Assembly (NCBI GenBank): GCA_025210805.1
Contig: JAOAQX010000032.1
Span: 62,001-126,000 of the forward strand
Length of the DNA: 64,000 nucleotides
Direction of reading: 5' to 3'
Source: Flavobacteriales bacterium
GTDB taxonomy: Bacteria > Bacteroidota > Bacteroidia > Flavobacteriales > CAJXXR01
Under the pieces are notes generated by a model, which was not told where the DNA came from, did not search any database, and was given only the letters and a program-made list of their open reading frames with translations. Shown piece after piece: positions 1 through 64,000 of this stretch; within the stretch, counting starts at the first letter, position 1; the number at the start of each line of letters is the position of its first letter. A program made the translations under genes and the position numbers.

Positions 1-155
1 CCTCCAAATTGTAGATTTTCAACTTGTACATCCAATCTAAAACCAATTAGGTCTTCATTATCTCGAGGGATTATGGATCCTGTTGCTGACACTTGTGCTT
101 TACTGATTCCTAGAGATACCCATGAAAAGAGGATTAATAAAAAAGTTTTGTTCAT
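1..155 (-). CDS. Secreted protein, N-terminal part only (runs off window)
   Basis: Reading leftward from an ATG at 155-153, the frame stays open to the window edge (51 codons). The first residues, MNKTFLLILFSWVSLG followed by ISKAQ, form a typical signal peptide with a likely cut after the Ala before Gln, the usual pattern of exported Bacteroidota proteins. The visible mature part (VSATGSIIPRDNEDLIGF and onward) has no family I recognise. It lies downstream of menB on the same strand, but a strong terminator at 219-254 separates them, so it is probably its own transcription unit. Confidence 0.6.
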   Translation of the reverse strand, partial: MNKTFLLILFSWVSLGISKAQVSATGSIIPRDNEDLIGFRLDVQVENLQFG

Positions 156-218
156 TATATCGTTATAATTAATTTTTTAAAGAAATATATTAAAAGGTGT
201 CTTTGTTTTACAAAGGCT

Positions 219-254
219 AAAAAAACCGCAAAGTGATTAATGAGCTTTGCGGTT
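219..254 (-). terminator. Rho-independent terminator of the men genes
   Basis: A perfect 10-bp stem AACCGCAAAG/CTTTGCGGTT (224-233 with 245-254) is followed, in the leftward direction, by a run of T. It lies 12 bases past the menB stop codon, where a terminator for the menD-menB transcript is expected. Confidence 0.85.
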
Positions 255-266
255 GTTGTTTGATTA

Positions 267-1106
267 CTACGGAATCCATTTTTTATCAAAATTGGGTTTT
301 CTTTTTTCCAAGAAGGCATTTCTACCTTCTTTTGCTTCATCGGTCATATAGGCTAGGCGTGTGGCTTCCCCTGCAAAAACCTGTTGTCCTACCATTCCGT
401 CGTCGGTAAGGTTCATGGCAAATTTGAGCATTTTGATAGAAATTGGCGATTTTCCTAAAACTTCTTGAGCCCATTGGTAAGCCGTAGTTTCTAGTTCTTC
501 ATGTGGAACCACCGCATTTACCATTCCCATTTCATAGGCTTCTTGGGCTGAGTAATTTCTTCCTAAGAAAAAGATTTCACGAGCTTTTTTCTGCCCTACC
601 ATTTTGGCAAGATAAGCTGACCCGTATCCACCATCAAAGCTGGTAACATCAGCATCGGTTTGTTTAAAAATTGCATGTTCTTTACTGGCTATAGTCATAT
701 CACAAACTACGTGTAAACTATGTCCTCCACCTACAGCCCAACCGGGTACTACTGCGATAACAACTTTGGGCATAAAGCGTATTAAACGTTGAACTTCTAG
801 GATATTTAGGCGGTGATATCCATCATCACCAACATATCCTTCTTTTCCTCTTGCTTTTTGATCACCACCACTACAAAAAGAAAATACTCCATCTTTTGAT
901 GATGGACCTTCGGCACTCAATAAAACGACTCCAATGCTGGTGTCTTCATTGGCATCATAAAATGCGTCATAAAGTTCGCTTGTTGTCTTGGGTCTAAAAG
1001 CATTTCTTACATCAGGTCTGTTAAAAGCAATTCTGGCAACGCCATTGCATTTTTTGTAAGTAATATCTTCGTATTCTTTTACGGTTGTCCAGTTTATTTC
1101 GCTCAT
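267..1106 (-). CDS. menB: 1,4-dihydroxy-2-naphthoyl-CoA synthase MenB
   Basis: MenB closes the ring of o-succinylbenzoyl-CoA to give 1,4-dihydroxy-2-naphthoyl-CoA, a cytoplasmic step of menaquinone synthesis; it belongs to the crotonase superfamily. The 279-residue length is normal. Seen directly: FCSGGDQ near residues 78-84 and GWAVGGGHSLH near 122-132 (oxyanion-hole region of crotonases), then SFDGGYG near 156-162 and the C-terminal EGRNAFLEKRKPNF stretch, all closely matching MenB rather than other enoyl-CoA hydratases. It starts two bases after the menD stop codon, so the two are surely co-transcribed. Menaquinone is also the likely electron acceptor of the Nqr complex encoded at 39-45 kb. 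Confidence 0.96.
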   Translation of the reverse strand: MSEINWTTVKEYEDITYKKCNGVARIAFNRPDVRNAFRPKTTSELYDAFYDANEDTSIGVVLLSAEGPSSKDGVFSFCSGGDQKARGKEGYVGDDGYHRLNILEVQRLIRFMPKVVIAVVPGWAVGGGHSLHVVCDMTIASKEHAIFKQTDADVTSFDGGYGSAYLAKMVGQKKAREIFFLGRNYSAQEAYEMGMVNAVVPHEELETTAYQWAQEVLGKSPISIKMLKFAMNLTDDGMVGQQVFAGEATRLAYMTDEAKEGRNAFLEKRKPNFDKKWIP

Positions 1107-1108
1107 AG

Positions 1109-2773
1109 TTATTTTTTTAAGTGTTCAAAAAGTTCCGAAAGCGTTTCGGGACCTATTTTTTCTGAGATTTTTATCTCAAACAAAGTCTTATTTGGGTTGT
1201 TTAGAAAACATTCCCACTGTTTTTTTAATTCTATATGATTATCACAAAAATAATAATCAAAACCGAAAGAATCACAAAGACCTTTCGCTTGTGTCTGGTG
1301 TTTCGTTGCAAAGAAATCCTCTCTTACGTCAGATTTTTTCGGACCAGGTATGATTCTAAATATGTCACCTCCTTGATTGTTGATCAAAATAATCTTTAGA
1401 TTCCTAGGAAATTGAGTGTTCCATAAAGCATTGGAATCATAGAAGAAACTAATGTCTCCTGTGATCATAAAATGCGCACCCAGATCTTTTATGGCATGTC
1501 CTACAGCAGTGGAGGTCGATCCATCAATTCCACTAGTTCCTCTATTGCCATAAAAGTCATAATCTGCAGAATGTGAAAATAATTGAGCATAACGAATAAC
1601 GCTACTATTGCTCAAATGAATCTGGCTACTTTTAGGAAAGTTTTGGAATAAAAACTCATATACTTTTAAGTCACAAAAGGCTTTTTGATTCAGGAGATAC
1701 TGCCCTCTTTTTTTCAAAGTATTGTGATATTCCTTTAGGTGAAGATCTCCAAAATTGCTTAGGTTTTCTGTATGTTCAATGTTTTTGAATGTTTCAGAAA
1801 AACAAAGGTTTGATGAGTTTGAAATTGTTCCATAAATATTCGGATGAATTCCATTTTTATTAAAAGACCAATATTTTTTAATATTCAGTTTTTGCAATAA
1901 AAATTTAATTTTTTTCGAAACAATGGCTCCACCAGTTTGAATGAGTAAATCGGGTTTAAAATCGGAAGTGTTTTTTATGCCTTCTAAAAACACATCAATA
2001 CATTCAACTTTGTTCTTAATAGAAATATTAGAAATAGTTTCTGTTAGAATTAGACAATCAGAACGTTTAGATAAATGCTCGATAGCTTGAGAAAATGCTT
2101 TATTTGGCGATTTTTGCCCAATGATGATTAATTTTTTAGAAGCCTTTTTCCAATCCTCTGAGAAGTGTTCAAAATCTGAGTAATTTGGAATACTTTCATG
2201 AGAATTGGATTCCGAAAAGTAATCTGATAAATCAGGTTTTTGAAAATTTGTTTCATAAAGAGGTTCATCAAAATGTACATTGAAATGTATGGGTCTAAAA
2301 GCTTCATCAAGCGATTGGGTAATTTGTTTTTGATAGAGGTTTAATAGACTTTTTGTTTTGTTTTCTCCGTCGAAATTAAGAGATTTTTGGCAATGTAAAT
2401 CCAATACTCCTTGTTGTCGAATCGTTTGTCCTTGTCCGTTATCAATTGCCCAAAGAGGTCTATCAGCCGAAAGAACAATTAAGGGAATTTCTTGATAAAA
2501 GGCTTCGGCTATGGCTGGGTAATAATTGAGTACTGCCGATCCTGAAGTACAGATGAGTACAACAGGTTTTTTTGTGCGTATAGCCATTCCTAATCCAACA
2601 AAACCTGCAGATCTTTCATCAATTATTGAATGACAATTGAAAAAAGATTTTGAGGTAAAGGACTCAATGAATGGCGCATTACGAGAACCAGGACTTATGA
2701 CTAAATCCTGTATTCCTTTTCGTTTAAAAGCTTCTGCAAGTATTTCTACTAAGATTTTGGAGCTATATTTCAC
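1109..2773 (-). CDS. menD: SEPHCHC synthase MenD (menaquinone synthesis)
   Basis: MenD is a thiamine-diphosphate enzyme that joins isochorismate and 2-oxoglutarate (losing CO2) to form 2-succinyl-5-enolpyruvyl-6-hydroxy-3-cyclohexene-1-carboxylate. The 554-residue protein shows the N-terminal VISPGSRNAPF motif near residue 26, a SADRP motif near residue 103, and a ThDP/metal-binding GDISFFYDSNALWN stretch around residues 436-450. It is followed two bases later by menB and preceded 11 bases upstream by the saccharopine-dehydrogenase-like gene, so the three may form one operon. No menF, menC or menE is visible in the window. Confidence 0.95.
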   Translation of the reverse strand: MKYSSKILVEILAEAFKRKGIQDLVISPGSRNAPFIESFTSKSFFNCHSIIDERSAGFVGLGMAIRTKKPVVLICTSGSAVLNYYPAIAEAFYQEIPLIVLSADRPLWAIDNGQGQTIRQQGVLDLHCQKSLNFDGENKTKSLLNLYQKQITQSLDEAFRPIHFNVHFDEPLYETNFQKPDLSDYFSESNSHESIPNYSDFEHFSEDWKKASKKLIIIGQKSPNKAFSQAIEHLSKRSDCLILTETISNISIKNKVECIDVFLEGIKNTSDFKPDLLIQTGGAIVSKKIKFLLQKLNIKKYWSFNKNGIHPNIYGTISNSSNLCFSETFKNIEHTENLSNFGDLHLKEYHNTLKKRGQYLLNQKAFCDLKVYEFLFQNFPKSSQIHLSNSSVIRYAQLFSHSADYDFYGNRGTSGIDGSTSTAVGHAIKDLGAHFMITGDISFFYDSNALWNTQFPRNLKIILINNQGGDIFRIIPGPKKSDVREDFFATKHQTQAKGLCDSFGFDYYFCDNHIELKKQWECFLNNPNKTLFEIKISEKIGPETLSELFEHLKK

Positions 2774-2784
2774 ACTTTATTCTC

Positions 2785-3990
2785 TTAATTGAAAGCATAA
2801 TCATGTAAATATTGATAATCGTCACCAAGTGTTCCATCATTGGTGGTGATACTGGCTCTTTCAATGATGTTTTCTTCATCATTACCAAGAAGAGCAGGGA
2901 TCACTTTTTCCATTAGAACACTACCAAAATGGTTTGAAGCATCTTTTGGTAATTCACAGGGTAGGTTATCTACAGCCATTACAGAAATAACATTTTCCTT
3001 ATCAAAAGTATCTATTGATTCTGTTGTTGGATTATATCCATAAATAGGATCAGAAATAGTGGAAGGTTGAATAGTACATGCTACAGGACCATCAATATCA
3101 CAAGAAATATCAGCGACAACTCTAAGTCTGAAATTAGGGTCTTTGGCATCATCTCTAGTGAAGAAAAAGGGTGCATCATTTCCATAAAAATGTCCTGCGA
3201 TAAACATATCTGATGTATGAGCAAAACGCAAGAAATTGTTCTCAAAATCTTGAGGATTGTTGAAGAAATCTCTTGATTCGAAACTAGTTTTTTCTCGGTG
3301 TTTTACATAATCTGCAATATCAATATGGCAATAAACAGCCTCGTCTCCAGCATAGTTTAAATATTCCTCTACCGATAATTTTTTCAAAGGAAGTTGTTCT
3401 AAGATTTCTAAAGAACCATGAGCTACACGTCCTCTTCCTGTGAGGACAATTTTATAACCTTTTGGGAAAACCACTTTAGCCAATTCTTGGTCTAATTCTT
3501 TTTTGTCTTCGCAGAGATGGGCAGGTTTTAGTTCAAAAGATTTTGCTCTTTTTCCGAGGGTAAGAATCCCATTATAAGCACCTACAATCCCAGCAAAACG
3601 ACCAAAGCCAATTAAACGTTGATTGTTACTATTTCTGATGGTTTCGTAATCCACAAGTTGAATCTTGTTTTTTAGAACGGCTTTAATGAGTTTTTTGTTA
3701 TAGGGTTGTTCTTTAATGGTATGCGAAAAGAAAAAGAACTTTTTGTTTGGAATTAAATAGTTAATTGGAACTTCTTTAACACCCATAATTACATCACAGT
3801 CTTCGAGGTTTTTCTGCAATGGAATACCAAGATCTACATAATCATTATCTGTAAAACATCTTATTTCACTAGGTTGAACGACAATTTCGAGTTCTGGATA
3901 TCTTGCTATTAATTCTTCACAATGTGCTGGGCTTAATGGCACTCGCTCGTCTGGTGGAGTTTTTCCTTCTCTAAGAATTCCTATTTTCAT
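2785..3990 (-). CDS. Saccharopine dehydrogenase-like NAD(P)-dependent oxidoreductase (AlaDH/PNT fold)
   Basis: The N-terminus MKIGILREGKTPPDERVPL is the signature of the alanine dehydrogenase/lysine-forming saccharopine dehydrogenase superfamily, and the later VVADISCDIDGPVACTIQP stretch matches the Rossmann-side active region of LYS1-type enzymes. Family members interconvert saccharopine and lysine or carry out related amino-acid reductions; which substrate is used here cannot be read from sequence. I chose the ATG at 3990 because conserved homology begins with MKIGIL; a GTG six codons upstream (4008) gives a longer, unconserved start. It sits just upstream of menD on the same strand with an 11-base gap, without an evident functional link to menaquinone. 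Confidence 0.8.
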   Translation of the reverse strand: MKIGILREGKTPPDERVPLSPAHCEELIARYPELEIVVQPSEIRCFTDNDYVDLGIPLQKNLEDCDVIMGVKEVPINYLIPNKKFFFFSHTIKEQPYNKKLIKAVLKNKIQLVDYETIRNSNNQRLIGFGRFAGIVGAYNGILTLGKRAKSFELKPAHLCEDKKELDQELAKVVFPKGYKIVLTGRGRVAHGSLEILEQLPLKKLSVEEYLNYAGDEAVYCHIDIADYVKHREKTSFESRDFFNNPQDFENNFLRFAHTSDMFIAGHFYGNDAPFFFTRDDAKDPNFRLRVVADISCDIDGPVACTIQPSTISDPIYGYNPTTESIDTFDKENVISVMAVDNLPCELPKDASNHFGSVLMEKVIPALLGNDEENIIERASITTNDGTLGDDYQYLHDYAFN

Positions 3991-4120
3991 ATAAACTATT
4001 TTTTGCACCTCAAAAATACGATAATCCGTTTAGCAGACAAAAGAAAAAATTATCTTCTGAGGATTCTTGAATTTAATAGAGTCATAAATAGAAAAGAGAT
4101 TCTAAATACGAGAAAAATCG

Positions 4121-6436
4121 TTAAAAAACAAAGCGAAGTTGCAAAGATATATTACGCCCAAGATCATCGGCAAAGTATCGGTGTTTGTTGAGATAATCTC
4201 TATATTGAGTATTCCAAATGTTTTCTATTCCTAATAGAGCTTCAATTTTCATTTTTTGAAATGGAATATGAGTTTTTAGTTTCAAACGATGTAAAGTATA
4301 TGCTTCTGGGGGAGATATTAGCTCTTTTGTTAGATCAAAATGATTTTGTTTGAAAGTGTGAGATATGCGATAATCTAATCTTAAACTATGAAAAATCCAC
4401 CAATGTTCTTTTGTTTGCCATTGATACCCGATTTCTATTTGGTTAGCGGGCATTTGGTTAAGTGCTGAGTGATCTCTTAGGTCATCACCTCTTAGGTAAT
4501 TATAACGCAGGTTAAATCTATTTTTTTTGTTGAGCAAGAACTGTATTTCAGAGTTAAAACTAAAAATTCTCGCAGGTATCTGTTGATACTTAAAGACAGG
4601 AAAAGACCCCCTTATTGTCAATCGATTTTCATGAGTAGGTTGTAAGAAAATATAATCTTGAATATGGCGGTATTTTAATTCATTATTCCACTGCCATCTT
4701 TCATCAAACTCAAAGAATAATTGATAATTAGCTAACCAAGATTTTTCATTTTTTAGATCTGGGTTTCCTTCTTCAATCCCGCTAATTCCTTGATGTAGTC
4801 CGTTGCTGTAGCGTTCATTTATGGCTGGAGCTCTCTCGGAATAGAGTGTTTGTATGTTCTGATGTATATTTTCATTGAAAAAATACTCCCAATCAAGTCC
4901 AATTTTTGAGGAAATATCTTTGGTATTGAATTCCAGTATTTCGCGAGGTAATGTTTGGCTGATACTCAATACATGTTGTTTTGAGTAATTCGTTTGAAAG
5001 CCTCCTGTCCATTTATGGTTTTTGTAGTTTTTAGAAATTAAATAGAATAGTCCAAAATTATTGCTTGAATAATTCGGAATCAATGGAAGGATATCTGTTT
5101 CTGGAATATTTTGATTTCCAATTTGTTCTAAGCTAATTCCTCCTTTGTGTTTCCAAGAGTTTTTTGATAAATAATCTATTTTCGCCTGAAGAAAACGGGT
5201 TTCTTGAAGTAAACTTAATGAAGCTCTATCATGAAAATTACTTCTTCTGATATCAAATTCTTTTCGTTTGTTGGATTGAATACCTAACTGAAAATCTAGA
5301 TGCAGGTTTTCTGTTATATGATATTTTGATTTCAAACTACTGAGTAAATGTCGAACCCATTGTTTCGGATGGTCAATTTTAGTAGAAAAATCTTCTTCAG
5401 TATAAAAAGGGATTTCCCTTGAATAGGCTAGTTGAAGATCCGTAAGATTATCAATATGAGCACCTCTTAAAACGCCTAATTCTGTTTCATAATAACTATT
5501 ATTCCATTGAAAATGCCATTTTTTTGAAATGGAGTTGTTGATTTGAAAACCAAAAGATTTTGTTTTTTGTCCAGTATTTTTAAGGAAATAATTAGCCGAA
5601 GAAAAATCACCATTTTGCTTAACACCTCCATAAATTTTCCAAAACAGCCCTTTAGATTTTTTTTCAAATGATAATAGACTTCCCCAATGTCTTCCATTGG
5701 ATTCTATATATGGCTGAAAAACGGTCTTTAGGCGTGTAGAAGTGTCGGTAATGGCTTTGTTTCCTGCAATGAGCACATCTCCTAAATGAGAGCCGAAATA
5801 TTGAACGCTTTCTATTCCTGAGACCACTTTTAGCTCGTCTATTTGGGCGGTTTCTATGGCTGGGCTATGGTCGCTTCCCCACCTTTGTCCTTGGTGTGGA
5901 ATACCTTGTTGGATTAGTGACAGGCGGTTCGCTCTAAGACCAGAAACAACAGGTTTACCCACGCTCGAACCATTCTTTTGATTTCTTACTCCATTAATTT
6001 TACTCAATTGATCAGCTAAAGATTTACTACTATTTTCAGTAATCTCTAGTTTAGAAAGTGTTTTTTGTTCTTCAAAATGATGAGCTTGTTTTTCAGATAA
6101 AGTAATGCTCTCAAGGAATTCACTTTTAGGTGTTAGTAGAATGGTATCATTTTGAGTAGGAGAGAGCCTAAGGTTTTTGTTCTGATAGAGTAAATGACTT
6201 ATTTGAATTTGAATTTCCGATTCGCATTGATGATCAATAGTTACTAAACCATTATCATCAGAAACGTACACATCAAAATCCCCTCGGATTTTGATGTGTA
6301 CAGAACTAACTGGTTGGTTGTTTTCTTTATCTAGTATAACGATTTGATACTCATGATTACAGTGTTGTGCCCAGATTATTTGGACACTGAAAATCGTCAA
6401 AAAAAATAAAAGATGTCTAAAGGACAGGTATTTCAA
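4121..6436 (-). CDS. TonB-dependent outer-membrane receptor, probable zinc uptake
   Basis: A 771-residue receptor: signal peptide ending near IIWAQ (residue 24), a carboxypeptidase-regulatory-like/CNA-B-type domain (about 25-115), a plug domain (about 125-230, with LADQLSKINGVRNQ and SGLRANRLSLIQQGIPHQGQ) and a beta-barrel ending in an aromatic-terminated strand (LQLRFVF). Such receptors import metal chelates or other scarce nutrients using TonB energy. The barrel stretch with IQDYIFLQPTHENRLTIRG recalls ZnuD-type zinc receptors, but this is from memory. The gene overlaps the upstream lipoprotein gene by 20 bases, and the pair lies behind a Fur-family-like palindrome, so metal-controlled expression is likely. 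The zinc assignment is inference; the receptor call is firm. Confidence 0.85.
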   Translation of the reverse strand: MKYLSFRHLLFFLTIFSVQIIWAQHCNHEYQIVILDKENNQPVSSVHIKIRGDFDVYVSDDNGLVTIDHQCESEIQIQISHLLYQNKNLRLSPTQNDTILLTPKSEFLESITLSEKQAHHFEEQKTLSKLEITENSSKSLADQLSKINGVRNQKNGSSVGKPVVSGLRANRLSLIQQGIPHQGQRWGSDHSPAIETAQIDELKVVSGIESVQYFGSHLGDVLIAGNKAITDTSTRLKTVFQPYIESNGRHWGSLLSFEKKSKGLFWKIYGGVKQNGDFSSANYFLKNTGQKTKSFGFQINNSISKKWHFQWNNSYYETELGVLRGAHIDNLTDLQLAYSREIPFYTEEDFSTKIDHPKQWVRHLLSSLKSKYHITENLHLDFQLGIQSNKRKEFDIRRSNFHDRASLSLLQETRFLQAKIDYLSKNSWKHKGGISLEQIGNQNIPETDILPLIPNYSSNNFGLFYLISKNYKNHKWTGGFQTNYSKQHVLSISQTLPREILEFNTKDISSKIGLDWEYFFNENIHQNIQTLYSERAPAINERYSNGLHQGISGIEEGNPDLKNEKSWLANYQLFFEFDERWQWNNELKYRHIQDYIFLQPTHENRLTIRGSFPVFKYQQIPARIFSFNSEIQFLLNKKNRFNLRYNYLRGDDLRDHSALNQMPANQIEIGYQWQTKEHWWIFHSLRLDYRISHTFKQNHFDLTKELISPPEAYTLHRLKLKTHIPFQKMKIEALLGIENIWNTQYRDYLNKHRYFADDLGRNISLQLRFVF

Positions 6437-6977
6437 AATTTACTTCAATATCTGTTTCTCCGCCGGCATTTGTTGGGTCACCGTCTTTCACCCCTGTTGC
6501 TGTTTTTATCGGCTTATGTTTTAGGCTTATATTTAGATTGAATTTACCTGTCTCAGTGGTTTTCAAAATGTTTTTTAGCCCAATAGGGAAATTGTCTTCA
6601 TCTTTATCTGCGTATTCTACAGTAATCTTGTTGTCGGTAGATTTAAAGAAAAATTGATGATGATCTCCTTCATCCAATACTTCATTTGAAATAGAATCAG
6701 CAGGAGTTTCTGTTTCATTCAAAAGGATAATATTAGCATGATAAGTTGCATTTGTTGCTAATGTGTCTAATGTGATTTGTGGGGCGTTTCCTCCATCACC
6801 ATCGAGATCTTGGAAAATGAATCGATGTTTCTTTTGATTCTTTTGATTTTCTAAATCTAAAATAAGTGTGGTAATTACTTCTTCTTCATTTGGTACTGTA
6901 GGTTCTACAGTTTCTTTTTCACAACTTGTAAATGCAAGAATTGTAATAGGTAGAATGGATAAAAATATCTTTCTCAT
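6417..6977 (-). CDS. Lipoprotein paired with the TonB-dependent receptor
   Basis: Starting at the ATG at 6977 (an in-frame ATG at 7007 would add a charged stretch ahead of the signal peptide), the protein begins MRKIFLSILPITILAFTSC, a clear lipoprotein signal with lipobox Cys19. The rest is an acidic, about 185-residue domain containing FIFQDLDGDGGNAPQ and ending with a predicted beta-rich stretch. I do not recognise a named domain. Its 3' end overlaps the receptor gene by 20 bases, suggesting translational coupling and a surface or periplasmic accessory role in capture of the same ligand. Upstream is the palindrome at 7051-7069. Confidence 0.75.
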   Translation of the reverse strand: MRKIFLSILPITILAFTSCEKETVEPTVPNEEEVITTLILDLENQKNQKKHRFIFQDLDGDGGNAPQITLDTLATNATYHANIILLNETETPADSISNEVLDEGDHHQFFFKSTDNKITVEYADKDEDNFPIGLKNILKTTETGKFNLNISLKHKPIKTATGVKDGDPTNAGGETDIEVNFEIPVL

Positions 6978-7031
6978 TTTACTCGTTTTTTGTTTTCTAT
7001 GAGGCAAATATATGAATTAAATGAAACCCTG

Positions 7032-7069
7032 TTGCATTATTTTATAAATAAATGCAATTTTGTTGCATT
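7032..7069. promoter_or_regulatory. Palindromic operator, probably for a Fur-family (Zur-like) repressor
   Basis: A perfect inverted repeat AATGCAA-N5-TTGCATT occupies 7051-7069, and a third half site TTGCATT lies at 7032-7038, facing the central AATGCAA. It lies 55-92 bases upstream of the lipoprotein ATG, in the promoter region of the lipoprotein/TonB-receptor pair. Alternating TGCAA half sites in AT-rich spacers are what Fur-family dimers bind; assignment to Zur rests on the receptor context and is inference. Confidence 0.55.
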
Positions 7070-7084
7070 AGCTAAGATTACTTA

Positions 7085-7121
7085 CAAAAAAAACACCTTT
7101 TGAAATATGATCAAAAGGTGT
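7085..7121 (-). terminator. Rho-independent terminator after the secreted repeat protein gene
   Basis: An 11-bp perfect stem ACACCTTTTGA/TCAAAAGGTGT (7093-7103 with 7111-7121) is followed leftward by eight T on the transcribed strand. It lies 26 bases after the stop codon of the gene at 7147-8712. Confidence 0.85.
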
Positions 7122-7146
7122 AGTAATATGATGAAGAGAATGCTAT

Positions 7147-8712
7147 TTAGTTTTCTCTGATGAATAATTTCGCTTTTCCAAAATTTGTTTCACCAGCAGG
7201 TTTAACAGGAGCTACAGATACGTGATTGTCTGCAGGGTTTAATAAAAGATTATTGTCTCCAGCTAATGCTGTTACGGTAACGGTATGTGTACCTGCCGGA
7301 AGGGCGAAAGTTCTTCTCAAATTAATTGATTGCATCTGAGTGTTGGCACTACTAGCTTCTCCCGTAGCTACCTGAACAGGAATATTGTTTACTCTAATTG
7401 TGGCGGTAGAGGGTGATTGTGAGGTAATTGGAACATCGGCTATTAAAAGTACTTGCTTTGTTTGACCGGCGGGTACAGTAATGGTGTGGCTTAAACCAGG
7501 AATGGCTATTTCTGTTCCTGCATTTACTGTTGTGGCTGTTGTTCCTGTCTTTTCGGTAAAATTTGACCAAGGTGCAGCACTTGATAAAACAAACATTTTA
7601 GCTTTCCCCATTTCTGTTTCTCCACTTGGAAGAACAGGGTTTATTTCAGCATGATTATTTGCAGCGTTTACAAGAGTACTATTATCACCTGCTAGTAAGT
7701 GAAGTGATAAAGTATGATTACCCGGGCTTAATTGAACTTGTTTTTCAAATCGGATTGATTTCATATCTCCATTATCAGTACTTGCTTCACCTGTTCTGCT
7801 TTCTATAACGGTTCCGTTGAGTTTTAAAATCCCTGTGGAAACACCCGTATTTACAAGTGGGATATCTAGGTTGATTGTTAAATATCTTGTTTCTCCAGCC
7901 CCCACATTTATCGTTTGTTGCATTCCTGGAATCTGGGCTTCTGTATTGGCATTGATTGTTAATGCATTGCTACCAGTGGTTTCCGTATAGGCTCCAAATC
8001 CTAAATTAGATTCAAGAAGCACCATTTTTGAACGACCGATATTTGTGGCACCTTGTGGTAAAACAGTAGAAACGTCTGTATTATTGTCTGGAGAATTAAT
8101 TGTTAGGTTGCTGTTTCCTGCAAGTACAGCCATGCTAATGGTGTGATTTCCGGGAGAAAGTTCAATATATCTCACAAAGTCTATAACCATCATATCTGCG
8201 TTCTCAGTGCTGGGCTCACCAGTTTTGGATTCAACAGGATTTCCATTTACTTTTAAAATTCCTGTTGAGACACCACCACCCACTATGGGTATATGACAAC
8301 TAACAATTAGATATTTTGTAGATCCAGCAGGTACATTAACGGTTTGACTCAAGCTAGGAATATTGACTTCCGTATTGGCATTAACCGTTGTTAATTGACT
8401 ACTCGTAAGCTCTGAAAGATTAAAAATAGGAGTGGGTTGAGAGGTTTGACCATCACATAAATTCCACCAGTTTGGAACAGCGGGTGTTCCGATATTAACT
8501 TGAAGACATTTTAATGTGGTGTTGTATATCAAAAGACCTTCAGCTGGGTTCTGGATAATAGAAGGACTTGCCAATCTCGGAGGTAAAAAACCTTTAGTGG
8601 AGCTTTCAACATGTAATATCGCAGATGGATCTGGAGTAATGGTTCCAATTCCCACTTGAGCGTATAAGCTTGCGGATATTGTCAAATAGATAAGACTATA
8701 TATTAGTTTCAT
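7147..8712 (-). CDS. Secreted protein with three tandem repeat domains
   Basis: A signal peptide (MKLIYSLIYLTISASLYA) is followed by QVGIGTITPDPSAILHVES and GFLPPRL, the module common at the N-terminus of exported Bacteroidota proteins, sometimes found in phage-tail-like or adhesin-type proteins. After residue 100 come three repeats of about 130 residues, each with a TVNANTEVNIPSLSQTVNVP-type opening, a GEPSTENADM-type centre, a LSPGNHTISMAVLAGN segment and a closing LPxGxTxxGxAKM motif. The repeats look like beta-sandwich units and the protein is probably surface exposed or released. It has its own terminator. The same N-terminal module occurs in the gene at 47122-48726, inside the island. 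No function can be stated. Confidence 0.8.
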   Translation of the reverse strand: MKLIYSLIYLTISASLYAQVGIGTITPDPSAILHVESSTKGFLPPRLASPSIIQNPAEGLLIYNTTLKCLQVNIGTPAVPNWWNLCDGQTSQPTPIFNLSELTSSQLTTVNANTEVNIPSLSQTVNVPAGSTKYLIVSCHIPIVGGGVSTGILKVNGNPVESKTGEPSTENADMMVIDFVRYIELSPGNHTISMAVLAGNSNLTINSPDNNTDVSTVLPQGATNIGRSKMVLLESNLGFGAYTETTGSNALTINANTEAQIPGMQQTINVGAGETRYLTINLDIPLVNTGVSTGILKLNGTVIESRTGEASTDNGDMKSIRFEKQVQLSPGNHTLSLHLLAGDNSTLVNAANNHAEINPVLPSGETEMGKAKMFVLSSAAPWSNFTEKTGTTATTVNAGTEIAIPGLSHTITVPAGQTKQVLLIADVPITSQSPSTATIRVNNIPVQVATGEASSANTQMQSINLRRTFALPAGTHTVTVTALAGDNNLLLNPADNHVSVAPVKPAGETNFGKAKLFIREN

Positions 8713-8947
8713 GATTTAAAAAGAAAAAGTTATAATCAAGAAACAAAAGTCTAGCTTTTTTTTACGCAAAAATCAATATTTCGACGACCAACGGAGACTA
8801 ATAGTTGAGGTATTATAATTACTTGTTTTTTAGAATTTAATCAGGAATACGTGCTGTTAAGTATTGATTGTTAGATGTTTGTGTTTTTGTTTATTTGAAT
8901 GGACTAATATCAGTTGTGGTGTTATTATATTAATTACTTATGTTTAA

Positions 8948-9364
8948 TTAAAGATTTAGCGCTTGAATATATTCCTTATTGGTCCACATAAAATTATAAC
9001 CAATGGTTTTCAGAGTTTTACGATTTTTGTTAATAACGATAAATTTAGGAAAGCTCTTTTTAGGGTTGAATAGTTTTGCTAATTCTTCAAAATAATTTTT
9101 ATCTGTTTGTGAGAAATTTACTCGTCTGTAGTCCACTTTCTGAAAAATCACTTTCTTTGTGATGAAGTTAGAGAATTCGGGTGTTTGAAGTATTTTTTTA
9201 TCAAGATCCATACAGGGTTTGCACCAATCTGAACCTGTGAAATAAAGTACAATATTTTTGTTTTGATTTTGAGCTAAGCGTGTTAGCTCATTTATAGATT
9301 TGTTTGTTTGAGCAAATGCTAAAGTTGTTGAAAGAAGAAAGAATAAGCCTAATTTTTTCATCAT
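8948..9364 (-). CDS. Secreted thioredoxin-like protein (CxxC)
   Basis: A 138-residue protein with an N-terminal signal peptide ending near AFAQ (residue 19) and a thioredoxin-like fold carrying WCKPC at residues 47-51. It resembles the short periplasmic thioredoxin_7/DUF255-type reductases that keep exported disulfides reduced or rearrange them; the cis-proline region is probably KSFPKF. Two in-frame ATG codons stand at the start (MMKKLG); the second gives an equally good signal peptide. It stands alone, with 235 bases to the gene on the right and about 290 bases to the carbonic anhydrase on the left. Substrate unknown. Confidence 0.8.
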   Translation of the reverse strand: MMKKLGLFFLLSTTLAFAQTNKSINELTRLAQNQNKNIVLYFTGSDWCKPCMDLDKKILQTPEFSNFITKKVIFQKVDYRRVNFSQTDKNYFEELAKLFNPKKSFPKFIVINKNRKTLKTIGYNFMWTNKEYIQALNL

Positions 9365-9492
9365 TATAAAATAGTTGTCGTTGTAATAAAGGGCGAAGCT
9401 AGGAATTATTTCTTTTTGAATTATATTTTCTTATTGTTTTTTCGATAAATGGCTATTTTAATTGGTCAATTGAGAAGCTCAATGACATAAAA

Positions 9493-9623
9493 AGCCGAGT
9501 AAATTATACTATTTATGATGATAATTTACTTACTGTATAATACCGATACATTGTTAAAAACCAGTTATGAACTTAGTGAAATAAGTAAGGATTCAACAAG
9601 TAATCGGTATTAATTGTTCGGCT
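9493..9623. other. Intergenic block with nested inverted repeats (structured RNA or mobile-element relic)
   Basis: In a 293-base gap without genes, four pairings nest: outer AGCCGA/TCGGCT (9493-9498 with 9618-9623); hairpin GTAAATTAT/ATAATTTAC (9499-9507 with 9521-9529); long stem TAATACCGAT/ATCGGTATTA (9538-9547 with 9603-9612) extended after a 3x3 internal loop by TTGTT/AACAA; and an apical ACTTA/TAAGT hairpin (9571-9586). Together they make a branched fold of 131 bases. No coding frame or copy elsewhere in the window was seen. Confidence 0.5.
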
Positions 9624-9657
9624 TGATTGATATAAAGTAGCAATTATAGATACTATT

Positions 9658-10485
9658 TTAGAATGAACTTTTTGTAATTACTCTAGAATTTATAGGCTGT
9701 TCGTTTCTATAATTATTATGAGGCATAAGCATTTGTAGGATTTTTACTTGCTCTACAGAAATACTTATTGGGTTTTGGAATACTACCCAATCTACCGTTT
9801 CAGTACATGGTGGAGTAGTGAGGGAGCCTTCATAGTGAAAGAATGTTTTGTTTTCGGGTAGGTTCTTGTTTAAGTCAAAAGATTGATTAACTATTTTCGT
9901 TTCTCCTGCTTTTACTGGGAGATAGCTTTCAAGAAAATTGAAAGGTTCACTGGCGAGTCCTTCTTTTACGAGAATTCCTAAAACAACAAATTCTTTTTGT
10001 TTGTTTTGATGCACAAGGTGAATTTCCATAGGATACCGAATTCCATCTATTGTATGTTCTGAGGGTTCATGAAAATGAATTTGTTTCAGTAAATACTCAG
10101 AACCTTCAAAACTAAGTTTATCACCTTTTTCGAAATTATATTGGATTGAATGTCCGTTATTGGTTACATCATGGATTTTTGTTTCTGGTGCGTAATAGGT
10201 TGTTATTTTTTTTCCAAAACTTGTGCTTTCTTGACTATTTACTTCTATAATATTAATTGGAGATTGCTTTTTTCCATCACAATCACTGTTTTTTTCTATT
10301 TCAGACCAATGTTCAGGTCCTGTTTCCCCTTGATAGGTCCAGTGATCTTGATGAGTCTTTGATTCTATTTTTGTATGTTTCTTTTGCTCTACGGTGGTTG
10401 TGTGGGATTGATTTTCTCCACTTGGTTGGCAAGATGATAGTGCAAAAATGAGTGTTGTACTTAATAATATCCCGATTGGTTTCAT
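9658..10485 (-). CDS. Alpha-type carbonic anhydrase, lipoprotein
   Basis: Carbonic anhydrases interconvert CO2 and bicarbonate. The 275-residue protein has a lipoprotein signal (lipobox Cys19 in ALSSC), a linker, and an alpha-carbonic-anhydrase domain from about residue 48 on. Visible family marks: KKQSPINI near 72-79; the zinc ligands His137 and His139 (IHFHEPSEH) and His156 (MEIHLVHQN); and SLTTPPCTETVDWVVF, which carries the gatekeeper Thr. It is therefore probably an active enzyme anchored in the cell envelope. It follows the LytTR regulator gene on the same strand, but a 14-bp inverted repeat ends four bases before its start codon and could govern its translation or the read-through from upstream. 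Confidence 0.93.
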   Translation of the reverse strand: MKPIGILLSTTLIFALSSCQPSGENQSHTTTVEQKKHTKIESKTHQDHWTYQGETGPEHWSEIEKNSDCDGKKQSPINIIEVNSQESTSFGKKITTYYAPETKIHDVTNNGHSIQYNFEKGDKLSFEGSEYLLKQIHFHEPSEHTIDGIRYPMEIHLVHQNKQKEFVVLGILVKEGLASEPFNFLESYLPVKAGETKIVNQSFDLNKNLPENKTFFHYEGSLTTPPCTETVDWVVFQNPISISVEQVKILQMLMPHNNYRNEQPINSRVITKSSF

Positions 10486-10489
10486 GGTC

Positions 10490-10534
10490 TTTTATTTTGG
10501 ATGTTTTGTGCAAAATAAAGCATCCAAAATAAAA
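10490..10534 (-). promoter_or_regulatory. Stem-loop abutting the carbonic anhydrase start codon
   Basis: A perfect 14-bp inverted repeat, TTTTATTTTGGATG/CATCCAAAATAAAA (10490-10503 with 10521-10534), fills most of the 65-base gap between the response-regulator gene and the carbonic anhydrase and ends four bases before its ATG. It may act as a weak terminator of the upstream operon, a leader hairpin masking the start, or an operator. There is no U-tract after it in the leftward direction, which argues against a plain terminator. Confidence 0.5.
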
Positions 10535-10550
10535 AATGAGGTGATTTTAA

Positions 10551-11264
10551 TTACAAGCCTTCTTCTTTTATTTTATCAATTAGCTGTGCTTTTATCCCAC
10601 GGGATATTGGGAGTCTTTTTCCGTTGAAAAATCCTTCATTTCCTTCAATAAATTCTAAGAAGTCTGTATTGCCAATATAACTTTTGTGGATTCTGAAAAA
10701 ATTATTTTTTGGTAATCGATCTTCTAGATCTTTCATTTTTTCTAAAACAATAAATTGCTCTTGAGTGGTGTGAATAATAATATAGTTCCAAGCTCCCTCA
10801 ATATATACAATATCTTTTGTGAAAATTTTTATTTGTTTTTTTTCCACTTTAAGAAAGAGATAGTCTTTTTTTTCTTTGTTTTCAGGAATAAATGATGCTT
10901 TATTTAGCCGATTTAAAGCCTTATCTGTTGCCTGAATAAATTTGATATATTCAATAGGCTTTAATAGGTAGTCCACAACATTTAAGTTAAAACCTTCAAG
11001 AGCATATTCAGGATTAGCAGTTGTCATGATAATTTCAGACTGAGGCTTGAGTTCCTTTAAAAAATCGATACCAGACATTTCAGGCATATGAATATCCAGA
11101 AAAATAATTTGAGCATCAGTATAAGCTTTTGTTCCAATAAAGTCAACAGGTGAAATATAAGAGCCGATAAGCTCTAAGTTCTCATGTTTGGTAATATATT
11201 CTTCCATAAGTTGACTTGAAAGTATTTCATCTTCTAGAATTACACACTTAATTTTTTCTGACAT
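10551..11264 (-). CDS. LytTR-family response regulator
   Basis: A 237-residue two-domain regulator: a receiver domain (about 5-120) with acidic pocket ED at 11-12 and phospho-acceptor Asp57 in IIFLDIHMPEMSG, and a C-terminal LytTR DNA-binding domain (about 135-235) with the typical YLFLKVEKK, IVYIEGAWNYIII and FFRIHKSYIGN segments. It starts 12 bases after the histidine-kinase gene stop and is surely its partner. The pair is the 3' end of the sphingolipid operon, so it may sense or control envelope lipid state; that is inference from position only. Confidence 0.92.
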   Translation of the reverse strand: MSEKIKCVILEDEILSSQLMEEYITKHENLELIGSYISPVDFIGTKAYTDAQIIFLDIHMPEMSGIDFLKELKPQSEIIMTTANPEYALEGFNLNVVDYLLKPIEYIKFIQATDKALNRLNKASFIPENKEKKDYLFLKVEKKQIKIFTKDIVYIEGAWNYIIIHTTQEQFIVLEKMKDLEDRLPKNNFFRIHKSYIGNTDFLEFIEGNEGFFNGKRLPISRGIKAQLIDKIKEEGL

Positions 11265-11276
11265 AGAGAGAATTGC

Positions 11277-12380
11277 TTAGTCTTTATTTTTCAAAATTAA
11301 GCATATTTTAAACACTTCACTATCTTCGGTTATTTCTAAATTGTATTGATTTGGATAGAGTAGTTTTAATCTTTTTGTTAAATTTTCCATTCCAATTCCT
11401 CCTACATTTTGAACAAGGGTTTCTTTATTGTATTCTGCAATTGAATTTGTGATTTCTAATTGAATTTTTTGACTATCAGCTTCTATTTTAATAGAAATAT
11501 AGGCAGAAGGTACCCTTTGGATCGCACTGTGCTTGAAGGCATTTTCCACAAGAGGTTGAAGGATCATAGGCGCAATATTATTTTGATGATTAATTATATA
11601 ATCAAAATCTACATTCATTTCTCTAGAAACTTTCAGTTTTTGAAAATCTATATAACTTTCTAGATATTCAATTTCTTTTTGGAGCGAAACATAATTCTGA
11701 TTACAATCATAGAGTACATACCTTAACATTTTTGATAACTGCATAATCTTTTCGGGAGCTCGTTCATCTTTTAAATAACTGATACTGTATATGCTACTAA
11801 GTGCATTGAAAAGAAAGTGTGGGTTTATCTGATTTTTTAGTATTTGTAATTCAGATTCTGTTTGAAGACTTTTAAGGGTACTTAAATCCTTTTGAGTGCT
11901 TTTGTTTTTTTCTTGACTGTATTTTAGCTGAGCAGCCAAGGTGGCGATACTCATATACATCATTGTAAATGCAAAATACATAAACCAATCATCCCTAACA
12001 ACTTCCAGAATTCCAGAATTCCTAAGGTCTTGAAAGTTTAGTGAGCTTAGAATAGATACGTATTCAAAAAGATATATTTGGACAAATGAGGAGACTAAAA
12101 GAATTGGAATTCCATACTGAATATATTTTTTGAGTAATTTGATTTTATTAGGTAAATACTTTACTTGTAAATATTGTGTTCCATAATAGACCACGGAGCT
12201 AAAAAAAGTAAGCATAGTAACTTGAATATGATTAATGATTTTGAGCTCAAAATAGTTCTCTGGAAAGAGCATTTTAAAAAATCCCCAAACCAGAACCCAG
12301 ATAAGTATTTCTAAACCTTTAATTTGCGATATCCGCCACTTCAGATACTTTGTGAATCGGTCTGTATGAGATGGTTCCAT
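11277..12380 (-). CDS. LytS/YehU-type membrane sensor histidine kinase
   Basis: The protein (367 residues) has four predicted membrane segments (about 22-40, 52-70, 88-108, 133-152) and the His_kinase domain of the LytS family, with phospho-acceptor His188 in NQINPHFLFNALSS, then an HATPase region containing MILQPLVENAFKH and VGGIGMENLTKRL. The start at 12380 lies 62 bases inside the end of the upstream reductase gene; the next in-frame ATG (residue 37) would remove the first membrane segment, so the long overlap is probably real. It phosphorylates the LytTR regulator encoded 12 bases downstream. The signal is unknown. Confidence 0.88.
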   Translation of the reverse strand: MEPSHTDRFTKYLKWRISQIKGLEILIWVLVWGFFKMLFPENYFELKIINHIQVTMLTFFSSVVYYGTQYLQVKYLPNKIKLLKKYIQYGIPILLVSSFVQIYLFEYVSILSSLNFQDLRNSGILEVVRDDWFMYFAFTMMYMSIATLAAQLKYSQEKNKSTQKDLSTLKSLQTESELQILKNQINPHFLFNALSSIYSISYLKDERAPEKIMQLSKMLRYVLYDCNQNYVSLQKEIEYLESYIDFQKLKVSREMNVDFDYIINHQNNIAPMILQPLVENAFKHSAIQRVPSAYISIKIEADSQKIQLEITNSIAEYNKETLVQNVGGIGMENLTKRLKLLYPNQYNLEITEDSEVFKICLILKNKD

Positions 12381-13290
12381 ATAATTTTTTGCTTGTACAC
12401 TTCCAATTTTTAGAGGTGACTTCTCGATATTTTTCTACAGAATTCATAGGACTGATGATTCCTAATTTTTGTTGAATATATGCAATTGTAAATAAAAGAA
12501 ACTTAGGGATTACAATTCTTAATCTAATTTTCTTTTGCAATTCTTGGGCAATTGTATTAAAAAAAGCTGTTGTATTGTACTCGTTTCCATCAGAGAGTAA
12601 AAAAGACTCATTAATAATTGAAGTGTCCAATAACTCAAAAGTAATTTTGGAAACATCATCGGCATGAATAAACGATAGTGATTGGTTCTTTTCGCCTAAA
12701 TAAAATACGACTCCTTTTTTTATTGCCGATACGAGTATATCATAATCATTACTGCCTTTTCCATAAACAGCTGTAGGTCTTAGAATCAGGTATTCTATTC
12801 CTGTATTCTTGAGGTGTTTTTCTGCTAAAGCTTTACTTCTTCCATAGGGCGAAATAGGCTGAACAGTTTTTTTCTCTGTAATATTTTCTCTACTAATTGG
12901 ATTTCCTGGTCCCAAAGCCGCCAAACTACTGATAAATACAAAGCGACCCTTTAGAATTTTTTCTTCCTTGAGAACCATAGCAAGGTCTCTTGTAAGGGTA
13001 GCGTTGTATTTGTAGAATGTTTCAGATTTTACCGCATCTTTTACTCCTGCATTATGAATAATATGATCAAAAAAACCTGCTTGAATATTGGCTTTTTCAA
13101 AGCTTTCTCGAATGGAGCTTGTAGATCTATAATCTATCGTGATGAACTGGATATTATAGGTAGAAAGATGCGCTGTTTTGCTACTTTTACGAATAGCAAG
13201 GTACACTTCATAATTCCTTTCTAGAGCTTCTTCTATGAAATACTTTCCTATAAATCCAGTACCTCCTGTTATGAGTATTCTTTTTGTCAT
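12319..13290 (-). CDS. NAD(P)-dependent epimerase/dehydratase-family reductase, candidate 3-ketosphingolipid reductase (CerR-like)
   Basis: An extended-SDR protein of 323 residues: nucleotide-binding TGGTGFIG at 8-15, active-site SS near 121-122 and YGRSK with Tyr149 and Lys153. In bacterial ceramide synthesis, an SDR of this class reduces the 3-keto group after serine palmitoyltransferase has acted. The gene lies four bases after the GNAT-like acyltransferase gene and two genes after serine palmitoyltransferase, which is the main reason for the assignment; the sequence alone would only say NAD(P)-dependent oxidoreductase. It overlaps the histidine-kinase gene by 62 bases. Confidence 0.75.
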   Translation of the reverse strand: MTKRILITGGTGFIGKYFIEEALERNYEVYLAIRKSSKTAHLSTYNIQFITIDYRSTSSIRESFEKANIQAGFFDHIIHNAGVKDAVKSETFYKYNATLTRDLAMVLKEEKILKGRFVFISSLAALGPGNPISRENITEKKTVQPISPYGRSKALAEKHLKNTGIEYLILRPTAVYGKGSNDYDILVSAIKKGVVFYLGEKNQSLSFIHADDVSKITFELLDTSIINESFLLSDGNEYNTTAFFNTIAQELQKKIRLRIVIPKFLLFTIAYIQQKLGIISPMNSVEKYREVTSKNWKCTSKKLYGTISYRPIHKVSEVADIAN

Positions 13291-13294
13291 TTAC

Positions 13295-14401
13295 TTATAG
13301 TTCCTTTTTATAACAGCGTCTTTTTTTGTGGAGTTCAGGCGATAAATGTTTAAACATTCCTTGAACTTCAAGATTCGTTTCAAGTTGAATATTTGTTTCA
13401 ATTCTTTTGATCCCAAAATCACGGGCATTATCCCATATTTCTTGCATCATAATGGCATTGATCCCTTTTTTACGCCATTCTGGTTCAATGGCTACAAGGT
13501 AAAGATCTAAAACATCATTTTTCTTCAAGGCACTCAACATATGGTACCATCCAAAAGGAAGGAGCTTTCCTTTTGCTTTTTGTAAGGCTTGCGTAAATGA
13601 AGGCATGGTAATCCCAAAGCCTACAAGGTTTTTATCTTCATCCTCAATTAGACGAATAAGATTCAAGTTGATAAAAGAGAAATAGTTTTCTGCATAATAT
13701 TGTTTTTGACCTTCTGTTAACTCCGTAAATCCATAAAGGTGTGCGTAGGATCTATTGATAAGGTCAAATATTTTCGGAATATATGGTTTAATTTCTTTTT
13801 TATTTTTGAACTCAATAGAACGTACGCCGTAGTGATTTTTCACAAATTTTGCCAGTTTTCTTATTCGTTCTGGAAACTGTTGAGTTAAATCCATGCTGTA
13901 TTCTATCCAGTCAATGCTTTTTTCAAATCCATAGGCTTCAAAATGTTCCACATAATATGGGAAATTATAAAGTGTAGCCATGGTAGATTCTTTGTCAAAT
14001 CCTTTGTAAAGAAGTCCTTGTCTGTCCATATCTGTGAATCCTAGTGGTCCATGAACATGGCTCTTTCCTTTTTCTTTTAACCAAGCAGTCGCTGTATCAA
14101 AAAGACTTTTAGAGATTTCATAATCATCGATAAAGTCAACCCATCCAATTCTTCCAAATTCGGGTTCGGGTTCTTTTTGATTAATTATCGCTGCAATACG
14201 ACCAACTATTTGCCCATTTTTGTAAGCTAACCATGCTTGAAATTCACAAAATTCAAATGCGGGGTTCTTCTCTGTTAGAGTTTTGATTTCATCAAAGTCT
14301 ATAGGAAGGGCACATTGTTTATTTTCTTTATAAAGATCTGTGTAGAATTTTATGAAGCTTTTGAGTGCTTTTTTATTTTGTACTTTTTTTATTTCAATCA
14401 T
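13295..14401 (-). CDS. GNAT-like N-acyltransferase, candidate bacterial ceramide synthase
   Basis: A 368-residue protein whose C-terminal half looks like an acyl-CoA N-acyltransferase: LYLVAIEPEWRKKGINAIM (acyl-CoA loop region) followed by ETNIQLETNLEVQ. The N-terminal half contains HVHGPLGFTDMDRQG and YNFPYYVEHFEAYGFEK, stretches I associate with the conserved Bacteroidota family found beside serine palmitoyltransferase. In Caulobacter a protein of the GNAT superfamily (bCerS) acylates the long-chain base; the position between serine palmitoyltransferase and a CerR-like reductase makes the same role likely here. It starts 35 bases after the upstream gene. Confidence 0.75.
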   Translation of the reverse strand: MIEIKKVQNKKALKSFIKFYTDLYKENKQCALPIDFDEIKTLTEKNPAFEFCEFQAWLAYKNGQIVGRIAAIINQKEPEPEFGRIGWVDFIDDYEISKSLFDTATAWLKEKGKSHVHGPLGFTDMDRQGLLYKGFDKESTMATLYNFPYYVEHFEAYGFEKSIDWIEYSMDLTQQFPERIRKLAKFVKNHYGVRSIEFKNKKEIKPYIPKIFDLINRSYAHLYGFTELTEGQKQYYAENYFSFINLNLIRLIEDEDKNLVGFGITMPSFTQALQKAKGKLLPFGWYHMLSALKKNDVLDLYLVAIEPEWRKKGINAIMMQEIWDNARDFGIKRIETNIQLETNLEVQGMFKHLSPELHKKRRCYKKEL

Positions 14402-14436
14402 GGGTAATGCTTTAGAGTTAAGAAATGAGGATAAAT

Positions 14437-15651
14437 TTATGAAGGTTTTACAATTTTTGAAATCTCTTCAATAGCGTATTTAATTTGTTCCTGCGTATGT
14501 GCTGCGGTAAGTGAGAACCTCAATAATGCATCGGTTTCTTTTACTCCAGGAGCTACTACAGGGTTTACATAGATTCCTTTGTCAAAAAGTGCTTTTGCTA
14601 CTAAAAATGTTTTTGCACTATTTCTAATATAAATAGGGATTATCGGTGTTTCTGCTGCACCAATATCTAAGTCTTTTTCTTTAAAGAGTTTCATGGCAAA
14701 ATATGTGTTTTCCCAAAGCTTTTGCTGTAACGAATCATCTCTTTTCATGATTTTTAAAGCAGCAATTGCACTTGCAGTAGATGCTGGTGGAAGACTCGCT
14801 GAAAACATATATGTTCTGGCAACATGGGATAAATAATCAATCATTTGTTGGCTTCCAGCTATATATCCACCTACAGAAGCTAATGATTTACTAAACGTTC
14901 CCCCAATAAGATCAACCTCATCCGTTAGTCCAAAATGAGAAGAAGTCCCTGCACCATTTTTTCCAATAACTCCTAATGCATGTGCACAATCTACCATTAC
15001 AAGGGCATCATGTTTTTTAGCTACGGGAATTATTTCATCAAGTTTTGCAATGTCTCCATCCATGGAGAAGATTCCATCCATTACAATGAGTTTTTTCTTG
15101 TAATCTCCCGTTGAAGTAATATTTTTAAGTTTTTTGTCTAAATCTTCTGCTGAATTATGCTTGTATTTAAACCTTTTTGCAAGACTCATTTGACATCCAT
15201 CAATAATGGAGGCATGATTGAGTTCATCCATTAAGATAGCATCACCTCTTTGTGCTACTGAGGGTATTACGCCAGAGTTTACTTGAAATCCTGTGGGAAA
15301 AACAATTACGGCTTCTTTTCCAAGAAAATCTGCCAATTCGGTTTCCAATTCTCTATGAAGATCCAAAGTACCATTCATAAAAGGACTACCAGTACACGAC
15401 GTTCCATATTTATCGATGGCTTTTTGTGCAGCTGCTTTTACTTCTGGGTGATTGTTGAGACCAAGGTAGTTATTGGATCCAAACATTAACACTTCTTGAT
15501 CGCCAAACTTTGCTGTGTCTCTTTGTGCTGAGTAAACTTCTCTAAAGAACGGATAAATATTATTTGATTTTAGTCTTTTTACTCTTTGACAGGTAGCATC
15601 GTCGGTAAGAAATTGATATTCTTTCTGTGTGTTTACAACTTTTTTTTCCAT
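14437..15651 (-). CDS. spt: Serine palmitoyltransferase (alpha-oxoamine synthase family)
   Basis: A PLP enzyme that condenses L-serine with a fatty acyl-CoA (or acyl-ACP) to give 3-ketosphinganine, the first step of sphingolipid synthesis. The 404-residue protein shows SNNYLGLNNHPEV near 59-71, the DELNHASIIDG motif near 142-152, DCAHALG at 221-227 and the PLP lysine Lys255 in GGTFSKSLASVGGY. Family cousins are 2-amino-3-ketobutyrate CoA ligase, BioF and HemA; assignment to serine palmitoyltransferase rests on resemblance to Bacteroidota Spt and on the neighbours (acyltransferase and SDR downstream). The start is two bases after the stop of the LtaS-like gene. Confidence 0.88.
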   Translation of the reverse strand: MEKKVVNTQKEYQFLTDDATCQRVKRLKSNNIYPFFREVYSAQRDTAKFGDQEVLMFGSNNYLGLNNHPEVKAAAQKAIDKYGTSCTGSPFMNGTLDLHRELETELADFLGKEAVIVFPTGFQVNSGVIPSVAQRGDAILMDELNHASIIDGCQMSLAKRFKYKHNSAEDLDKKLKNITSTGDYKKKLIVMDGIFSMDGDIAKLDEIIPVAKKHDALVMVDCAHALGVIGKNGAGTSSHFGLTDEVDLIGGTFSKSLASVGGYIAGSQQMIDYLSHVARTYMFSASLPPASTASAIAALKIMKRDDSLQQKLWENTYFAMKLFKEKDLDIGAAETPIIPIYIRNSAKTFLVAKALFDKGIYVNPVVAPGVKETDALLRFSLTAAHTQEQIKYAIEEISKIVKPS

Positions 15652-15653
15652 AA

Positions 15654-17468
15654 CTAATTCATAATTGGTTTAAGGTTCATGCCTAAAATTTTTGATACTT
15701 CTTGGTCAAACGGAATTTTGGTTGATTCTTTTCCGTCTATGCTCTGTACCGTATAGTATCGGGTGGTGTTATTATTTTGTATTTGGTAAACACCATTATA
15801 ATAATTGATAACCATTTCTTTAGATTGACTATCAAATAAATCATTTCCTAGTATGTTTTTGGGTTTTGGAATGCCCAATTCTCCCAAAATAGTAGGGAAA
15901 ATATCGAGTTGTTGTGCGAGTCTTTTTGAGTTTCCTTTTAAAGATTCATTTCCTGGTTCATAGAAGAAAATAGGAATAGAAAACCCTCTTTCAGCTGTCT
16001 TGAATTCTTTTCTTAGTGGATGAATAGAGTGATCTGCAACAATAACAAATAGCGTATTCTGATACCAAGATTGCTTTTTAGCTGTTTCAAAAAACTTTCT
16101 CAATGCCATATCGCTGTACTCTATAGCTTTGTATATAGCTAATTCTCCACCTTCAAAAGAGCTTTCATACTTATTTGGAATTTTACAAGGATTGTGACTA
16201 GAAAGCGTGAAAACCGTTGAGAAAAATGGTTTGTTTAGCGTTTCTAATTCTTTTGCGACAAATTGAAGGTATGGTTCATCCCAAATACCCCAAGTTCCAT
16301 CAAAATCTTTTTTTGGTGTAGGGTATTCCTTCATTCCGTAGTATGCATCAATACTGTTTTGTTTTGCATAGCGATCAAAATCCATTGAGCCATTTTGGGC
16401 AGCATGAAAATAGGAAGTATGATATCCATTGGCTTTCATCACAGAAGGTAGTCCACTAATTTTTTCAAATTTTTTACTTGCTAATATAAAGGGGACTTCT
16501 AGAGCGGGAATAGAATTCCAGATGGCAGGAATCGCATCCATACTTTGTCTTCCATTAGAAAAAGCATTTTCAAATAGAAAGCCTTTTTGAAATAAAGAAT
16601 CCAAAAAGGGTGTATAGCTTTTTTCTGTATATGGATTGAGCTTTTGAGTTGCCTCACTTGCAAAACTTTCAAGAACGATCAATAATACATTTTTATTTGT
16701 GGAAGAAGAGTCCACAGTGCGTTTAGGCTCTGGGTAGTGAATGGCTAATGTTGGATTTTCAACTGGTTGCTTGTAGTCCCACAAGAAATTATAGGGTGTG
16801 TTTATCGCTAAGGCAACTTGGTGAGGGTTCTCAATGCCATCTACAACTGCTTCAGAGGGTTTTAAGAATCCGTTAAAAACATTATACCTGTTTGAGGTAA
16901 AGGTTAAAATAACTAAAGTCCAAACAAAAATTTGCGAGAGTGCAGATTTTAAAGGTGTTTTGGAAATAACATAAGCTCTAAAATCAGGGAAAAATTTGAT
17001 TAGAAAATATATAGAGAAAATAAAAATAATAAATCCATACCAATATTCTTCAATGAATTGAACATTTAGAGAATCCATATTTTTTTGGGTCTCCAGATAG
17101 TCAAAAAAGGAAGTATTGAGTCTTTTGAATGTGTAAGGATAATAGAAGACATCAATAAAATTGATGAAAATCATGAGGCTATTTGTAATCACATACCATG
17201 TTTTTAATACAAATCTCATTGGATTTGTAAAACTAATACGATAGGGCAGTAGCCAAAAAATGAGTAGAAATAGGCTATTGACAAATAGGACCATAAATAG
17301 ATCGAACCTAAAACCTAACCAAAATGTGTGGACTTTGGTTGCAAAAGATAAGAGTTCAAAATACTCATAGTTTTCAAAAAAGAATACGAATCTTACCAAC
17401 ATCATCAGCAATGTGGGTAAAAGGAGAATAATCGGTATTTTAGATAATTTTTGTTTCATGTTCTTCAA
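15654..17468 (-). CDS. LtaS/sulfatase-fold membrane phosphotransferase
   Basis: A 604-residue protein with five predicted N-terminal membrane segments (within 10-190) and a large periplasmic alkaline-phosphatase/sulfatase-fold domain. Metal and active-site stretches are visible: VLLIVLESFASE (metal-binding Glu267), SNGRQSMDAIPAIW (candidate nucleophile Ser309, where lipoteichoic-acid synthases have Thr), FSTVFTLSSHNP and VIVADHSIH. Enzymes of this family move phosphoglycerol or phosphoethanolamine groups onto envelope molecules. Placed two bases before serine palmitoyltransferase, it is a good candidate to add a polar phospho head group to ceramide. That role is inference. Start codons at 17468 and 17459 are both possible. 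Confidence 0.85.
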   Translation of the reverse strand: MKNMKQKLSKIPIILLLPTLLMMLVRFVFFFENYEYFELLSFATKVHTFWLGFRFDLFMVLFVNSLFLLIFWLLPYRISFTNPMRFVLKTWYVITNSLMIFINFIDVFYYPYTFKRLNTSFFDYLETQKNMDSLNVQFIEEYWYGFIIFIFSIYFLIKFFPDFRAYVISKTPLKSALSQIFVWTLVILTFTSNRYNVFNGFLKPSEAVVDGIENPHQVALAINTPYNFLWDYKQPVENPTLAIHYPEPKRTVDSSSTNKNVLLIVLESFASEATQKLNPYTEKSYTPFLDSLFQKGFLFENAFSNGRQSMDAIPAIWNSIPALEVPFILASKKFEKISGLPSVMKANGYHTSYFHAAQNGSMDFDRYAKQNSIDAYYGMKEYPTPKKDFDGTWGIWDEPYLQFVAKELETLNKPFFSTVFTLSSHNPCKIPNKYESSFEGGELAIYKAIEYSDMALRKFFETAKKQSWYQNTLFVIVADHSIHPLRKEFKTAERGFSIPIFFYEPGNESLKGNSKRLAQQLDIFPTILGELGIPKPKNILGNDLFDSQSKEMVINYYNGVYQIQNNNTTRYYTVQSIDGKESTKIPFDQEVSKILGMNLKPIMN

Positions 17469-17471
17469 TGC

Positions 17472-19943
17472 TTAAAAACTCACTTCTATTCTTAATTTTA
17501 AGGCGGATCTTCTTCCTAATTGCTTATAGAAAGGACCTTTATTGAGTCTTGTAACATATTCTAATCTCAATACTTTGAAGATATTACTCACACCAATACC
17601 TATTTCCATATAAGGTTCGTTTTGTGGCTTGTTTAGGTTCGGATGTGCATCAATTACCGCATTTGCATTTTGGTCTAACTGTCCATAGAACATTTTAAAT
17701 GAAGCCGCTTCTCTAATTTTGAGTTTTCTTAGTAAAGGGATTTTATTGAATAACACACCTCCACCATTCATATTGATATGTAAATTACTGTATGTAGTAG
17801 CAGAGAGTGAATAATTATCTAATAAATTATAAACATATCTTCCTGCAGCAAAACCTTGTAGAGACTGTGGGTTATACATTAAATTATAAGGAACTTTTCC
17901 GAAGATTTTACCCACATCAAAATAAGTTTGAAACTTGATGGTTTCTAAGTAAAACACTTTTTTAAAACTGGCGTTGAGGTGGGCATAGTTTGCAGTGCTT
18001 CCATCAGGGAGTTTTGTGTTTCCTATTTCTGATATAAAATGATAAACAGGCTTTACTCCTCCAAAATAGAGTCTATTAAAGAACTGTTGGTCAAAATCGG
18101 TGTCTTTAGAGTATCTAAAGTCAAACATCACACTTCGGTTATCTAAATAGTCGAGGTTTTTCCCTGCTTTTCTAATAGGATTAAACGGATTCCCCGAAAA
18201 TCTTCTGAGTTTTGTTCTCATCAGGATTTTGAAATATGGATTGAATTCTCTAGAAAGGTCGATTCCTAAATATTTTTCTCGAAGAAGATATTCGTTGAAA
18301 TTATTAAACTGAAGCATAGAGAGTACATTTCCTCCACCTTGAGAATAGGGGTTTTCTTGAATAAATTCTAAAAAAGGGTTTCTGGCTAAATCTGTGTAAT
18401 CATCTTTATACTTTATTTTTAGTACAGATCTTTTTTCTTTTGAGAGAAGCAAGGCAAAATTACCTCCCCATTTAAATTCTTTATCTCTTGTTCCATATCC
18501 CAAATACCCACCAATACTGAAGTTTTCACTAAAATTTTTCGAGGTTCTTATGGGAACGTTTATTCTTACGTCTTCTATGGCATTTCTGTAGAACATATCA
18601 AAATAGGGTCCGATATCTATTTTATTTGCTTCATAATAACCAGAAATAGTCATTCCAGCCAGTCTGTCAATTGTTTTGAAATATTGATTGTCTTTCAGTG
18701 AGGTAATTCCAGCTAATACTTGGTCTTGGTTTGCAGCAGAGATTAAAGTATCTCGAGAAAGTAGATGCTCGAGTTTTTTATTATTCGTACTCAGAATATT
18801 CAATGGTGCTCCTTTTTCTCTTGGTTCTTGAAAAGAAACTTCTTTTTGCATTTGAAATTTTCTACTTTCTTGATCTTTGCTAATAGAGAGTGTTGCGTAA
18901 GTATTGATATTGGATAAAAACCATTTTTTTGCTTTATTCTGAGCATAAGAATAAGCCACAGAATAATCGTGAATGAAGTTTACATTTGCCGATACAGGAA
19001 TAACAGCCGTGATGTTCTCTATGGCGTAAGTTTTATTATTGATCCAAAACTCTCCTTCAAAAACAGGATTCATTCTGTTTTTTGGATAATATTCCATTTT
19101 ATAAGAGGTGGAGGAATCATCATTTTTTGTACTATCAGTTATATACATTTCATAGTGCAGTTTCCAAGAAGAAGAAACAGGACTCGGAAAGGCTTTGTCA
19201 AAAATATAGACAAGGTTATGGTAAAAGTTTAGGTTGTCTGCAACTTTATTTCCTACAACATCACTAATGAATCCGTCGGTATTTTCTAAAACAGTCTTTT
19301 TGTCTTTTTTTATGAGTTTACGAGTTTCGTCGCCATCTGTTTTTTGGTAATCATACAGTTCTTCCGTAAACATGATGGGCAACATATAGGTACCCTTTTT
19401 TTTGTTTTTAATAAAAGCACCTTGGCTATTTTTATAGCGCTTATGTTTTTTTGTTTCTTCATCAATATTAGAGAGTAAAACAGAAGTTTTTTCGGTTTCT
19501 AATAGTTTGATGTTTTGGGTATTTTCTGGGTTATTTTTCTTTTTATTTTCAATCACTTGATCCATTAAGAGTTCTTCTTGACTAAAATCAGGAGTGAGAA
19601 TAATTTCGGTGAGTGTGTTTTCTTCTTCTTTGAGCTTAACTAAAAGAAATTTTGGAAGGGTTTTTATTAGGTATTGCTTTGTTTCGTACCCTATATAAGA
19701 AACTTCAAGTGTGTCTCTTTTTTTTACTTTTTTTAGAGAAAGTTCAAATTTTCCATCAAGATCAGTTGAAGTACCTTTGGTTGAGTTTTTTACCACAACA
19801 TTTACCCCAATGAGTTCTTCACCTGTTTGAGAGTCTACAATCTTACCTGATAGATGCTTTTTTTGCCCATACATAGGAGTTAACAACAAGATAAAACTTA
19901 GAATTAACAACCAATTTTTACTAATCAAATTACTCTTCACCAT
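17472..19943 (-). CDS. DUF5686 outer-membrane protein with carboxypeptidase-regulatory-like domain
   Basis: An 823-residue protein: signal peptide ending near MYGQ (residue 27), a carboxypeptidase-D-regulatory-like domain (about 28-110, with GKIVDSQTGEELIGVNV and GTSTDLDGKFELSL), and a long remainder typical of the DUF5686 family, predicted to be outer-membrane beta-barrel at the C-terminus (ending LKLRIEVSF). Members are abundant in Bacteroidota and their function is not established. The gene precedes the LtaS-like gene by three bases and so heads the sphingolipid operon; a role in moving or placing the finished lipid in the outer membrane is conceivable but unproven. Confidence 0.83.
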   Translation of the reverse strand: MVKSNLISKNWLLILSFILLLTPMYGQKKHLSGKIVDSQTGEELIGVNVVVKNSTKGTSTDLDGKFELSLKKVKKRDTLEVSYIGYETKQYLIKTLPKFLLVKLKEEENTLTEIILTPDFSQEELLMDQVIENKKKNNPENTQNIKLLETEKTSVLLSNIDEETKKHKRYKNSQGAFIKNKKKGTYMLPIMFTEELYDYQKTDGDETRKLIKKDKKTVLENTDGFISDVVGNKVADNLNFYHNLVYIFDKAFPSPVSSSWKLHYEMYITDSTKNDDSSTSYKMEYYPKNRMNPVFEGEFWINNKTYAIENITAVIPVSANVNFIHDYSVAYSYAQNKAKKWFLSNINTYATLSISKDQESRKFQMQKEVSFQEPREKGAPLNILSTNNKKLEHLLSRDTLISAANQDQVLAGITSLKDNQYFKTIDRLAGMTISGYYEANKIDIGPYFDMFYRNAIEDVRINVPIRTSKNFSENFSIGGYLGYGTRDKEFKWGGNFALLLSKEKRSVLKIKYKDDYTDLARNPFLEFIQENPYSQGGGNVLSMLQFNNFNEYLLREKYLGIDLSREFNPYFKILMRTKLRRFSGNPFNPIRKAGKNLDYLDNRSVMFDFRYSKDTDFDQQFFNRLYFGGVKPVYHFISEIGNTKLPDGSTANYAHLNASFKKVFYLETIKFQTYFDVGKIFGKVPYNLMYNPQSLQGFAAGRYVYNLLDNYSLSATTYSNLHINMNGGGVLFNKIPLLRKLKIREAASFKMFYGQLDQNANAVIDAHPNLNKPQNEPYMEIGIGVSNIFKVLRLEYVTRLNKGPFYKQLGRRSALKLRIEVSF

Positions 19944-20163
19944 TTATATGTTCTTTCGAAGGCTATAACTATTAAACTTCTGAATTGAATGTGACTATTC
20001 ACGGTGCTAAATTAAGACAACAATTTGTTAACTTTAAATTAATATGATAAGTAGTCTTAAATTTTGTGTGAAATGCAATTTTATCGTGTAAGTGGTGATT
20101 TTGGTATTTATATGGATTGTAACATTTTTGCCTGAAGGTTGAAAATATTGGTGATTTAAGCAA

Positions 20164-20691
20164 TCAACTCATCCAGGTCATTCTTTGAGTAATCATTTTC
20201 CATTTCCCTTGTGTTTTTTTATAAATTTCATAATAGCCTTGACCAAATAATGGTGCATTAATTATTGAAATTTCTATATAGGCATATTCTTGATTTTTAA
20301 TCTTAAATAAAATAGGGAAGGAAAGGTATAATGTTCCGAATTTGCTTTTTCGAAAAAGATTATTTTTTATCTGATTTTTATGAAGATGTCTTCTCTTAAA
20401 GCGTTTTATGGAGTTGTTGTGTATTACTTGATTTTTTATATTTGATTTATGTAATTGTTTGTGTAAATCGATCCATTTATCGTTATTTTTTTCTTTTATA
20501 GACATAAATAGTTCAAAAAGAAGATGCTCAAGTACTTCTGAGGTGTCTAGGTTAATAGGTTTTAATTGTAGTATGGATTCTAATAACGAGTCTGATTCAA
20601 GTTTTTGATTAATAAAGTCATATCTTTTGTCTTGTCCATGTGAAAAAGAAATGAAAAATATGGAAAAAAACAACAAAAGATTATTTTTCAT
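20164..20691 (-). CDS. Secreted protein of unknown function
   Basis: A 175-residue protein with a signal peptide (MKNNLLLFFSIFFISFSHG, cut before Q20) and a mature part rich in Lys and hydrophobic residues, with a C-terminal YAYIEISIINAPLFGQGYYE segment that suggests a beta-sheet ending. I recognise no domain. It begins 11 bases inside the end of the DUF4230 gene, so the two are translated from one message. Confidence 0.7.
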   Translation of the reverse strand: MKNNLLLFFSIFFISFSHGQDKRYDFINQKLESDSLLESILQLKPINLDTSEVLEHLLFELFMSIKEKNNDKWIDLHKQLHKSNIKNQVIHNNSIKRFKRRHLHKNQIKNNLFRKSKFGTLYLSFPILFKIKNQEYAYIEISIINAPLFGQGYYEIYKKTQGKWKMITQRMTWMS

Positions 20692-21319
20692 ATTTTCCCA
20701 AATTATTTTCGGTGTTTTCTATTTTCTCAATCATCTTTAAATCTTTATTTTGATACGCTATTTTCCATCCCAATATTTTAGAACTTTCTTGAAGCAGAAG
20801 AAACATTTCTTTTGTTTGATCTATTGCTAGAGTAGGAAGGTGAGATTCTGTAACTTTTTCTTTCAGAATTATTTTAGCTTTAGCTTGAAGTTCGTTGAGG
20901 TCTTGTTCTGAGTATTTTAAGAATATACTATCTTGAATATCGTAGTAGTTTACATCAGTTTCTAAGGAGATAATTTCAGGTTCGGGTATGGTGCTTATAG
21001 AAATAGTTTTATGCTCTTTGTTTACCTCAATTTTTGCCTTGGCTAAATCGATACCTACAAAAGCTTTCCCTTTTACAATTAAAAGTGCTTTTCTGCTTTG
21101 GGTAAGAAAGTTGAACATTGCTTTTTGCTCTTCTCTTGTGTCTATAATTTCTTGAAATTCACCTTCCACCAAAATCATTTTACAAACTCTTTTGGTTTGC
21201 TCTAGCAATACAGACGCTTCTTGTTCTACACGTATTTTATTCTTTTTGTAGAACCAAAAATAAACCATAAACGAACCAAAAAGGATGGAGAGCAATATGA
21301 GGAAAATAGTGGTAATCAT
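20681..21319 (-). CDS. DUF4230 membrane-anchored protein
   Basis: The protein (212 residues) has one N-terminal membrane segment (about 3-23) followed by a basic FYKKNKIR stretch and a DUF4230 domain with the family's alternating pattern: KALLIVKGKAFVGIDLAKAK near 78-97 and ISTIPEPEIISLETDVNYYD near 108-127. DUF4230 proteins are common in Bacteroidota and Firmicutes; their function is unknown. The EamA transporter gene lies 34 bases upstream and the secreted-protein gene overlaps its end by 11 bases. Confidence 0.85.
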   Translation of the reverse strand: MITTIFLILLSILFGSFMVYFWFYKKNKIRVEQEASVLLEQTKRVCKMILVEGEFQEIIDTREEQKAMFNFLTQSRKALLIVKGKAFVGIDLAKAKIEVNKEHKTISISTIPEPEIISLETDVNYYDIQDSIFLKYSEQDLNELQAKAKIILKEKVTESHLPTLAIDQTKEMFLLLQESSKILGWKIAYQNKDLKMIEKIENTENNLGKYEK

Positions 21320-21353
21320 AAGATTTTTTATTCAGATGAAGAAAAGAGAAAAT

Positions 21354-22250
21354 TTAGACTTTTTTCTTCTTGTTAATTTTTGATTTTATGAGAGCATTGG
21401 CAAAAATTGAGCCTAAGATGATGATTCCTCCGAAATAGAATTCCTTAGTCATTACTTCCTCTTCTCCAAAAAGAATTAAGGCCAAAATAATGGCGTAAAT
21501 GGGTTCTAAATTCACGCTAATAGTGAGTGTGAAAGGCGAAATTTCCTTCATTACATAAATACCCAACATAAATGCAAATGCAGTACAAACAGTTCCCAAA
21601 ATCAATAAATAAACCCAGTCGTTAATAGGTAAATCCCATTGCCAAGAATGCCCATCTCTAAAGAAACTAAAGAAAATAACTACGCCCAAAGCACCCAACA
21701 TTTCATATAATGTGATGGTTACAGAGTTGTCACCTCTTGCAATTAGTCTTCCGTTGATGATGGTAAATAATGCTCCAAGAAAAGCCGTGATTAAACCTAA
21801 AATAATTCCCCAAGCAAACTCGCTTTCAAAACTAAAAATGATGGAAATACCGATGATTACTACGATTCCTAAAATAAGTTCATAGAGCTTAATAGATGTT
21901 TTATTGATCAGCGGATCTAAAATGGAGACAAATAAACTTGCAGATGCCAAGCAGGTGAGCGCTATAGAAACATTGGAAACTTCTATAGATTCAAAAAAAG
22001 CATACCAATGCAAACCTATCAAACACCCAATACCAAGATATTGGATCATTTTTTTTGTTTCAGGAAACTGCCTCTTTTTTGAATAAAGCTGAAACAGCAA
22101 TAGACTCAAAAACGCAATACCCGTTCTAAAGGCAGTGGTTTGAATGGCACCTACGGAGATCAATTTTCCTAAAACACCTGTAAACCCCCAGATGAGAACT
22201 GTAAGATGTAATAGTAGAAAAAATCGATACTTTTTAATCAAGTTTTTCAT
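21354..22250 (-). CDS. EamA-family (DMT superfamily) transporter
   Basis: A 298-residue protein with ten predicted membrane segments in two EamA repeats (about 10-145 and 150-290). GFTGVLGKLIS in the first helix and VNLEPIYAIILALILFGEE late in the second repeat are hallmarks of the drug/metabolite transporter superfamily. Substrates range from amino acids to nucleosides and cannot be told here. A -7 box (TATTTTTG on the minus strand at 22280-22273) lies 23 bases upstream. Confidence 0.88.
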   Translation of the reverse strand: MKNLIKKYRFFLLLHLTVLIWGFTGVLGKLISVGAIQTTAFRTGIAFLSLLLFQLYSKKRQFPETKKMIQYLGIGCLIGLHWYAFFESIEVSNVSIALTCLASASLFVSILDPLINKTSIKLYELILGIVVIIGISIIFSFESEFAWGIILGLITAFLGALFTIINGRLIARGDNSVTITLYEMLGALGVVIFFSFFRDGHSWQWDLPINDWVYLLILGTVCTAFAFMLGIYVMKEISPFTLTISVNLEPIYAIILALILFGEEEVMTKEFYFGGIIILGSIFANALIKSKINKKKKV

Positions 22251-22272
22251 TCCAAAATTCTGAGTTGAAAAA

Positions 22273-22280
22273 CAAAAATA
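22273..22280 (-). promoter_or_regulatory. TAnnTTTG -7 box for the EamA gene
   Basis: The minus strand reads TATTTTTG here, a match to the Bacteroidota -7 consensus TAnnTTTG, about 23 bases before the ATG at 22250. No convincing -33 TTG was placed. Confidence 0.4.
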
Positions 22281-22366
22281 GAAGAATATTTTGTGATTCT
22301 TTTCATTCTACAAAAACTCGGGTAGATAAAAAGGTTTCTAAATGGTATCTTTTGTGCTATTTTGAG

Positions 22367-22374
22367 TAAATTTG
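22367..22374 (+). promoter_or_regulatory. TAnnTTTG -7 box for the sufE cluster
   Basis: TAAATTTG matches the Bacteroidota -7 consensus and lies 25 bases before the sufE start codon. It diverges from the EamA promoter about 90 bases away. Confidence 0.4.
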
Positions 22375-22398
22375 TGAGCACCAAAAAACCATGAGAAA

Positions 22399-22809
22399 AT
22401 GACTATCAATCAAATACAAGATGAGTTGATCGATGAGTTTTCTTTTTTTGAAGATTGGATGGAAAAGTATGAGTACATCATTGATCTTGGAAAAGAACTT
22501 CCAGCAATGGAAAAAGAAAATCAAACAGAAGAGAACTTAATAAAAGGATGCCAATCCCAAGTGTGGCTTCATGCCGAGGAAAATGAAGGTAATATTCACT
22601 TTTCTGCCGATAGTGACGCCATTATAACCAAAGGAATTATAGCGGTACTTTTGAGATCTGTAAATGGGAAATCTGCAAAGGAAATTGCTGAATCACCACT
22701 GTATTTTGTTGAGAAAATAGGATTAAAAGAACACCTTTCTATGACTCGAGCAAACGGACTGGTTTCTATGATCAACAAAATCTCTGAGATTGCCAAAAAA
22801 TACGCTTAA
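22399..22809 (+). CDS. sufE: SufE-like Fe-S cluster sulfur acceptor
   Basis: SufE takes persulfide sulfur from the cysteine desulfurase SufS and passes it to the SufBCD scaffold. The 136-residue protein has the family core with the acceptor Cys51 in LIKGCQSQVWLHAE and the later IAVLLRSVNGKSAKEI and MTRANGLVSMINKI segments. It is the first of three closely spaced genes (SufE, DUF59, DUF2480), the usual Fe-S group of Bacteroidota; sufBCDS are not in the window. Confidence 0.93.
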   Translation: MTINQIQDELIDEFSFFEDWMEKYEYIIDLGKELPAMEKENQTEENLIKGCQSQVWLHAEENEGNIHFSADSDAIITKGIIAVLLRSVNGKSAKEIAESPLYFVEKIGLKEHLSMTRANGLVSMINKISEIAKKYA

Positions 22810-22827
22810 ACCAACCAAAAAAAGATT

Positions 22828-23148
22828 ATGACCGAAGAAGAAATGCAAAGAATAGGGGAGCGAGTGATAGAAGTATTACACACAATTTATGACCCCGAAA
22901 TCCCTGTGGATATTTATGAACTGGGACTTATTTATGATGTAAAAGTTTCTGATGAAGGAGATATAGAAATAGAAATGACACTTACTTCACCAAATTGTCC
23001 AGTTGCCGAAACCTTGCCCGTGGAAGTGCAAGATAAAGTAAAAGAATTGCCAGAAGTTGAGAATTGCCGTGTAGAAATTGTATTTGATCCGCCTTGGGAT
23101 AAATCAATGATGAGTGAAGAGGCTCAACTGGAACTCGGTTTTATGTAA
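22828..23148 (+). CDS. DUF59/SufT-like Fe-S assembly factor
   Basis: A 106-residue single-domain protein of the MIP18 (DUF59) family. It shows the diagnostic DPEIPVDIYELGLIYDV stretch at 22-38 and the conserved Cys57 in TSPNCPVAETLP, then the C-terminal FDPPWDKSMMSEEA segment. Members help mature Fe-S proteins. It lies 18 bases after sufE and 6 bases before the DUF2480 gene, consistent with a joint role. Confidence 0.93.
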   Translation: MTEEEMQRIGERVIEVLHTIYDPEIPVDIYELGLIYDVKVSDEGDIEIEMTLTSPNCPVAETLPVEVQDKVKELPEVENCRVEIVFDPPWDKSMMSEEAQLELGFM

Positions 23149-23154
23149 GCTATT

Positions 23155-23634
23155 ATGGAAGAACCACAGGACAGAAGAATTATTGAATTTGATCTTTCAG
23201 ATTACTATCCAAAGAATATTCAAGAATTCGATATCGCTTCATTTCTCTACAAAGGTATTGCGGTGAAAGAAAAAGAATTTAGGAAGACGCTTAAGGACTT
23301 TGACTGCTCTATTTTAGAAGGAAAAAATGTGAGATTATTTTGCAGTGTTGATGCCATTATTCCTGCATGGGTATTTCCATTTGTAGCCAATTTAATTGCT
23401 AAAAAAGCCAATTTTGTAGCCATTGCAGAATCAAATTTAGATTTTGCTCAGCAATATATTGCTCATGAACTGTCTCAAATTGAATGGGAAAAGTTTGAAA
23501 ATAAACGTGTGTTATTAAGAGGGTGTAGTGATAAAGAAATACCACAAGAATCCTATGTTTTGGTTACACTAAAACTCTCCAAAATTGCCAAAAAACTGAG
23601 CTATGGCGAGCTTTGTTCTCAAGTGCCTTTATAA
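23155..23634 (+). CDS. DUF2480 family protein
   Basis: This 159-residue cytoplasmic protein (opening MEEPQDRRIIEFDLSDYYP) matches the Bacteroidota-specific DUF2480 family, usually found next to sufE and DUF59 genes. Function is unknown; position suggests a part in Fe-S cluster assembly. Conserved-looking features include DCSILEGKNVRLFCSVDAII and the C-terminal LVTLKLSKIAKKLSYGELC. It is the last gene of the three-gene cluster. Confidence 0.85.
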   Translation: MEEPQDRRIIEFDLSDYYPKNIQEFDIASFLYKGIAVKEKEFRKTLKDFDCSILEGKNVRLFCSVDAIIPAWVFPFVANLIAKKANFVAIAESNLDFAQQYIAHELSQIEWEKFENKRVLLRGCSDKEIPQESYVLVTLKLSKIAKKLSYGELCSQVPL

Positions 23635-23701
23635 CACCATTCCATACCTTTTTGTGGAGTTAATTAGCAGTAAGTATAAGAAAATTGTCTGAATAATTTA
23701 T

Positions 23702-23758
23702 AAAATAAGTTGATCAAGCGAAGATGAAAATCTAAGGTTTAATCAACTTTATTTTTTT
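23702..23758 (+). terminator. Terminator-like stem-loop after the Fe-S genes
   Basis: AAAATAAGTTGAT (23702-23714) pairs with ATCAACTTTATTTT (23742-23755) with one bulged A, and the right arm runs into a T-tract. The 27-base loop is larger than usual, so function as a terminator is plausible rather than certain. Confidence 0.45.
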
Positions 23759-23800
23759 GAGCAAAAAAAGGTACATTAACTCCATAGACGGTATTATTAA

Positions 23801-23833
23801 CCAACTACCAACTACCAACTACCAACTACCAAC
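23801..23833 (+). repeat. Heptanucleotide tandem repeat before the DUF3050 gene
   Basis: The unit CCAACTA occurs four times in a row (23801-23828), followed by a partial fifth (CCAAC). It ends 10 bases before the ATG at 23844. Seven-base units slip during replication and the copy number may vary between strains. Confidence 0.85.
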
Positions 23834-23843
23834 AACTAAAAGT

Positions 23844-24608
23844 ATGTCTATTTCAGAATTAAAACAAAATATTTTTTCAGAGCGAGAAGCGATAATTAAT
23901 CATCCTGTTTATGGCGCAATTTCTAGCGTGGAACAGGTTCAAGAATTAATGAAGCTTCATGTGTTTGCCGTATGGGATTTTATGTCGCTCTTGAAATCTT
24001 TACAAAAACAATTCACTTGTGTAGATACCCCATGGTTACCCACCAAGAATGCAGAAATGCGTAGGTTTATCAATGAAATAGTTTTGGAAGAAGAAAGTGA
24101 TCAAGACCGACATGGAAACTACAAGTCTCATTTTGAGATGTATTTAGAGGCCATGGAAACTTTAGGGATTGAAACGTCTTTCATGCATCAATTTATTGAA
24201 CAAGTAAGAGAAAATGGAGTTAGAGATGCCATCTCGCATTTAGAAAACAAAGTAGTACAAGACTTTTTATCTACTACTTTTGATATTGTGGAAAGCAATG
24301 ATCCACACAAAATAGTTTCAGCATTTGCCATCGGGCGAGAAGATTTGATACCAGATATGTTTCATGAGATTGTGAATCAATTGGCAGACAGGTTTCCAGA
24401 TAAGTTTGATGCATTAAAATATTATTTAGATAGACATATCGAATTAGACGGAGATCATCATGGGCCACTTTCAGAGCAAATGCTTGAAATGGTTTGTGAA
24501 AATAAAAAGATAAAATGGCAAGAGGCTGAGGTGGTTGCGAAAGAATGTCTGATTCAAAGAGCGAAACTTTGGACGGCTATTGAGGAAAAAATGATAAATT
24601 TGGTTTAA
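23844..24608 (+). CDS. DUF3050 family protein (heme-oxygenase-like fold)
   Basis: Starting at the ATG at 23844 (MSISELKQNIFSEREAII), the 254-residue protein matches DUF3050: LMKLHVFAVWDFMSLLKSLQ, EIVLEEESDQDRHGNYKSHF and YLDRHIELDGDHHGPLS are typical His- and Glu-rich helices, likely metal-binding. The family is thought to share the heme-oxygenase/TenA-like helical fold; the reaction is unknown. A longer in-frame start at 23757 would put the CCAACTA repeat in coding sequence and add an unconserved leader, so I prefer 23844. Confidence 0.82.
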   Translation: MSISELKQNIFSEREAIINHPVYGAISSVEQVQELMKLHVFAVWDFMSLLKSLQKQFTCVDTPWLPTKNAEMRRFINEIVLEEESDQDRHGNYKSHFEMYLEAMETLGIETSFMHQFIEQVRENGVRDAISHLENKVVQDFLSTTFDIVESNDPHKIVSAFAIGREDLIPDMFHEIVNQLADRFPDKFDALKYYLDRHIELDGDHHGPLSEQMLEMVCENKKIKWQEAEVVAKECLIQRAKLWTAIEEKMINLV

Positions 24609-24632
24609 AACAGAAAACATCTAAAAATACCT

Positions 24633-26795
24633 ATGATAAAAAAATGGATTATGGCTGCGGTAGTAGCCTTGAGTTTGATTCCATCTTCTGCAAAAGCAGA
24701 TGAAGGAATGTGGTTGCCAATGTTTTTAAACAAAAACATGGAAGAAATGCAACGTTTGGGACTTCAATTAACCCCAGAACAATTGTATGACATTAATAAT
24801 TCTAGCCTTAAAGATGCTATCGTAAGCTTTGGAGGATTTTGTACAGGAGAAATTATCTCAAGTCAAGGTCTTGTTCTTACAAATCACCACTGTGGATATG
24901 ATGCTATTCAAACACATTCTGTAGTAGAGGAAGGAGCACCAGAAAAAAATATTTTGGATAATGGTTTTTGGGCTCAAAATCACGGAGAAGAAAAGCCAAA
25001 TGAAGGACTTTTTGTAGATTTCTTAGTAAGAATGGATGATGTCACTAAAGATATCCTATCAGGAATCAATGACAATACCAGCGAAGAAGAAAGAGCGAAG
25101 AAAATTTCTGAGAGAATCCAATCTAAACAACAAGCAAAAAGTGAAGGAGGAAAATATATCGTAAAAATCAAATCATTTTTTGATGGAAATGAATACTATA
25201 TGTTTACTTACCAAAGATATAATGATGTAAGACTTGTAGGAACCCCTCCACAATCTATCGGAAAGTATGGAGGAGATACAGACAACTGGATGTGGCCAAG
25301 ACAAACAGGAGATTTCTCATTGTTTCGTGTATATGCAGCACCAGATGGTTCGCCAGCACATTATTCAACGGAAAATATTCCATTAGAACCTAAACATCAT
25401 CTTCCTATTTCTATGAAAGGAGTAAAGAAAGGTGATTTTTCTATGATATGGGGATATCCAGGATCTACAGATCGTTACTTAACATCTTATGGAGTAAAAC
25501 AAGCTATAGAAGTTCATAATCCTACTATTGTAGATATTAGAAGAACAAAACTTGATGTGCTAGACAAGCATATGGCAGCTTCAGATAAAGTAAGAATTCA
25601 GTATTCCTCTAAATATGCCAATGTTGCCAATTACTGGAAATACTTTATTGGGCAAACAAAGGGACTGAAAAGACTAAACGTTTTTGAGAAAAAACAAGAA
25701 ATCGAGAATAATTTTAGAGAATGGAGAATGGCAAAACAGCATGAAAGATCTCGCTATAATGCCATTTTGCATGATATTAAAAATGCTTACGAAAACAACG
25801 AGCCATTTGTAAAACCTAGCGTATATGCACGTGAGGCAGCACTTACAGGTTCAGACATGGTATTGTTTGCTTTAAGAATGAGTAAAACTCTAGAATATGC
25901 TCTAAAAGAAGGAAACGAAAAAGCTAAACCGATGGTGTTGGCTTCAATGGATAAGCAAATTGACGATTTCTTCAAAGATTATGACCCAGCAACAGACAAG
26001 GAATTATTTATTACCTTGATGAAAAAGTATGACAATGACATTGCAGATTCAGCTATGAAACCAGACTTTTTCCAGAAAGTAAAATGTGGAGGTTTTGAAA
26101 AATATGCTAAAAAAGCCTATAAAAAAACCATGTTTGCAGATGCTGCCAAGTTGAAAGACTTTGTAAAAGATCCAAGTTTGAAAAAACTTAAAAAAGATCC
26201 TTTCTATAAAATTCAAAATTCTGTTTTTACTGTGTACCAAAACTTGAGTGAAAAAGAAGCAAAAGCACTAGAAAAAAGTGAAAGAGCCACACGTCTTTTT
26301 GTAGACGGATTAAGAAAAATGGATGCAAAGAAGAACTATTATCCTAATGCTAATTTTACCATGAGATGTACTTATGGAACTGTTCAAGACTATTACCCAC
26401 AAGATGCAGTTCACTATAACTACTTTACGACTATGGAAGGATTGATTGAGAAAATGGATAACAGCAATCCTGAGTTTGTGGTGCCACAGAAAATGGTAGA
26501 TTTACACAAAGCAAAAGACTATGGACAGTATGCCGATGCTGATGGTAAACTACATATCTGTTTTACTTCCAATAACGATATAACAGGAGGAAACTCGGGG
26601 TCACCAGTAATCAACGGAAACGGAGAGCTTATCGGTTGTGCTTTTGATGGAAACTGGGAAGCCATGAGTGGAGATATCGCTTTTGAAACAAACCTTCAAA
26701 GAACGATATCAGTAGATATTCGTTATGTACTTTGGGTAATCGACAAATTCTCGGGTGCAGGACATATCGTAGATGAAATGACATTAGTAAAATAA
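24633..26795 (+). CDS. S46-family dipeptidyl-peptidase, DPP7 type
   Basis: A periplasmic serine peptidase that removes dipeptides from the N-terminus of peptides, feeding peptide catabolism. The 720-residue protein starts with a signal peptide (cut near KADEG, residue 22). Catalytic residues are visible: His85 in LTNHHCGYDAIQTHS, an Asp in the GGDTDNWMWPRQTGDFSLFR region, and Ser655 in TGGNSGSPV. The specificity position is Gly673 (AFDGNWEAMSGD); in characterised enzymes Gly here marks DPP7 (hydrophobic P1), whereas Arg marks DPP11 (acidic P1). A good terminator follows. Confidence 0.93.
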   Translation: MIKKWIMAAVVALSLIPSSAKADEGMWLPMFLNKNMEEMQRLGLQLTPEQLYDINNSSLKDAIVSFGGFCTGEIISSQGLVLTNHHCGYDAIQTHSVVEEGAPEKNILDNGFWAQNHGEEKPNEGLFVDFLVRMDDVTKDILSGINDNTSEEERAKKISERIQSKQQAKSEGGKYIVKIKSFFDGNEYYMFTYQRYNDVRLVGTPPQSIGKYGGDTDNWMWPRQTGDFSLFRVYAAPDGSPAHYSTENIPLEPKHHLPISMKGVKKGDFSMIWGYPGSTDRYLTSYGVKQAIEVHNPTIVDIRRTKLDVLDKHMAASDKVRIQYSSKYANVANYWKYFIGQTKGLKRLNVFEKKQEIENNFREWRMAKQHERSRYNAILHDIKNAYENNEPFVKPSVYAREAALTGSDMVLFALRMSKTLEYALKEGNEKAKPMVLASMDKQIDDFFKDYDPATDKELFITLMKKYDNDIADSAMKPDFFQKVKCGGFEKYAKKAYKKTMFADAAKLKDFVKDPSLKKLKKDPFYKIQNSVFTVYQNLSEKEAKALEKSERATRLFVDGLRKMDAKKNYYPNANFTMRCTYGTVQDYYPQDAVHYNYFTTMEGLIEKMDNSNPEFVVPQKMVDLHKAKDYGQYADADGKLHICFTSNNDITGGNSGSPVINGNGELIGCAFDGNWEAMSGDIAFETNLQRTISVDIRYVLWVIDKFSGAGHIVDEMTLVK

Positions 26796-26817
26796 GTCAG
26801 ATTAGAATAACTTTTTG

Positions 26818-26856
26818 AAATACCTCTTCGGCAATTTGCTAAAGAGGTATTTTTAT
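26818..26856 (+). terminator. Rho-independent terminator after the DPP7 gene
   Basis: An 11-bp perfect stem AAATACCTCTT/AAGAGGTATTT (26818-26828 with 26842-26852) followed by a T-rich tract, 23 bases after the stop codon. Confidence 0.85.
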
Positions 26857-27007
26857 TTTGGTAAATTTTCAAGTTCAGATATTCAGCCGTTATTCGTTTT
26901 GATTAGTTTATTATTTGAAATATTTTAGGTTTATCAGGTGTTTAGAATTTAAGATTTGAATATTGAAGTCTATTGCATTATATTTACTAATTCTAAAATT
27001 GTACTGA

Positions 27008-28378
27008 ATGAAAAAGTATGTGTTGTTTTTTGTGTTGTTTATCGTAGTTCTTTTTGGAGTATTCAAAATCCTTCAAAACGAAAAGATATATACTAATAGC
27101 TTTGGAAAAATTAGTGATAACTATGAAAACATAGAGGGGAATAGGAAATTAGTTCATAAGCCCTTTTCTTCTATTACGAAAAGGAATATTATTCAATGGG
27201 ATGCCGTTCATTATCAAAGAATAAAAGAAAATGGATATCAATATTCGTTTGATCGCAGTGATAAAGATGATTATATTTTCGCATTTTTCCCTTTATTCCC
27301 TCTTATTTGGAAAGCTTCGGGTCTTACAGGTATTGGAGTAGTGTTTCTAAACTACTTTTTATTTGCAATATCAATTTTCCTATTAATACGTTTATTAGTG
27401 CCGGAAAAAGATCATTGGTTTTATCTAGTATTATCGGTACTGCTGCCAAGTATGATTAATTTCTTAATTCCTTATACAGAATCGACCTTTCTGCTTATGG
27501 GAACTATTGGTATAATAGGTTTGTATAGAGATAAATACTGGTTGTATTTTTTTGGTATGACAGGTGTTGCGATGGCAAGACCTTCATTTACATTTTTGGT
27601 ATTGGCACTTATTTGCGTAGAGTTTTTCTTCTATATTAGTCATCTAAAGCTTAAAACCTTTTTCAAAAATACTTTTCTGAAGATTATTCCATTGTTTTTT
27701 GGAACTTTTTTAGTGATGCTTATTCAGCGTTTGTATGATAGTCCCAAGTGGTTTTCATTTGTAGAGGTACAGGCATATTGGAAAAATGAATTTAGAATTC
27801 CTGAAGAAATTAGTGATTGGTCTCACGAAGGTTTTGCTATGGATATTGTAATATTATTTGTGTTATTTGTTCCGTTTTTTGCTAGTGTAATATTCTGGTT
27901 ATGGAATCAGTTTTCGAAAGGGCAAATAAAAATCCTGAACTATCATTGCAAAAAAGATTATCTATTACTCCTTTCCATAGTTTATAGCATTGGGACCGTT
28001 TTGTTTGTAATGTTGTTTAGAGGTGGAGGGCTTCAAGGTTTGTACCGATTTATACTCAATTCTCCTTTTACTTTTATTTGGTTATTTATCGGTTTTGGAT
28101 ATTGGAAAAAGATCCCTAAGTTCATACAGTTATCGATTTTCGGTTTTTTAGTCGGTTATTCAATATATTTATTGGATCATTTACCCTACGCTCAGGAATG
28201 GAATTATTCATATTTTGGTGGTTTTCAAATTGTTGCTATTCTTGCGTTTTGGATATTTCAAGAACGTAAAAATGAAAATTGGTACAAATTCAGCTTATTG
28301 CTTTTGCTTTTTGCAAATGTGTTATGGACAAGTTTTCTATTGAACTCCTATATTAACGACTCATGGATTTTTGCTTAA
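27008..28378 (+). CDS. PIG-V-like GT-C mannosyltransferase family membrane protein
   Basis: A 456-residue protein with about ten predicted membrane segments. Between the first two lie WDAVHYQRIKENGYQY (acidic Asp65 in the first external loop) and FAFFPLFPLI at 91-100, the motif pair seen in PIG-V/GPI-mannosyltransferase-2-like proteins, which use dolichyl- or polyprenyl-phosphate mannose. In bacteria the acceptor is unknown. The gene stands alone with 29 bases to the next gene; GDP-mannose pyrophosphorylase is about 2.3 kb away on the other strand. Confidence 0.72.
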   Translation: MKKYVLFFVLFIVVLFGVFKILQNEKIYTNSFGKISDNYENIEGNRKLVHKPFSSITKRNIIQWDAVHYQRIKENGYQYSFDRSDKDDYIFAFFPLFPLIWKASGLTGIGVVFLNYFLFAISIFLLIRLLVPEKDHWFYLVLSVLLPSMINFLIPYTESTFLLMGTIGIIGLYRDKYWLYFFGMTGVAMARPSFTFLVLALICVEFFFYISHLKLKTFFKNTFLKIIPLFFGTFLVMLIQRLYDSPKWFSFVEVQAYWKNEFRIPEEISDWSHEGFAMDIVILFVLFVPFFASVIFWLWNQFSKGQIKILNYHCKKDYLLLLSIVYSIGTVLFVMLFRGGGLQGLYRFILNSPFTFIWLFIGFGYWKKIPKFIQLSIFGFLVGYSIYLLDHLPYAQEWNYSYFGGFQIVAILAFWIFQERKNENWYKFSLLLLLFANVLWTSFLLNSYINDSWIFA

Positions 28379-28406
28379 AATTTGTAGATCTACAATTCTT
28401 TAGAAT

Positions 28407-29108
28407 ATGAAAAAGTATTTTATTCTTCTTTTATCATTGTCAGGGATTTTTCCCTTAATTGCTCAAGATGTTTTAGCTATGAGATATGACAGAAGAGGTT
28501 CTTATTTGCTAGATGGTCATAGTTTTCATATAGATACCGTGTATAATGGAGAAATGCAAGTTATACGTCATCCTTATGGATTTGAAGATCCAATTTATTT
28601 ATTTTCAACAACAGATTCTGTTATTTCTTTTAGAATATGGAATAGTTTTAAGCAAAGTGAGAAGCTGTCATATAAAATGAATGAGCGATCGATAATGAAG
28701 TTTTTTTCGAGTCCAGATTTTGTTTATTCTTTAGATTCTTCATGGGTGAAAGAAAGTATAGACGCCAAAGAAAATGTTCAGTTTGAATACGATGAAATAG
28801 GCTGTTTTGGTAGTACGAATTACCAACTAAATATTAGTTATAAAGAAGACCGAATCATAGGGTCGTTTTTGAAGAATAATAAATTTGTTAAGAAAAAAGC
28901 ACTAAGTGAAATGGATCTTAAAAGATTGATGATTTTTGAGATGAAAATAAAAGCATATTCACCTAGGATTCTTTGGGATTCAACGAATGAATACGAATAT
29001 ACTATAACCACAAAGTATGGGAGTAAAAAAGTAAATGCGGCTCAATTTTTTGATAGAGAATTTCTAATAATTATGAAAAAATTAGAACTCTATTTAAAAG
29101 AAGACTAG
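28407..29108 (+). CDS. Secreted protein of unknown function
   Basis: A 233-residue protein with a signal peptide (MKKYFILLLSLSGIFPLIA, cut before Q20). The mature part is mixed charged and aromatic with no domain I recognise; segments such as YDRRGSYLLDGHSFHIDTVY and FEYDEIGCFGSTNYQLNIS suggest a beta-rich fold. It lies 29 bases after the mannosyltransferase-like gene and ends before a strong two-way terminator. Confidence 0.68.
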   Translation: MKKYFILLLSLSGIFPLIAQDVLAMRYDRRGSYLLDGHSFHIDTVYNGEMQVIRHPYGFEDPIYLFSTTDSVISFRIWNSFKQSEKLSYKMNERSIMKFFSSPDFVYSLDSSWVKESIDAKENVQFEYDEIGCFGSTNYQLNISYKEDRIIGSFLKNNKFVKKKALSEMDLKRLMIFEMKIKAYSPRILWDSTNEYEYTITTKYGSKKVNAAQFFDREFLIIMKKLELYLKED

Positions 29109-29141
29109 GTATTACAAAAACGACTATCGAGTAGATATAAA

Positions 29142-29179
29142 AATAAAGTCTCGTGTTTTTGAATACACGAGACTTTATT
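29142..29179. terminator. Bidirectional terminator between convergent genes
   Basis: A perfect 15-bp stem AATAAAGTCTCGTGT/ACACGAGACTTTATT (29142-29156 with 29165-29179) lies between the plus-strand gene ending at 29108 and the minus-strand gene ending at 29185. A/T-rich flanks on both sides allow it to work for both. Confidence 0.85.
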
Positions 29180-29184
29180 GATAA

Positions 29185-30654
29185 TTAAATACTATTATGC
29201 AAAATAACTTGAATATGATCTGAGCCAACTCGAGCTTTCAACCATTTCTCAATTTTCTCTTTTATACTAGGAATCGTTTCTACCTCCTCAATAGAAGTAT
29301 TCACAACAAACGTGAGGATTTTTGTTTCAAAATCAGAATCGTTTATCATTTTACCATAAGCAATAGAGATTACTTGAGGTTCTATTACTTGTAGTTCTTT
29401 TGAGATATTACTAAAAGGTACTTCTTCGCTTTCATATTTAGCAAGTTTTTCCTTTAAGGTTTCAATCTCTTTTTCTCTGGCTTTCAGTTTCGCAAGAGTT
29501 TCTTCTTGTAGGTCCTTATATAAATCTGCTTTTACAGACTCTAACTTTCCTTTAAACTCTTTGATATCTGCTGAAATATCTTTCGATTGAATGATATTGA
29601 GTCTTAATTCAGCTTCAGAATATTCTTTTGCAAGATCTTTTTTCCACTTTTTTATAACTCCTCTAGGTACTGGATTTCCGAACAAAACAACATCTAGAAC
29701 AGATTGTCCTTCTCTTTCGTAATTAAAGGTCGTACTAGCAATTCCTGCACCTTCATATTCTATTTCTTCAACTACAAACTGATTTGCCGCAGATTCCATT
29801 AAGGATTCTTGCATTACTTGATAAAAAAGGTAACTACTTGGTAGCACAATCAAAAGAGTAGAGATAGCAATATAACGCTTAAATTGCTTTTCCTTTTTTG
29901 GATCAATAAAAGTAGTGATTGGGATTCGTAAGAGTCTTACAATCAGAAAAGTGGCAAGAGCAATAAAGAAAGCATTTAAAAAATACAGATAAAATGCCCC
30001 TAGAAAGTATCTCCATTCACCAGTAGCCAAACCAAAACCTGCGGTACACAAAGGAGGCATTAAAGCGGTAGCAATGGCTACTCCAGGTATCACATTAGTT
30101 TTTTCTTTTCGGCTTACGCCAATAATCCCTGCAATACCACCAAAGAAGGCAATCAGAGCATCATAAAAATGAGGAGAGGTTCTCCCTAAGAGTTCAGAAC
30201 TTCCTTCCTTAAAAGGAGTGATGGTAAAAAACACCGTAGCGGTAATAATAGAAACTAATGTGGCAATACCAAAGTTTCTTAACGATCTTTTTAAAGTTCC
30301 CCAGTCATTGATTCCTACAGAGAGTCCGATTCCCAAAATAGGCCCCATTAATGGAGAAATAAGCATGGCTCCAATAACTACTGCTGTGGAATTTAAGTTT
30401 AATCCAATAGAAGCAACAAAGATAGACGTTATTAGAATCCAAACTGTGGCACCTTTAAAATCAATATCACTTTTAATCCGCTCAATAGTGGCTACTTTAT
30501 CCGCTCCAAGATTAAGATTTAATAATTCTCGAAAATATTCCACGATATTGGTAAGAAAACTGCGGTAGGATTGTTTTGCCGCTTCCGCAGATTCTTTTTG
30601 TTTTTCGTCTGATATTTTTTCTAATTTTTTTTCTTCTTCAGGAAGGTTTTCCAT
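29185..30654 (-). CDS. DUF389 (TIGR00341-type) membrane protein
   Basis: A 489-residue protein with an N-terminal cytoplasmic region, six or so predicted membrane segments (about 65-290) and a C-terminal soluble region with a coiled-coil stretch (about 355-410). The membrane core carries LISPLMGPILGIGLSVGIND and NVIPGVAIATALMPPLCTAG, typical of DUF389 proteins. Their transport or signalling role is not established. It starts 48 bases after the end of the mannose-1-phosphate guanylyltransferase gene on the same strand. Confidence 0.85.
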   Translation of the reverse strand: MENLPEEEKKLEKISDEKQKESAEAAKQSYRSFLTNIVEYFRELLNLNLGADKVATIERIKSDIDFKGATVWILITSIFVASIGLNLNSTAVVIGAMLISPLMGPILGIGLSVGINDWGTLKRSLRNFGIATLVSIITATVFFTITPFKEGSSELLGRTSPHFYDALIAFFGGIAGIIGVSRKEKTNVIPGVAIATALMPPLCTAGFGLATGEWRYFLGAFYLYFLNAFFIALATFLIVRLLRIPITTFIDPKKEKQFKRYIAISTLLIVLPSSYLFYQVMQESLMESAANQFVVEEIEYEGAGIASTTFNYEREGQSVLDVVLFGNPVPRGVIKKWKKDLAKEYSEAELRLNIIQSKDISADIKEFKGKLESVKADLYKDLQEETLAKLKAREKEIETLKEKLAKYESEEVPFSNISKELQVIEPQVISIAYGKMINDSDFETKILTFVVNTSIEEVETIPSIKEKIEKWLKARVGSDHIQVILHNSI

Positions 30655-30701
30655 CTTTGTATTATTATTTTAATCTTTCATCTTTTATTAAAGACGAAGG
30701 T

Positions 30702-31766
30702 TTAATTCATATCGTATTTTTTAGCGATATTTTTTAGATCAGCCAGTTTTTCTTTGGAAGTAATAACGAGTTTTCCGTTCCCCTTTAAAATGGCCAAATC
30801 TTTTACATCTACTAAAAGAACATCTTCTTGATGATCTAAAAATACAAAATTATTTTCGGCTTTTTCGCTCTGGAATCTTTTGGTGTTAATTACCGTATTG
30901 TTTCCGTCTTTTGATGCTACATGTGCTTCAATCGCTCGAAAAGTTCCTAAATCATCCCAATTCATATCAACAGGAATGACTTTCACATTATCACATTTTT
31001 CCAAAATGGCATAATCCACAGAAATATTTTCAAATTTTGGATAAGCTTCTGCTAAATAGTCTTTTTCGGCATCAGTATTAAGCTTGTCCATATTCTCTTG
31101 AAAAGATTGAGCTATTTCTGGTAAATAAGCTTCCACCAAAGAAACAAAATAGGAGGCTTTCCAAAGGAAAATTCCCGCATTCCAAAGATAATTTCCAGAT
31201 TCTAGAAATTCTTGTGCTTTTTGCTCATTAGGTTTTTCTGTAAATTTTATTACATCAGCAATCCCAAAGGTTTCCGAGCTATAATTGATATAGCCATATC
31301 CCGTATTTGGATGATCTGGTTGAATCCCCAAAGTAACTAAATCCTCGTTGTTTTGAAGATGATTTACTGCAAGATTTACCGCATTTTCAAACGCCTTTTC
31401 ATTCAGTATAAGCTGGTCAGAAGGGCAAATGAGCAAAATAGCATTTGGATCTTTTTTGAAAATCTTATAAGATGCCAAGGCCAAAGCAGGTGCAGTATTT
31501 CGCATAGTGGGTTCCTCAAAAATGGTCTTTTTATTGTTGAGGTTTAAGCTTGAGATAATTTGCGAAGTATAATTTTCGTTTGTCAGAAAACAGATCTGAT
31601 CCGCTTCCACAAATTTATCGAGTCTGTTGTAGGTTTTTTGAATCAAAGATTCCTTGTCACCTAAAACATCTACAAATTGTTTTGGGCAATTTTTGGTGCT
31701 TATTGGCCACAGACGAGATCCTACTCCTCCTGCCAAGATTAAACCGTACAAATTGTTTTTTAGCAT
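30702..31766 (-). CDS. manC: Mannose-1-phosphate guanylyltransferase
   Basis: The enzyme makes GDP-mannose from mannose-1-phosphate and GTP for glycan and LPS synthesis. The 354-residue protein has the nucleotidyltransferase signature LILAGGVGSRLWPIS near 9-23 with PKQF just after, ICPSDQLI near 114, FTEKP near 176 and NAGIFLWKASYF near 197. The length is that of the single-domain type lacking the phosphomannose-isomerase half. Its ATG overlaps the stop codon region of the small lipoprotein gene (31760-31903), so the two are translationally coupled. Confidence 0.92.
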   Translation of the reverse strand: MLKNNLYGLILAGGVGSRLWPISTKNCPKQFVDVLGDKESLIQKTYNRLDKFVEADQICFLTNENYTSQIISSLNLNNKKTIFEEPTMRNTAPALALASYKIFKKDPNAILLICPSDQLILNEKAFENAVNLAVNHLQNNEDLVTLGIQPDHPNTGYGYINYSSETFGIADVIKFTEKPNEQKAQEFLESGNYLWNAGIFLWKASYFVSLVEAYLPEIAQSFQENMDKLNTDAEKDYLAEAYPKFENISVDYAILEKCDNVKVIPVDMNWDDLGTFRAIEAHVASKDGNNTVINTKRFQSEKAENNFVFLDHQEDVLLVDVKDLAILKGNGKLVITSKEKLADLKNIAKKYDMN

Positions 31767-31903
31767 ATATTTTTCTCCGTATTATTTTTTTCTACTTCAG
31801 TTGCTGTTCCAGGGCACCCACAATCACTTACTTTGCATGATGCCATTAGAAGAATCATTAGTGTGAATATCGAAAAAAACCTTACGATTGATTTTTTGTT
31901 CAT
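31760..31903 (-). CDS. Small Cys-rich lipoprotein overlapping manC
   Basis: A 47-codon frame beginning MNKKSIVRFFSIFTLMILL and continuing MASCKVSDCGCPGT; the lipobox Cys is residue 23, and two further Cys (28 and 30) follow before a short Glu/Asn-rich tail ending in Cys47. Its last two codons and stop overlap the manC ATG. A -7 box (TATATTTG on the minus strand) lies 20 bases upstream of its start. The lipoprotein signal, promoter and coupling suggest a real gene. I recognise no family. Confidence 0.65.
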   Translation of the reverse strand: MNKKSIVRFFSIFTLMILLMASCKVSDCGCPGTATEVEKNNTEKNIC

Positions 31904-31922
31904 AACTTTGAAATTTAGCAAA

Positions 31923-31930
31923 CAAATATA
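31923..31930 (-). promoter_or_regulatory. TAnnTTTG -7 box for the small lipoprotein/manC unit
   Basis: The minus strand reads TATATTTG here, a full match to the Bacteroidota -7 consensus, 20 bases before the ATG at 31903. The mlaE-like gene diverges from the same 62-base region. Confidence 0.45.
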
Positions 31931-31965
31931 ACAAAAACAACCATAGGAATACGAAAGTTAGCTTT

Positions 31966-32706
31966 ATGAAATTGTTAGGGGAAATAGGAAGATATAGTAT
32001 CTTGATCAGAAGGGCTTTTGCACCAGCCGAGAAAAAACGTGTGTATTATCAGCAGATTATTTATGAAATGTATGAGCTTGGAATTCGTTCCTTACCATTT
32101 GTTTTGTTTATTTCTTTGTTTGTGGGTGCTGTACTAGCGCTTCAAACTGCATCGAATATCGATAATCCTTTGATACCAAAGTATTTGGTAGGTTTCGCAA
32201 CAAGAGAATCGATGATTTTGGAGTTTTCACCTACGATAATTAGTTTATTACTTGCAGGGAAAATAGGCTCCAATATTGCTTCGGGAATAGGAACTATGAG
32301 AATAAGCGAGCAGATAGATGCACTAGAAATTATGGGGATCAACTCTGCGGGATATCTTATTTTTCCTAAAATAATTGCATTGGTTGTGATTAATCCTTTT
32401 ATTATCATCCTCAGTATTACCTTTGGGATGGTAGGAGGCTGGTTGGCAGTAATTACCACAGGAATTGTTCCTGAAGCTGCATTTTTAGAAGGGATTACAT
32501 TTCAGTTCGAAGAGGTGAAAGTGTATTATTCATTCATAAAAACAGTGTTCTTTGCTTTCTTAATTGCTACAATTCCTGCCTATTATGGATACTATACTTC
32601 TGGTGGTGCTTTAGGAATAGGAAAATCGAGTACTAAAGCAGTAGTCAATACCAGTATCGTCATTATTTTGTTTAATTTGATTATCACTAATATTTTCTTG
32701 GGATAA
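31966..32706 (+). CDS. mlaE: MlaE/YrbE-type ABC transporter permease
   Basis: Permease of the Mla-type system that moves phospholipids between the two membranes and so maintains outer-membrane asymmetry. The 246-residue protein has five or six predicted membrane segments and the family motifs VLALQTASNI, LAGKIGSNIASGIGTMRISEQIDALE and the C-terminal YYGYYTSGGALGIGKSSTKA. It is followed three bases later by the ATPase gene. The MCE-domain partner MlaD is not next to it in the window. Confidence 0.93.
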   Translation: MKLLGEIGRYSILIRRAFAPAEKKRVYYQQIIYEMYELGIRSLPFVLFISLFVGAVLALQTASNIDNPLIPKYLVGFATRESMILEFSPTIISLLLAGKIGSNIASGIGTMRISEQIDALEIMGINSAGYLIFPKIIALVVINPFIIILSITFGMVGGWLAVITTGIVPEAAFLEGITFQFEEVKVYYSFIKTVFFAFLIATIPAYYGYYTSGGALGIGKSSTKAVVNTSIVIILFNLIITNIFLG

Positions 32707-32709
32707 ACT

Positions 32710-33465
32710 ATGATAGAAGTAAAAAACTTAAAAAAAGCCTTTGACGATAAAGAAGTCCTCAAAGGAATTTCCACCGTTTTTCATCCTGGAAAATGTAATC
32801 TTATTATTGGTCAGTCTGGTGCTGGAAAAACTGTTTTCTTGAAAACCATGTTGGGGATTTTTGAACCTACATCTGGGCAAATTCTTTTTGATAATAGAGA
32901 TTTTGTAGAGCTCAATCAAATAGAAAAAAAAGAAATCCGAAAAGAAATAGGAATGGTTTTTCAGGGTGGAGCTTTGTTTGATTCTATGAATGTAGAAGAT
33001 AATATTATGTTTCCATTAAAGATGTTTTCCAAAAAATCGCCAAAAGAACAGATAGATCGAGTGAACTTTTGCCTGCAGCGTGTGAATCTCGAAGGTGTGA
33101 ATAAAAAAATGCCTTCTGAAATTTCGGGAGGAATGCAGAAAAGAGTTGCTATCGCCCGAGCCATTGCCTTAAATCCAAAATACCTTTTTTGTGATGAACC
33201 GAATTCTGGATTAGACCCTAAAACAGCTATCTTGATAGATGACCTTTTGATGGAAATTACCCAAGAGTATAATATGACCACCATTGTAAACACACACGAT
33301 ATGAACTCGGTGATGCAAATTGGAGATCAAATTGTCTTTATTAATCAAGGGAAAAAATCTTGGGAAGGCTCAAAAGATAACCTCATAAAGGATATGAACG
33401 AGGACTTAGAAGACTTTGTGTTTTCTTCTGATCTTTTCAAAAAAATAAGAGACGTAAGCCGATAG
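32710..33465 (+). CDS. mlaF: MlaF-type ABC transporter ATP-binding protein
   Basis: The ATPase of the Mla lipid transporter. The 251-residue protein shows Walker A GQSGAGKT at 34-41, signature SGGMQKRVAIARA near 138, Walker B YLFCDEPNSGLDP near 157 and a switch His in NTHDMNSV. It starts three bases after mlaE. Confidence 0.93.
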   Translation: MIEVKNLKKAFDDKEVLKGISTVFHPGKCNLIIGQSGAGKTVFLKTMLGIFEPTSGQILFDNRDFVELNQIEKKEIRKEIGMVFQGGALFDSMNVEDNIMFPLKMFSKKSPKEQIDRVNFCLQRVNLEGVNKKMPSEISGGMQKRVAIARAIALNPKYLFCDEPNSGLDPKTAILIDDLLMEITQEYNMTTIVNTHDMNSVMQIGDQIVFINQGKKSWEGSKDNLIKDMNEDLEDFVFSSDLFKKIRDVSR

Positions 33466-33505
33466 TTATACCTATCAGTAAATTTAACACCGTAAATGGT
33501 ATTAC

Positions 33506-34204
33506 ATGATTTTAGACAAAGCAAATGACCCAATGGGTTTAGCAATTTTGGAATACGCTCAAAGTGATGTGCCTACGCAAGTACGGGTGTTGTCACCAGA
33601 ATTTGATGAAGACGAAATTCCGCTAACTTATCTTTTTAGAACGTATGCAGATTTTCCTCCCAATGAAAAAAATGCGTTAAATATCGCCAAAGGAAAAATA
33701 TTGGATATAGGGGCGGGAGCAGGAATTCATTCAAGATTTCTGAAAAATCAAGGGAAAGAAATTCGTGCAATTGACATTTCACCTTACTCCGTAGAATATT
33801 TATTATCTCAGAATATTTCCGCAGAACTTGTTTCTATTTTTGATTACCAACCTCAGGAATCATTTGATACCATTCTTTTGTTGATGAATGGTTTAGGAAT
33901 TGCAGAAAAGAGAGAGAAACTCCCTGAGTTTTTGCAAAAACTCAAGAGCTTGTTATCTCAAAATGGGCAGATATTGATAGAATCATGTTCTTTATCTTAT
34001 CTTTTTGATAATCCCGAAGAAGCTCAAAGTCATTCAGGAGAAATCCTTTACCAGATGAAATACAAAAACATAGAAGGATTGTATTTCTATTGGTTATATC
34101 TTTCGTTTGAAGATTTGGAAAAAGAAGTTGTGAAAGAAAATTTGAAGATCGAGAAAATATTCCAACAAAAAAATGGGCAATACTTAGCAAAGATCACCCA
34201 TTAA
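33506..34204 (+). CDS. Class I SAM-dependent methyltransferase
   Basis: A 232-residue protein with SAM-binding motif I KILDIGAGAGIHSRFL near 64-79, the acidic end of strand 2 in IRAIDISP, and a motif-IV-like ESFDTILLLMNGLG. Substrate unknown; it resembles the small-molecule methyltransferases of the Methyltransf_11/25 group. It lies 41 bases after mlaF and may be co-transcribed. Confidence 0.85.
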   Translation: MILDKANDPMGLAILEYAQSDVPTQVRVLSPEFDEDEIPLTYLFRTYADFPPNEKNALNIAKGKILDIGAGAGIHSRFLKNQGKEIRAIDISPYSVEYLLSQNISAELVSIFDYQPQESFDTILLLMNGLGIAEKREKLPEFLQKLKSLLSQNGQILIESCSLSYLFDNPEEAQSHSGEILYQMKYKNIEGLYFYWLYLSFEDLEKEVVKENLKIEKIFQQKNGQYLAKITH

Positions 34205-34281
34205 TGATTTTTAAGATTATGTAATACTGTAACTGTAAAACACTTCTTATCTGTTTAAGAACAGGAAATGGTTTGACACAA

Positions 34282-34716
34282 TTATAATTGAATCCTTTGT
34301 TTTGAAGTTTCCTTTTCGATTACTATTCGCCAGAATGCCACAGCGAGTACAAAAGTGGGTATTGCCATTATTTTTTCCACCCAAGTGCGAGCCAATAGAT
34401 TTCCCATTATATTAAAAGAGAAATAAATAGCAAATAAAAGAACGAACCACCAAAGAACCCTCTTCCATTGCTCTTTTTTTGTGTTTATATAATATTGAAA
34501 TATAGAGAACATCGCTCCACTAAAGAACAATGCAAAAAACTCTAGTTTGATAAAAGTACTTTTATCAGCAATATAACCACCCCAAAGAAAATCAAAAGGA
34601 TTTTGGTTTAAAAATAGGAGTGCAACTAAGCTGAGGGAATGAAGCGTAATTAACACCAAGAGCATCATTTTTATAACACAAACAGCTGTGGGATATGAAA
34701 GAAAATTTTTAATCAT
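34282..34716 (-). CDS. Small integral membrane protein, unknown
   Basis: Using the ATG at 34716 (MIKNFLSYPTAVCVIKMMLL), the 144-residue protein has four predicted membrane segments (about 8-30, 52-70, 78-96, 106-126). WGGYIADKSTFIKLEFFALFF and the C-terminal AFWRIVIEKETSKQ are the most distinctive stretches. I do not recognise a family. A longer start at 34746 adds a Lys-rich leader that is unlikely to be used. It converges with the methyltransferase gene. Confidence 0.65.
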   Translation of the reverse strand: MIKNFLSYPTAVCVIKMMLLVLITLHSLSLVALLFLNQNPFDFLWGGYIADKSTFIKLEFFALFFSGAMFSIFQYYINTKKEQWKRVLWWFVLLFAIYFSFNIMGNLLARTWVEKIMAIPTFVLAVAFWRIVIEKETSKQRIQL

Positions 34717-34894
34717 TTTTTTACTTTTTTTTGTTGATGCAAACATAGGTAGTTGCGCTTTTTTAGTCGATCGAATTTATAATTTAGTACTTCTTTAAAG
34801 CGATTTTGATTTGAATCTCAAATGTTTTTTGATTTTAAAGAGTTAATTAGGTCAATTTTTATGATTTGGATACAAAAAATCTCATCTTTCTCAT

Positions 34895-34902
34895 TATTTT
34901 TG
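34895..34902 (+). promoter_or_regulatory. TAnnTTTG -7 box almost touching the AraC/TPR gene start
   Basis: TATTTTTG matches the -7 consensus and ends seven bases before the ATG at 34910, so transcription would begin about at the start codon and the mRNA would have almost no leader. Confidence 0.4.
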
Positions 34903-34909
34903 TGAAGCT

Positions 34910-36679
34910 ATGAGAGAAAACATTTCAATTGCGGTTTTACCTTTTGTGAATTTCAGTAAAGATCCTGAAAATGAGTATTTCAGTGACGGAATTACCGAGG
35001 AGATTATCAATGCGCTTACCTATATAGAAGGGATGAAAGTAATTGCACGAACTTCTTCTTTTAATTATAAAGGTAAAAATATCGATATCCGTAAAATAGG
35101 ACAGGAATTGCAAGTAGGAACCATCCTTGAAGGAAGTGTAAGGAAAGCCAATAATCGTGTGAGAATTACGGCTCAGTTAATAGATGTCTCAGATGGAACA
35201 CATTATTGGTCGAAAAATTTTGATAGAGAACTTCTCGATGTTTTTCAGCTTCAAGATGAGGTGAGTTTACTGATTGCAGAGGAGGTGAGGAATAATTTTG
35301 GATATTTTGAGATCCAAAACAATTTGGTAACCGAGCCCACAAAAAGTATCGATGCCTATGATTTTTTCCTAAAAGGAAGATTTGAACAACTGAAATGGTC
35401 GCCAGAATCACTCAAAAAAGCTATTGAATATTATGATCGTGCCATTTCGCTAGATGATCAATACGCAAAAGCTTATTATGCAAATCTCCAATGTTATGGT
35501 TTGCTGGCAATGTGGGGATATATTCCTGTTCAAGAAGGATTGGAAAAAGCAGGTGAAAATTTTCTAAAAGGTCAAGCACTTGATGTTACGCTTCCAGAAT
35601 ATCCTTTGTCTATCGTAGGGAGGTTTTTTTGGGGAGAATGGAACTATGAGTTGGCTCATCAATATATCTTGAAAGTATTGGAAGTGAATCCTAATCATAT
35701 TGATGGGCTTGAGGCAATGGCAGAACTGTATCTTTTACATGGTTATTTTGAGGAGACAGAAAGCTATACTAAGCGTCTTTTGGAGCTTGATCCTATTTCA
35801 AAAAATAACTTATATACACATGCCCATACCTTTTATAATCAAAAAAAATACTCAAAATCTATTCATTTTCTGAATGAAGCATTAGTTCTAGATCCTCATT
35901 TTCCCATTGCACATCATTTGAGGGTTCTTTGTCTTATTTTGATGAATGACTTTGATACTTTAAAGAAATCTTATCAAGAATCACCAGAGTGGGATTTATA
36001 TCAACAACTTTATCAATGCATTCATATTGAAAGTATTGAGTTGTCTCAAGATGAATTATCAGAATGGATGCAAGCAGATGAAAATATTTCTGAAATAACA
36101 CCATTTCATTTATACATTCTTGCCAATAGTGATTATCATCAAGAAGCTTTTGTTTTACTAAAAAAATATATTGAGAAAAGGAGAGGACAGGTAATCAATT
36201 ATCGAGTAAACCCAATGTTCGAAAAATTGAAAAAAATCAAGGATTTCGAGAGTCTTCACAGCTCTTCTTTACAAAAAGAAAGCGTGAAGGTGTTTAGAAA
36301 GGAAGATAAGTATACTAAAAAGATTATTGATACCCATGAAGAAGGTCGATTAGAGCAAGCTTTGGTTTCATTTTTTGAAAAAGAAGAACCTTATCTAAAT
36401 GCAGATTTAAACTTGACAACGGTTGCAGAAACATTAGAAACAACCACCAATAAGTTATCCTATTTAATTAATGAAGTTTTGGGGGTGAATTTCAATGAAT
36501 TTATAAACGGTTACCGACATGAATATTTTAAGAAGATAGCCATTTTACCAGAAAATTCTCATATTACCTTATTGGGTTTAGCTTTTGAAAGCGGTTATAA
36601 TTCCAAAAGTGTTTTTAATACTTTTTTTAAGAAAAAAGAAAATATGTCACCTAGCCAATGGGTGAAGTCTCATAAATAG
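34910..36679 (+). CDS. TPR protein with FlgO/TolB-like N-terminus and AraC-type DNA-binding C-terminus
   Basis: A 589-residue regulator in three parts: an N-terminal domain (about 1-130) with ISIAVLPFVNFSKDPENEYF and the FSDGITEEI and ILEGSVRK motifs found in adenylate-cyclase-associated and FlgO-like proteins; a tetratricopeptide region (about 145-400) with repeats such as AIEYYDRAISLDDQYAKAYY and SIHFLNEALVLDPHFPIAHH; and a C-terminal AraC/XylS helix-turn-helix domain (about 490-587) with LLGLAFESGYNSKSVFNTFF. There is no membrane segment or signal peptide, so it acts in the cytoplasm, probably sensing a partner or ligand through the TPR part. Confidence 0.88.
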   Translation: MRENISIAVLPFVNFSKDPENEYFSDGITEEIINALTYIEGMKVIARTSSFNYKGKNIDIRKIGQELQVGTILEGSVRKANNRVRITAQLIDVSDGTHYWSKNFDRELLDVFQLQDEVSLLIAEEVRNNFGYFEIQNNLVTEPTKSIDAYDFFLKGRFEQLKWSPESLKKAIEYYDRAISLDDQYAKAYYANLQCYGLLAMWGYIPVQEGLEKAGENFLKGQALDVTLPEYPLSIVGRFFWGEWNYELAHQYILKVLEVNPNHIDGLEAMAELYLLHGYFEETESYTKRLLELDPISKNNLYTHAHTFYNQKKYSKSIHFLNEALVLDPHFPIAHHLRVLCLILMNDFDTLKKSYQESPEWDLYQQLYQCIHIESIELSQDELSEWMQADENISEITPFHLYILANSDYHQEAFVLLKKYIEKRRGQVINYRVNPMFEKLKKIKDFESLHSSSLQKESVKVFRKEDKYTKKIIDTHEEGRLEQALVSFFEKEEPYLNADLNLTTVAETLETTTNKLSYLINEVLGVNFNEFINGYRHEYFKKIAILPENSHITLLGLAFESGYNSKSVFNTFFKKKENMSPSQWVKSHK

Positions 36680-36823
36680 AGTAAAATATGGCTTGGCGAT
36701 AATGCCTATAAAGAAAAACGATTCCCCGAAAAATCAAAGAAGTTCGAAAATATAATTCAGAACGATTCACTCTTTTGATATTTTCATCTTTGCCTCGTAT
36801 CATTATTAAACACGAAAAAAAAG

Positions 36824-37396
36824 ATGAAAAAAGTATTAATAGGTTTATTGTTTTCTTTGTTCATAATTAAATCTCAAGCTCAAGAAACTGCCGTAAAAGT
36901 AGCTACAAGAAAAGGAATGCTTGTGGAATTTTCTTTGGGATATGGAAATATCCGATTTTTTGATAGTAAGAAAACTACAGGCTTTGACAAATCTCAAGGT
37001 TCATTCACTTTTCCAGACTTAAAATTGGGTTATTTTCTAAACGAAAATACGGCATTAACACTCTCAAAATTAGGAGTTATTTACGATGAAAATGGAAGAG
37101 ATCGGCACTTTGGAGCGCTTTTGCCAGGAGTTCAATATTGGTTAATGGATTCTTGGTGGATTCATGCGGGAATAGGAATGTCAATAGATGGTTCAGCCTT
37201 GTATGATATCAAAAAGGGTGATGAGTGGCATTACGGATGTGCCGTATCTTTAAGTACTGGGCGTGAATTTTTCAAAACAAAGAATTTTGCTTTAAGTATG
37301 CAGTCTAGAATTTTATTAGGAAGAGCTTTTTTGCCCAATGAAGCGCATCTAGATGCCATAACTTTCGGTTTTGGCTTTGGATTTAGTTGGTTTTAA
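36824..37396 (+). CDS. Exported outer-membrane beta-barrel-like protein
   Basis: A 190-residue protein with a signal peptide (MKKVLIGLLFSLFIIKSQA, cut before Q20) and alternating hydrophobic strands with Gly and aromatic residues, ending in FGFGFGFSWF, a C-terminal aromatic typical of small barrels. It lies 144 bases after the AraC/TPR regulator gene and may be its target. No specific family is recognised. Confidence 0.72.
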   Translation: MKKVLIGLLFSLFIIKSQAQETAVKVATRKGMLVEFSLGYGNIRFFDSKKTTGFDKSQGSFTFPDLKLGYFLNENTALTLSKLGVIYDENGRDRHFGALLPGVQYWLMDSWWIHAGIGMSIDGSALYDIKKGDEWHYGCAVSLSTGREFFKTKNFALSMQSRILLGRAFLPNEAHLDAITFGFGFGFSWF

Positions 37397-37407
37397 TTGT
37401 GAAACTT

Positions 37408-37457
37408 AAAAAAAAGCCTCCATTTTTGTTGAAAAAATGGAGGCTTCAATTTTTTTA
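37408..37457. terminator. Bidirectional terminator between convergent genes
   Basis: A perfect 14-bp stem AAGCCTCCATTTTT/AAAAATGGAGGCTT (37414-37427 with 37433-37446), with an A-run on the left and a T-run on the right, stands between the barrel gene (ends 37396) and the T9SS cargo gene (ends 37474). Confidence 0.9.
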
Positions 37458-37473
37458 TCAAACATTATTTTGA

Positions 37474-38856
37474 TTAACGAATAATAAACTTTTTGATCCC
37501 AATATTTCCCTCAATATCCTCTAGTTTTAATAGGTAAACTCCTTTACTTTTATCCGAAAAATCAATGGGTTTATTTAGGTCATTTTTCTCTAAATTTTCA
37601 ACATATTTTCCTTGAATGTCCAAAACAATTCCACGGAGGTATTTTTCTGGATTTAATAAGGTAATTTGATTGTTTATAATGCGTATTTCGGGTTGTGTGG
37701 ATTGTTCTTGGGTAGATAATTCCATAAATATACTGTCAGGAAGAGGAATACCGCTCTCAACACCATTTATTTTGGAATAAACAACCCTTTTTTCGGCATC
37801 AACGGAATCTGTCATAAAATCATTGGTGAAATATTGTTGAAACCCAATATGTGGTTGATACCAGAAGTATATATCTTTTCCCGATTGAAGAGTTGTGTTA
37901 TAACTTGAATAAAAGTGAAAGCTAGAATTACTATCCAAAAAATAATATTTTCCTAAAAAATCTTTATTTTGGCTTAATTGAGTAATTTTATAGCTCGGAT
38001 TTGGAAAAGTATTATAAATAACCGTATCATAATTTTGATTATTATAGATAAATGATTGATGTTGTGAAGACCATTCTTGATATTGGGTTGTTATCTTGTG
38101 ATTGATCGTGTCAACAATTATGTTATCGTATATTACTTTGACATAGCTTGTACTGAAATAATCGTCTTCTACGTCGTTATCTTTATAATAATAATGTATT
38201 TCATCACCAGCATGATGTAAATTGTTTAAGTATTGAAAACCATATTTGTAGGGATATATATCCTCCAATTTTCCCTTCCACTGTGCTTTTAAAATAATGG
38301 GAAATGCTTTAGTAATAGGCATTTCTATGATGCCTTTTAATTTTGATAAGATTACCTCAGAGTTAATTATAACATTGTTGGAAGCCGAATGATAAATCCT
38401 AAAAAGTGCTAAAGAGTCATTTCCATTTGAATAAAGACTATCTAATGATGAGTAGTAGTTTGTGCCTGATATATTAAACGAAGAGTTTTGGTAAAAATCT
38501 ATAATTATACTCTTATTTCCTGAAGTAAGGTTTAGTTTTTTGTTCTGCCAATGATAAGTTTCTAGCCAAAAAAAGTTCTGCCACTCACCGTTTGAAACAC
38601 ATTCTGCGGTTAAAGGGTCTGAATCAATAAAATTGTTTATAACATCATCCTTTAAATGATTGTAAAAGTTTGAATAAGAAATGGATTTAAAACTATCTAA
38701 ACCATTTTTGTTTAGAGGTAAATAAAAATGTTTTGCAGAATTCTGAATTTCAAACATAGTCCTCTCATGTGGAAAAGGTTCCCAGTTTTGAGCTAATAGC
38801 TGCATTGGAGGCCCTGCCAGAAAAAGCATTGAAAGTAGGATAAAAAGATATTGCAT
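37474..38856 (-). CDS. Exported protein with type IX secretion C-terminal sorting domain
   Basis: A 460-residue protein with a signal peptide (MQYLFILLSMLFLAGPPMQL, cut near LLAQ at residue 22) and a type A sorting domain at the C-terminus (about 390-460: ITLLNPEKYLRGIVLDIQGK, then SKGVYLLKLED and IKKFIIR), which sends cargo through the type IX system to the surface or outside. The middle part has no domain I recognise. It shows the cell has a T9SS, hence Bacteroidota. Confidence 0.83.
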   Translation of the reverse strand: MQYLFILLSMLFLAGPPMQLLAQNWEPFPHERTMFEIQNSAKHFYLPLNKNGLDSFKSISYSNFYNHLKDDVINNFIDSDPLTAECVSNGEWQNFFWLETYHWQNKKLNLTSGNKSIIIDFYQNSSFNISGTNYYSSLDSLYSNGNDSLALFRIYHSASNNVIINSEVILSKLKGIIEMPITKAFPIILKAQWKGKLEDIYPYKYGFQYLNNLHHAGDEIHYYYKDNDVEDDYFSTSYVKVIYDNIIVDTINHKITTQYQEWSSQHQSFIYNNQNYDTVIYNTFPNPSYKITQLSQNKDFLGKYYFLDSNSSFHFYSSYNTTLQSGKDIYFWYQPHIGFQQYFTNDFMTDSVDAEKRVVYSKINGVESGIPLPDSIFMELSTQEQSTQPEIRIINNQITLLNPEKYLRGIVLDIQGKYVENLEKNDLNKPIDFSDKSKGVYLLKLEDIEGNIGIKKFIIR

Positions 38857-39001
38857 AATTATAGATATTTGTCTGTTGCATATAAAATTAGCTATTTTTT
38901 TCGGGAAAGAAGTGGCTTAGAGTGTTTTGGTGCGTAAATGATGGTGTAATATAGAATGAATCTAAATAACAAAATCCCTTTTACAAGAACTTACGAAACC
39001 T

Positions 39002-39009
39002 TACATTTG
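39002..39009 (+). promoter_or_regulatory. TAnnTTTG -7 box for the nqr operon
   Basis: TACATTTG matches the Bacteroidota -7 consensus and lies 37 bases before the nqrA ATG. No clear -33 TTG at the usual spacing was seen. Confidence 0.4.
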
Positions 39010-39046
39010 CAATTTAAAACAAAAACATAAAATCAACGCAAGGATT

Positions 39047-40399
39047 ATGTCCAGAGAGATTCGTATTAAGAAAGGTGTTGATATTCCTATGATAGGAAAA
39101 GCTGAACTGAAAATGGAGGAAGCTCCACGTTCTTCGGTTTATTCTATCAGACCTGACGATTTTCATGGAGTTACACCAAAACTTCATTTAAAGGCAGGTG
39201 CTAAAGTGAATGTCGGAACACCCATCTTTTATGACAAAAATGTACCGGATGTGAATTTTGTATCACCAGTTTCGGGAGAAATCCAAGAAATTGTACGTGG
39301 TGCCAAAAGGAAGATCATGGAAATTGTTATAAAAGCAGACGCAGAGGATCAATTTGAAGATCTAGGTACTATCAACATTGAAACAAGCTCGCGCGAAGAC
39401 ATTCTAAACTACCTTCTAAAATCTGGAGTTTGGCCAATGATAAAACAGCTACCTTATGCTGTAATTGCCGACCCAGCTTTTGTTCCTAAAAACATCAATA
39501 TTTCAGCATTCAACTCGGCTCCTTTGGCAGCAGACGAAAGCTTTATGGTGGAAGGTGAAAGCGAAGCTTTCCAAATGGGATTGAATGTATTGGCGAAATT
39601 GACTTCAGGAAAAGTTCATTTAAACCTAAAAGGTAAAGGAAACAATTCTACAGTGTTTACCAATGCTCAAGGAGTGGTAAAAAACACTTTTAGTGGACCG
39701 CACCCTGCAGGGAATAATGGAGTTCAAATCAATAAGCTTGATCCTATCAACAAAGGAGAAACTGTTTGGTACACGAATCCTCAAGGTGTTGTAGCGATTG
39801 GGAAAACCATGATGAATGGAAAATACGATGCTACTAAAATCTTGGCACTTTGTGGTGAAGAAATAAAAGAACCAAAGTATTACCGAGCTATTCAAGGAGC
39901 ACAGGTAAAAGATATTTTGGGGAATCAAGTAAAAGGAGACAACGTTCGTTTGATCTCTGGAGACGTTCTTACAGGACTAAAACTTGAGGGAGAAAGCGCC
40001 ATCAATTTCTATGGTCATGAACTCACCGTAATTCCAGAAGGAAATCACCATGAATTCATGGGATGGACGACACCAAATCCTAAAAAGTATAGTTTATCGA
40101 GAACGTATTTATCTTGGTTAATGCCAGGAAAGAAATTCTCATTCCATACGAATCTACAAGGAGAAGAAAGAGCCTTTGTGGTCTCTGGTGAATACGAAAA
40201 ATATTTCCCAATAGATGTATATCCAGTACAATTGATAAAAGCTGCCCTTGCCAGAGATATCGAAGTAATGGAAGGATTGGGAATCTATGAAGTAACCCCT
40301 GAAGATTTTGCCTTAGCCGAGTTTGCTTGTACCTCAAAAATAGAAGTGCAAGAAATTATTCGTCAAGCATTAGATTTGGTTAAAAAAGAGTTAAGCTAG
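39047..40399 (+). CDS. nqrA: Na+-translocating NADH:quinone reductase subunit A
   Basis: NqrA is the peripheral cytoplasmic subunit of the Na+-pumping NADH:quinone oxidoreductase and contributes to quinone binding. The 450-residue length and opening (IRIKKGVDIPMIGKAE) match the family, as do SGPHPAGNNGVQINKLDP and the C-terminal CTSKIEVQEIIRQALDLV region. It is the first of six nqr genes with 1-19-base gaps. Confidence 0.96.
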   Translation: MSREIRIKKGVDIPMIGKAELKMEEAPRSSVYSIRPDDFHGVTPKLHLKAGAKVNVGTPIFYDKNVPDVNFVSPVSGEIQEIVRGAKRKIMEIVIKADAEDQFEDLGTINIETSSREDILNYLLKSGVWPMIKQLPYAVIADPAFVPKNINISAFNSAPLAADESFMVEGESEAFQMGLNVLAKLTSGKVHLNLKGKGNNSTVFTNAQGVVKNTFSGPHPAGNNGVQINKLDPINKGETVWYTNPQGVVAIGKTMMNGKYDATKILALCGEEIKEPKYYRAIQGAQVKDILGNQVKGDNVRLISGDVLTGLKLEGESAINFYGHELTVIPEGNHHEFMGWTTPNPKKYSLSRTYLSWLMPGKKFSFHTNLQGEERAFVVSGEYEKYFPIDVYPVQLIKAALARDIEVMEGLGIYEVTPEDFALAEFACTSKIEVQEIIRQALDLVKKELS

Positions 40400-40400
40400 G

Positions 40401-41564
40401 ATGAAATTTATTAGAAAACAACTCGACAGCGTAAAACCTAATTTTGAAAAAGGTGGAAAATGGGAAAAATTCATGCCCGCCTTTGAAGGTATAGAAACGC
40501 TACTTTATGTACCAGATCATGTAACCCACAAAGGGTCGCATATCCGTGATGGTATTGATCTAAAACGTACGATGGTAACCGTAATCTTCGCTATGATTCC
40601 AGCACTTTTGTTTGGAATGTACAATGTAGGATTACAGCATCATGCAGCCTTGGGAACAGAAGCTTCTTTAATGGAGAACTTCATGTTTGGACTTTGGAAA
40701 GTACTTCCATTGTTGATTGTATCTTATGGAGTAGGACTTTTTATTGAATTTGCTTTTGCGATTCAAAGAGGACACTCTGTAAATGAAGGATATTTAGTAT
40801 CGGGAATGCTTATTCCGTTGATTGTACCTGTTGATGTTCCACTTTGGATGTTAGCGGTAGCCGTAGTATTTGCCGTAGTGATCGGTAAAGAAGTATTTGG
40901 TGGTACAGGAATGAATATTGTAAACCCAGCACTTACCGCTCGTGCTTTCTTGTTTTTTGCTTATCCAACAAAAATGTCTGGAGACAAAATTTGGGTAGCA
41001 GGAGGAGATAATCCAGCAGCTTATGGAGTAGATGCTATTTCAGGAGAAACATTATTAGGAACATTGGCAAACAATGGAAGCATCGAAAGTACATCTATTG
41101 CAGATATGTTCTTTGGGTTTATACCAGGATCAGTAGGAGAAACTTCAGCTTTGGCAATTATCCTTGGAGCAATGCTACTTATATACACAGGAATTGGTTC
41201 ATGGAAAATCATGCTTTCTAGCCTTATTGGTGGAACATTGATGATTGCTCTTATGAATGCCGTAGGAAATGAAGATAATGCCTTGATGATGACAGGAGTA
41301 CTTGAACACTTGTTAATTGGAGGATTCTTATTCGGAATTGTATTTATGGCAACAGATCCTGTAACAGCTTCACAAACAGAAACTGGAAAATGGATATATG
41401 GATTCCTTGTAGGACTTCTTGCAATGCTTATCCGTGTGCTTAATCCAGCCTATCCAGAAGGAATGATGATGGCTATTTTATTTATGAATATCATGGCACC
41501 ATTGATTGATCATTATGTGGTACAATCTAATGTGACAAAACGTCTAAAACGAGTAAAAGCATAA
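40401..41564 (+). CDS. nqrB: Na+-translocating NADH:quinone reductase subunit B
   Basis: NqrB is a membrane subunit carrying covalent FMN and riboflavin and part of the Na+ path. The 387-residue protein has about ten predicted membrane segments, a GGTGMNIVNPALTARAFLFF stretch near 168-187, and Thr217 in DAISGETLLG, the position of the phosphoester-linked FMN. It follows nqrA by one base. Confidence 0.96.
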   Translation: MKFIRKQLDSVKPNFEKGGKWEKFMPAFEGIETLLYVPDHVTHKGSHIRDGIDLKRTMVTVIFAMIPALLFGMYNVGLQHHAALGTEASLMENFMFGLWKVLPLLIVSYGVGLFIEFAFAIQRGHSVNEGYLVSGMLIPLIVPVDVPLWMLAVAVVFAVVIGKEVFGGTGMNIVNPALTARAFLFFAYPTKMSGDKIWVAGGDNPAAYGVDAISGETLLGTLANNGSIESTSIADMFFGFIPGSVGETSALAIILGAMLLIYTGIGSWKIMLSSLIGGTLMIALMNAVGNEDNALMMTGVLEHLLIGGFLFGIVFMATDPVTASQTETGKWIYGFLVGLLAMLIRVLNPAYPEGMMMAILFMNIMAPLIDHYVVQSNVTKRLKRVKA

Positions 41565-41567
41565 GTT

Positions 41568-42257
41568 ATGGCAGTAGATAAAAACAGTAGTACGTTTACC
41601 TTCGTTTTTGCTTTTGTTCTTGTAGTAGTAGTAGGAGCCATTTTGGCATCGCTATCTATGGGACTAAAAGATATGCAAAAGAAAAACCAAGACGATAAAA
41701 AACGTATGGATATCCTTGGAGCCATCGGTGTAGAAGCAAGTCGTGAAAATGCCGAAACTCTTTACAAAGAACATGTAAAAGAAGCTCTTGTAATTTCTGG
41801 AAAAGACAAAGCTACAGTAGAAGCTTTTAAAGTAAATATTCGAAAAGAATATAGAGATAAAGATATCAAAGAGGCGGATAGAAACTTGCCTTTGTATATC
41901 TGTGAAAAAGAAGGTGAGAAATTTTATGTAATTCCCATGATCGGAAAAGGACTTTGGGGTCCAGTTTGGGGTTATATGTCTATCAAATCTGATAAAAAGA
42001 CCATCTTCGGAGTACGTTTTGATCACCAAGGAGAAACTCCAGGACTAGGAGCCGAGATCAAAACTCCACTCTTTACTAAGCAGTATATCGGTGAGAAAAT
42101 TGACAAACCAGTGATTGTTGTAAAAACAGGATTGGGAGCTCAAAACGCCTACGAAGTAGATGCCATCACAGGTGGTACTATTACTTCTAAAGGAGTTGAA
42201 GAGATGTTCAATAGAACGGCTGAGAAATACTATCAATATTTTCAATCACTAAACTAG
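41568..42257 (+). CDS. nqrC: Na+-translocating NADH:quinone reductase subunit C
   Basis: NqrC has one N-terminal membrane helix (about 10-32) and a periplasmic flavin domain. FMN is attached to the Thr of an SGAT-type motif; here it is Thr204 in DAITGGTITSKGV. HQGETPGLGAE is seen at 153-163. At 229 residues it is slightly shorter than the proteobacterial protein. Confidence 0.95.
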   Translation: MAVDKNSSTFTFVFAFVLVVVVGAILASLSMGLKDMQKKNQDDKKRMDILGAIGVEASRENAETLYKEHVKEALVISGKDKATVEAFKVNIRKEYRDKDIKEADRNLPLYICEKEGEKFYVIPMIGKGLWGPVWGYMSIKSDKKTIFGVRFDHQGETPGLGAEIKTPLFTKQYIGEKIDKPVIVVKTGLGAQNAYEVDAITGGTITSKGVEEMFNRTAEKYYQYFQSLN

Positions 42258-42267
42258 TAAGCAGATT

Positions 42268-42900
42268 ATGAGTGATTATAAAAAACTAATTATAGACCCC
42301 CTAAACGATAATAACCCGATTACGGTTCAAGTTTTGGGAATCTGTTCTGCACTTGCCATTACGGTACAAGTGGAGCAAGCCGTGGTAATGTCTATGTCGG
42401 TACTTTTCGTATTGATTGCTGCCAACATGATTATCTCGGGACTCAGAAACATTATTCCATCGAGAATAAGAATTATCGTTCAGCTAGTAGTAGTAGCAGG
42501 ATTGGTAATTATTGTAAACGAAGTTTTGAAAGCATTTTTACCAGATGTATCAGAAAAACTTTCGGTATTTGTTGGTCTGATTATTACCAACTGTATTATC
42601 ATGGGACGTCTTGAAGCCTTTGCATTGGGTAACGATGTAAAATCTTCTGCAGTAGATGCAGTAGGAAATGCTTTGGGATACGGAATTATCCTTGTAATTG
42701 TAGCTTTCTTCCGTGAACTTTTGGGTTCAGGAAAAATCTACGGAATGGAAATTTTCGGTTCAGCTACTGAGCAAACAGGATTATACGCTATGGGATATAT
42801 GAACAACAACCTGATGATTCTTCCTCCAATGGCTTTGGTAACGGTAGGATTGATTATTTGGTTCCAACGTTCGAGAAACAAAAACCTTATTGAAGACTAA
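42268..42900 (+). CDS. nqrD: Na+-translocating NADH:quinone reductase subunit D
   Basis: The 210-residue integral membrane subunit has six predicted helices, with FVGLIITNCIIMGRLEAFAL in the middle, where the conserved Cys helps hold the intramembrane Fe centre shared with NqrE. It lies ten bases after nqrC. Confidence 0.95.
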   Translation: MSDYKKLIIDPLNDNNPITVQVLGICSALAITVQVEQAVVMSMSVLFVLIAANMIISGLRNIIPSRIRIIVQLVVVAGLVIIVNEVLKAFLPDVSEKLSVFVGLIITNCIIMGRLEAFALGNDVKSSAVDAVGNALGYGIILVIVAFFRELLGSGKIYGMEIFGSATEQTGLYAMGYMNNNLMILPPMALVTVGLIIWFQRSRNKNLIED

Positions 42901-42905
42901 GAACC

Positions 42906-43526
42906 ATGGAAGAATTATTAAGTATTTTCGTTAGGTCGATATTTATCGACAACATGATATTCGCCTACTTCTTTGGTATGTGTTCATACCTGGCAGTATC
43001 GAAATCTGTAAAAACAGCCGTAGGACTTGGAGCCGCCGTTATCTTCGTATTGTTGGTAACCGTTCCAGTAAACTATTTGCTAGAAAACTATGTATTGAAA
43101 GAAGGCGCTTTGGCTTGGACAGGAATTGAAGGAATGGAAACGATCGATCTATCTTTCCTTTCATTCATTATGTTTATTGCCGTAATTGCTTCTATCGTAC
43201 AGCTCGTTGAAATGATTGTAGAAAAAGTTTCTCCATCGCTTTATGCTTCGTTGGGGATTTTCCTTCCACTTATCGCCGTAAACTGTGCGATTCTTGGAGC
43301 AGCACTTTTTATGCAATCAAGACAATATGCCAATATCGGAGAGGCAACAACATTTGCATTAGGTTCAGGAATCGGATGGTTCTTAGCCATTGTATCTATT
43401 GCGGCTATTAGAGAAAAAATTCGTTATTCAAATGTACCTGCACCACTTCGTGGATTAGGAATTACCTTTATCATCACAGGATTGATGGGTATTGCATTTA
43501 TGGCGTTTATGGGTATTAAACTATAA
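42906..43526 (+). CDS. nqrE: Na+-translocating NADH:quinone reductase subunit E
   Basis: The 206-residue partner of NqrD has six predicted helices. Conserved Cys lies in FAYFFGMCSYLAVSKS near residue 26 and in LIAVNCAILGAALF near 127, which form the other half of the intramembrane Fe site. It lies five bases after nqrD. Confidence 0.95.
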   Translation: MEELLSIFVRSIFIDNMIFAYFFGMCSYLAVSKSVKTAVGLGAAVIFVLLVTVPVNYLLENYVLKEGALAWTGIEGMETIDLSFLSFIMFIAVIASIVQLVEMIVEKVSPSLYASLGIFLPLIAVNCAILGAALFMQSRQYANIGEATTFALGSGIGWFLAIVSIAAIREKIRYSNVPAPLRGLGITFIITGLMGIAFMAFMGIKL

Positions 43527-43545
43527 TTAAAGTCAGAAAAACAAA

Positions 43546-44841
43546 ATGGGAGCTACAGTAATTACAACCGTAATCGTATTCTTAATAGTCGTTTTGGCTT
43601 TAGTTGGAATACTACTTTTTGCGAAATCAAAATTATCTCCTTCTGGACCTGTTAAACTAAAAATTAACGGAGAAAAAGAAATCGAAGTTCAGTCTGGAGC
43701 AACACTACTAGGAACACTAGGAGACAACGGAATCTTCCTACCATCAGCTTGTGGAGGTGGAGGTACTTGTATCCAGTGTAAATGTCAGGTAATAGAAGGA
43801 GGAGGAGAACTTCTTCCTACAGAAAAACCACACTTTTCACGTAAAGAAGCCGCAGACCACTGGCGTTTGGGTTGTCAGGTAAAAGTAAAGAACGACATGG
43901 TTATCGAAGTACCTGAAGAGGTATTTGGAGTAAAAAAATGGGAAGCTACCGTAGTAAGAAACTACAATGTTGCCTCATTTATCAAGGAATTTGTTGTAGA
44001 AATTCCTGAAGATATGAACTATAAAGCAGGTGGATATATCCAAATAGAAATTCCAGAATGTGAAATAAAATTCTCGGATATGGATATAGAAGCACATCCA
44101 ACGGATCACCCAGGAGAGCCTAATAAATTCCAAACAGAATGGGATAAATTCGGACTTTGGCCATTGGTTATGAAAAACCCTGAAACAGTAGAAAGAGCCT
44201 ACTCAATGGCTTCTTACCCTGCAGAAGGACGTGAGATTATGCTAAACGTTCGTATCGCTACACCACCATGGGATCGTGATAAAAACGCTTGGATGGATGT
44301 AAACCCAGGGGTTGCATCATCTTATGTGTTCTCAAGAAAAGTAGGAGATAAGGTAACGATCTCTGGGCCTTACGGAGAATTCTTTATCAATGAAGACTCG
44401 GATGCCGAAATGATCTATGTAGGAGGAGGAGCAGGTATGGCACCAATGCGTTCTCACCTTTATGAACTGTTCCACACCATGAAAACAGGACGTAAAGTTT
44501 CTTACTGGTATGGAGGACGTTCTAAGCGTGAACTTTTCTATATTCACTATTTCGAAGATTTGATGGCAAAATTCCCGAATTTCAAACTTCACCTAGTACT
44601 ATCTGAACCATTGGAAGAAGATAATTGGCAAGTGAAAAAAGACATCAACGACGAAGGAGACGGATTCGTAGGATTTGTTCACCAAGCCTTAATAGACAAC
44701 TACCTAAACCATCATGATGCCCCAGAAGATATAGAATTCTACTTCTGTGGACCACCAATGATGAACAATGCCGTAGTAAAAATGTGTGACGACTTCGGAG
44801 TACCACCAGAAAATGTTCGTTTTGACGACTTTGGAGGATAA
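43546..44841 (+). CDS. nqrF: Na+-translocating NADH:quinone reductase subunit F
   Basis: NqrF is the NADH-oxidising subunit. The 431-residue protein has an N-terminal membrane anchor (about 5-26), a plant-type [2Fe-2S] domain with Cys69, Cys75, Cys78 and Cys110 ([10 protein letters not shown] and LGCQV), an FAD domain with [12 protein letters not shown], and an NADH-binding domain with [15 protein letters not shown] and a C-terminal [13 protein letters not shown]. It is the last nqr gene; a terminator follows. Confidence 0.96.
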
Positions 44842-44865
44842 ACCAAGTTTTAACAAGAATATCAT

Positions 44866-44904
44866 AAACCACTTTCAAATCTTTTTTTGGAAGTGGTTTT
44901 TTCT
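44866..44904 (+). terminator. Rho-independent terminator of the nqr operon
   Basis: AAACCACTT (44866-44874) pairs with AAGTGGTTT (44891-44899), followed by TTTTTT. It lies 25 bases after the nqrF stop and marks the left edge of the accessory island. Confidence 0.85.
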
Positions 44905-44972
44905 TTGTAACAATTTTTGGAGCTTTCTATTTTTGGATGGCGATTATTAGGATTTTTCTTTATCTTTAGTGT

Positions 44973-45980
44973 GTGGATTCATATTTACCTATATTGTCAG
45001 ATTACTACCCCTTTGGAATGCACCCGAGCGATAGCGAACAGGTGAACACCAATAAAATAAACAAAAGTGAACAAATGCCAGGGAGGTATGAAACACAACC
45101 AGAGGGTTATAGATTCGGATTTCAGGGACAGGAAGTTGATGATGAAATTAAAGGAGAAGGTAATTCAATTAGCTTTAAATATAGAATGCATGATCCTAGA
45201 TTAGGTAGGTTCTTTGCTGTTGATCCTTTAGCTCCTAAATATCCTCACAATTCGCCATATGCGTTTTCTGAAAATATGGTTATTCATGCAATAGAATTAG
45301 AAGGGCTTGAAAAACTAGTTGTTCATAATCTTGATCATAGTAATAGGACTATGGATCTATCTATTGTAAAACATGTTGAGTTATTCCTTCAAACTAAAGA
45401 TGGAAGTTTAAATGTAAATTTTGACACACAACAATTTAGTGATAATTTTACTACAGGTAATGGAATTATATATATTAAAGAACCATTACAAAATGGTGTA
45501 GAACCTGAATTTATTTCTGAAAGTCAATATAATGAAGGTAAGGGGTATGCAGTCAATGTTACGTATGATGTTACTGCAGAAGTAGTTGACGAGTTTGATA
45601 ATTCTAAAGAAGGATTTGATAAATACTTTAGCGGAGAAAATTCTAGAGCTACTGTTGCACCTAGTAGTAGATATGGGAGCAATTCTACAACTGGAGCAGA
45701 AGGTGAATTTGGTGGTGGAAGAAAAGGTGTGATAATAAACCCTAATGTGGAAAATATCATATCAGATCGCACACTAAATTTTACTGAAATAATAACTCAT
45801 GAAGTAGGCTCTCATAATATGGCAGGACATGAACATGAAAAAGATGAAAACGGTAATGCTGTTTACCCATCTGGTACAACTTTAGAAAGTAATCGACCAG
45901 GTAAGGTAAAAGCAACATCTTCAAACACAAAAGATATTATTAGAATAAATACATTAGATGGACATGTACAAAGTAATTAG
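44973..45980 (+). CDS. Orphan 3' fragment of an Rhs gene with a toxin-like C-terminal domain
   Basis: The frame opens at a GTG at 44973 and reads straight into the end of an Rhs core: DYYPFGMHPSDSE at 10-22, YRFGFQGQEVDDEIKGEGN at 46-64 and MHDPRLGRFFAVDPLAPKYP at 72-91. The thousands of bases of YD repeats that should precede this are absent. After GLE at 111-113 comes a unique domain of about 220 residues with a His-rich THEVGSHNMAGHEHE stretch near residue 270; unique tails after the core are normally the toxin. The protein is probably not exported without its core, so this is either a displaced cassette or decaying. It starts about 70 bases after the nqr terminator and overlaps the next gene by 23 bases. 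Confidence 0.75.
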   Translation: MDSYLPILSDYYPFGMHPSDSEQVNTNKINKSEQMPGRYETQPEGYRFGFQGQEVDDEIKGEGNSISFKYRMHDPRLGRFFAVDPLAPKYPHNSPYAFSENMVIHAIELEGLEKLVVHNLDHSNRTMDLSIVKHVELFLQTKDGSLNVNFDTQQFSDNFTTGNGIIYIKEPLQNGVEPEFISESQYNEGKGYAVNVTYDVTAEVVDEFDNSKEGFDKYFSGENSRATVAPSSRYGSNSTTGAEGEFGGGRKGVIINPNVENIISDRTLNFTEIITHEVGSHNMAGHEHEKDENGNAVYPSGTTLESNRPGKVKATSSNTKDIIRINTLDGHVQSN

Positions 45981-46488
45981 ATTATTTTTTTTATTTTTTT
46001 GTCATAACATATTTAGGCAATATTTACAGTTAGATACAATAGAAGGTTTATTTTTTACTGAGTATAATTTAGTAGAAGGTCAAATACATCAATTTATTTA
46101 TAAACCTGATCGCAGTTGTCAAGGTATCTTAAATCCAAAATTTAGTAGTGTGTTTAAACTTGCAAAAGTAATGGATTATGGTGTTCATGAGGAACTCATT
46201 AAATTTACCGAGTCAGGTTATTCGTTTCTCAGAAATTATGATGGTGGATCCGAAATTTCAATAAATTTTGAAGGTAATTGTAAAGACTGTTGGCTTGCAT
46301 ACTATCCAATTAAGATTCGTTTTATATATCGAGATGATAATCCTTATGAAAAACATTATTTTCCAATATTCAATAAAGATGGCAAAATAAGAAAATTCAA
46401 AAAACGTAAGGTGAAGATTTATGACATTGTAGGTATTTTAGATTTTGATCGGGTTGTCTTTGAGAGTGAGTGTGTCGAAAATAGGTAA
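45958..46488 (+). CDS. Candidate immunity protein for the orphan Rhs toxin
   Basis: A 176-residue protein (or 174 from the ATG at 45964) that begins inside the last codons of the Rhs fragment, the arrangement usual for toxin/immunity pairs. The N-terminus MYKVIRLFFLFFCHNIF is hydrophobic, like a signal or anchor, and the rest contains GNCKDCWLAYYPIKIRFIY with two Cys and a basic KFKKRKVKIYD stretch. I recognise no domain; the immunity role is inferred only from position. Confidence 0.6.
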   Translation: MDMYKVIRLFFLFFCHNIFRQYLQLDTIEGLFFTEYNLVEGQIHQFIYKPDRSCQGILNPKFSSVFKLAKVMDYGVHEELIKFTESGYSFLRNYDGGSEISINFEGNCKDCWLAYYPIKIRFIYRDDNPYEKHYFPIFNKDGKIRKFKKRKVKIYDIVGILDFDRVVFESECVENR

Positions 46489-46491
46489 TCG

Positions 46492-46862
46492 TGCAAACTA
46501 TCATGAGCCCAATTGACAAGAAAACAGGCGACTTAATCCGTAAGTTACTGAAGAGTAAGATGTAATAAAATAGGTTTTTTCTCAGGTAACCTATTCGAAT
46601 AAAAAAAGATTCTAGGAAATTTTCTTAGCAAGAGAGCAAATAAACGGGGGCGACAACTGTCGACGTAGTGATTTGTCAAACTCAGTAAACAACTCAAAAA
46701 AAACAGAATCCAAAATTCACGGGATTTAATCAAATCAGAGCTTCACGAATTACAAGATGGATACAAACAGAAAACCGGAGAATAGCTCAATACAGAGCAG
46801 GGCATAAATATATTTCAAGTACAGAGAATTACAAGGTTCATGATGTATAAAGCTTGGCTTTG
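46492..46862 (+). repeat. Decayed repeat block, copy A (about 370 bp)
   Basis: This gene-free stretch is by eye over 90% identical to 49616-49983 (copy B). It begins with TGCAAACTATCATGAGCCC just after a stop codon, contains the hairpin AATAGGTT/AACCTATT, then ACAACTGTCGACGTAGTG, and ends near AAGCTTGGCTTTG. Read forward it gives broken pieces of protein (SELHELQDGYKQKTGE in one frame, then AQYRAGHKYISS in another), so it is probably the remains of a coding 3' end. Positions 46863-47054 show nothing further. Confidence 0.75.
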
Positions 46863-47054
46863 AAACTGGAATCGAATTTACGTCTTTGTCTTCTTGTACT
46901 CATATCTCCTAATTTACGTACTTTTATCAAATAAGACAATGGTCTGTCTTTTGGGGAGTAGTACACTAAAGCATGCTTATCAATTTGAAGAAGGAAAAAT
47001 GGGGTGTTGTTTTAAAAATTCAAGCCGTAAATGGTATAATATAAAAAATATTCT

Positions 47055-47062
47055 TATATTTG
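47055..47062 (+). promoter_or_regulatory. TAnnTTTG -7 box for the secreted FISUMP protein gene
   Basis: TATATTTG matches the -7 consensus, 59 bases before the ATG at 47122. Confidence 0.4.
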
Positions 47063-47121
47063 CGTTTGGTTTTATTAATATTCTTAAAATAAATACATTT
47101 TAGTATTTAAAAAAATTAATT

Positions 47122-48726
47122 ATGAAAACACACATTGCTCAAAATCAAACATTTAAGCTATCTGTATTTTGTTGTACATTTACTTGGATATTTTTATTGT
47201 TTACAATAGGTACAACCGCACAAGTAGGGATTGGTACAACTAATACGCATCCTTCAGCAGCATTACATTTAGAATCAACAACCAGAGGTTTTTTACCTCC
47301 TAGAATGACTACAGCACAGAGGAATACAATTATTACACCTGCCTCAGGACTAATGTTGTATAATACTACAGAGAATTGTCTGCAAATAAATACAGGGACT
47401 CCCCAAGCTCCAATTTGGACATGCTTAGGTAAATTAGGAGGACCATCTATTACAAGTTTAGATTGTGCAGGAGCATCACATTCTGGTAATATGACACAAG
47501 GTTCAGCCGCAAATGTTTCCTCATCAATAAATTATACTGGAGGAAATGGGGGTAATTTCACAGCAATCACGGCTAACTCAACGGGAGTAACAGGTTTAGT
47601 GTTAACAATAGGAACAAACACACTTGCAAATGGAAATGGATCAGTAACTGCTACAATATCAGGAACTCCAGCAACCTCAGGGACTGCGAATTTTAATATC
47701 ACCCTAGGAGGGCAAACTTGTACCTTACAGAGAAATGTAACACCACCAGCTACAGTAACAACTTTAGGCTGTAATACTGCATCACATTCAGGTAGCATAA
47801 CACAAGGTGCAGCTGCAAATGTTTCTTCGTCAATAAGCTATACTGGAGGAAATGGACAAGCATTTAATACCATTACATCGAACTCCACAGGAGTAACAGG
47901 CTTAGTGTTAACAATAGCAGCAAACACACTTGCAAATGGAAATGGATCAGTAACAGCTTCAATAGTAGGTACATCAGCTACTTCTGGAACTGCGAGCTTT
48001 AGTATCACTTTAGGAGGGCAAACTTGTACTCTTACTCGAGTTGTCTCGCCTCCTGTTACAAATGTAGCATCCTGCCTAAGTACTTCAGCAACAACGATAG
48101 TTGATGTTACCTCTCCATACACAGGAAAAGTATGGATGGATAGAAACCTTGGTGCATCTAGAGCTGCGATATCAGGTACAGACAATATGGCTTATGGTTG
48201 TTTATTTAGATACGGTGCAAACTCAGCTCCTGCTATTACTTGGAGTACAACACATGCAACATTAGCTGCTGGTCAGTCTTACAATTCTCATACTTCGGGG
48301 GGGGATCCTTGCCCTACAGGATATAGAATCCCAACACGTGATGAATGGCATGATGAACTTAGAGCATTTGAACTTGCGATAGATGTTGTCGGGGTCAACA
48401 GTGTTAATGCGCATTATGTAGGGGCATGGGATAATACAATACCAGGTAATGCCAATAGATTTTTCTTAAAGATACCATTCGTAACAGGAAATGTGGCTAC
48501 AACTTCAGGAACTTTACCTTCATTCCCTGCAGCTGGAAGTGAAGATTTCGGTGCTCTATATTTGCATGTTACTGCGAATGTAGGTATCACCCCATCACCA
48601 ACTTTTCATACTAATGCAGTTTTTCGAGGAAAACCAGGGGCAGCCGGTTTGGTTTCCTCTACTTATACTAATGTTAATTCTGCACCTAATTTTTCAGTAG
48701 TTCCAGTAAGATGCATTAAAAATTAA
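47122..48726 (+). CDS. Secreted protein with two internal repeats and a FISUMP domain
   Basis: A 534-residue protein with a long signal peptide (cut near TTAQ, residue 34), then QVGIGTTNTHPSAALHLES and GFLPPRM, the same N-terminal module as in the gene at 7147-8712. Two repeats of about 95 residues follow (about 112-205 and 212-305), each with ASHSG, INYTGGNG, STGVTGLVLTI, NTLANGNGSVTA and LGGQTCTL. The C-terminal part (about 320-534) is a FISUMP (Fibrobacter major paralogous) domain with GKVWMDRNLGASR and DPCPTGYRIPTRDEWH. Probably cell-surface or released. It is the one large intact gene of the island and has its own promoter and terminator. Confidence 0.83.
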   Translation: MKTHIAQNQTFKLSVFCCTFTWIFLLFTIGTTAQVGIGTTNTHPSAALHLESTTRGFLPPRMTTAQRNTIITPASGLMLYNTTENCLQINTGTPQAPIWTCLGKLGGPSITSLDCAGASHSGNMTQGSAANVSSSINYTGGNGGNFTAITANSTGVTGLVLTIGTNTLANGNGSVTATISGTPATSGTANFNITLGGQTCTLQRNVTPPATVTTLGCNTASHSGSITQGAAANVSSSISYTGGNGQAFNTITSNSTGVTGLVLTIAANTLANGNGSVTASIVGTSATSGTASFSITLGGQTCTLTRVVSPPVTNVASCLSTSATTIVDVTSPYTGKVWMDRNLGASRAAISGTDNMAYGCLFRYGANSAPAITWSTTHATLAAGQSYNSHTSGGDPCPTGYRIPTRDEWHDELRAFELAIDVVGVNSVNAHYVGAWDNTIPGNANRFFLKIPFVTGNVATTSGTLPSFPAAGSEDFGALYLHVTANVGITPSPTFHTNAVFRGKPGAAGLVSSTYTNVNSAPNFSVVPVRCIKN

Positions 48727-48754
48727 AAAAGAACAGTAAGTAATAAAACCTAAC

Positions 48755-48793
48755 AAGAGGCTGTCCCGACATTAAGGACAGCCTCTTTTTTTA
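48755..48793 (+). terminator. Rho-independent terminator after the FISUMP gene
   Basis: A perfect 12-bp stem AAGAGGCTGTCC/GGACAGCCTCTT (48755-48766 with 48776-48787) followed by a T-run, 29 bases after the stop codon. Confidence 0.92.
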
Positions 48794-48846
48794 TTGGTTC
48801 AGTATTGGGTAAAAAAAAACTGTAAATTTTATTGCAGAACTTTAGC

Positions 48847-49204
48847 TGTAAACTTTCATAAGTCCAATTGACGATAAAACAAATAATTTACATGTAGATT
48901 GTTGATTTTTAATTAAATAATTTTTTTCTCAGGTCGCCTATTTGAATACAAAGATGCTAGGAAAAATTTCTAGATACAGGCAAATAAGGAGGGAAAGCAA
49001 CTACAAGTCAGTATATGTAAATGACAATAGCAGATGGGTGCAGCCAATGGCCATAGATGGAAGTACTGTATTTGGAGTAGAAATGCAAACTCTGATTATC
49101 AGAATTGGGAACAAAATGGATTAGAAGCACATAGCGCACCAGTCGATGATAACCAAGTTTTTCAGAGAATAATGGAAACAGATCAAGCTAAAAGTATTTA
49201 CTAA
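48847..49204 (+). pseudogene. Divergent copy of the decayed block, with a broken protein-coding tail
   Basis: From 48847 the sequence resembles the start of copies A and B (AACTTTCATAAGTCCAATTG, TTTTTTTCTCAGGT, CTAGGAAAAATTTCTAG). It then departs into a stretch that reads as protein only after frame changes: RYRQIRRESNYKSVYVNDN, then SDYQNWEQNGLEAHSAPVDD and ending KSIY-stop at about 49203. The broken frame and repeat start point to a dead cassette. The remaining 130 bases before the next gene show no feature. Confidence 0.55.
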
Positions 49205-49338
49205 AAGAATAAAAATAAATCGGAATAAATTAACAGTAAATATCTAGTGTTTAAATAAGGAATGAAGTAGTGGTACTCTTTCATTAGGTGGGTAAATAGG
49301 TTTCAATTTCCATTGAACATACAAAATAATGAACAGAA

Positions 49339-49614
49339 ATGAGGAAGTATAACCAAATATTATCTATTGTAAATATATTTATGATTGTATTAGTAATTAT
49401 TCCAGAAACTATTAAAATGATAAACTGGATCCGCTCTGGAATATTGATAAATTATGTTTATATATTGGCACCAGTTAATCTTATGATTATAGTTTTAGGG
49501 ATTCTTCTCATGATTTATCTAAAGCGAAATAGTTTGAAGGATAATTATAGATTTCTTGTGTTAAATTTAATCACACTTTTTATAATTTCTTTTTGGATTC
49601 TATATAGTTATTGA
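49339..49614 (+). CDS. Small three-helix membrane protein
   Basis: A 91-residue protein with three predicted membrane segments (about 8-27, 35-56, 70-89) and short basic loops (LKRNSLKDNYR). No family recognised. It stands immediately before repeat copy B, just as the putative immunity gene at 45958-46488 stands before copy A, so an orphan membrane immunity protein is possible. Confidence 0.55.
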   Translation: MRKYNQILSIVNIFMIVLVIIPETIKMINWIRSGILINYVYILAPVNLMIIVLGILLMIYLKRNSLKDNYRFLVLNLITLFIISFWILYSY

Positions 49615-49615
49615 T

Positions 49616-49983
49616 GCCAGCTATCATGTGTCAAATTGACAAAAAAAACAGGTGTTGAATTCGTAAATCATTGACAGATAAAATGTAGTAAAATAGGTTT
49701 TTTCTCAGGTAACCTATTCGAGTAAAAAAAGGTTCTAGGAAATTTTCTTAGCAAGAGAGCAAATAAATTGGGGCGACAACTGTCGACGTAGTGATTTGTC
49801 AAACTCAGTAAACAACTCAAAAAAACAGAATCCAAAATTCACGGGATTTAATCAAATCAGAGCTTCACGAATTACAAGATAGATACAAACAGAAAACCTG
49901 AGAATGCCCAATACAGAGCAGGGTGTAGATGCATTTAAAGTGCAGGTAATTACAAGGTTCATGATATAAAAAGCTTGGCTTTG
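49616..49983 (+). repeat. Decayed repeat block, copy B (about 370 bp)
   Basis: Nearly identical to copy A (46492-46862), including the AATAGGTT/AACCTATT hairpin, the GTCGACGTAGTGATTTGTC stretch and the ending AAGCTTGGCTTTG. Differences are scattered single-base changes and small indels, as expected of two non-coding copies. The bases from 49984 to 50057 show nothing else. Confidence 0.75.
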
Positions 49984-50057
49984 GCAGGGGAGAAGTTTAT
50001 GCCGAAGATAGGGTGTTGTTCGTTGTGACAATGCAGAGAAATATGATCCCTTTGAGT

Positions 50058-50065
50058 TATATTTG
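50058..50065 (+). promoter_or_regulatory. TAnnTTTG -7 box at the DUF6934 gene start
   Basis: TATATTTG matches the -7 consensus and ends five bases before the ATG at 50071, which would give a leaderless transcript. Confidence 0.45.
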
Positions 50066-50070
50066 CTTAT

Positions 50071-50634
50071 ATGGAATTTTTAGAAGACGCTTATACATAC
50101 TCCTTTGATGGAATTGTTGATGATATATATTTTTATTCGTTTATCAGTACTGGAGAGCATGAGATTATTAAGCAAGTAGCTTTTTCTCCAATTGACAATC
50201 TCCAAACCTATAATTTAGGCTTTGGAAATATTGAAACTGAAATAGATGGAACAAGGAGAACTAATGATAAATCAGATGTAAATAATAATGACTTTAGCAA
50301 GGTTCTTGCAACGGTTTTTAAGTGCTTGATAAACTTCTTGAGTATTAATAACAACGCTCATGTTTTGTTTTTCGGAAATACTAAGCATAAACATATTCTC
50401 TATCTAAGAAAAATATCAGCAAATATTGACGAGCTTCAAAAATTGTTTAAGATATATGGAGGAACATTAAAAAAACAAATTGAATTAATTGAAACAGTCG
50501 ATTCAAATGATAGACATATACAAGAGAAAGATATTGACAATAGAGTGTTTGATGAAAGCGTAGTTAAAGATGTAGAGTTCTTTAACTCCAAAAGAAGTAA
50601 AGATTATCAATTTGTTTTAATTACCTCAGTTTAG
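50071..50634 (+). CDS. DUF6934-like protein, possible member of a two-gene toxin-antitoxin pair
   Basis: A 187-residue soluble protein: VAFSPIDNLQTYNLGFGNIE near 50-69, KVLATVFKCLINFLSINNNA near 92-111 and HVLFFGNTKHKHILYLRKI resemble the DUF6934 group, a small Bacteroidota family of unknown function (recalled, not searched). It has no signal peptide. A 67-residue gene follows 25 bases later with its own -7 box, and a terminator closes the pair. This layout suits a toxin-antitoxin module, which is inference. Confidence 0.65.
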   Translation: MEFLEDAYTYSFDGIVDDIYFYSFISTGEHEIIKQVAFSPIDNLQTYNLGFGNIETEIDGTRRTNDKSDVNNNDFSKVLATVFKCLINFLSINNNAHVLFFGNTKHKHILYLRKISANIDELQKLFKIYGGTLKKQIELIETVDSNDRHIQEKDIDNRVFDESVVKDVEFFNSKRSKDYQFVLITSV

Positions 50635-50644
50635 AAAATATTCG

Positions 50645-50652
50645 TAAATTTG
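50645..50652 (+). promoter_or_regulatory. TAnnTTTG -7 box for the 67-residue gene
   Basis: TAAATTTG lies seven bases before the ATG at 50660 and matches the -7 consensus, so the small gene may be transcribed separately from the DUF6934-like gene. Confidence 0.4.
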
Positions 50653-50659
50653 TATTGTT

Positions 50660-50863
50660 ATGAGTAACATTTATAAAGAAATAGTAAAACAGCATATAGC
50701 TCAATCAACTAAAGACTTAGCAGGTAAACCTAGGCTTACTAAAGAGGATTTAGAGGCTGGGGTTAAATTTGCTAAAGAAAAGGTTCGTCCTATAAATGAA
50801 TACTTTTCTAACCCTCGAAATGTGAAAGACTTTCAAGATATGTTAGCTAAGCTAAACTCTTAG
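50660..50863 (+). CDS. Small protein paired with the DUF6934-like gene
   Basis: A 67-residue, charged, probably helical protein (MSNIYKEIVKQHIAQSTKDL at the start, then PRLTKEDLEAGVKFAKEKV). It has no membrane or signal segment. It follows the DUF6934-like gene by 25 bases and ends at a hairpin and terminator. Size, charge and position fit an antitoxin or accessory protein; no family recognised. Confidence 0.6.
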   Translation: MSNIYKEIVKQHIAQSTKDLAGKPRLTKEDLEAGVKFAKEKVRPINEYFSNPRNVKDFQDMLAKLNS

Positions 50864-50922
50864 AACAATAGTTTAGCTTCTGTAAATATTAGCAATGGTT
50901 TTGATAATCATTGCTTTTTTTG
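50850..50922 (+). terminator. Hairpin plus rho-independent terminator after the DUF6934-like pair
   Basis: Two stems follow each other: AGCTAAACT/AGTTTAGCT (50850-50858 with 50870-50878), whose loop holds the stop codon, and AGCAATG/CATTGCT (50891-50897 with 50909-50915) followed by seven T. The second is a good terminator. Confidence 0.75.
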
Positions 50923-51079
50923 TTTTAATTTGATTGTGAATTAAGTGAAAATACCAACAAAACATTCAGAACTATACGTTAGATGACTTTTCGATAATTC
51001 ATGTAAATTTGGTTTGATTATCAGTGTGTCCACGCCTTGTCCCGAGTATCGGGAAATTAGAAATTGGCGGTTGCGGGGG
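50905..51079 (+). repeat. REP-like element, long right-end copy
   Basis: From AATCATTGCT through TTAAGTGAAAATACCAACA, TTTTCGATAATTCATG and CACGCCTTGTCCCGAGTATC to GGCGGTTGCGGGG, this matches the right half of the repeat at 58957-59192 and, in its last 90 bases, the right ends at 52098, 52834, 55063 and 58395. The hairpin TCCCGA-GTA-TCGGGA is intact. It stops where a truncated coding tail begins. Confidence 0.75.
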
Positions 51080-51190
51080 GTTGAAAAAGCAGTAAATTAT
51101 TTAATTAATAAAGTTCATTCTGAAAGTGGAGTGTCATTTGATAAAGCTGAAATATTAAATACAATTTCTACAGTAAAAAATAGCTATTAA
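51080..51190 (+). pseudogene. C-terminal stub of a truncated toxin-like gene
   Basis: Directly after the REP-like right end, an open frame of 36 codons reads VEKAVNYLINKVHSESGVSF and on to TVKNSY-stop, with no start codon of its own. The stop at 51188-51190 is one base before the ATG of the next gene, the spacing of a coupled toxin/immunity pair. I read it as the last piece of a toxin whose front was lost. Confidence 0.5.
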
Positions 51191-51191
51191 G

Positions 51192-51473
51192 ATGGATTTT
51201 TTAATCAAATACTTGCCTATAGTTTTTCTTTTGGCTTGTATTTTTAGAGTGACAGAGAATACAACAAAATTGTACATGATTATATTTCCTTATGAAAATA
51301 TAAATACTCCTATGGGTATTCCTATTAAAAGAATTAAAATGGATTTGAAAAATGGAAATATTCCAGTTAAGTATCAAAAACGTATGAAAATTAATTTGTA
51401 CTTAAGATACTTAACATATATATGTATAGCTTTTCCTTTTTTATTTATTCTATTGAAGAATATATTAAGTTAA
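51192..51473 (+). CDS. Small membrane protein, candidate immunity protein; stop codon made by MITE insertion
   Basis: A 93-residue protein with two predicted membrane segments (about 4-24 and 70-90) and a basic middle (IPIKRIKMDLKNGNIPVK). It begins one base after the toxin-like stub. Its TAA stop lies at the edge of the MITE at 51474-51770; joining the flanks across the 9-bp target duplication restores a frame that runs three codons further (Tyr-Thr-His-stop). So the protein lost its last three residues through the insertion. No family recognised. Confidence 0.65.
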   Translation: MDFLIKYLPIVFLLACIFRVTENTTKLYMIIFPYENINTPMGIPIKRIKMDLKNGNIPVKYQKRMKINLYLRYLTYICIAFPFLFILLKNILS

Positions 51474-51770
51474 TTGCTTATCCGTATGTTTCCCCCAAAC
51501 AGTTCCGAAATGAGCAGATGTCTTTTTGGTCAGTATAATATTTGATTTTCGTTAAGAATTTCCGAAGCCTTGGAGGAAATTTAGAAAATCAAATATGGTT
51601 TTTGATTTTTAATCAAAAAATACCTTCCAAAAAGTGCCCTTTTCGAATCACAATGATAATCAATCATTGCTCTTTTCGTTTCTTTTGGGCAAGCAAAAGA
51701 AATGAAAGTCCTAGCGACAGCGTCGAAACTTGGGCAAGAAATCTTTTAGGGGAAACAAGCGGATAAGCAA
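51474..51770. mobile_element. MITE with 22-bp terminal inverted repeats and 9-bp target duplication
   Basis: The left end TTGCTTATCCGTATG-TTTCCCC (51474-51495) and the right end (51749-51770, inverted) agree in 20 of 22 positions. The 9-base sequence ATTAAGTTA stands at 51464-51472, one base outside the left end, and again at 51771-51779, right after the right end. Inside are long hairpins (ATATTTGATTTTC/GAAAATCAAATAT at 51538-51598; GGTTTTTGATT/AATCAAAAAATACC) and no credible gene. This is the form of a non-autonomous transposable element moved by a transposase encoded elsewhere. Confidence 0.85.
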
Positions 51771-51803
51771 ATTAAGTTATACTCACTAGTTTTGGGGTTC
51801 GTG

Positions 51804-51826
51804 GTGCAAGCTATCATGAGCACCGG
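51804..51826 (+). repeat. Truncated copy of the 30-bp post-gene repeat
   Basis: TGCAAGCTATCATGAGC is a near match to the TGCAAACTATCATGAGTCC sequence that follows several gene stops in the island (see 59860-59905). It lies 14 bases past the original stop codon of the 51192 gene, if the MITE is removed. Confidence 0.5.
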
Positions 51827-52098
51827 TATGTATTTAAAAACACTAAACCATCGGGCAATCAATAAAAAAAACTAATGTGAGTTTCTAGTTTTCAGTGAAA
51901 AAGATTAATTTGGAAAAACGATGAGTAGAATCTATCAGTATCATTACTTGTCGAAAAATCCTATCATTGGAAATACTCTAGTGCTCGAAATGATATGTTA
52001 GATGACTTTTCGATAATTCATGTAAATTTGGTTTGATTATCGGTGTGTCCACACCTTGTCCCGAGTATCGGGAAATTAGAAATTGGCGGTAGCGGGGG
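51827..52098 (+). mobile_element. REP-like element copy joining a transposase start to the common right end
   Basis: The first half aligns with the leader of the RAYT fragments at 56752 and 57504 (shared ATCGG, AATAAAAAAAA and AATTTGGAA motifs, then ATGAGTAGA at 51921, reading MSRIYQYHYLSKN). The second half, from TTAGATGACTTTTCGATAAT on, is the standard right end with the TCCCGA-GTA-TCGGGA hairpin and the final GGCGGTAGCGGGG. It looks like an internally deleted copy of a full element that once encoded the transposase, and it ties both sequence sets to one family. Confidence 0.65.
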
Positions 52099-52115
52099 TA
52101 TTAAAAGATAAGTCT

Positions 52116-52670
52116 ATGAAATATTTTACATTATTTTACTTTTTATTCTTATCTTCTTGTCATGTTAAAACTTATAACATAGATATGAAGCCAGATGAAT
52201 TTATTATTTCGAGTGATATACTTTTTTCATATCAGATTGAGCAAGATTTATGCTTTCAGCATTTGATTTTTAATTCTCATGGACTATCCATAACATCTTA
52301 TTTACCAAGTGACAAAAATCCAAAGTTTATGATGACTGAATACAATAAATTAGATAATCGTGTGATTTATAAAATTCAGAAATTGTTGAATGAAAATAAT
52401 TATTTTATGAATTTAGATACCATAATTATAGATAAAGACGGGATATTACCATCAAGCCCACCATTGACTATTTTTACCATTAGCGATTTTAATAAAAATA
52501 GAGCAATTCGCATCAAAGATTTCAAACACACCAATATCGGTTTAAAAAAATTGGTAGAATTAACAAATCAACTACGTAAAGATAAGGAGTTTAAAAAACG
52601 TAAGCTAACAAATTATTATAGAATTAAGGGTAATGGTGCAAACTATCATGCCCCAGCTGCCGCTAAGTAA
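52116..52670 (+). CDS. Lipoprotein, candidate orphan immunity protein with repeat-derived C-terminus
   Basis: Starting at 52116 (MKYFTLFYFLFLSSCHVKTY), the 184-residue product has a lipoprotein signal with Cys15. Just upstream, a stub of three codons (IKR-stop) is all that remains after the REP-like right end. The last residues, GANYHAPAAAK, are encoded by the 30-bp repeat and the next REP-like left end, so the natural stop has been lost and replaced. No domain recognised; the role is inferred from position. Confidence 0.6.
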   Translation: MKYFTLFYFLFLSSCHVKTYNIDMKPDEFIISSDILFSYQIEQDLCFQHLIFNSHGLSITSYLPSDKNPKFMMTEYNKLDNRVIYKIQKLLNENNYFMNLDTIIIDKDGILPSSPPLTIFTISDFNKNRAIRIKDFKHTNIGLKKLVELTNQLRKDKEFKKRKLTNYYRIKGNGANYHAPAAAK

Positions 52671-52834
52671 AATAAAGTAAAAGTTGCTACTGTCAAGTTG
52701 TACTTGGTAGCTAGCATGAATGACAAAAAAGAGAAATATGGATTTTCGATAATTCATGTAAATTTGGTTTGATTATCGGTGTGTCCACGCCTTGTCCCGA
52801 GTAGCGGGAAATTAGAAATTGGCGGTAGCGGGGG
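52646..52834 (+). mobile_element. REP/BIME-like element, full short copy
   Basis: About 185 bases from GCCCCAGCTGCCGCTAAG to GGCGGTAGCGGGGG. Left part: GCTACTGTCAAG-TTGTA-CTTGGTAGC hairpin (52685-52712). Right part: TTTTCGATAATTCATG and the hairpin TCCCG-AGTAG-CGGGA (52796-52810). It begins within the C-terminus of the upstream lipoprotein gene and ends where a toxin-domain frame starts. The same unit recurs at 54880-55063 and 58204-58395. Confidence 0.7.
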
Positions 52835-53366
52835 AATAGAAGCAGATAATGATAATTCATATTTGTATTATGGATTAACTAGAACTGAAGATATTGCGAT
52901 GTTTGTTAATCTAGATGCTTGGTATGATTTTAGAACAGGAAAAGATAAGGGGGAACTCCCTTTGTTTCATGCTTTTGCTTTTCATGATGCAGATGGTTCA
53001 TACAATCAAAAGTTCTTTTTTGAGAGTACTTCTTTTACAATTGAAGTGAAGTCTTGGGATCCTAAAAATATCGATAAGTTTAGTTCTTCATATCTAGACA
53101 AACTCAATAAAGGAGTGGATCAAGTAGTTGGAAATATGAAGAATTTAGGTAGAGATAACGGTATATTAGTAATCGATAGAAAAGCTTATCTTAATTTATA
53201 CAATTCTAATCCAGAAGCAGTAACAGAAGCTATTAATAGGCTTAATGATGCAGGTGGATATTTAAAATTAGAGACTAACTTAAGCGCCAATGCCAACAAG
53301 AGGCTTCAAAGTATATCTTCTGATATTCGAAAGGAAGCGAAAAAGCCTGCTGTAGGTCATTATTAA
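52779..53366 (+). CDS. Toxin C-terminal domain fragment with PD-(D/E)XK-like motif
   Basis: The frame opens at a GTG inside the REP-like right end, whose reading (CPRLVPSSGKLEIGGSGG) is unlikely to be natural; real homology probably starts at residue 20 (IEADNDNSYLYYG). The 175-residue domain contains AFHDADGSYNQKFFFESTSF, then TIEVKSWDP and NGILVIDRKAYL, a pattern like the D...(E/D)xK core of restriction-like nucleases, common among bacterial toxin tips. It has lost its carrier and export region. A lipoprotein gene follows after 16 bases, a toxin/immunity arrangement. Confidence 0.6.
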   Translation: MCPRLVPSSGKLEIGGSGGIEADNDNSYLYYGLTRTEDIAMFVNLDAWYDFRTGKDKGELPLFHAFAFHDADGSYNQKFFFESTSFTIEVKSWDPKNIDKFSSSYLDKLNKGVDQVVGNMKNLGRDNGILVIDRKAYLNLYNSNPEAVTEAINRLNDAGGYLKLETNLSANANKRLQSISSDIRKEAKKPAVGHY

Positions 53367-53382
53367 CTTCGAAAAAAATGAT

Positions 53383-54084
53383 ATGAAAAAATTTGTAAAG
53401 TTATTATTCGTTTTGTTAATTATTTCCTGTAACTCTAATGAGATTCGTAAGGTAAGTAAAGACAACTTTAAAAAAAGTGAAATGCAAGAAAAAAATATTT
53501 TTTATTTCCTAGTATTAAATGGAAATGAATTTGAAGAAGTTGATTCAACAAATAAATATGAGATAGCAAACTTGTTAATAGATGAACTATACAATCCTAG
53601 TGTTTTTTATGAAATGAATCAATATATTCAATATTTAAGTACTCATAGTGATATTATTGATCATGATTTTGTCATGGAGAGATTTTATTCCACAGAAAAA
53701 GAGCTGTATAAGATAAAATCAAATAAGAATAATTCTAAAGAAGATTTGATGATCTTACAGAATTATTATAATTTGTACTTAAAATTAAGTTTTTTTCAAA
53801 AGATATGGTTTTTAGAGCCAAAACTCTCTTTTTCTAAAGATTATCTAGAGTATGTATCTTACGGTGAAATACCGAAGTTATACTACAATAAAAAAAATGA
53901 TAACGAATTGTATAGCCTTGAAAAGTATCAAACCTTTGAAGTTGAAGAAATATTGAATAGAAAGTTAATCTTATCATGGCTTGAGGATAAACAAAATGTA
54001 CTTATTCAGGATTATTTTTACCAAAAAATGTTAGAATTGGGAAAATCTGGAGAGGGCTCTATTTATCAATATGGTTATTACTAA
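53383..54084 (+). CDS. Lipoprotein, candidate immunity protein for the nuclease-like toxin
   Basis: A 233-residue lipoprotein (MKKFVKLLFVLLIISCNSN, lipobox Cys16) with a helical, Glu/Lys-rich mature region (YSTEKELYKIKSNKNNSKED, LSFFQKIWFLEPKLSFSKD). It follows the toxin domain fragment by 16 bases. A lipoprotein location fits neutralisation in the periplasm of an incoming toxin. No family recognised. Confidence 0.6.
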   Translation: MKKFVKLLFVLLIISCNSNEIRKVSKDNFKKSEMQEKNIFYFLVLNGNEFEEVDSTNKYEIANLLIDELYNPSVFYEMNQYIQYLSTHSDIIDHDFVMERFYSTEKELYKIKSNKNNSKEDLMILQNYYNLYLKLSFFQKIWFLEPKLSFSKDYLEYVSYGEIPKLYYNKKNDNELYSLEKYQTFEVEEILNRKLILSWLEDKQNVLIQDYFYQKMLELGKSGEGSIYQYGYY

Positions 54085-54127
54085 AATGAGTAATTTATCA
54101 GGTTGGTATGGTGACTGCTCAAATCAC

Positions 54128-54161
54128 TTGAAGTAAAAGTAAGTTATTCAAATTTTACTTC
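54128..54161 (+). terminator. Stem-loop after the lipoprotein gene
   Basis: TGAAGTAAAA/TTTTACTTCA (54128-54137 with 54152-54161) is a perfect 10-bp stem 43 bases past the stop, without a T-run afterwards. It may be a weak terminator. Confidence 0.4.
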
Positions 54162-54191
54162 ACAGTTTGTTTAGTCAAAAAGGTTCTAGGA

Positions 54192-54265
54192 AATTCCCAG
54201 CTCCCGCCAATGAATAACACACAGTAAATCGCTACTGCCAATTTTTAATTGGTAGCCGGTTGTAC
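54192..54265 (+). repeat. REP-like element, left-end copy
   Basis: AATTCCCAGCTCCCGCCAAT (54192-54211) followed by AACACACAGTAAATCGCTAC and a degenerate hairpin copies the left end at 54877-54950. The two lie in the same direction on either side of the IS3 transposase fragment. Confidence 0.65.
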
Positions 54266-54388
54266 TACTCCCAATTTGATAGACCACCTTATTTGGGTTT
54301 ATAATTATTTTTTTCTTCTTCTTTTTTTTCGGTGAGTCTTGAGGATTACGAAAAAGCCTTCGTAAGAAGTGGGGCTTTTTTGTAATTC

Positions 54389-54907
54389 TCAAGACGCTTG
54401 CTGGTACAAATGTACTGGTTTTCTCCTTTCAATTCCTTGATGGGAGCGTTGATAGTTATAGTAATCCACATAATCGTCTATCATCTCTCTTAATTCTGAT
54501 ACATTGGAGGTCAGATTTAGGTATATTTTTTCTCTTTTAATCGTTCTAAAAAAGCGTTCGATATACGCATTATCTGTATCTCTACCTTTTCCATCCATGC
54601 TGATTTTAATTTGATGTTGCTTCAAATAATTTACCCAGTTCTCACAAGTGTACTGAGATCCTTGGTCTGAGTTAATGATCTCTGGCTTACCATATCGTGT
54701 AATCGATTGTTCCAAAAGGTTTGTCTGAGTTTCTGCTTCAAGCGTATTGGAGAGTTGATGACCCACAATATAACGACTATAATTGTCAATAATCGCTGTA
54801 AGATACATAAATCCCTTTTCCATAGGAACGTAGGATATATCTATTGACCAAGTCTGATTGGGGTGTTCGATATTCAAATTCCCAGCTCCCGCCAATGAAA
54901 AACACAC
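54389..54907 (-). pseudogene. IS3-family transposase (OrfB) fragment
   Basis: An rve-type integrase catalytic domain with the complete DD(35)E set: Asp23 (WSIDISYVP), Asp81 (INSDQGSQYT) and Glu117 (NAYIERFFRTIKRE), then the typical YNYQRSHQGIERRKPVHLY ending. The N-terminal part of OrfB and all of OrfA are missing; the first ten residues (MCFSLAGAGN) are only the antisense reading of the REP-like left end at 54880-54895. Both ends of the IS are therefore lost or replaced. A terminator-like stem (AAAAAGCC/GGCTTTTTT, 54350-54383) lies beyond its stop codon. Confidence 0.85.
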
Positions 54908-55063
54908 CCTAAATCGCTACTGCCAAGTTGTACTTGGTAGCCAGCATGAATGTCAAAAAAGAGAAATATGGATTTTCGATAATTCATGTAAATTTGGTTT
55001 GATTATCGGTGCGTCCACACCTTGTCCCGACCAATCGGGAAATTAGAAATTGGCGTAGCGGTC
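54880..55063 (+). mobile_element. REP/BIME-like element, full short copy
   Basis: From CCCAGCTCCCGCCAATGAAA to ATTGGCGTAGCGG. The left hairpin GCTACTGCCAAG-TTGTA-CTTGGTAGC (54916-54941) and right hairpin TCCCGA-CCAA-TCGGGA (55025-55040) are both intact; the loop of the right hairpin differs from that of other copies (GTA) while the stem does not. The outer ends (CTCCCGCCAAT and ATTGGCG) are inverted with respect to each other. Confidence 0.75.
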
Positions 55064-55086
55064 TAAGTAACTAAAAGCCAATATAA

Positions 55087-56010
55087 ATGAGGATAGTTAA
55101 TAATTTATTAAAATATCTCAAAGTAATTTTAGCAATACCTCTATTTCTGATGATACTTTCTGATATTATGGATTCTGAGCTTTTTTTTATAAAATCTTTT
55201 TCATTTATCTTTATCTCAATATTCTTTATAGTGTTGTGTATTATTGGATATTTAAATGGAAAAAATAGATATTACCTTTATTTGATAAGTTTACTTATTT
55301 TCTATTCTTGTAAAGAAAAAGTACGAGCCCCTTATTTACGCTATTGCTCAAAAATCATTCATCCTGTCAACCATGACCATTTTCAAAGAGCTTTCCACAT
55401 AAATACGGATGGTGGGTACGGTCTCTATTCTAAAAAAAATCTCTCTAATGATAGTCTTGTCGAGAAAGGGATTGCTAGTGGTTCTAATGGTTTTTTTAAA
55501 AAAATGATAATTGAAAGCAATAAAAATTACACTTTGTCAATTTATCAGAAAACAAATAAAATATTTCAAATAGAGTCTTTTATATATTTTGATAACGAAG
55601 CAATAAAGAAAGAGTATTCTTTTTTCCTAAATAAAGAATTTAGTAGTGTAGACTCTATTGGGTTAAGTATCAATTATAAAAAAATAAAAATAGATAGTGT
55701 AACGATATATAATTCTAAAAATGAAATTTTGTTTTCAGAGATTTTGGAAAACAACCATTTTGTTTTAGCTAGGAGTCTTTTAGAAAACGAAATAACTCAT
55801 AATTGGGAGCTTGAAGCACATCATTTCATAAATAATACTGCAATTGAGTCATATCCAATGGTATTAGACACTCAAATGACCTGTGTGGATATTTCAAAGG
55901 AAATAGCAGAATTAAGAAACTTAATAATGATTAATGAATCAGGTTTCGATTGGAATAATTTGGACAGCATAAAGTGTGATAACACTGCAAACGATCCTGA
56001 GTCCATCTAA
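55087..56010 (+). CDS. Membrane-anchored protein of unknown function, possible immunity protein
   Basis: A 307-residue protein with three hydrophobic segments near the N-terminus (about 8-25, 33-55, 62-76) and a long soluble part containing YCSKIIHPVNHDHFQRAFHI and many Asn/Ile-rich beta-like stretches. It starts 23 bases after a REP-like right end and after a frame that stops at once (V-stop), like other genes of the island. I recognise no family. Confidence 0.6.
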   Translation: MRIVNNLLKYLKVILAIPLFLMILSDIMDSELFFIKSFSFIFISIFFIVLCIIGYLNGKNRYYLYLISLLIFYSCKEKVRAPYLRYCSKIIHPVNHDHFQRAFHINTDGGYGLYSKKNLSNDSLVEKGIASGSNGFFKKMIIESNKNYTLSIYQKTNKIFQIESFIYFDNEAIKKEYSFFLNKEFSSVDSIGLSINYKKIKIDSVTIYNSKNEILFSEILENNHFVLARSLLENEITHNWELEAHHFINNTAIESYPMVLDTQMTCVDISKEIAELRNLIMINESGFDWNNLDSIKCDNTANDPESI

Positions 56011-56074
56011 TAAGAAAACAGGTATACGTTAAAGTTTATCATATCGGAAGAATCCTCAGAAAACAAGAATAAAA

Positions 56075-56533
56075 ATGATTAAAATACAAATACAGAGTAG
56101 CCTAATCAATTACCTGAGAGTTTTTAGTTTACTAATTATATCTATTTTGTACACAGATAAAATTATTAGGGTTCACTTTGACCTTTTTCAGTTTAAAGAA
56201 GTTGTTCTAATAAGTAATATTTTCTACCTTATAATTGTATTGATTATTTTTAAATTATTAGGTACAAATAAGATATGGAAAATATTTTTCTGCTTATCTC
56301 TTTATTTTGTTATCATATATTTAAGTTCTGATTTTATTGCAAAATCAGTTTCTCACATTAATAAAAAAAATGTTGAAATTATTTGTAATGAAAACAAAAA
56401 TAACCTTTATGTTTTTTATGGAATATTACCATCAAAAACTGATTTTATAGACCAAGAAATAACAATCAGACAATTAAATGGTGTAATTGCGAAATATGAT
56501 TGCAATAAGTTAAGTTGGCTTTACTCGGAGTAA
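56075..56533 (+). CDS. Small integral membrane protein
   Basis: A 152-residue protein with three predicted membrane segments (about 13-30, 42-62, 68-92) and a C-terminal soluble tail (NNLYVFYGILPSKTDFIDQE and on). It lies 64 bases after the previous gene, on the same strand. No family recognised; it could be another orphan immunity protein. Confidence 0.55.
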   Translation: MIKIQIQSSLINYLRVFSLLIISILYTDKIIRVHFDLFQFKEVVLISNIFYLIIVLIIFKLLGTNKIWKIFFCLSLYFVIIYLSSDFIAKSVSHINKKNVEIICNENKNNLYVFYGILPSKTDFIDQEITIRQLNGVIAKYDCNKLSWLYSE

Positions 56534-56589
56534 AATAATAGATGTAAACTTGTCATACGTGAAATAGATAATAAAAAGTTTCTAGAAAA

Positions 56590-56865
56590 ATTCCCCTGCT
56601 ACCGCCAATGAATAGCAAACTGTAAATCGCTACTGACAAGTTGTACTTTGAACCAGTATGAATGGTTGAAGTATTATAACTATCGGATAATTAATAAAAA
56701 AAAGAGTGTAAATTTCTTTGTTTCAACTAAAAACACTAATTTGGAAGAATAATGAGTAGAAATTATAAATATCATAATTTAGAAGGAGTAATATATTCGA
56801 TCAAACTACTGAAATCTTTGAAATTCAGTAGTCTGAACAGGAAAACAACTAAAAGAGTTATATAA
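56590..56865 (+). mobile_element. REP-like left end plus N-terminal RAYT transposase fragment
   Basis: Starts TTCCCCTGCTACCGCCAATG, then AATAGCAAACTGTAAATCGC, a degenerate left hairpin, and about 90 bases later an ATG (56752) reading MSRNYKYHNLEGV, the well-known N-terminus of REP-associated tyrosine (Y1/IS200-like) transposases. The frame departs from the family after 13 residues and stops at 56865. A 9-bp stem ACTACTGAA/TTCAGTAGT lies just after the break. Confidence 0.7.
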
Positions 56866-56881
56866 GAGGAATAGGTTAATT

Positions 56882-57316
56882 ATGGAGTTTACCAATCAAA
56901 GTGAAAGTTTTAATCATTTCAAGATAATGTTAGTCTTAAATTTACTTGGAATAATTTTGTTTCAAGTATTTAATTACACCATCCTATCTTTTATAGGGTC
57001 TATTACTTTTCTTATCTTAGCCATGAAAACAAGATCAAAATTTAAAAAACGTTTGGATAAAATTTTAATTGAGGATGGTAGATTAGTTGGAGGTAACTTG
57101 AAAATTAATGAAAGTTTAGAGAATGTAATTGTATATGTCGATAAGAAGAAAAATAAGGTATATCGAATTGATGTTCAAAATCGAAAGTATGATTTTGAAG
57201 TGAGCAACTCCAGTCAATTTATTTCGTTTTTTAAAAGTGACAATGTGAATATAAAAAAGAGAACATCCATTTCTCTACTAGTTTTGGATTTTATAGAAAT
57301 AATAAACCCTAAATGA
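56882..57316 (+). CDS. Membrane protein with small soluble domain, candidate immunity protein
   Basis: A 144-residue protein with two predicted membrane segments (about 15-34 and 36-49) followed by a basic stretch (KTRSKFKKRLDKI) and a beta-rich soluble domain (LKINESLENVIVYVDKKKNK). No family recognised. It sits between two REP-like left ends. Confidence 0.6.
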   Translation: MEFTNQSESFNHFKIMLVLNLLGIILFQVFNYTILSFIGSITFLILAMKTRSKFKKRLDKILIEDGRLVGGNLKINESLENVIVYVDKKKNKVYRIDVQNRKYDFEVSNSSQFISFFKSDNVNIKKRTSISLLVLDFIEIINPK

Positions 57317-57345
57317 TGAAAAAAATTAGTCTATTTATTATATTC

Positions 57346-57605
57346 TCCCCCGCTACCGCCAATGAATAGCAAACTGTAAATCGCTACTGTCAAGTTGTAC
57401 TTTGAACCAGTATGAATATTAAAATATTACAACTATCTGATTATAAGTAGTAAAAGAGTGTGGGTTTCTTTGTCTCAACCAAAAACACTAATTTGGAAGA
57501 ATAATGAGTAGAAATTATAAATATCATAATCTAGAAGGAGTATTTTTTATGAGTTTGGCAGTAGTGTATTGGATAAGTGTTTTCACACGAGAGTCCTATG
57601 TAAGT
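57346..57605 (+). mobile_element. REP-like left end plus longer N-terminal RAYT transposase fragment
   Basis: CCCCCGCTACCGCCAATGAA begins the left end; AATCGCTACTGTCAAGTTGT follows. At 57504 the frame reads MSRNYKYHNLEGVFFMSLAV and continues VYWISVFTRESYV, a clear match for about 33 residues to the start of REP-associated tyrosine transposases (normally near 180 residues, with an HUH motif that is missing here). It then runs in frame into the ATG of the next gene. Confidence 0.75.
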
Positions 57606-58238
57606 ATGAAAACTAAAACAATTTTCATTTGTTTAATTTTTATAACGGTACAATCTTTAGGATGTAGTTGTAAGCCTACACGCTTTGATTTTGAGACTCG
57701 ATCAACTTATTTTGAAAATTCAGAGTATGTTATGTTATGTAAGGTTTTTCCTGATAACAAAATAACTCCTTTGGAGATTTTTAAAGGTGATTCTATAAGC
57801 ATTGATTCGATGTTATTTATGACTCAAGTTACATCATGTGATTTATCTTTTAATCAAAATAGTATTTGGGTATTATATATATCGGATAACAAAGGTAATT
57901 TAACTGTTGATGTGTGCGCTCCTAATATCAAAATATCAAATATTGATTGGGAATATCATCCTATACCTCCTGAAAATATACAGGAAAATACAAGGAAATA
58001 TCATACAATTCTAAATAATAAGATTAATACATTAGAACACTTAAATTGGCTTCGAAATAAGAAGCTAATGAATGAATTAGAATCGCTAAAATACAGATCT
58101 TTATATCAAAAAGAAGATGCACTATTTTATTATGTTTGCATTTTTCTTATTATAGTAATCTTATTTTTGTTAATCTATCTGCTAAAAAGAATTAATCTGG
58201 TGATGCCCGCCAAGCTGCCGCTAAGTAAAATAAAGTAA
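57606..58238 (+). CDS. Secreted Cys-rich protein (TIMP/NTR-like start) with membrane tail
   Basis: Starting at the ATG at 57606 (MKTKTIFICLIFITVQSLG), the 210-residue protein has a signal peptide followed at once by CSCKPTRFDFE, then YVMLCKVF, VTSCDLSFNQ and LTVDVCAPN. This Cys spacing recalls the netrin/TIMP-like domain of exported Bacteroidota proteins. A membrane segment follows near residues 178-200. The last residues (MPAKLPLSKIK) come from the REP-like element at 58204, so the natural end is lost. Upstream it is fused in frame to a transposase fragment, which is accidental. Confidence 0.6.
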   Translation: MKTKTIFICLIFITVQSLGCSCKPTRFDFETRSTYFENSEYVMLCKVFPDNKITPLEIFKGDSISIDSMLFMTQVTSCDLSFNQNSIWVLYISDNKGNLTVDVCAPNIKISNIDWEYHPIPPENIQENTRKYHTILNNKINTLEHLNWLRNKKLMNELESLKYRSLYQKEDALFYYVCIFLIIVILFLLIYLLKRINLVMPAKLPLSKIK

Positions 58239-58395
58239 AAGTTGCTACTGTCAAGTTGTACTTGGTAACCAGTACGAATGTCAAAAAAGAGAAACATAGA
58301 TTTTCGATAATTCATGTGAATTTGGTTTTACTAACTATAGTGTCCGCGCTTTGACCCGAGTACCTGAGAATTAATAAAATCGGCGGTAGCGAGGA
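58204..58395 (+). mobile_element. REP/BIME-like element, full short copy
   Basis: From TGCCCGCCAAGCTGCCGCTA to AATCGGCGGTAGCG. The left hairpin is TACTGTCAAG-TTGTA-CTTGGTA; the right part is more diverged (TGACCCGAGTACCTGAGA), weakening the right hairpin. It matches the layout of 52646-52834. It provides the stop codon of the upstream gene and is followed by a stub reading EDVS-stop. Confidence 0.65.
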
Positions 58396-58433
58396 CGTAT
58401 CATAAAAATATAATTCAAAAATTAGAGTTAGCT

Positions 58434-58901
58434 ATGAGTTTTCCTAGATTTAAAAGCTATTGTATTTGCCTTTGCTTGGTATTTTGTTTTAGTGAGAAAT
58501 CTTTTTCTCAAGAAGCACCAACTAATGACTCAATTCTTATATCTTATCAAGAATTAGAGTTTAAGAATGATGTAGTAGGAGTAAAAATTGATAGTGTACT
58601 AATAAGTTTAAAGGCTAATAAAAATCAAAAGGATTTCGGGATGCAATGGATATTAGATGTAAAAAGTGATACTAATATTTTTCTTGTTAATGATTTTATT
58701 TGGATACTACCTACATCTTACTATGAAGAGGAAAGGTGTTTTGGGTACATTCCTCTTAAAAATGACACTCTTTATATTTACTATTTTGATGACTCTAAAT
58801 TATTTATAAATAAACACAATAAGATCGATGTAAAGACAGTAAATTTTCAATTTCCTCATCAAGTGCCTACGTGGAAAATTAAAGATATACCTATAGACTA
58901 G
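58434..58901 (+). CDS. Secreted protein, candidate immunity protein
   Basis: A 155-residue protein with a signal peptide (MSFPRFKSYCICLCLVFCFS, cut near KSFSQ at residue 26) and a mature part of mixed strands (KIDSVLISLKANKNQKDFGM, YEEERCFGYIPLKNDTLYIY). It follows a REP-like right end and a four-codon stub, and is followed by the 30-bp repeat. No family recognised. Confidence 0.6.
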   Translation: MSFPRFKSYCICLCLVFCFSEKSFSQEAPTNDSILISYQELEFKNDVVGVKIDSVLISLKANKNQKDFGMQWILDVKSDTNIFLVNDFIWILPTSYYEEERCFGYIPLKNDTLYIYYFDDSKLFINKHNKIDVKTVNFQFPHQVPTWKIKDIPID

Positions 58902-58925
58902 AGGTAAGTTTTCGGGGATTCAAAA

Positions 58926-58956
58926 GTGCAAACTATCTTGAGTCCAATTGACGAGA
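58926..58956 (+). repeat. 30-bp post-gene repeat
   Basis: TGCAAACTATCTTGAGTCCA and ATTGACGAGA, 25 bases after the stop of the 58434 gene; see 59860-59905 for the family. Confidence 0.6.
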
Positions 58957-59192
58957 ATCATTGCTTTTTTCGTTTCTTTGATACAGTAATTTGATTGTGA
59001 ATTAAGTGAAAATACCAACAAAACATTCAGAACTATACGTTTGATGACTTTTCGATAATTCATGTAAATTTGGTTGATTATCTGTGTTTCTGCAACTTGT
59101 CCCGAGTATCGGAAAATCAGAAATTTGCGGATTCTGAGTGCGTCCACGCATTGTCCCGAGTAGCGGGAAATTAGAAATTTGCGGTATCGGGG
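58957..59192 (+). repeat. REP-like element, long right-end copy with internal duplication
   Basis: The first 150 bases match 50905-51060 almost throughout (AATCATTGCTTTTTT, TTAAGTGAAAATACCAACA, GAACTATACGTTTGATGAC). The right-end motif is present twice: ACTTGTCCCGAGTATCGG...AATTTGCGG (ending 59128) and ATTGTCCCGAGTAGCGGG...AATTTGCGGTATCGGGGG (ending 59192). A coding stub begins straight after it. Confidence 0.7.
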
Positions 59193-59309
59193 GTTAACCT
59201 TATGGAAAGCTTAAAGAAGGACGGTTGTACCGTTAAAGAAATCAAATCCAAAGTAAATGAAAAAGGAGTATTTGAAACAAAATTCTATATTGGAAGGATT
59301 CAAAAGTAG
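59193..59309 (+). pseudogene. C-terminal stub of a truncated toxin-like gene
   Basis: Right after the REP-like right end, 38 codons are open with no start: VNLMESLKKDGCTVKEIKSK and on to FYIGRIQK-stop. The last 53 bases overlap the start of the next gene, as in many toxin/immunity pairs. I read it as the end of a lost toxin. The frame relative to the right end is different from that of the stub at 51080. Confidence 0.5.
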
Positions 59310-59856
59310 ATTAATATTATTCTGTATCCTGGTTATTAGTTCATGTACTTATAAATATGGTGTCAACTCGAGGAAAATTACACCACAAATTCAATCTGAA
59401 TTGTTTTTATCAAGTGTTATTGAGCCAGTGATTTATAAAGAATTAAAAGATTCTTTTGTACTTTCAACTAAAGTGATAGTTTTTTCAGAGTACTGGGGAG
59501 AACATTTGTATAAAAGAAAAAGAATTTTTGAGTCTGATAGATACTCTATGTGTAGTCAATTAGACAGCTCTCAAAACAATGAAAACACTGTATTAACCTT
59601 GCAATTATCAGATAGAAAATATAGAGGGTACAGAAGCTATGCTAAGCATTATCAAAAGTTCTTACAAAATTCCTACAAGAATGGAGAAATGATTATCATT
59701 AAAGGAGGTGTGATACTTGTTGATGGTAAAAAAAAGATGTATTTTAGAGACGAGACTATTAGTCTTTATAAATTTGACCCTACTATTTACCACGATTATA
59801 TAAAAGCTCGACAGGTATTCTGTGTAGATTCATTGAAGTACAAAGAAGGTAGGTAA
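59257..59856 (+). CDS. Lipoprotein-like protein, candidate immunity protein
   Basis: A 199-residue protein; after a 17-residue charged lead comes SRLILFCILVISSC, a lipoprotein-like signal with Cys30. The mature part includes VLSTKVIVFSEYWGEHLYKR and KGGVILVDGKKKMYFRDETI, which look like beta strands. The start may be later than 59257, but no other ATG lies before the signal. It overlaps the toxin-like stub by 53 bases and is followed three bases later by the 30-bp repeat. Confidence 0.6.
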   Translation: MKKEYLKQNSILEGFKSRLILFCILVISSCTYKYGVNSRKITPQIQSELFLSSVIEPVIYKELKDSFVLSTKVIVFSEYWGEHLYKRKRIFESDRYSMCSQLDSSQNNENTVLTLQLSDRKYRGYRSYAKHYQKFLQNSYKNGEMIIIKGGVILVDGKKKMYFRDETISLYKFDPTIYHDYIKARQVFCVDSLKYKEGR

Positions 59857-59859
59857 AGA

Positions 59860-59905
59860 TGCAAACTATCATGAGTCCAATTGACGAAAAAACAGACGAC
59901 TTGTA
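59860..59905 (+). repeat. 30-bp post-gene repeat, best copy
   Basis: TGCAAACTATCATGAGTCCA followed by ATTGACGAAAAAACAGACGA begins three bases after the TAA of the 59257 gene. Related sequences follow gene stops at 46492, 49616, 51804, 52635 and 58926, with a worn copy at 48847. At 46488 and 59856 the wording is the same: AGGTAA, three bases, then TGCAAACTATCATGAG. The remaining 150 bases before mutL show only its promoter. Confidence 0.65.
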
Positions 59906-60058
59906 AAAAAACATCTTTAGAGTAAATTAACCAAATTAGCACCCATACCGATACCTCACTAAGCATCAATAATGAGGGGAGAGAAATGAGCAAATGTTTT
60001 AGTAAATGATCCGTGTAAAATCTACGTCTTTTCAAGACTAAAATCCCTTGGTATTCTT

Positions 60059-60066
60059 TATATTTG
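60059..60066 (+). promoter_or_regulatory. TAnnTTTG -7 box for mutL
   Basis: TATATTTG matches the -7 consensus, 32 bases before the mutL ATG. Confidence 0.45.
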
Positions 60067-60098
60067 TGCCATAAGCGAAAGCAGGACAATGTTTTTAT

Positions 60099-61952
60099 AT
60101 GAGTAATATAATACAACTACTACCAGATCATATTGCCAACCAAATTGCTGCAGGTGAAGTTATTCAAAGACCTGCGTCTGTGGTAAAAGAATTGATGGAA
60201 AATGCCGTTGATGCGCAAAGCTCAAAGATTCAGTTAATTGTAAAAGACGCTGGGCGTACCCTTATACAGGTTGTGGATAATGGTTTGGGAATGAATGAAA
60301 GTGATGCTCGAATGTGTTTTGAGCGTCATGCAACTTCTAAAATCAAAAAAGCTGAAGATTTGTTTCATCTTTCTACCAAAGGTTTTAGAGGGGAAGCTTT
60401 GGCTTCTATTGCGGCTGTAGCTCATGTAGAACTAAAAACAAAACAAGCATCCGATGAGTTAGGAAGGACTTTAGTAATTGAAGGTTCAGAAATACTCAAA
60501 AACGAAGAAATATCCTTTAGTAAAGGAAGCAGTTTTTCTGTTAAAAATTTGTTTTATAATATCCCTGCAAGAAGAAATTTTCTAAAAAAAGATCGAACGG
60601 AATTTCGTTTTATTCTCGATGAATTCTATAGAATAGCTCTTTCTCATCCGCAAATTCAGTTTGAACTCTATCATAACGATAAAGAAATGTACCGCTTGCC
60701 TGCTACATCTTTTAGGCAACGAATTGTAAATATTTTTGGAAAAAAATTTAACCAAAGATTAGTTCCTATTGAAGAAGAAACAGAAGTAGTGACCTTTTCA
60801 GGTTTTGTGACCAAACCAGAATTTGCAAGAAAAACACGTGGTGAACAATACTTTTTTGTCAATAAAAGATTTATTAAAAATCACTATTTACACCATGCAA
60901 TTCTCACCGCTTTTGAAAAACTTATGCCAGACGGGCTGCATCCTTCATATTTTATTTTCATAGAAGTGCCTGCAGAATCTATAGATGTAAATATTCATCC
61001 TACAAAGACCGAAATCAAATTTGAAAATGATCAAGTGATTTATTCTATTCTCAAATCTTGTATTCGGAAGTCTTTAGGGAAGTTTAATATTGCTCCGTCT
61101 CTAGATTTTACAACAAACCAAGACTATGTAGTTCCTCATTTTGTGGATGGAAGTAAAACAGAAGTGAATCACCCAACAATTACTGTAGATCCTTCTTTTA
61201 ATCCTTTTGCAAAGGAACAACAAAAACCAAAAACAACTAGTGGAAATGGGCATGCTTCAAAGTACCCTACAAATACCAATAGTGAACAGCAAGGTTGGAA
61301 AGATTGGCAAGCTTTTCTACAAGTAGATCAGTCTGAATCTAAGCTCCAGAAAAGTGTAAACGAACAAAGCAACAAGCTGTTTAATAACCAAGAAACAGAT
61401 CAGAAATTGTTTCAATTACATCAAAAATATATTGTTTCGCCTACAGAGAATGGGTTTTTATTAATTGATCAAAAAAGAGCACACGAAAAAATTCTTTTTG
61501 AACAATTTAGAAAATCACAATTTAGTAAAAACACCCTTTCTCAGCAATTGCTTTTTTCTCAACACGTTGATCTATCCATAGAGCAGGTAGAAACGCTTAG
61601 AGCCATCAAAAAAGAAATAGAAAACATAGGGTTTGATATTGGCGAAATAACAGATGAAGGTTGTGAAGTCCTTGGAGTTCCTTATGATACTTCTACTTCA
61701 GATATTGAGTTAATTATAGAGCAAATGCTTGATGATTATCATTCAGAAATTCCGTCGGAAGACAAAAGGAATGATAGAATTGCTGCGCTTTTTGCTAAAA
61801 ATATGAGTATTCATCACCGTAAAGAATTGCACCTCGAAGAGATGAATCATTTAGTAAAACAACTCATGCGTTGCCCAGATTGGCACATCACGCCCAATGG
61901 CAAGAAAACCTTTGTCGAGGTGAATTTACATGACTTAGAAAAACAATTTTAA
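60099..61952 (+). CDS. mutL: DNA mismatch repair protein MutL
   Basis: MutL links MutS mismatch recognition to strand removal. The 617-residue protein has a GHKL ATPase domain (about 1-330) with IANQIAAGEVIQRPASVVKE near 13-32, VDNGLGM near 59 and GFRGEALASIAAV near 93-105, a poorly conserved linker (about 345-435) and a C-terminal dimerisation domain. Where endonuclease-type MutL has DQHA(x)2E(x)4E this protein reads DQKRAHEKILFE, and the place of CPHGRP reads CPDWHITP, so nicking ability is uncertain. Nine bases separate it from the rhomboid gene. Confidence 0.96.
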   Translation: MSNIIQLLPDHIANQIAAGEVIQRPASVVKELMENAVDAQSSKIQLIVKDAGRTLIQVVDNGLGMNESDARMCFERHATSKIKKAEDLFHLSTKGFRGEALASIAAVAHVELKTKQASDELGRTLVIEGSEILKNEEISFSKGSSFSVKNLFYNIPARRNFLKKDRTEFRFILDEFYRIALSHPQIQFELYHNDKEMYRLPATSFRQRIVNIFGKKFNQRLVPIEEETEVVTFSGFVTKPEFARKTRGEQYFFVNKRFIKNHYLHHAILTAFEKLMPDGLHPSYFIFIEVPAESIDVNIHPTKTEIKFENDQVIYSILKSCIRKSLGKFNIAPSLDFTTNQDYVVPHFVDGSKTEVNHPTITVDPSFNPFAKEQQKPKTTSGNGHASKYPTNTNSEQQGWKDWQAFLQVDQSESKLQKSVNEQSNKLFNNQETDQKLFQLHQKYIVSPTENGFLLIDQKRAHEKILFEQFRKSQFSKNTLSQQLLFSQHVDLSIEQVETLRAIKKEIENIGFDIGEITDEGCEVLGVPYDTSTSDIELIIEQMLDDYHSEIPSEDKRNDRIAALFAKNMSIHHRKELHLEEMNHLVKQLMRCPDWHITPNGKKTFVEVNLHDLEKQF

Positions 61953-61961
61953 ACTCAAAAT

Positions 61962-62621
61962 ATGAGCAATTTTAGACCTACTTCATTTAGTCTATTACCC
62001 AATATCATCAAAAATATCATCATCATTAATGTGATCGTTTGGCTTTACCTTACTAGCGGAATTGATGGAGATTTTGGTTTTAGCTTTATGGATCTTTTTG
62101 CCTTGCATTATTGGGAGAATGAACATTTCCAAATTTGGCAGCCGTTTACTTATATGTTTATGCATAAAGATACTTGGCATTTGGTGATGAATATGTTTAC
62201 TATTTGGATGTTTGGGAACACCTTAGAAAACTTATGGGGGCCCAAAAGATTCCTTACTTTTTATCTTGCCACGGGAATAGGGGCGGGGCTTTTTCATCTC
62301 ATTATTACGTATTTTCAGCTTCAAGGAGCTACAGATCTCATGGAGCAGATGTATTTAATCAATGTTCCAACTATTGGGGCTTCAGGAGCATTCTTTGGTT
62401 TGTTGATGGCTTATGGGCTTACTTATCCCAATTCTGATATCTATATCTATTTTCTATTTCCAATAAAAACAAAATATTTTGTAACGATAATAGGAGTAAT
62501 AGAGCTTTACAGAGGATTTTCGGGTACGGCAGGAAATGTAGCCGTTTTTGCTCACTTGGGTGGAATGCTTGTTGGTTTCCTAATTATGAGATATTGGAAA
62601 AGTAGAAACCATTTGTATTGA
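61962..62621 (+). CDS. Rhomboid-family intramembrane serine protease
   Basis: A 219-residue membrane protein with six predicted helices. Family motifs: HLVMNMFTIWMFGNTLE (helix 2, with His and Asn), IGASGAFFGLLMAYG (catalytic Ser of GxSG in helix 4) and VFAHLGGMLVGFL (catalytic His in helix 6). All key residues are present, so it is probably active. A second rhomboid gene follows six bases later. Confidence 0.92.
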   Translation: MSNFRPTSFSLLPNIIKNIIIINVIVWLYLTSGIDGDFGFSFMDLFALHYWENEHFQIWQPFTYMFMHKDTWHLVMNMFTIWMFGNTLENLWGPKRFLTFYLATGIGAGLFHLIITYFQLQGATDLMEQMYLINVPTIGASGAFFGLLMAYGLTYPNSDIYIYFLFPIKTKYFVTIIGVIELYRGFSGTAGNVAVFAHLGGMLVGFLIMRYWKSRNHLY

Positions 62622-62627
62622 TAAAAA

Positions 62628-63368
62628 ATGTTTCAGAAAAAATCCTTCTTCCAATTTAGGGTCTTGGTTTGGGCATATTTTTTATTGCTCATAGCAGTTA
62701 GTTTACTTTCTTTTCAGGAGGTACTACTTCCATTTGCACTACATGCCGATTATAGGATTTATCAATTTTTTACTTATCACTTGATTCATATAGATGTGTT
62801 TCATCTTTATGGAAACATGATATTACTTTTATTTCTCGTTCTTTTTTTAGAGAAATTCTGGAAGTACACCATGATCCTTCAGTTCTTTTTGGTGGGGATA
62901 TTCTTTGGAGGTTTATTTTTTCTTTTTTGGGGAAAGAATGCTACGCATTTAATAGGGAATTCTGCCGGAATAAGTGCTTTAGCAACAGCATTACTCTGGT
63001 ATTTTTATAGAGAAAATTATTATTTTGGTTCGGTCAAAATTCCCTATTGGTTATTGGGTGTGGGCGTTTTTTTATTGCATTTATATCCCATTTTGAACCC
63101 AATGTCTAGTGTGAGTATTGCGGCACATTTAGGAGGTTTTTTCGGAGGGCTTTTACTTGTTGGGGCTCATAAGTGGGTATTACCTTTATCACAAAAAAAT
63201 AGAAAACTATATCAAAACGATGTCCCAAAGAATGATGAAGATTATAATCATTTGAAACATCAAAGATATTTGGAAACAGACAGAATCCTTGATAAAATAA
63301 GTAAACATGGAATAGCGTCTCTGAGTAAAGAGGAAGAGATATTTCTTAAAAACCAAAAAAAGCGATGA
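62628..63368 (+). CDS. Second rhomboid-family intramembrane serine protease
   Basis: A 246-residue membrane protein with six predicted helices and a C-terminal charged tail (about 205-246). It shows FHLYGNMILLLFLVLFLEKF (helix 2), LIGNSAGISALATALLW (Ser in helix 4, GNSAG) and IAAHLGGFFGGLLL (His in helix 6). It is clearly different in sequence from the preceding rhomboid. Its stop codon overlaps the ATG of the next gene (ATGA). Confidence 0.9.
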   Translation: MFQKKSFFQFRVLVWAYFLLLIAVSLLSFQEVLLPFALHADYRIYQFFTYHLIHIDVFHLYGNMILLLFLVLFLEKFWKYTMILQFFLVGIFFGGLFFLFWGKNATHLIGNSAGISALATALLWYFYRENYYFGSVKIPYWLLGVGVFLLHLYPILNPMSSVSIAAHLGGFFGGLLLVGAHKWVLPLSQKNRKLYQNDVPKNDEDYNHLKHQRYLETDRILDKISKHGIASLSKEEEIFLKNQKKR

Positions 63369-64000
63369 AAAAACGATTTCGTGCTTTCGCTCTTTTTCTT
63401 TTGAAAATGTTCTACTTGTTTGTGCTCGTAGCTTTTTTAATCAAGTATATTCCTCTGGAGTATTCAGGGTCTTTTTCGCTTTTGCATTTTGTCTTTCCCA
63501 CAGTTTTGGTGGGTGTTTTTCTTCTTTTACTCATCAAGCTAATTTTTAAGGTAAAATGGCTTTGGTGGGATTATATTGCCTTATTGTTTTTGTGTTGGAA
63601 TGTGAGTCAGTACTATCAATTTAATTCTTGGGAACTGCCTAATAAGGATGAGAAGGTTTTTAGTATAATGACTTTTAATGCCAAAAGTCTGCTGTATAAA
63701 AAGAAACATAGAGAAGATGATAACCATGATCAAATTCGTGATTTTGTCCTAAAAGAAAAACCAGATATCGTCTGTTTACAAGAAACTTACTGGCGAGATT
63801 GGAATTTTGGATATCCTTATGCTGGTAAATCGGGATCTTCTTATGTCATATTGTCAAAATTCCCGGTGATAAAACAAGGAATTGTACCTATAAAAGATGG
63901 GAGATTAAAAAGATATCATTTTGCAGATATTAAAATTCAAAAAGATACATTTAGAGTATATAATGTGCATTTATCTTCCTATCGCTTTAGCCAAAAAGAT
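63365..64000 (+). CDS. Endonuclease/exonuclease/phosphatase-family membrane protein, N-terminal part
   Basis: The frame starts at an ATG overlapping the rhomboid stop and is open to the window edge (212 codons). Three hydrophobic segments lie within residues 5-85 (MFYLFVLVAFLIKYI; FVFPTVLVGVFLLLLIKLIF; ALLFLCWNVSQYY). A catalytic domain of the EEP superfamily follows: VFSIMTFNAKSLL near 98-110 (Asn of strand 1), KPDIVCLQETYW near 134-145 (metal-binding Glu) and the start of the YNVHLSSYRF stretch. Family members with this layout are common in Bacteroidota; their substrate is unknown. The C-terminal catalytic His/Asp lie beyond the window. Confidence 0.85.
   Translation, partial: MKKRFRAFALFLLKMFYLFVLVAFLIKYIPLEYSGSFSLLHFVFPTVLVGVFLLLLIKLIFKVKWLWWDYIALLFLCWNVSQYYQFNSWELPNKDEKVFSIMTFNAKSLLYKKKHREDDNHDQIRDFVLKEKPDIVCLQETYWRDWNFGYPYAGKSGSSYVILSKFPVIKQGIVPIKDGRLKRYHFADIKIQKDTFRVYNVHLSSYRFSQKD

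Follow-up and report, generated by a model that had tools for sequence, protein, structure and literature searches.

Among the described systems close to the operon examined here is BT_1522-1526, for which inositol ceramide synthesis has been shown through knockouts (PMC9246714). In Caulobacter, the spt-bcerS-cerR pathway relies on a serine palmitoyltransferase (Spt), an acyltransferase and a reductase (PMC11087976), and its head groups require the cpg genes and glycosyltransferases, with no mention of an LtaS-family gene (PMC11324152). In the literature we found, no gene for phosphoethanolamine or phosphoglycerol ceramide has been assigned in Bacteroidota (PMC10191378, PMC9246714, PMC8791184; subscription literature was possibly missed), nor has any protein been credited with carrying bacterial sphingolipids to the outer membrane.

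We analyzed a 64,000-nt stretch of contig JAOAQX010000032.1 from a Flavobacteriales bacterium, referred to here as the window, which contains a seven-gene run on the minus strand (19943-10551). The run has the three-enzyme logic of the Caulobacter pathway, accompanied by genes for a DUF5686 protein, an LtaS-family protein and a two-component pair. Domains were assigned with Pfam and NCBIfam profiles, and the features are listed 5′ to 3′ along the operon:

19944..20163, minus strand: intergenic stretch ahead of DUF5686, presumed promoter region
17472..19943, minus strand: DUF5686 outer-membrane protein (Pfam PF18939, 69.7 bits against a gathering cutoff of 39.2)
15654..17468, minus strand: LtaS-family sulfatase-fold membrane phosphotransferase (PF00884, 136.8 bits)
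14437..15651, minus strand: Spt, serine palmitoyltransferase (417 bits to the Sphingobacterium multivorum Spt, 3a2b)
13295..14401, minus strand: GNAT-fold acyltransferase, candidate bCerS-like ceramide synthase (PF00583, 40.3 bits)
12319..13290, minus strand: extended SDR of the epimerase family, candidate CerR-like ceramide reductase (PF01370, 114.7 bits)
11277..12380, minus strand: LytS-type membrane histidine kinase (PF06580, 82.3 bits)
10551..11264, minus strand: LytTR response regulator (PF04397 and PF00072)
10490..10534, no strand: inverted repeat with 18-base arms, 94% complementary, directly past the LytTR gene

Every gene named in the first-pass annotation was recovered on the minus strand, at or adjoining the coordinates given there; its interval, 12319-19943, encloses the sphingolipid genes, but the two-component pair named in its title falls outside. 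Successive genes are separated by 3 (or 12), 2, 35 and 4 bases, followed by a 62-base overlap between the SDR and LytS genes and a final gap of 12 bases. The LtaS-family gene starts at TTG 17468 or, likelier, at ATG 17459. The inverted repeat is likely the transcript end, and because it comes after the LytTR gene, the LytS/LytTR pair is probably carried on the operon transcript. Ahead of DUF5686, promoter consensus matches did not exceed those in shuffled sequences (43 vs 48) and a search for LytTR sites returned only short repeats; Rfam and tRNA scans gave no match.

The first-pass annotation had made conservation of this neighborhood a test of its proposal, and the neighborhood is conserved. 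In 6/6 other complete loci with an Spt at least 63% identical (L146, Marinifilaceae MAG BB29; L147, Ancylomarina sp. DW003; L303; L304; L305; L306), the DUF5686, LtaS, Spt, GNAT and SDR genes are collinear on one strand, and an accidental neighborhood is rejected by these relatives. In a Labilibaculum MAG (L148), the contig begins at Spt and shows the GNAT and SDR genes together with the gene beyond SDR. The gene after SDR encodes a DUF4833 protein in L146, L147, L148, L303, L305 and L306; it was identified by Pfam in L147 and L306 and by similarity or by matching length and sequence start in the others, and is missing at this position from L304 and the window. For Spt, LtaS and DUF5686 alike, the operonic proteins form a clade with no other members, and the branching matches, with the same two subgroups of relatives in all three trees and the window outside both. 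The closest Spts (63–69% identical) come from Marinifilaceae and from genomes of Ancylomarina's order, and the operon is shared gene for gene across two orders, that of the Flavobacteriales bacterium and that of Ancylomarina. Within the window's own order, Spt was found in only 2/396 genomes, the window's own counted (E 1e-95 or better), which makes horizontal gain likely; base composition is uninformative on this point because the operon, the window and the relatives all have about 33–35% G+C. The other Spt among these 396 genomes (L372, genome G950) lies in an inositol-type cluster and is probably a separate gain.

To place the operon among other Spt clusters, we surveyed 51 Spt loci flanked by 6 kb or more in both directions, a sample of closest relatives that leans to Sphingobacteriaceae. 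A GNAT gene lies near Spt in 42 of these loci and an SDR gene in 38–39, followed by DUF5686 (28), CDP-alcohol transferase (23), MIPS (19) and DUF4833 (16), while LtaS occurs once (Ancylomarina) and LytS/LytTR in none. In Sphingobacteriaceae, Chitinophagaceae and others (L109-L115, L151-L225, L372), we observed Spt-GNAT-SDR together with MIPS-PgpA-GtrA-DUF5686-CDP-alcohol transferase-DUF4833, which looks like a full gene set for inositol ceramide and has a DUF5686 subfamily of its own. The head-group set of these clusters, MIPS-PgpA-GtrA-CDP-alcohol transferase, has the same composition as BT_1522-1526. In a further group of clusters, a lipid kinase adjoins Spt. The operon resembles BT_1522-1526 and the Spt-MIPS clusters in joining a ceramide core to a linked head-group module, and DUF5686 and DUF4833 are likewise Spt-linked in the latter; it differs in carrying an LtaS-family protein rather than MIPS, PgpA and CDP-alcohol transferase, in drawing its DUF5686 from another subfamily, and in having a two-component pair, which the Spt-MIPS clusters lack. 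Because the other clusters keep head-group genes at a constant core, the LtaS-family protein is likely their counterpart, and the operon is likely a new variant of bacterial sphingolipid cluster in which this protein would be the probable head-group module. A counterpoint is that outside the operon's Spt clade, LtaS is found near few Spt loci. Separately, a MAG labelled Williamsia (Actinomycetota; L185) contains a Bacteroidota-type Spt cluster, likely through contamination or misbinning.

The LtaS-family protein shares with the phosphoglycerol transferases LtaS, LtaP and OpgB a membrane-anchored sulfatase-fold catalytic domain and its metal-site residues, and the structures closest to it are VP1736 (3lxq) and LtaS/LtaP, with LtaS structures matched at E 1e-18. 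E267, S309, H425, D479 and H480 of the catalytic and metal site are invariant across 54 aligned sequences. In S. aureus LtaS, Thr300 is the nucleophile, and Trp354 and Arg356 contact glycerol. The corresponding residues in the operonic protein are S309, M362 and F364, so that a Ser stands in for the Thr nucleophile and the Trp and Arg of the Gram-positive glycerol contact are replaced, the latter counting against the head-group role proposed below. The protein also falls far under the NCBIfam LtaS equivalog cutoff (NF053595, 97.7 vs 970 bits). Compared with 47 outside LtaS-like proteins, namely the genome's own paralogue and 46 others, all seven operonic proteins group together in a 55-row tree (support 100/100); the window protein has a long branch, but the grouping is secure in this tree. 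Residues specific to this clade are T392, which adjoins W393, and N426, which adjoins H425, both neighbors being invariant. The structure model (pLDDT 52) is too poor for pocket analysis. The LtaS-family protein is a good candidate for a ceramide phospho-head-group transferase, with phosphoglycerol somewhat likelier than phosphoethanolamine as the head group because the sequence is nearer to LtaS/OpgB than to EptA. The earlier proposal of a dedicated LtaS-type enzyme is well supported as an association, through an operon-only clade in a conserved neighborhood. Elsewhere in Bacteroidota, LtaS-like genes are common, and the non-operonic ones often adjoin a diacylglycerol-kinase-like gene in place of Spt (L262-L264, L273-L277, L289-L298), an arrangement that fits diacylglycerol-releasing enzymes.

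The DUF5686 protein was modeled with AlphaFold2 at moderate confidence (pLDDT 73.6) in three parts: a barrel, a beta domain in the periplasm and, at the N-terminus, a SusC-like domain. The predicted barrel resembles the Omp85 superfamily, with BamA and TamA as the top Foldseek matches (E 1.6e-7, probability 1.00; TMt 0.64 to the TamA barrel), but the protein differs from both in its SusC-type N-terminal domain and apparently in its periplasmic domain, which has no Pfam POTRA match and is modeled as a long-stranded beta fold. In a quick tree with long branches, the operonic DUF5686 proteins form their own clade, distinct from a second Spt-linked clade that comprises Sphingobacteriaceae and others, placing Spt-linked DUF5686 in two separate subfamilies. 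DUF5686 is not named in any paper of the literature searched. TamL, an Omp85 protein of the same phylum, was judged unlikely to be a lipid mover in Flavobacterium johnsoniae (PMC12045153), and an Omp85-like fold alone is therefore no proof of lipid placement. Taking the model together with the two Spt-linked subfamilies, a role for DUF5686 in placing sphingolipids in the outer membrane is plausible. We also observed a tandem pair of DUF5686 genes in a Mucilaginibacter Spt cluster (L152:15516-20945).

The product of 14437-15651 has the AOS fold, and its PLP lysine, K255, is conserved in 98/98 rows of an alignment of related enzymes. It scores 232 bits to the cysteate enzyme, well apart from its match to the S. 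multivorum Spt, and its top-scoring NCBIfam family is NF047600, although it stays under that family's cutoff (545 vs 640 bits). In a 98-enzyme tree, it lies in the operon clade within the Ala-type Spts, apart from the SulA, Kbl and BioF groups, and the same genome has one paralogue each in the SulA, Kbl-like and BioF-like groups. Judged by these sequence features, the protein is a predicted Spt that groups with those of the ceramide type. The GNAT and SDR proteins are candidates for ceramide synthase and ceramide reductase at the level of family membership, the SDR scoring 27.6 bits against a cutoff of 400 for the 3-ketodihydrosphingosine reductase KdsR (NF049977).

Both genes of the two-component pair have the expected domains (His_kinase; Response_reg-LytTR), and the N-terminal part of LytS is membrane-spanning. 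Among 14 genomes, the top matches of the LytTR protein are the regulators of the same operon in G629 and G525 (237 and 234 bits, the next match scoring 178), and a joint LytS and LytTR tree groups the operonic pairs of the window, G525 and G629 with 100/98 support. LytS similarity alone does not separate the operonic kinase from a close paralogue (181 vs 178 bits), whereas the regulator and the joint tree do. Because an orthologous pair occupies the same operon in both genomes, the pair is co-inherited in part of the clade. The idea that the operon has its own two-component system thus holds for the window and two genomes, with the pair outside the universal five-gene core. Nothing supports the further suggestion that the kinase senses sphingolipid state, and no lipid-sensing domain was found in the LytS/LytTR pair.

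Taken jointly, we consider it somewhat probable that this is a sphingolipid operon combining ceramide synthesis, LtaS-type head-group transfer, DUF5686 placement and LytS/LytTR control. Spt would condense serine with a fatty acyl donor, GNAT would add the second acyl chain, and SDR would reduce the keto group to give dihydroceramide. The LtaS-family enzyme, its catalytic domain presumably facing the periplasm, may then use its Ser nucleophile and metal site to take a phosphate-linked head group off a phospholipid, leaving diacylglycerol, and attach it to the hydroxyl of the ceramide. The Omp85-like barrel of DUF5686 may aid placement of the product in the outer membrane, and LytS/LytTR, here probably on the operon transcript, could tune expression to some envelope signal. 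The gene order with its conservation and co-inheritance, the type of Spt and the intact catalytic residues are observed; in this scheme, the substrates and the regulatory role are putative, and the head group and placement are suggested by gene conservation. The operon provides one specific candidate each for the head-group step and for outer-membrane transfer, conserved across two orders. It is conceivable, if rather less than probable, that an LtaS branch became dedicated to ceramide head groups, that DUF5686, as an Omp85-like barrel, was recruited at least twice for sphingolipid placement in the outer membrane, and that two-component tuning was added in some lineages.

These assignments have to be weighed against other products, targets and regulatory ties. 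The cassette product might be a capnine-type sulfonolipid instead of a sphingolipid, given that sulfonolipids are common in the window's order (PMC9304779, PMC12045153) and that capnine lipids abound in a relative, Labilibaculum euxinus, for which ornithine and glycine lipids are also reported; a word search found ceramide and sphingolipid unmentioned in that lipidome paper, whose strain may lack the operon (PMC12927429). The published discriminating position, however, is Ala in Spt and Lys281 in SulA (PMC9304779), and the window Spt carries Ala285 there. Across the 98-enzyme tree, the Spt groups, the window's among them, have Ala at this position, the Kbl-like group has Asn, the SulA group Lys and the BioF-like group Thr, with 4/4 Lys rows forming the separate SulA clade. 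The genome's SulA-type enzyme with the diagnostic Lys is encoded on contig C16 (L003:1360-2643, L130), and a separate Lys-bearing SulA also occurs in three genomes with an operon-type Spt. We therefore reject the sulfonolipid reading of the cassette as very improbable; the genome, having a separate SulA paralogue, probably makes sulfonolipids besides sphingolipids. A more serious alternative, though still unlikely, is that the LtaS-family enzyme modifies lipid A, a glycan or a lipoprotein and owes its location to a shared outer-membrane adaptation. LtaS-like paralogues without Spt neighbors are indeed widespread in Bacteroidota, and operonic and non-operonic catalytic sites are alike save at a few positions, but the operonic subfamily, a clade of its own, was never seen away from Spt in the genomes sampled, and other Spt clusters contain proven ceramide head-group genes.

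Ceramide head-group transfer is our preferred role for the LtaS-family protein. A further rival reading concerns the control of the operon. That LytS/LytTR governs unrelated genes and is merely read through from the operon is a substantial possibility, which we put at somewhat below an even chance: the compared genomes have many LytTR regulators, and the pair, which follows the sphingolipid genes in L303, L306 and the window, is missing from 4/6 other complete loci. Against this reading stand the overlap with the SDR gene, the strong inverted repeat appearing only past LytTR, and the orthologous pairs that two further genomes carry in this operon, which also weaken the idea that the pair is there by accident. 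In L305, a different LytS/LytTR pair (L305:2442-4120) lies directly upstream of DUF5686 in the operon. Elsewhere in the window, a 306-base tandem repeat (47473-48035) falls within the gene at 47122-48726, which possibly encodes a repetitive surface protein.
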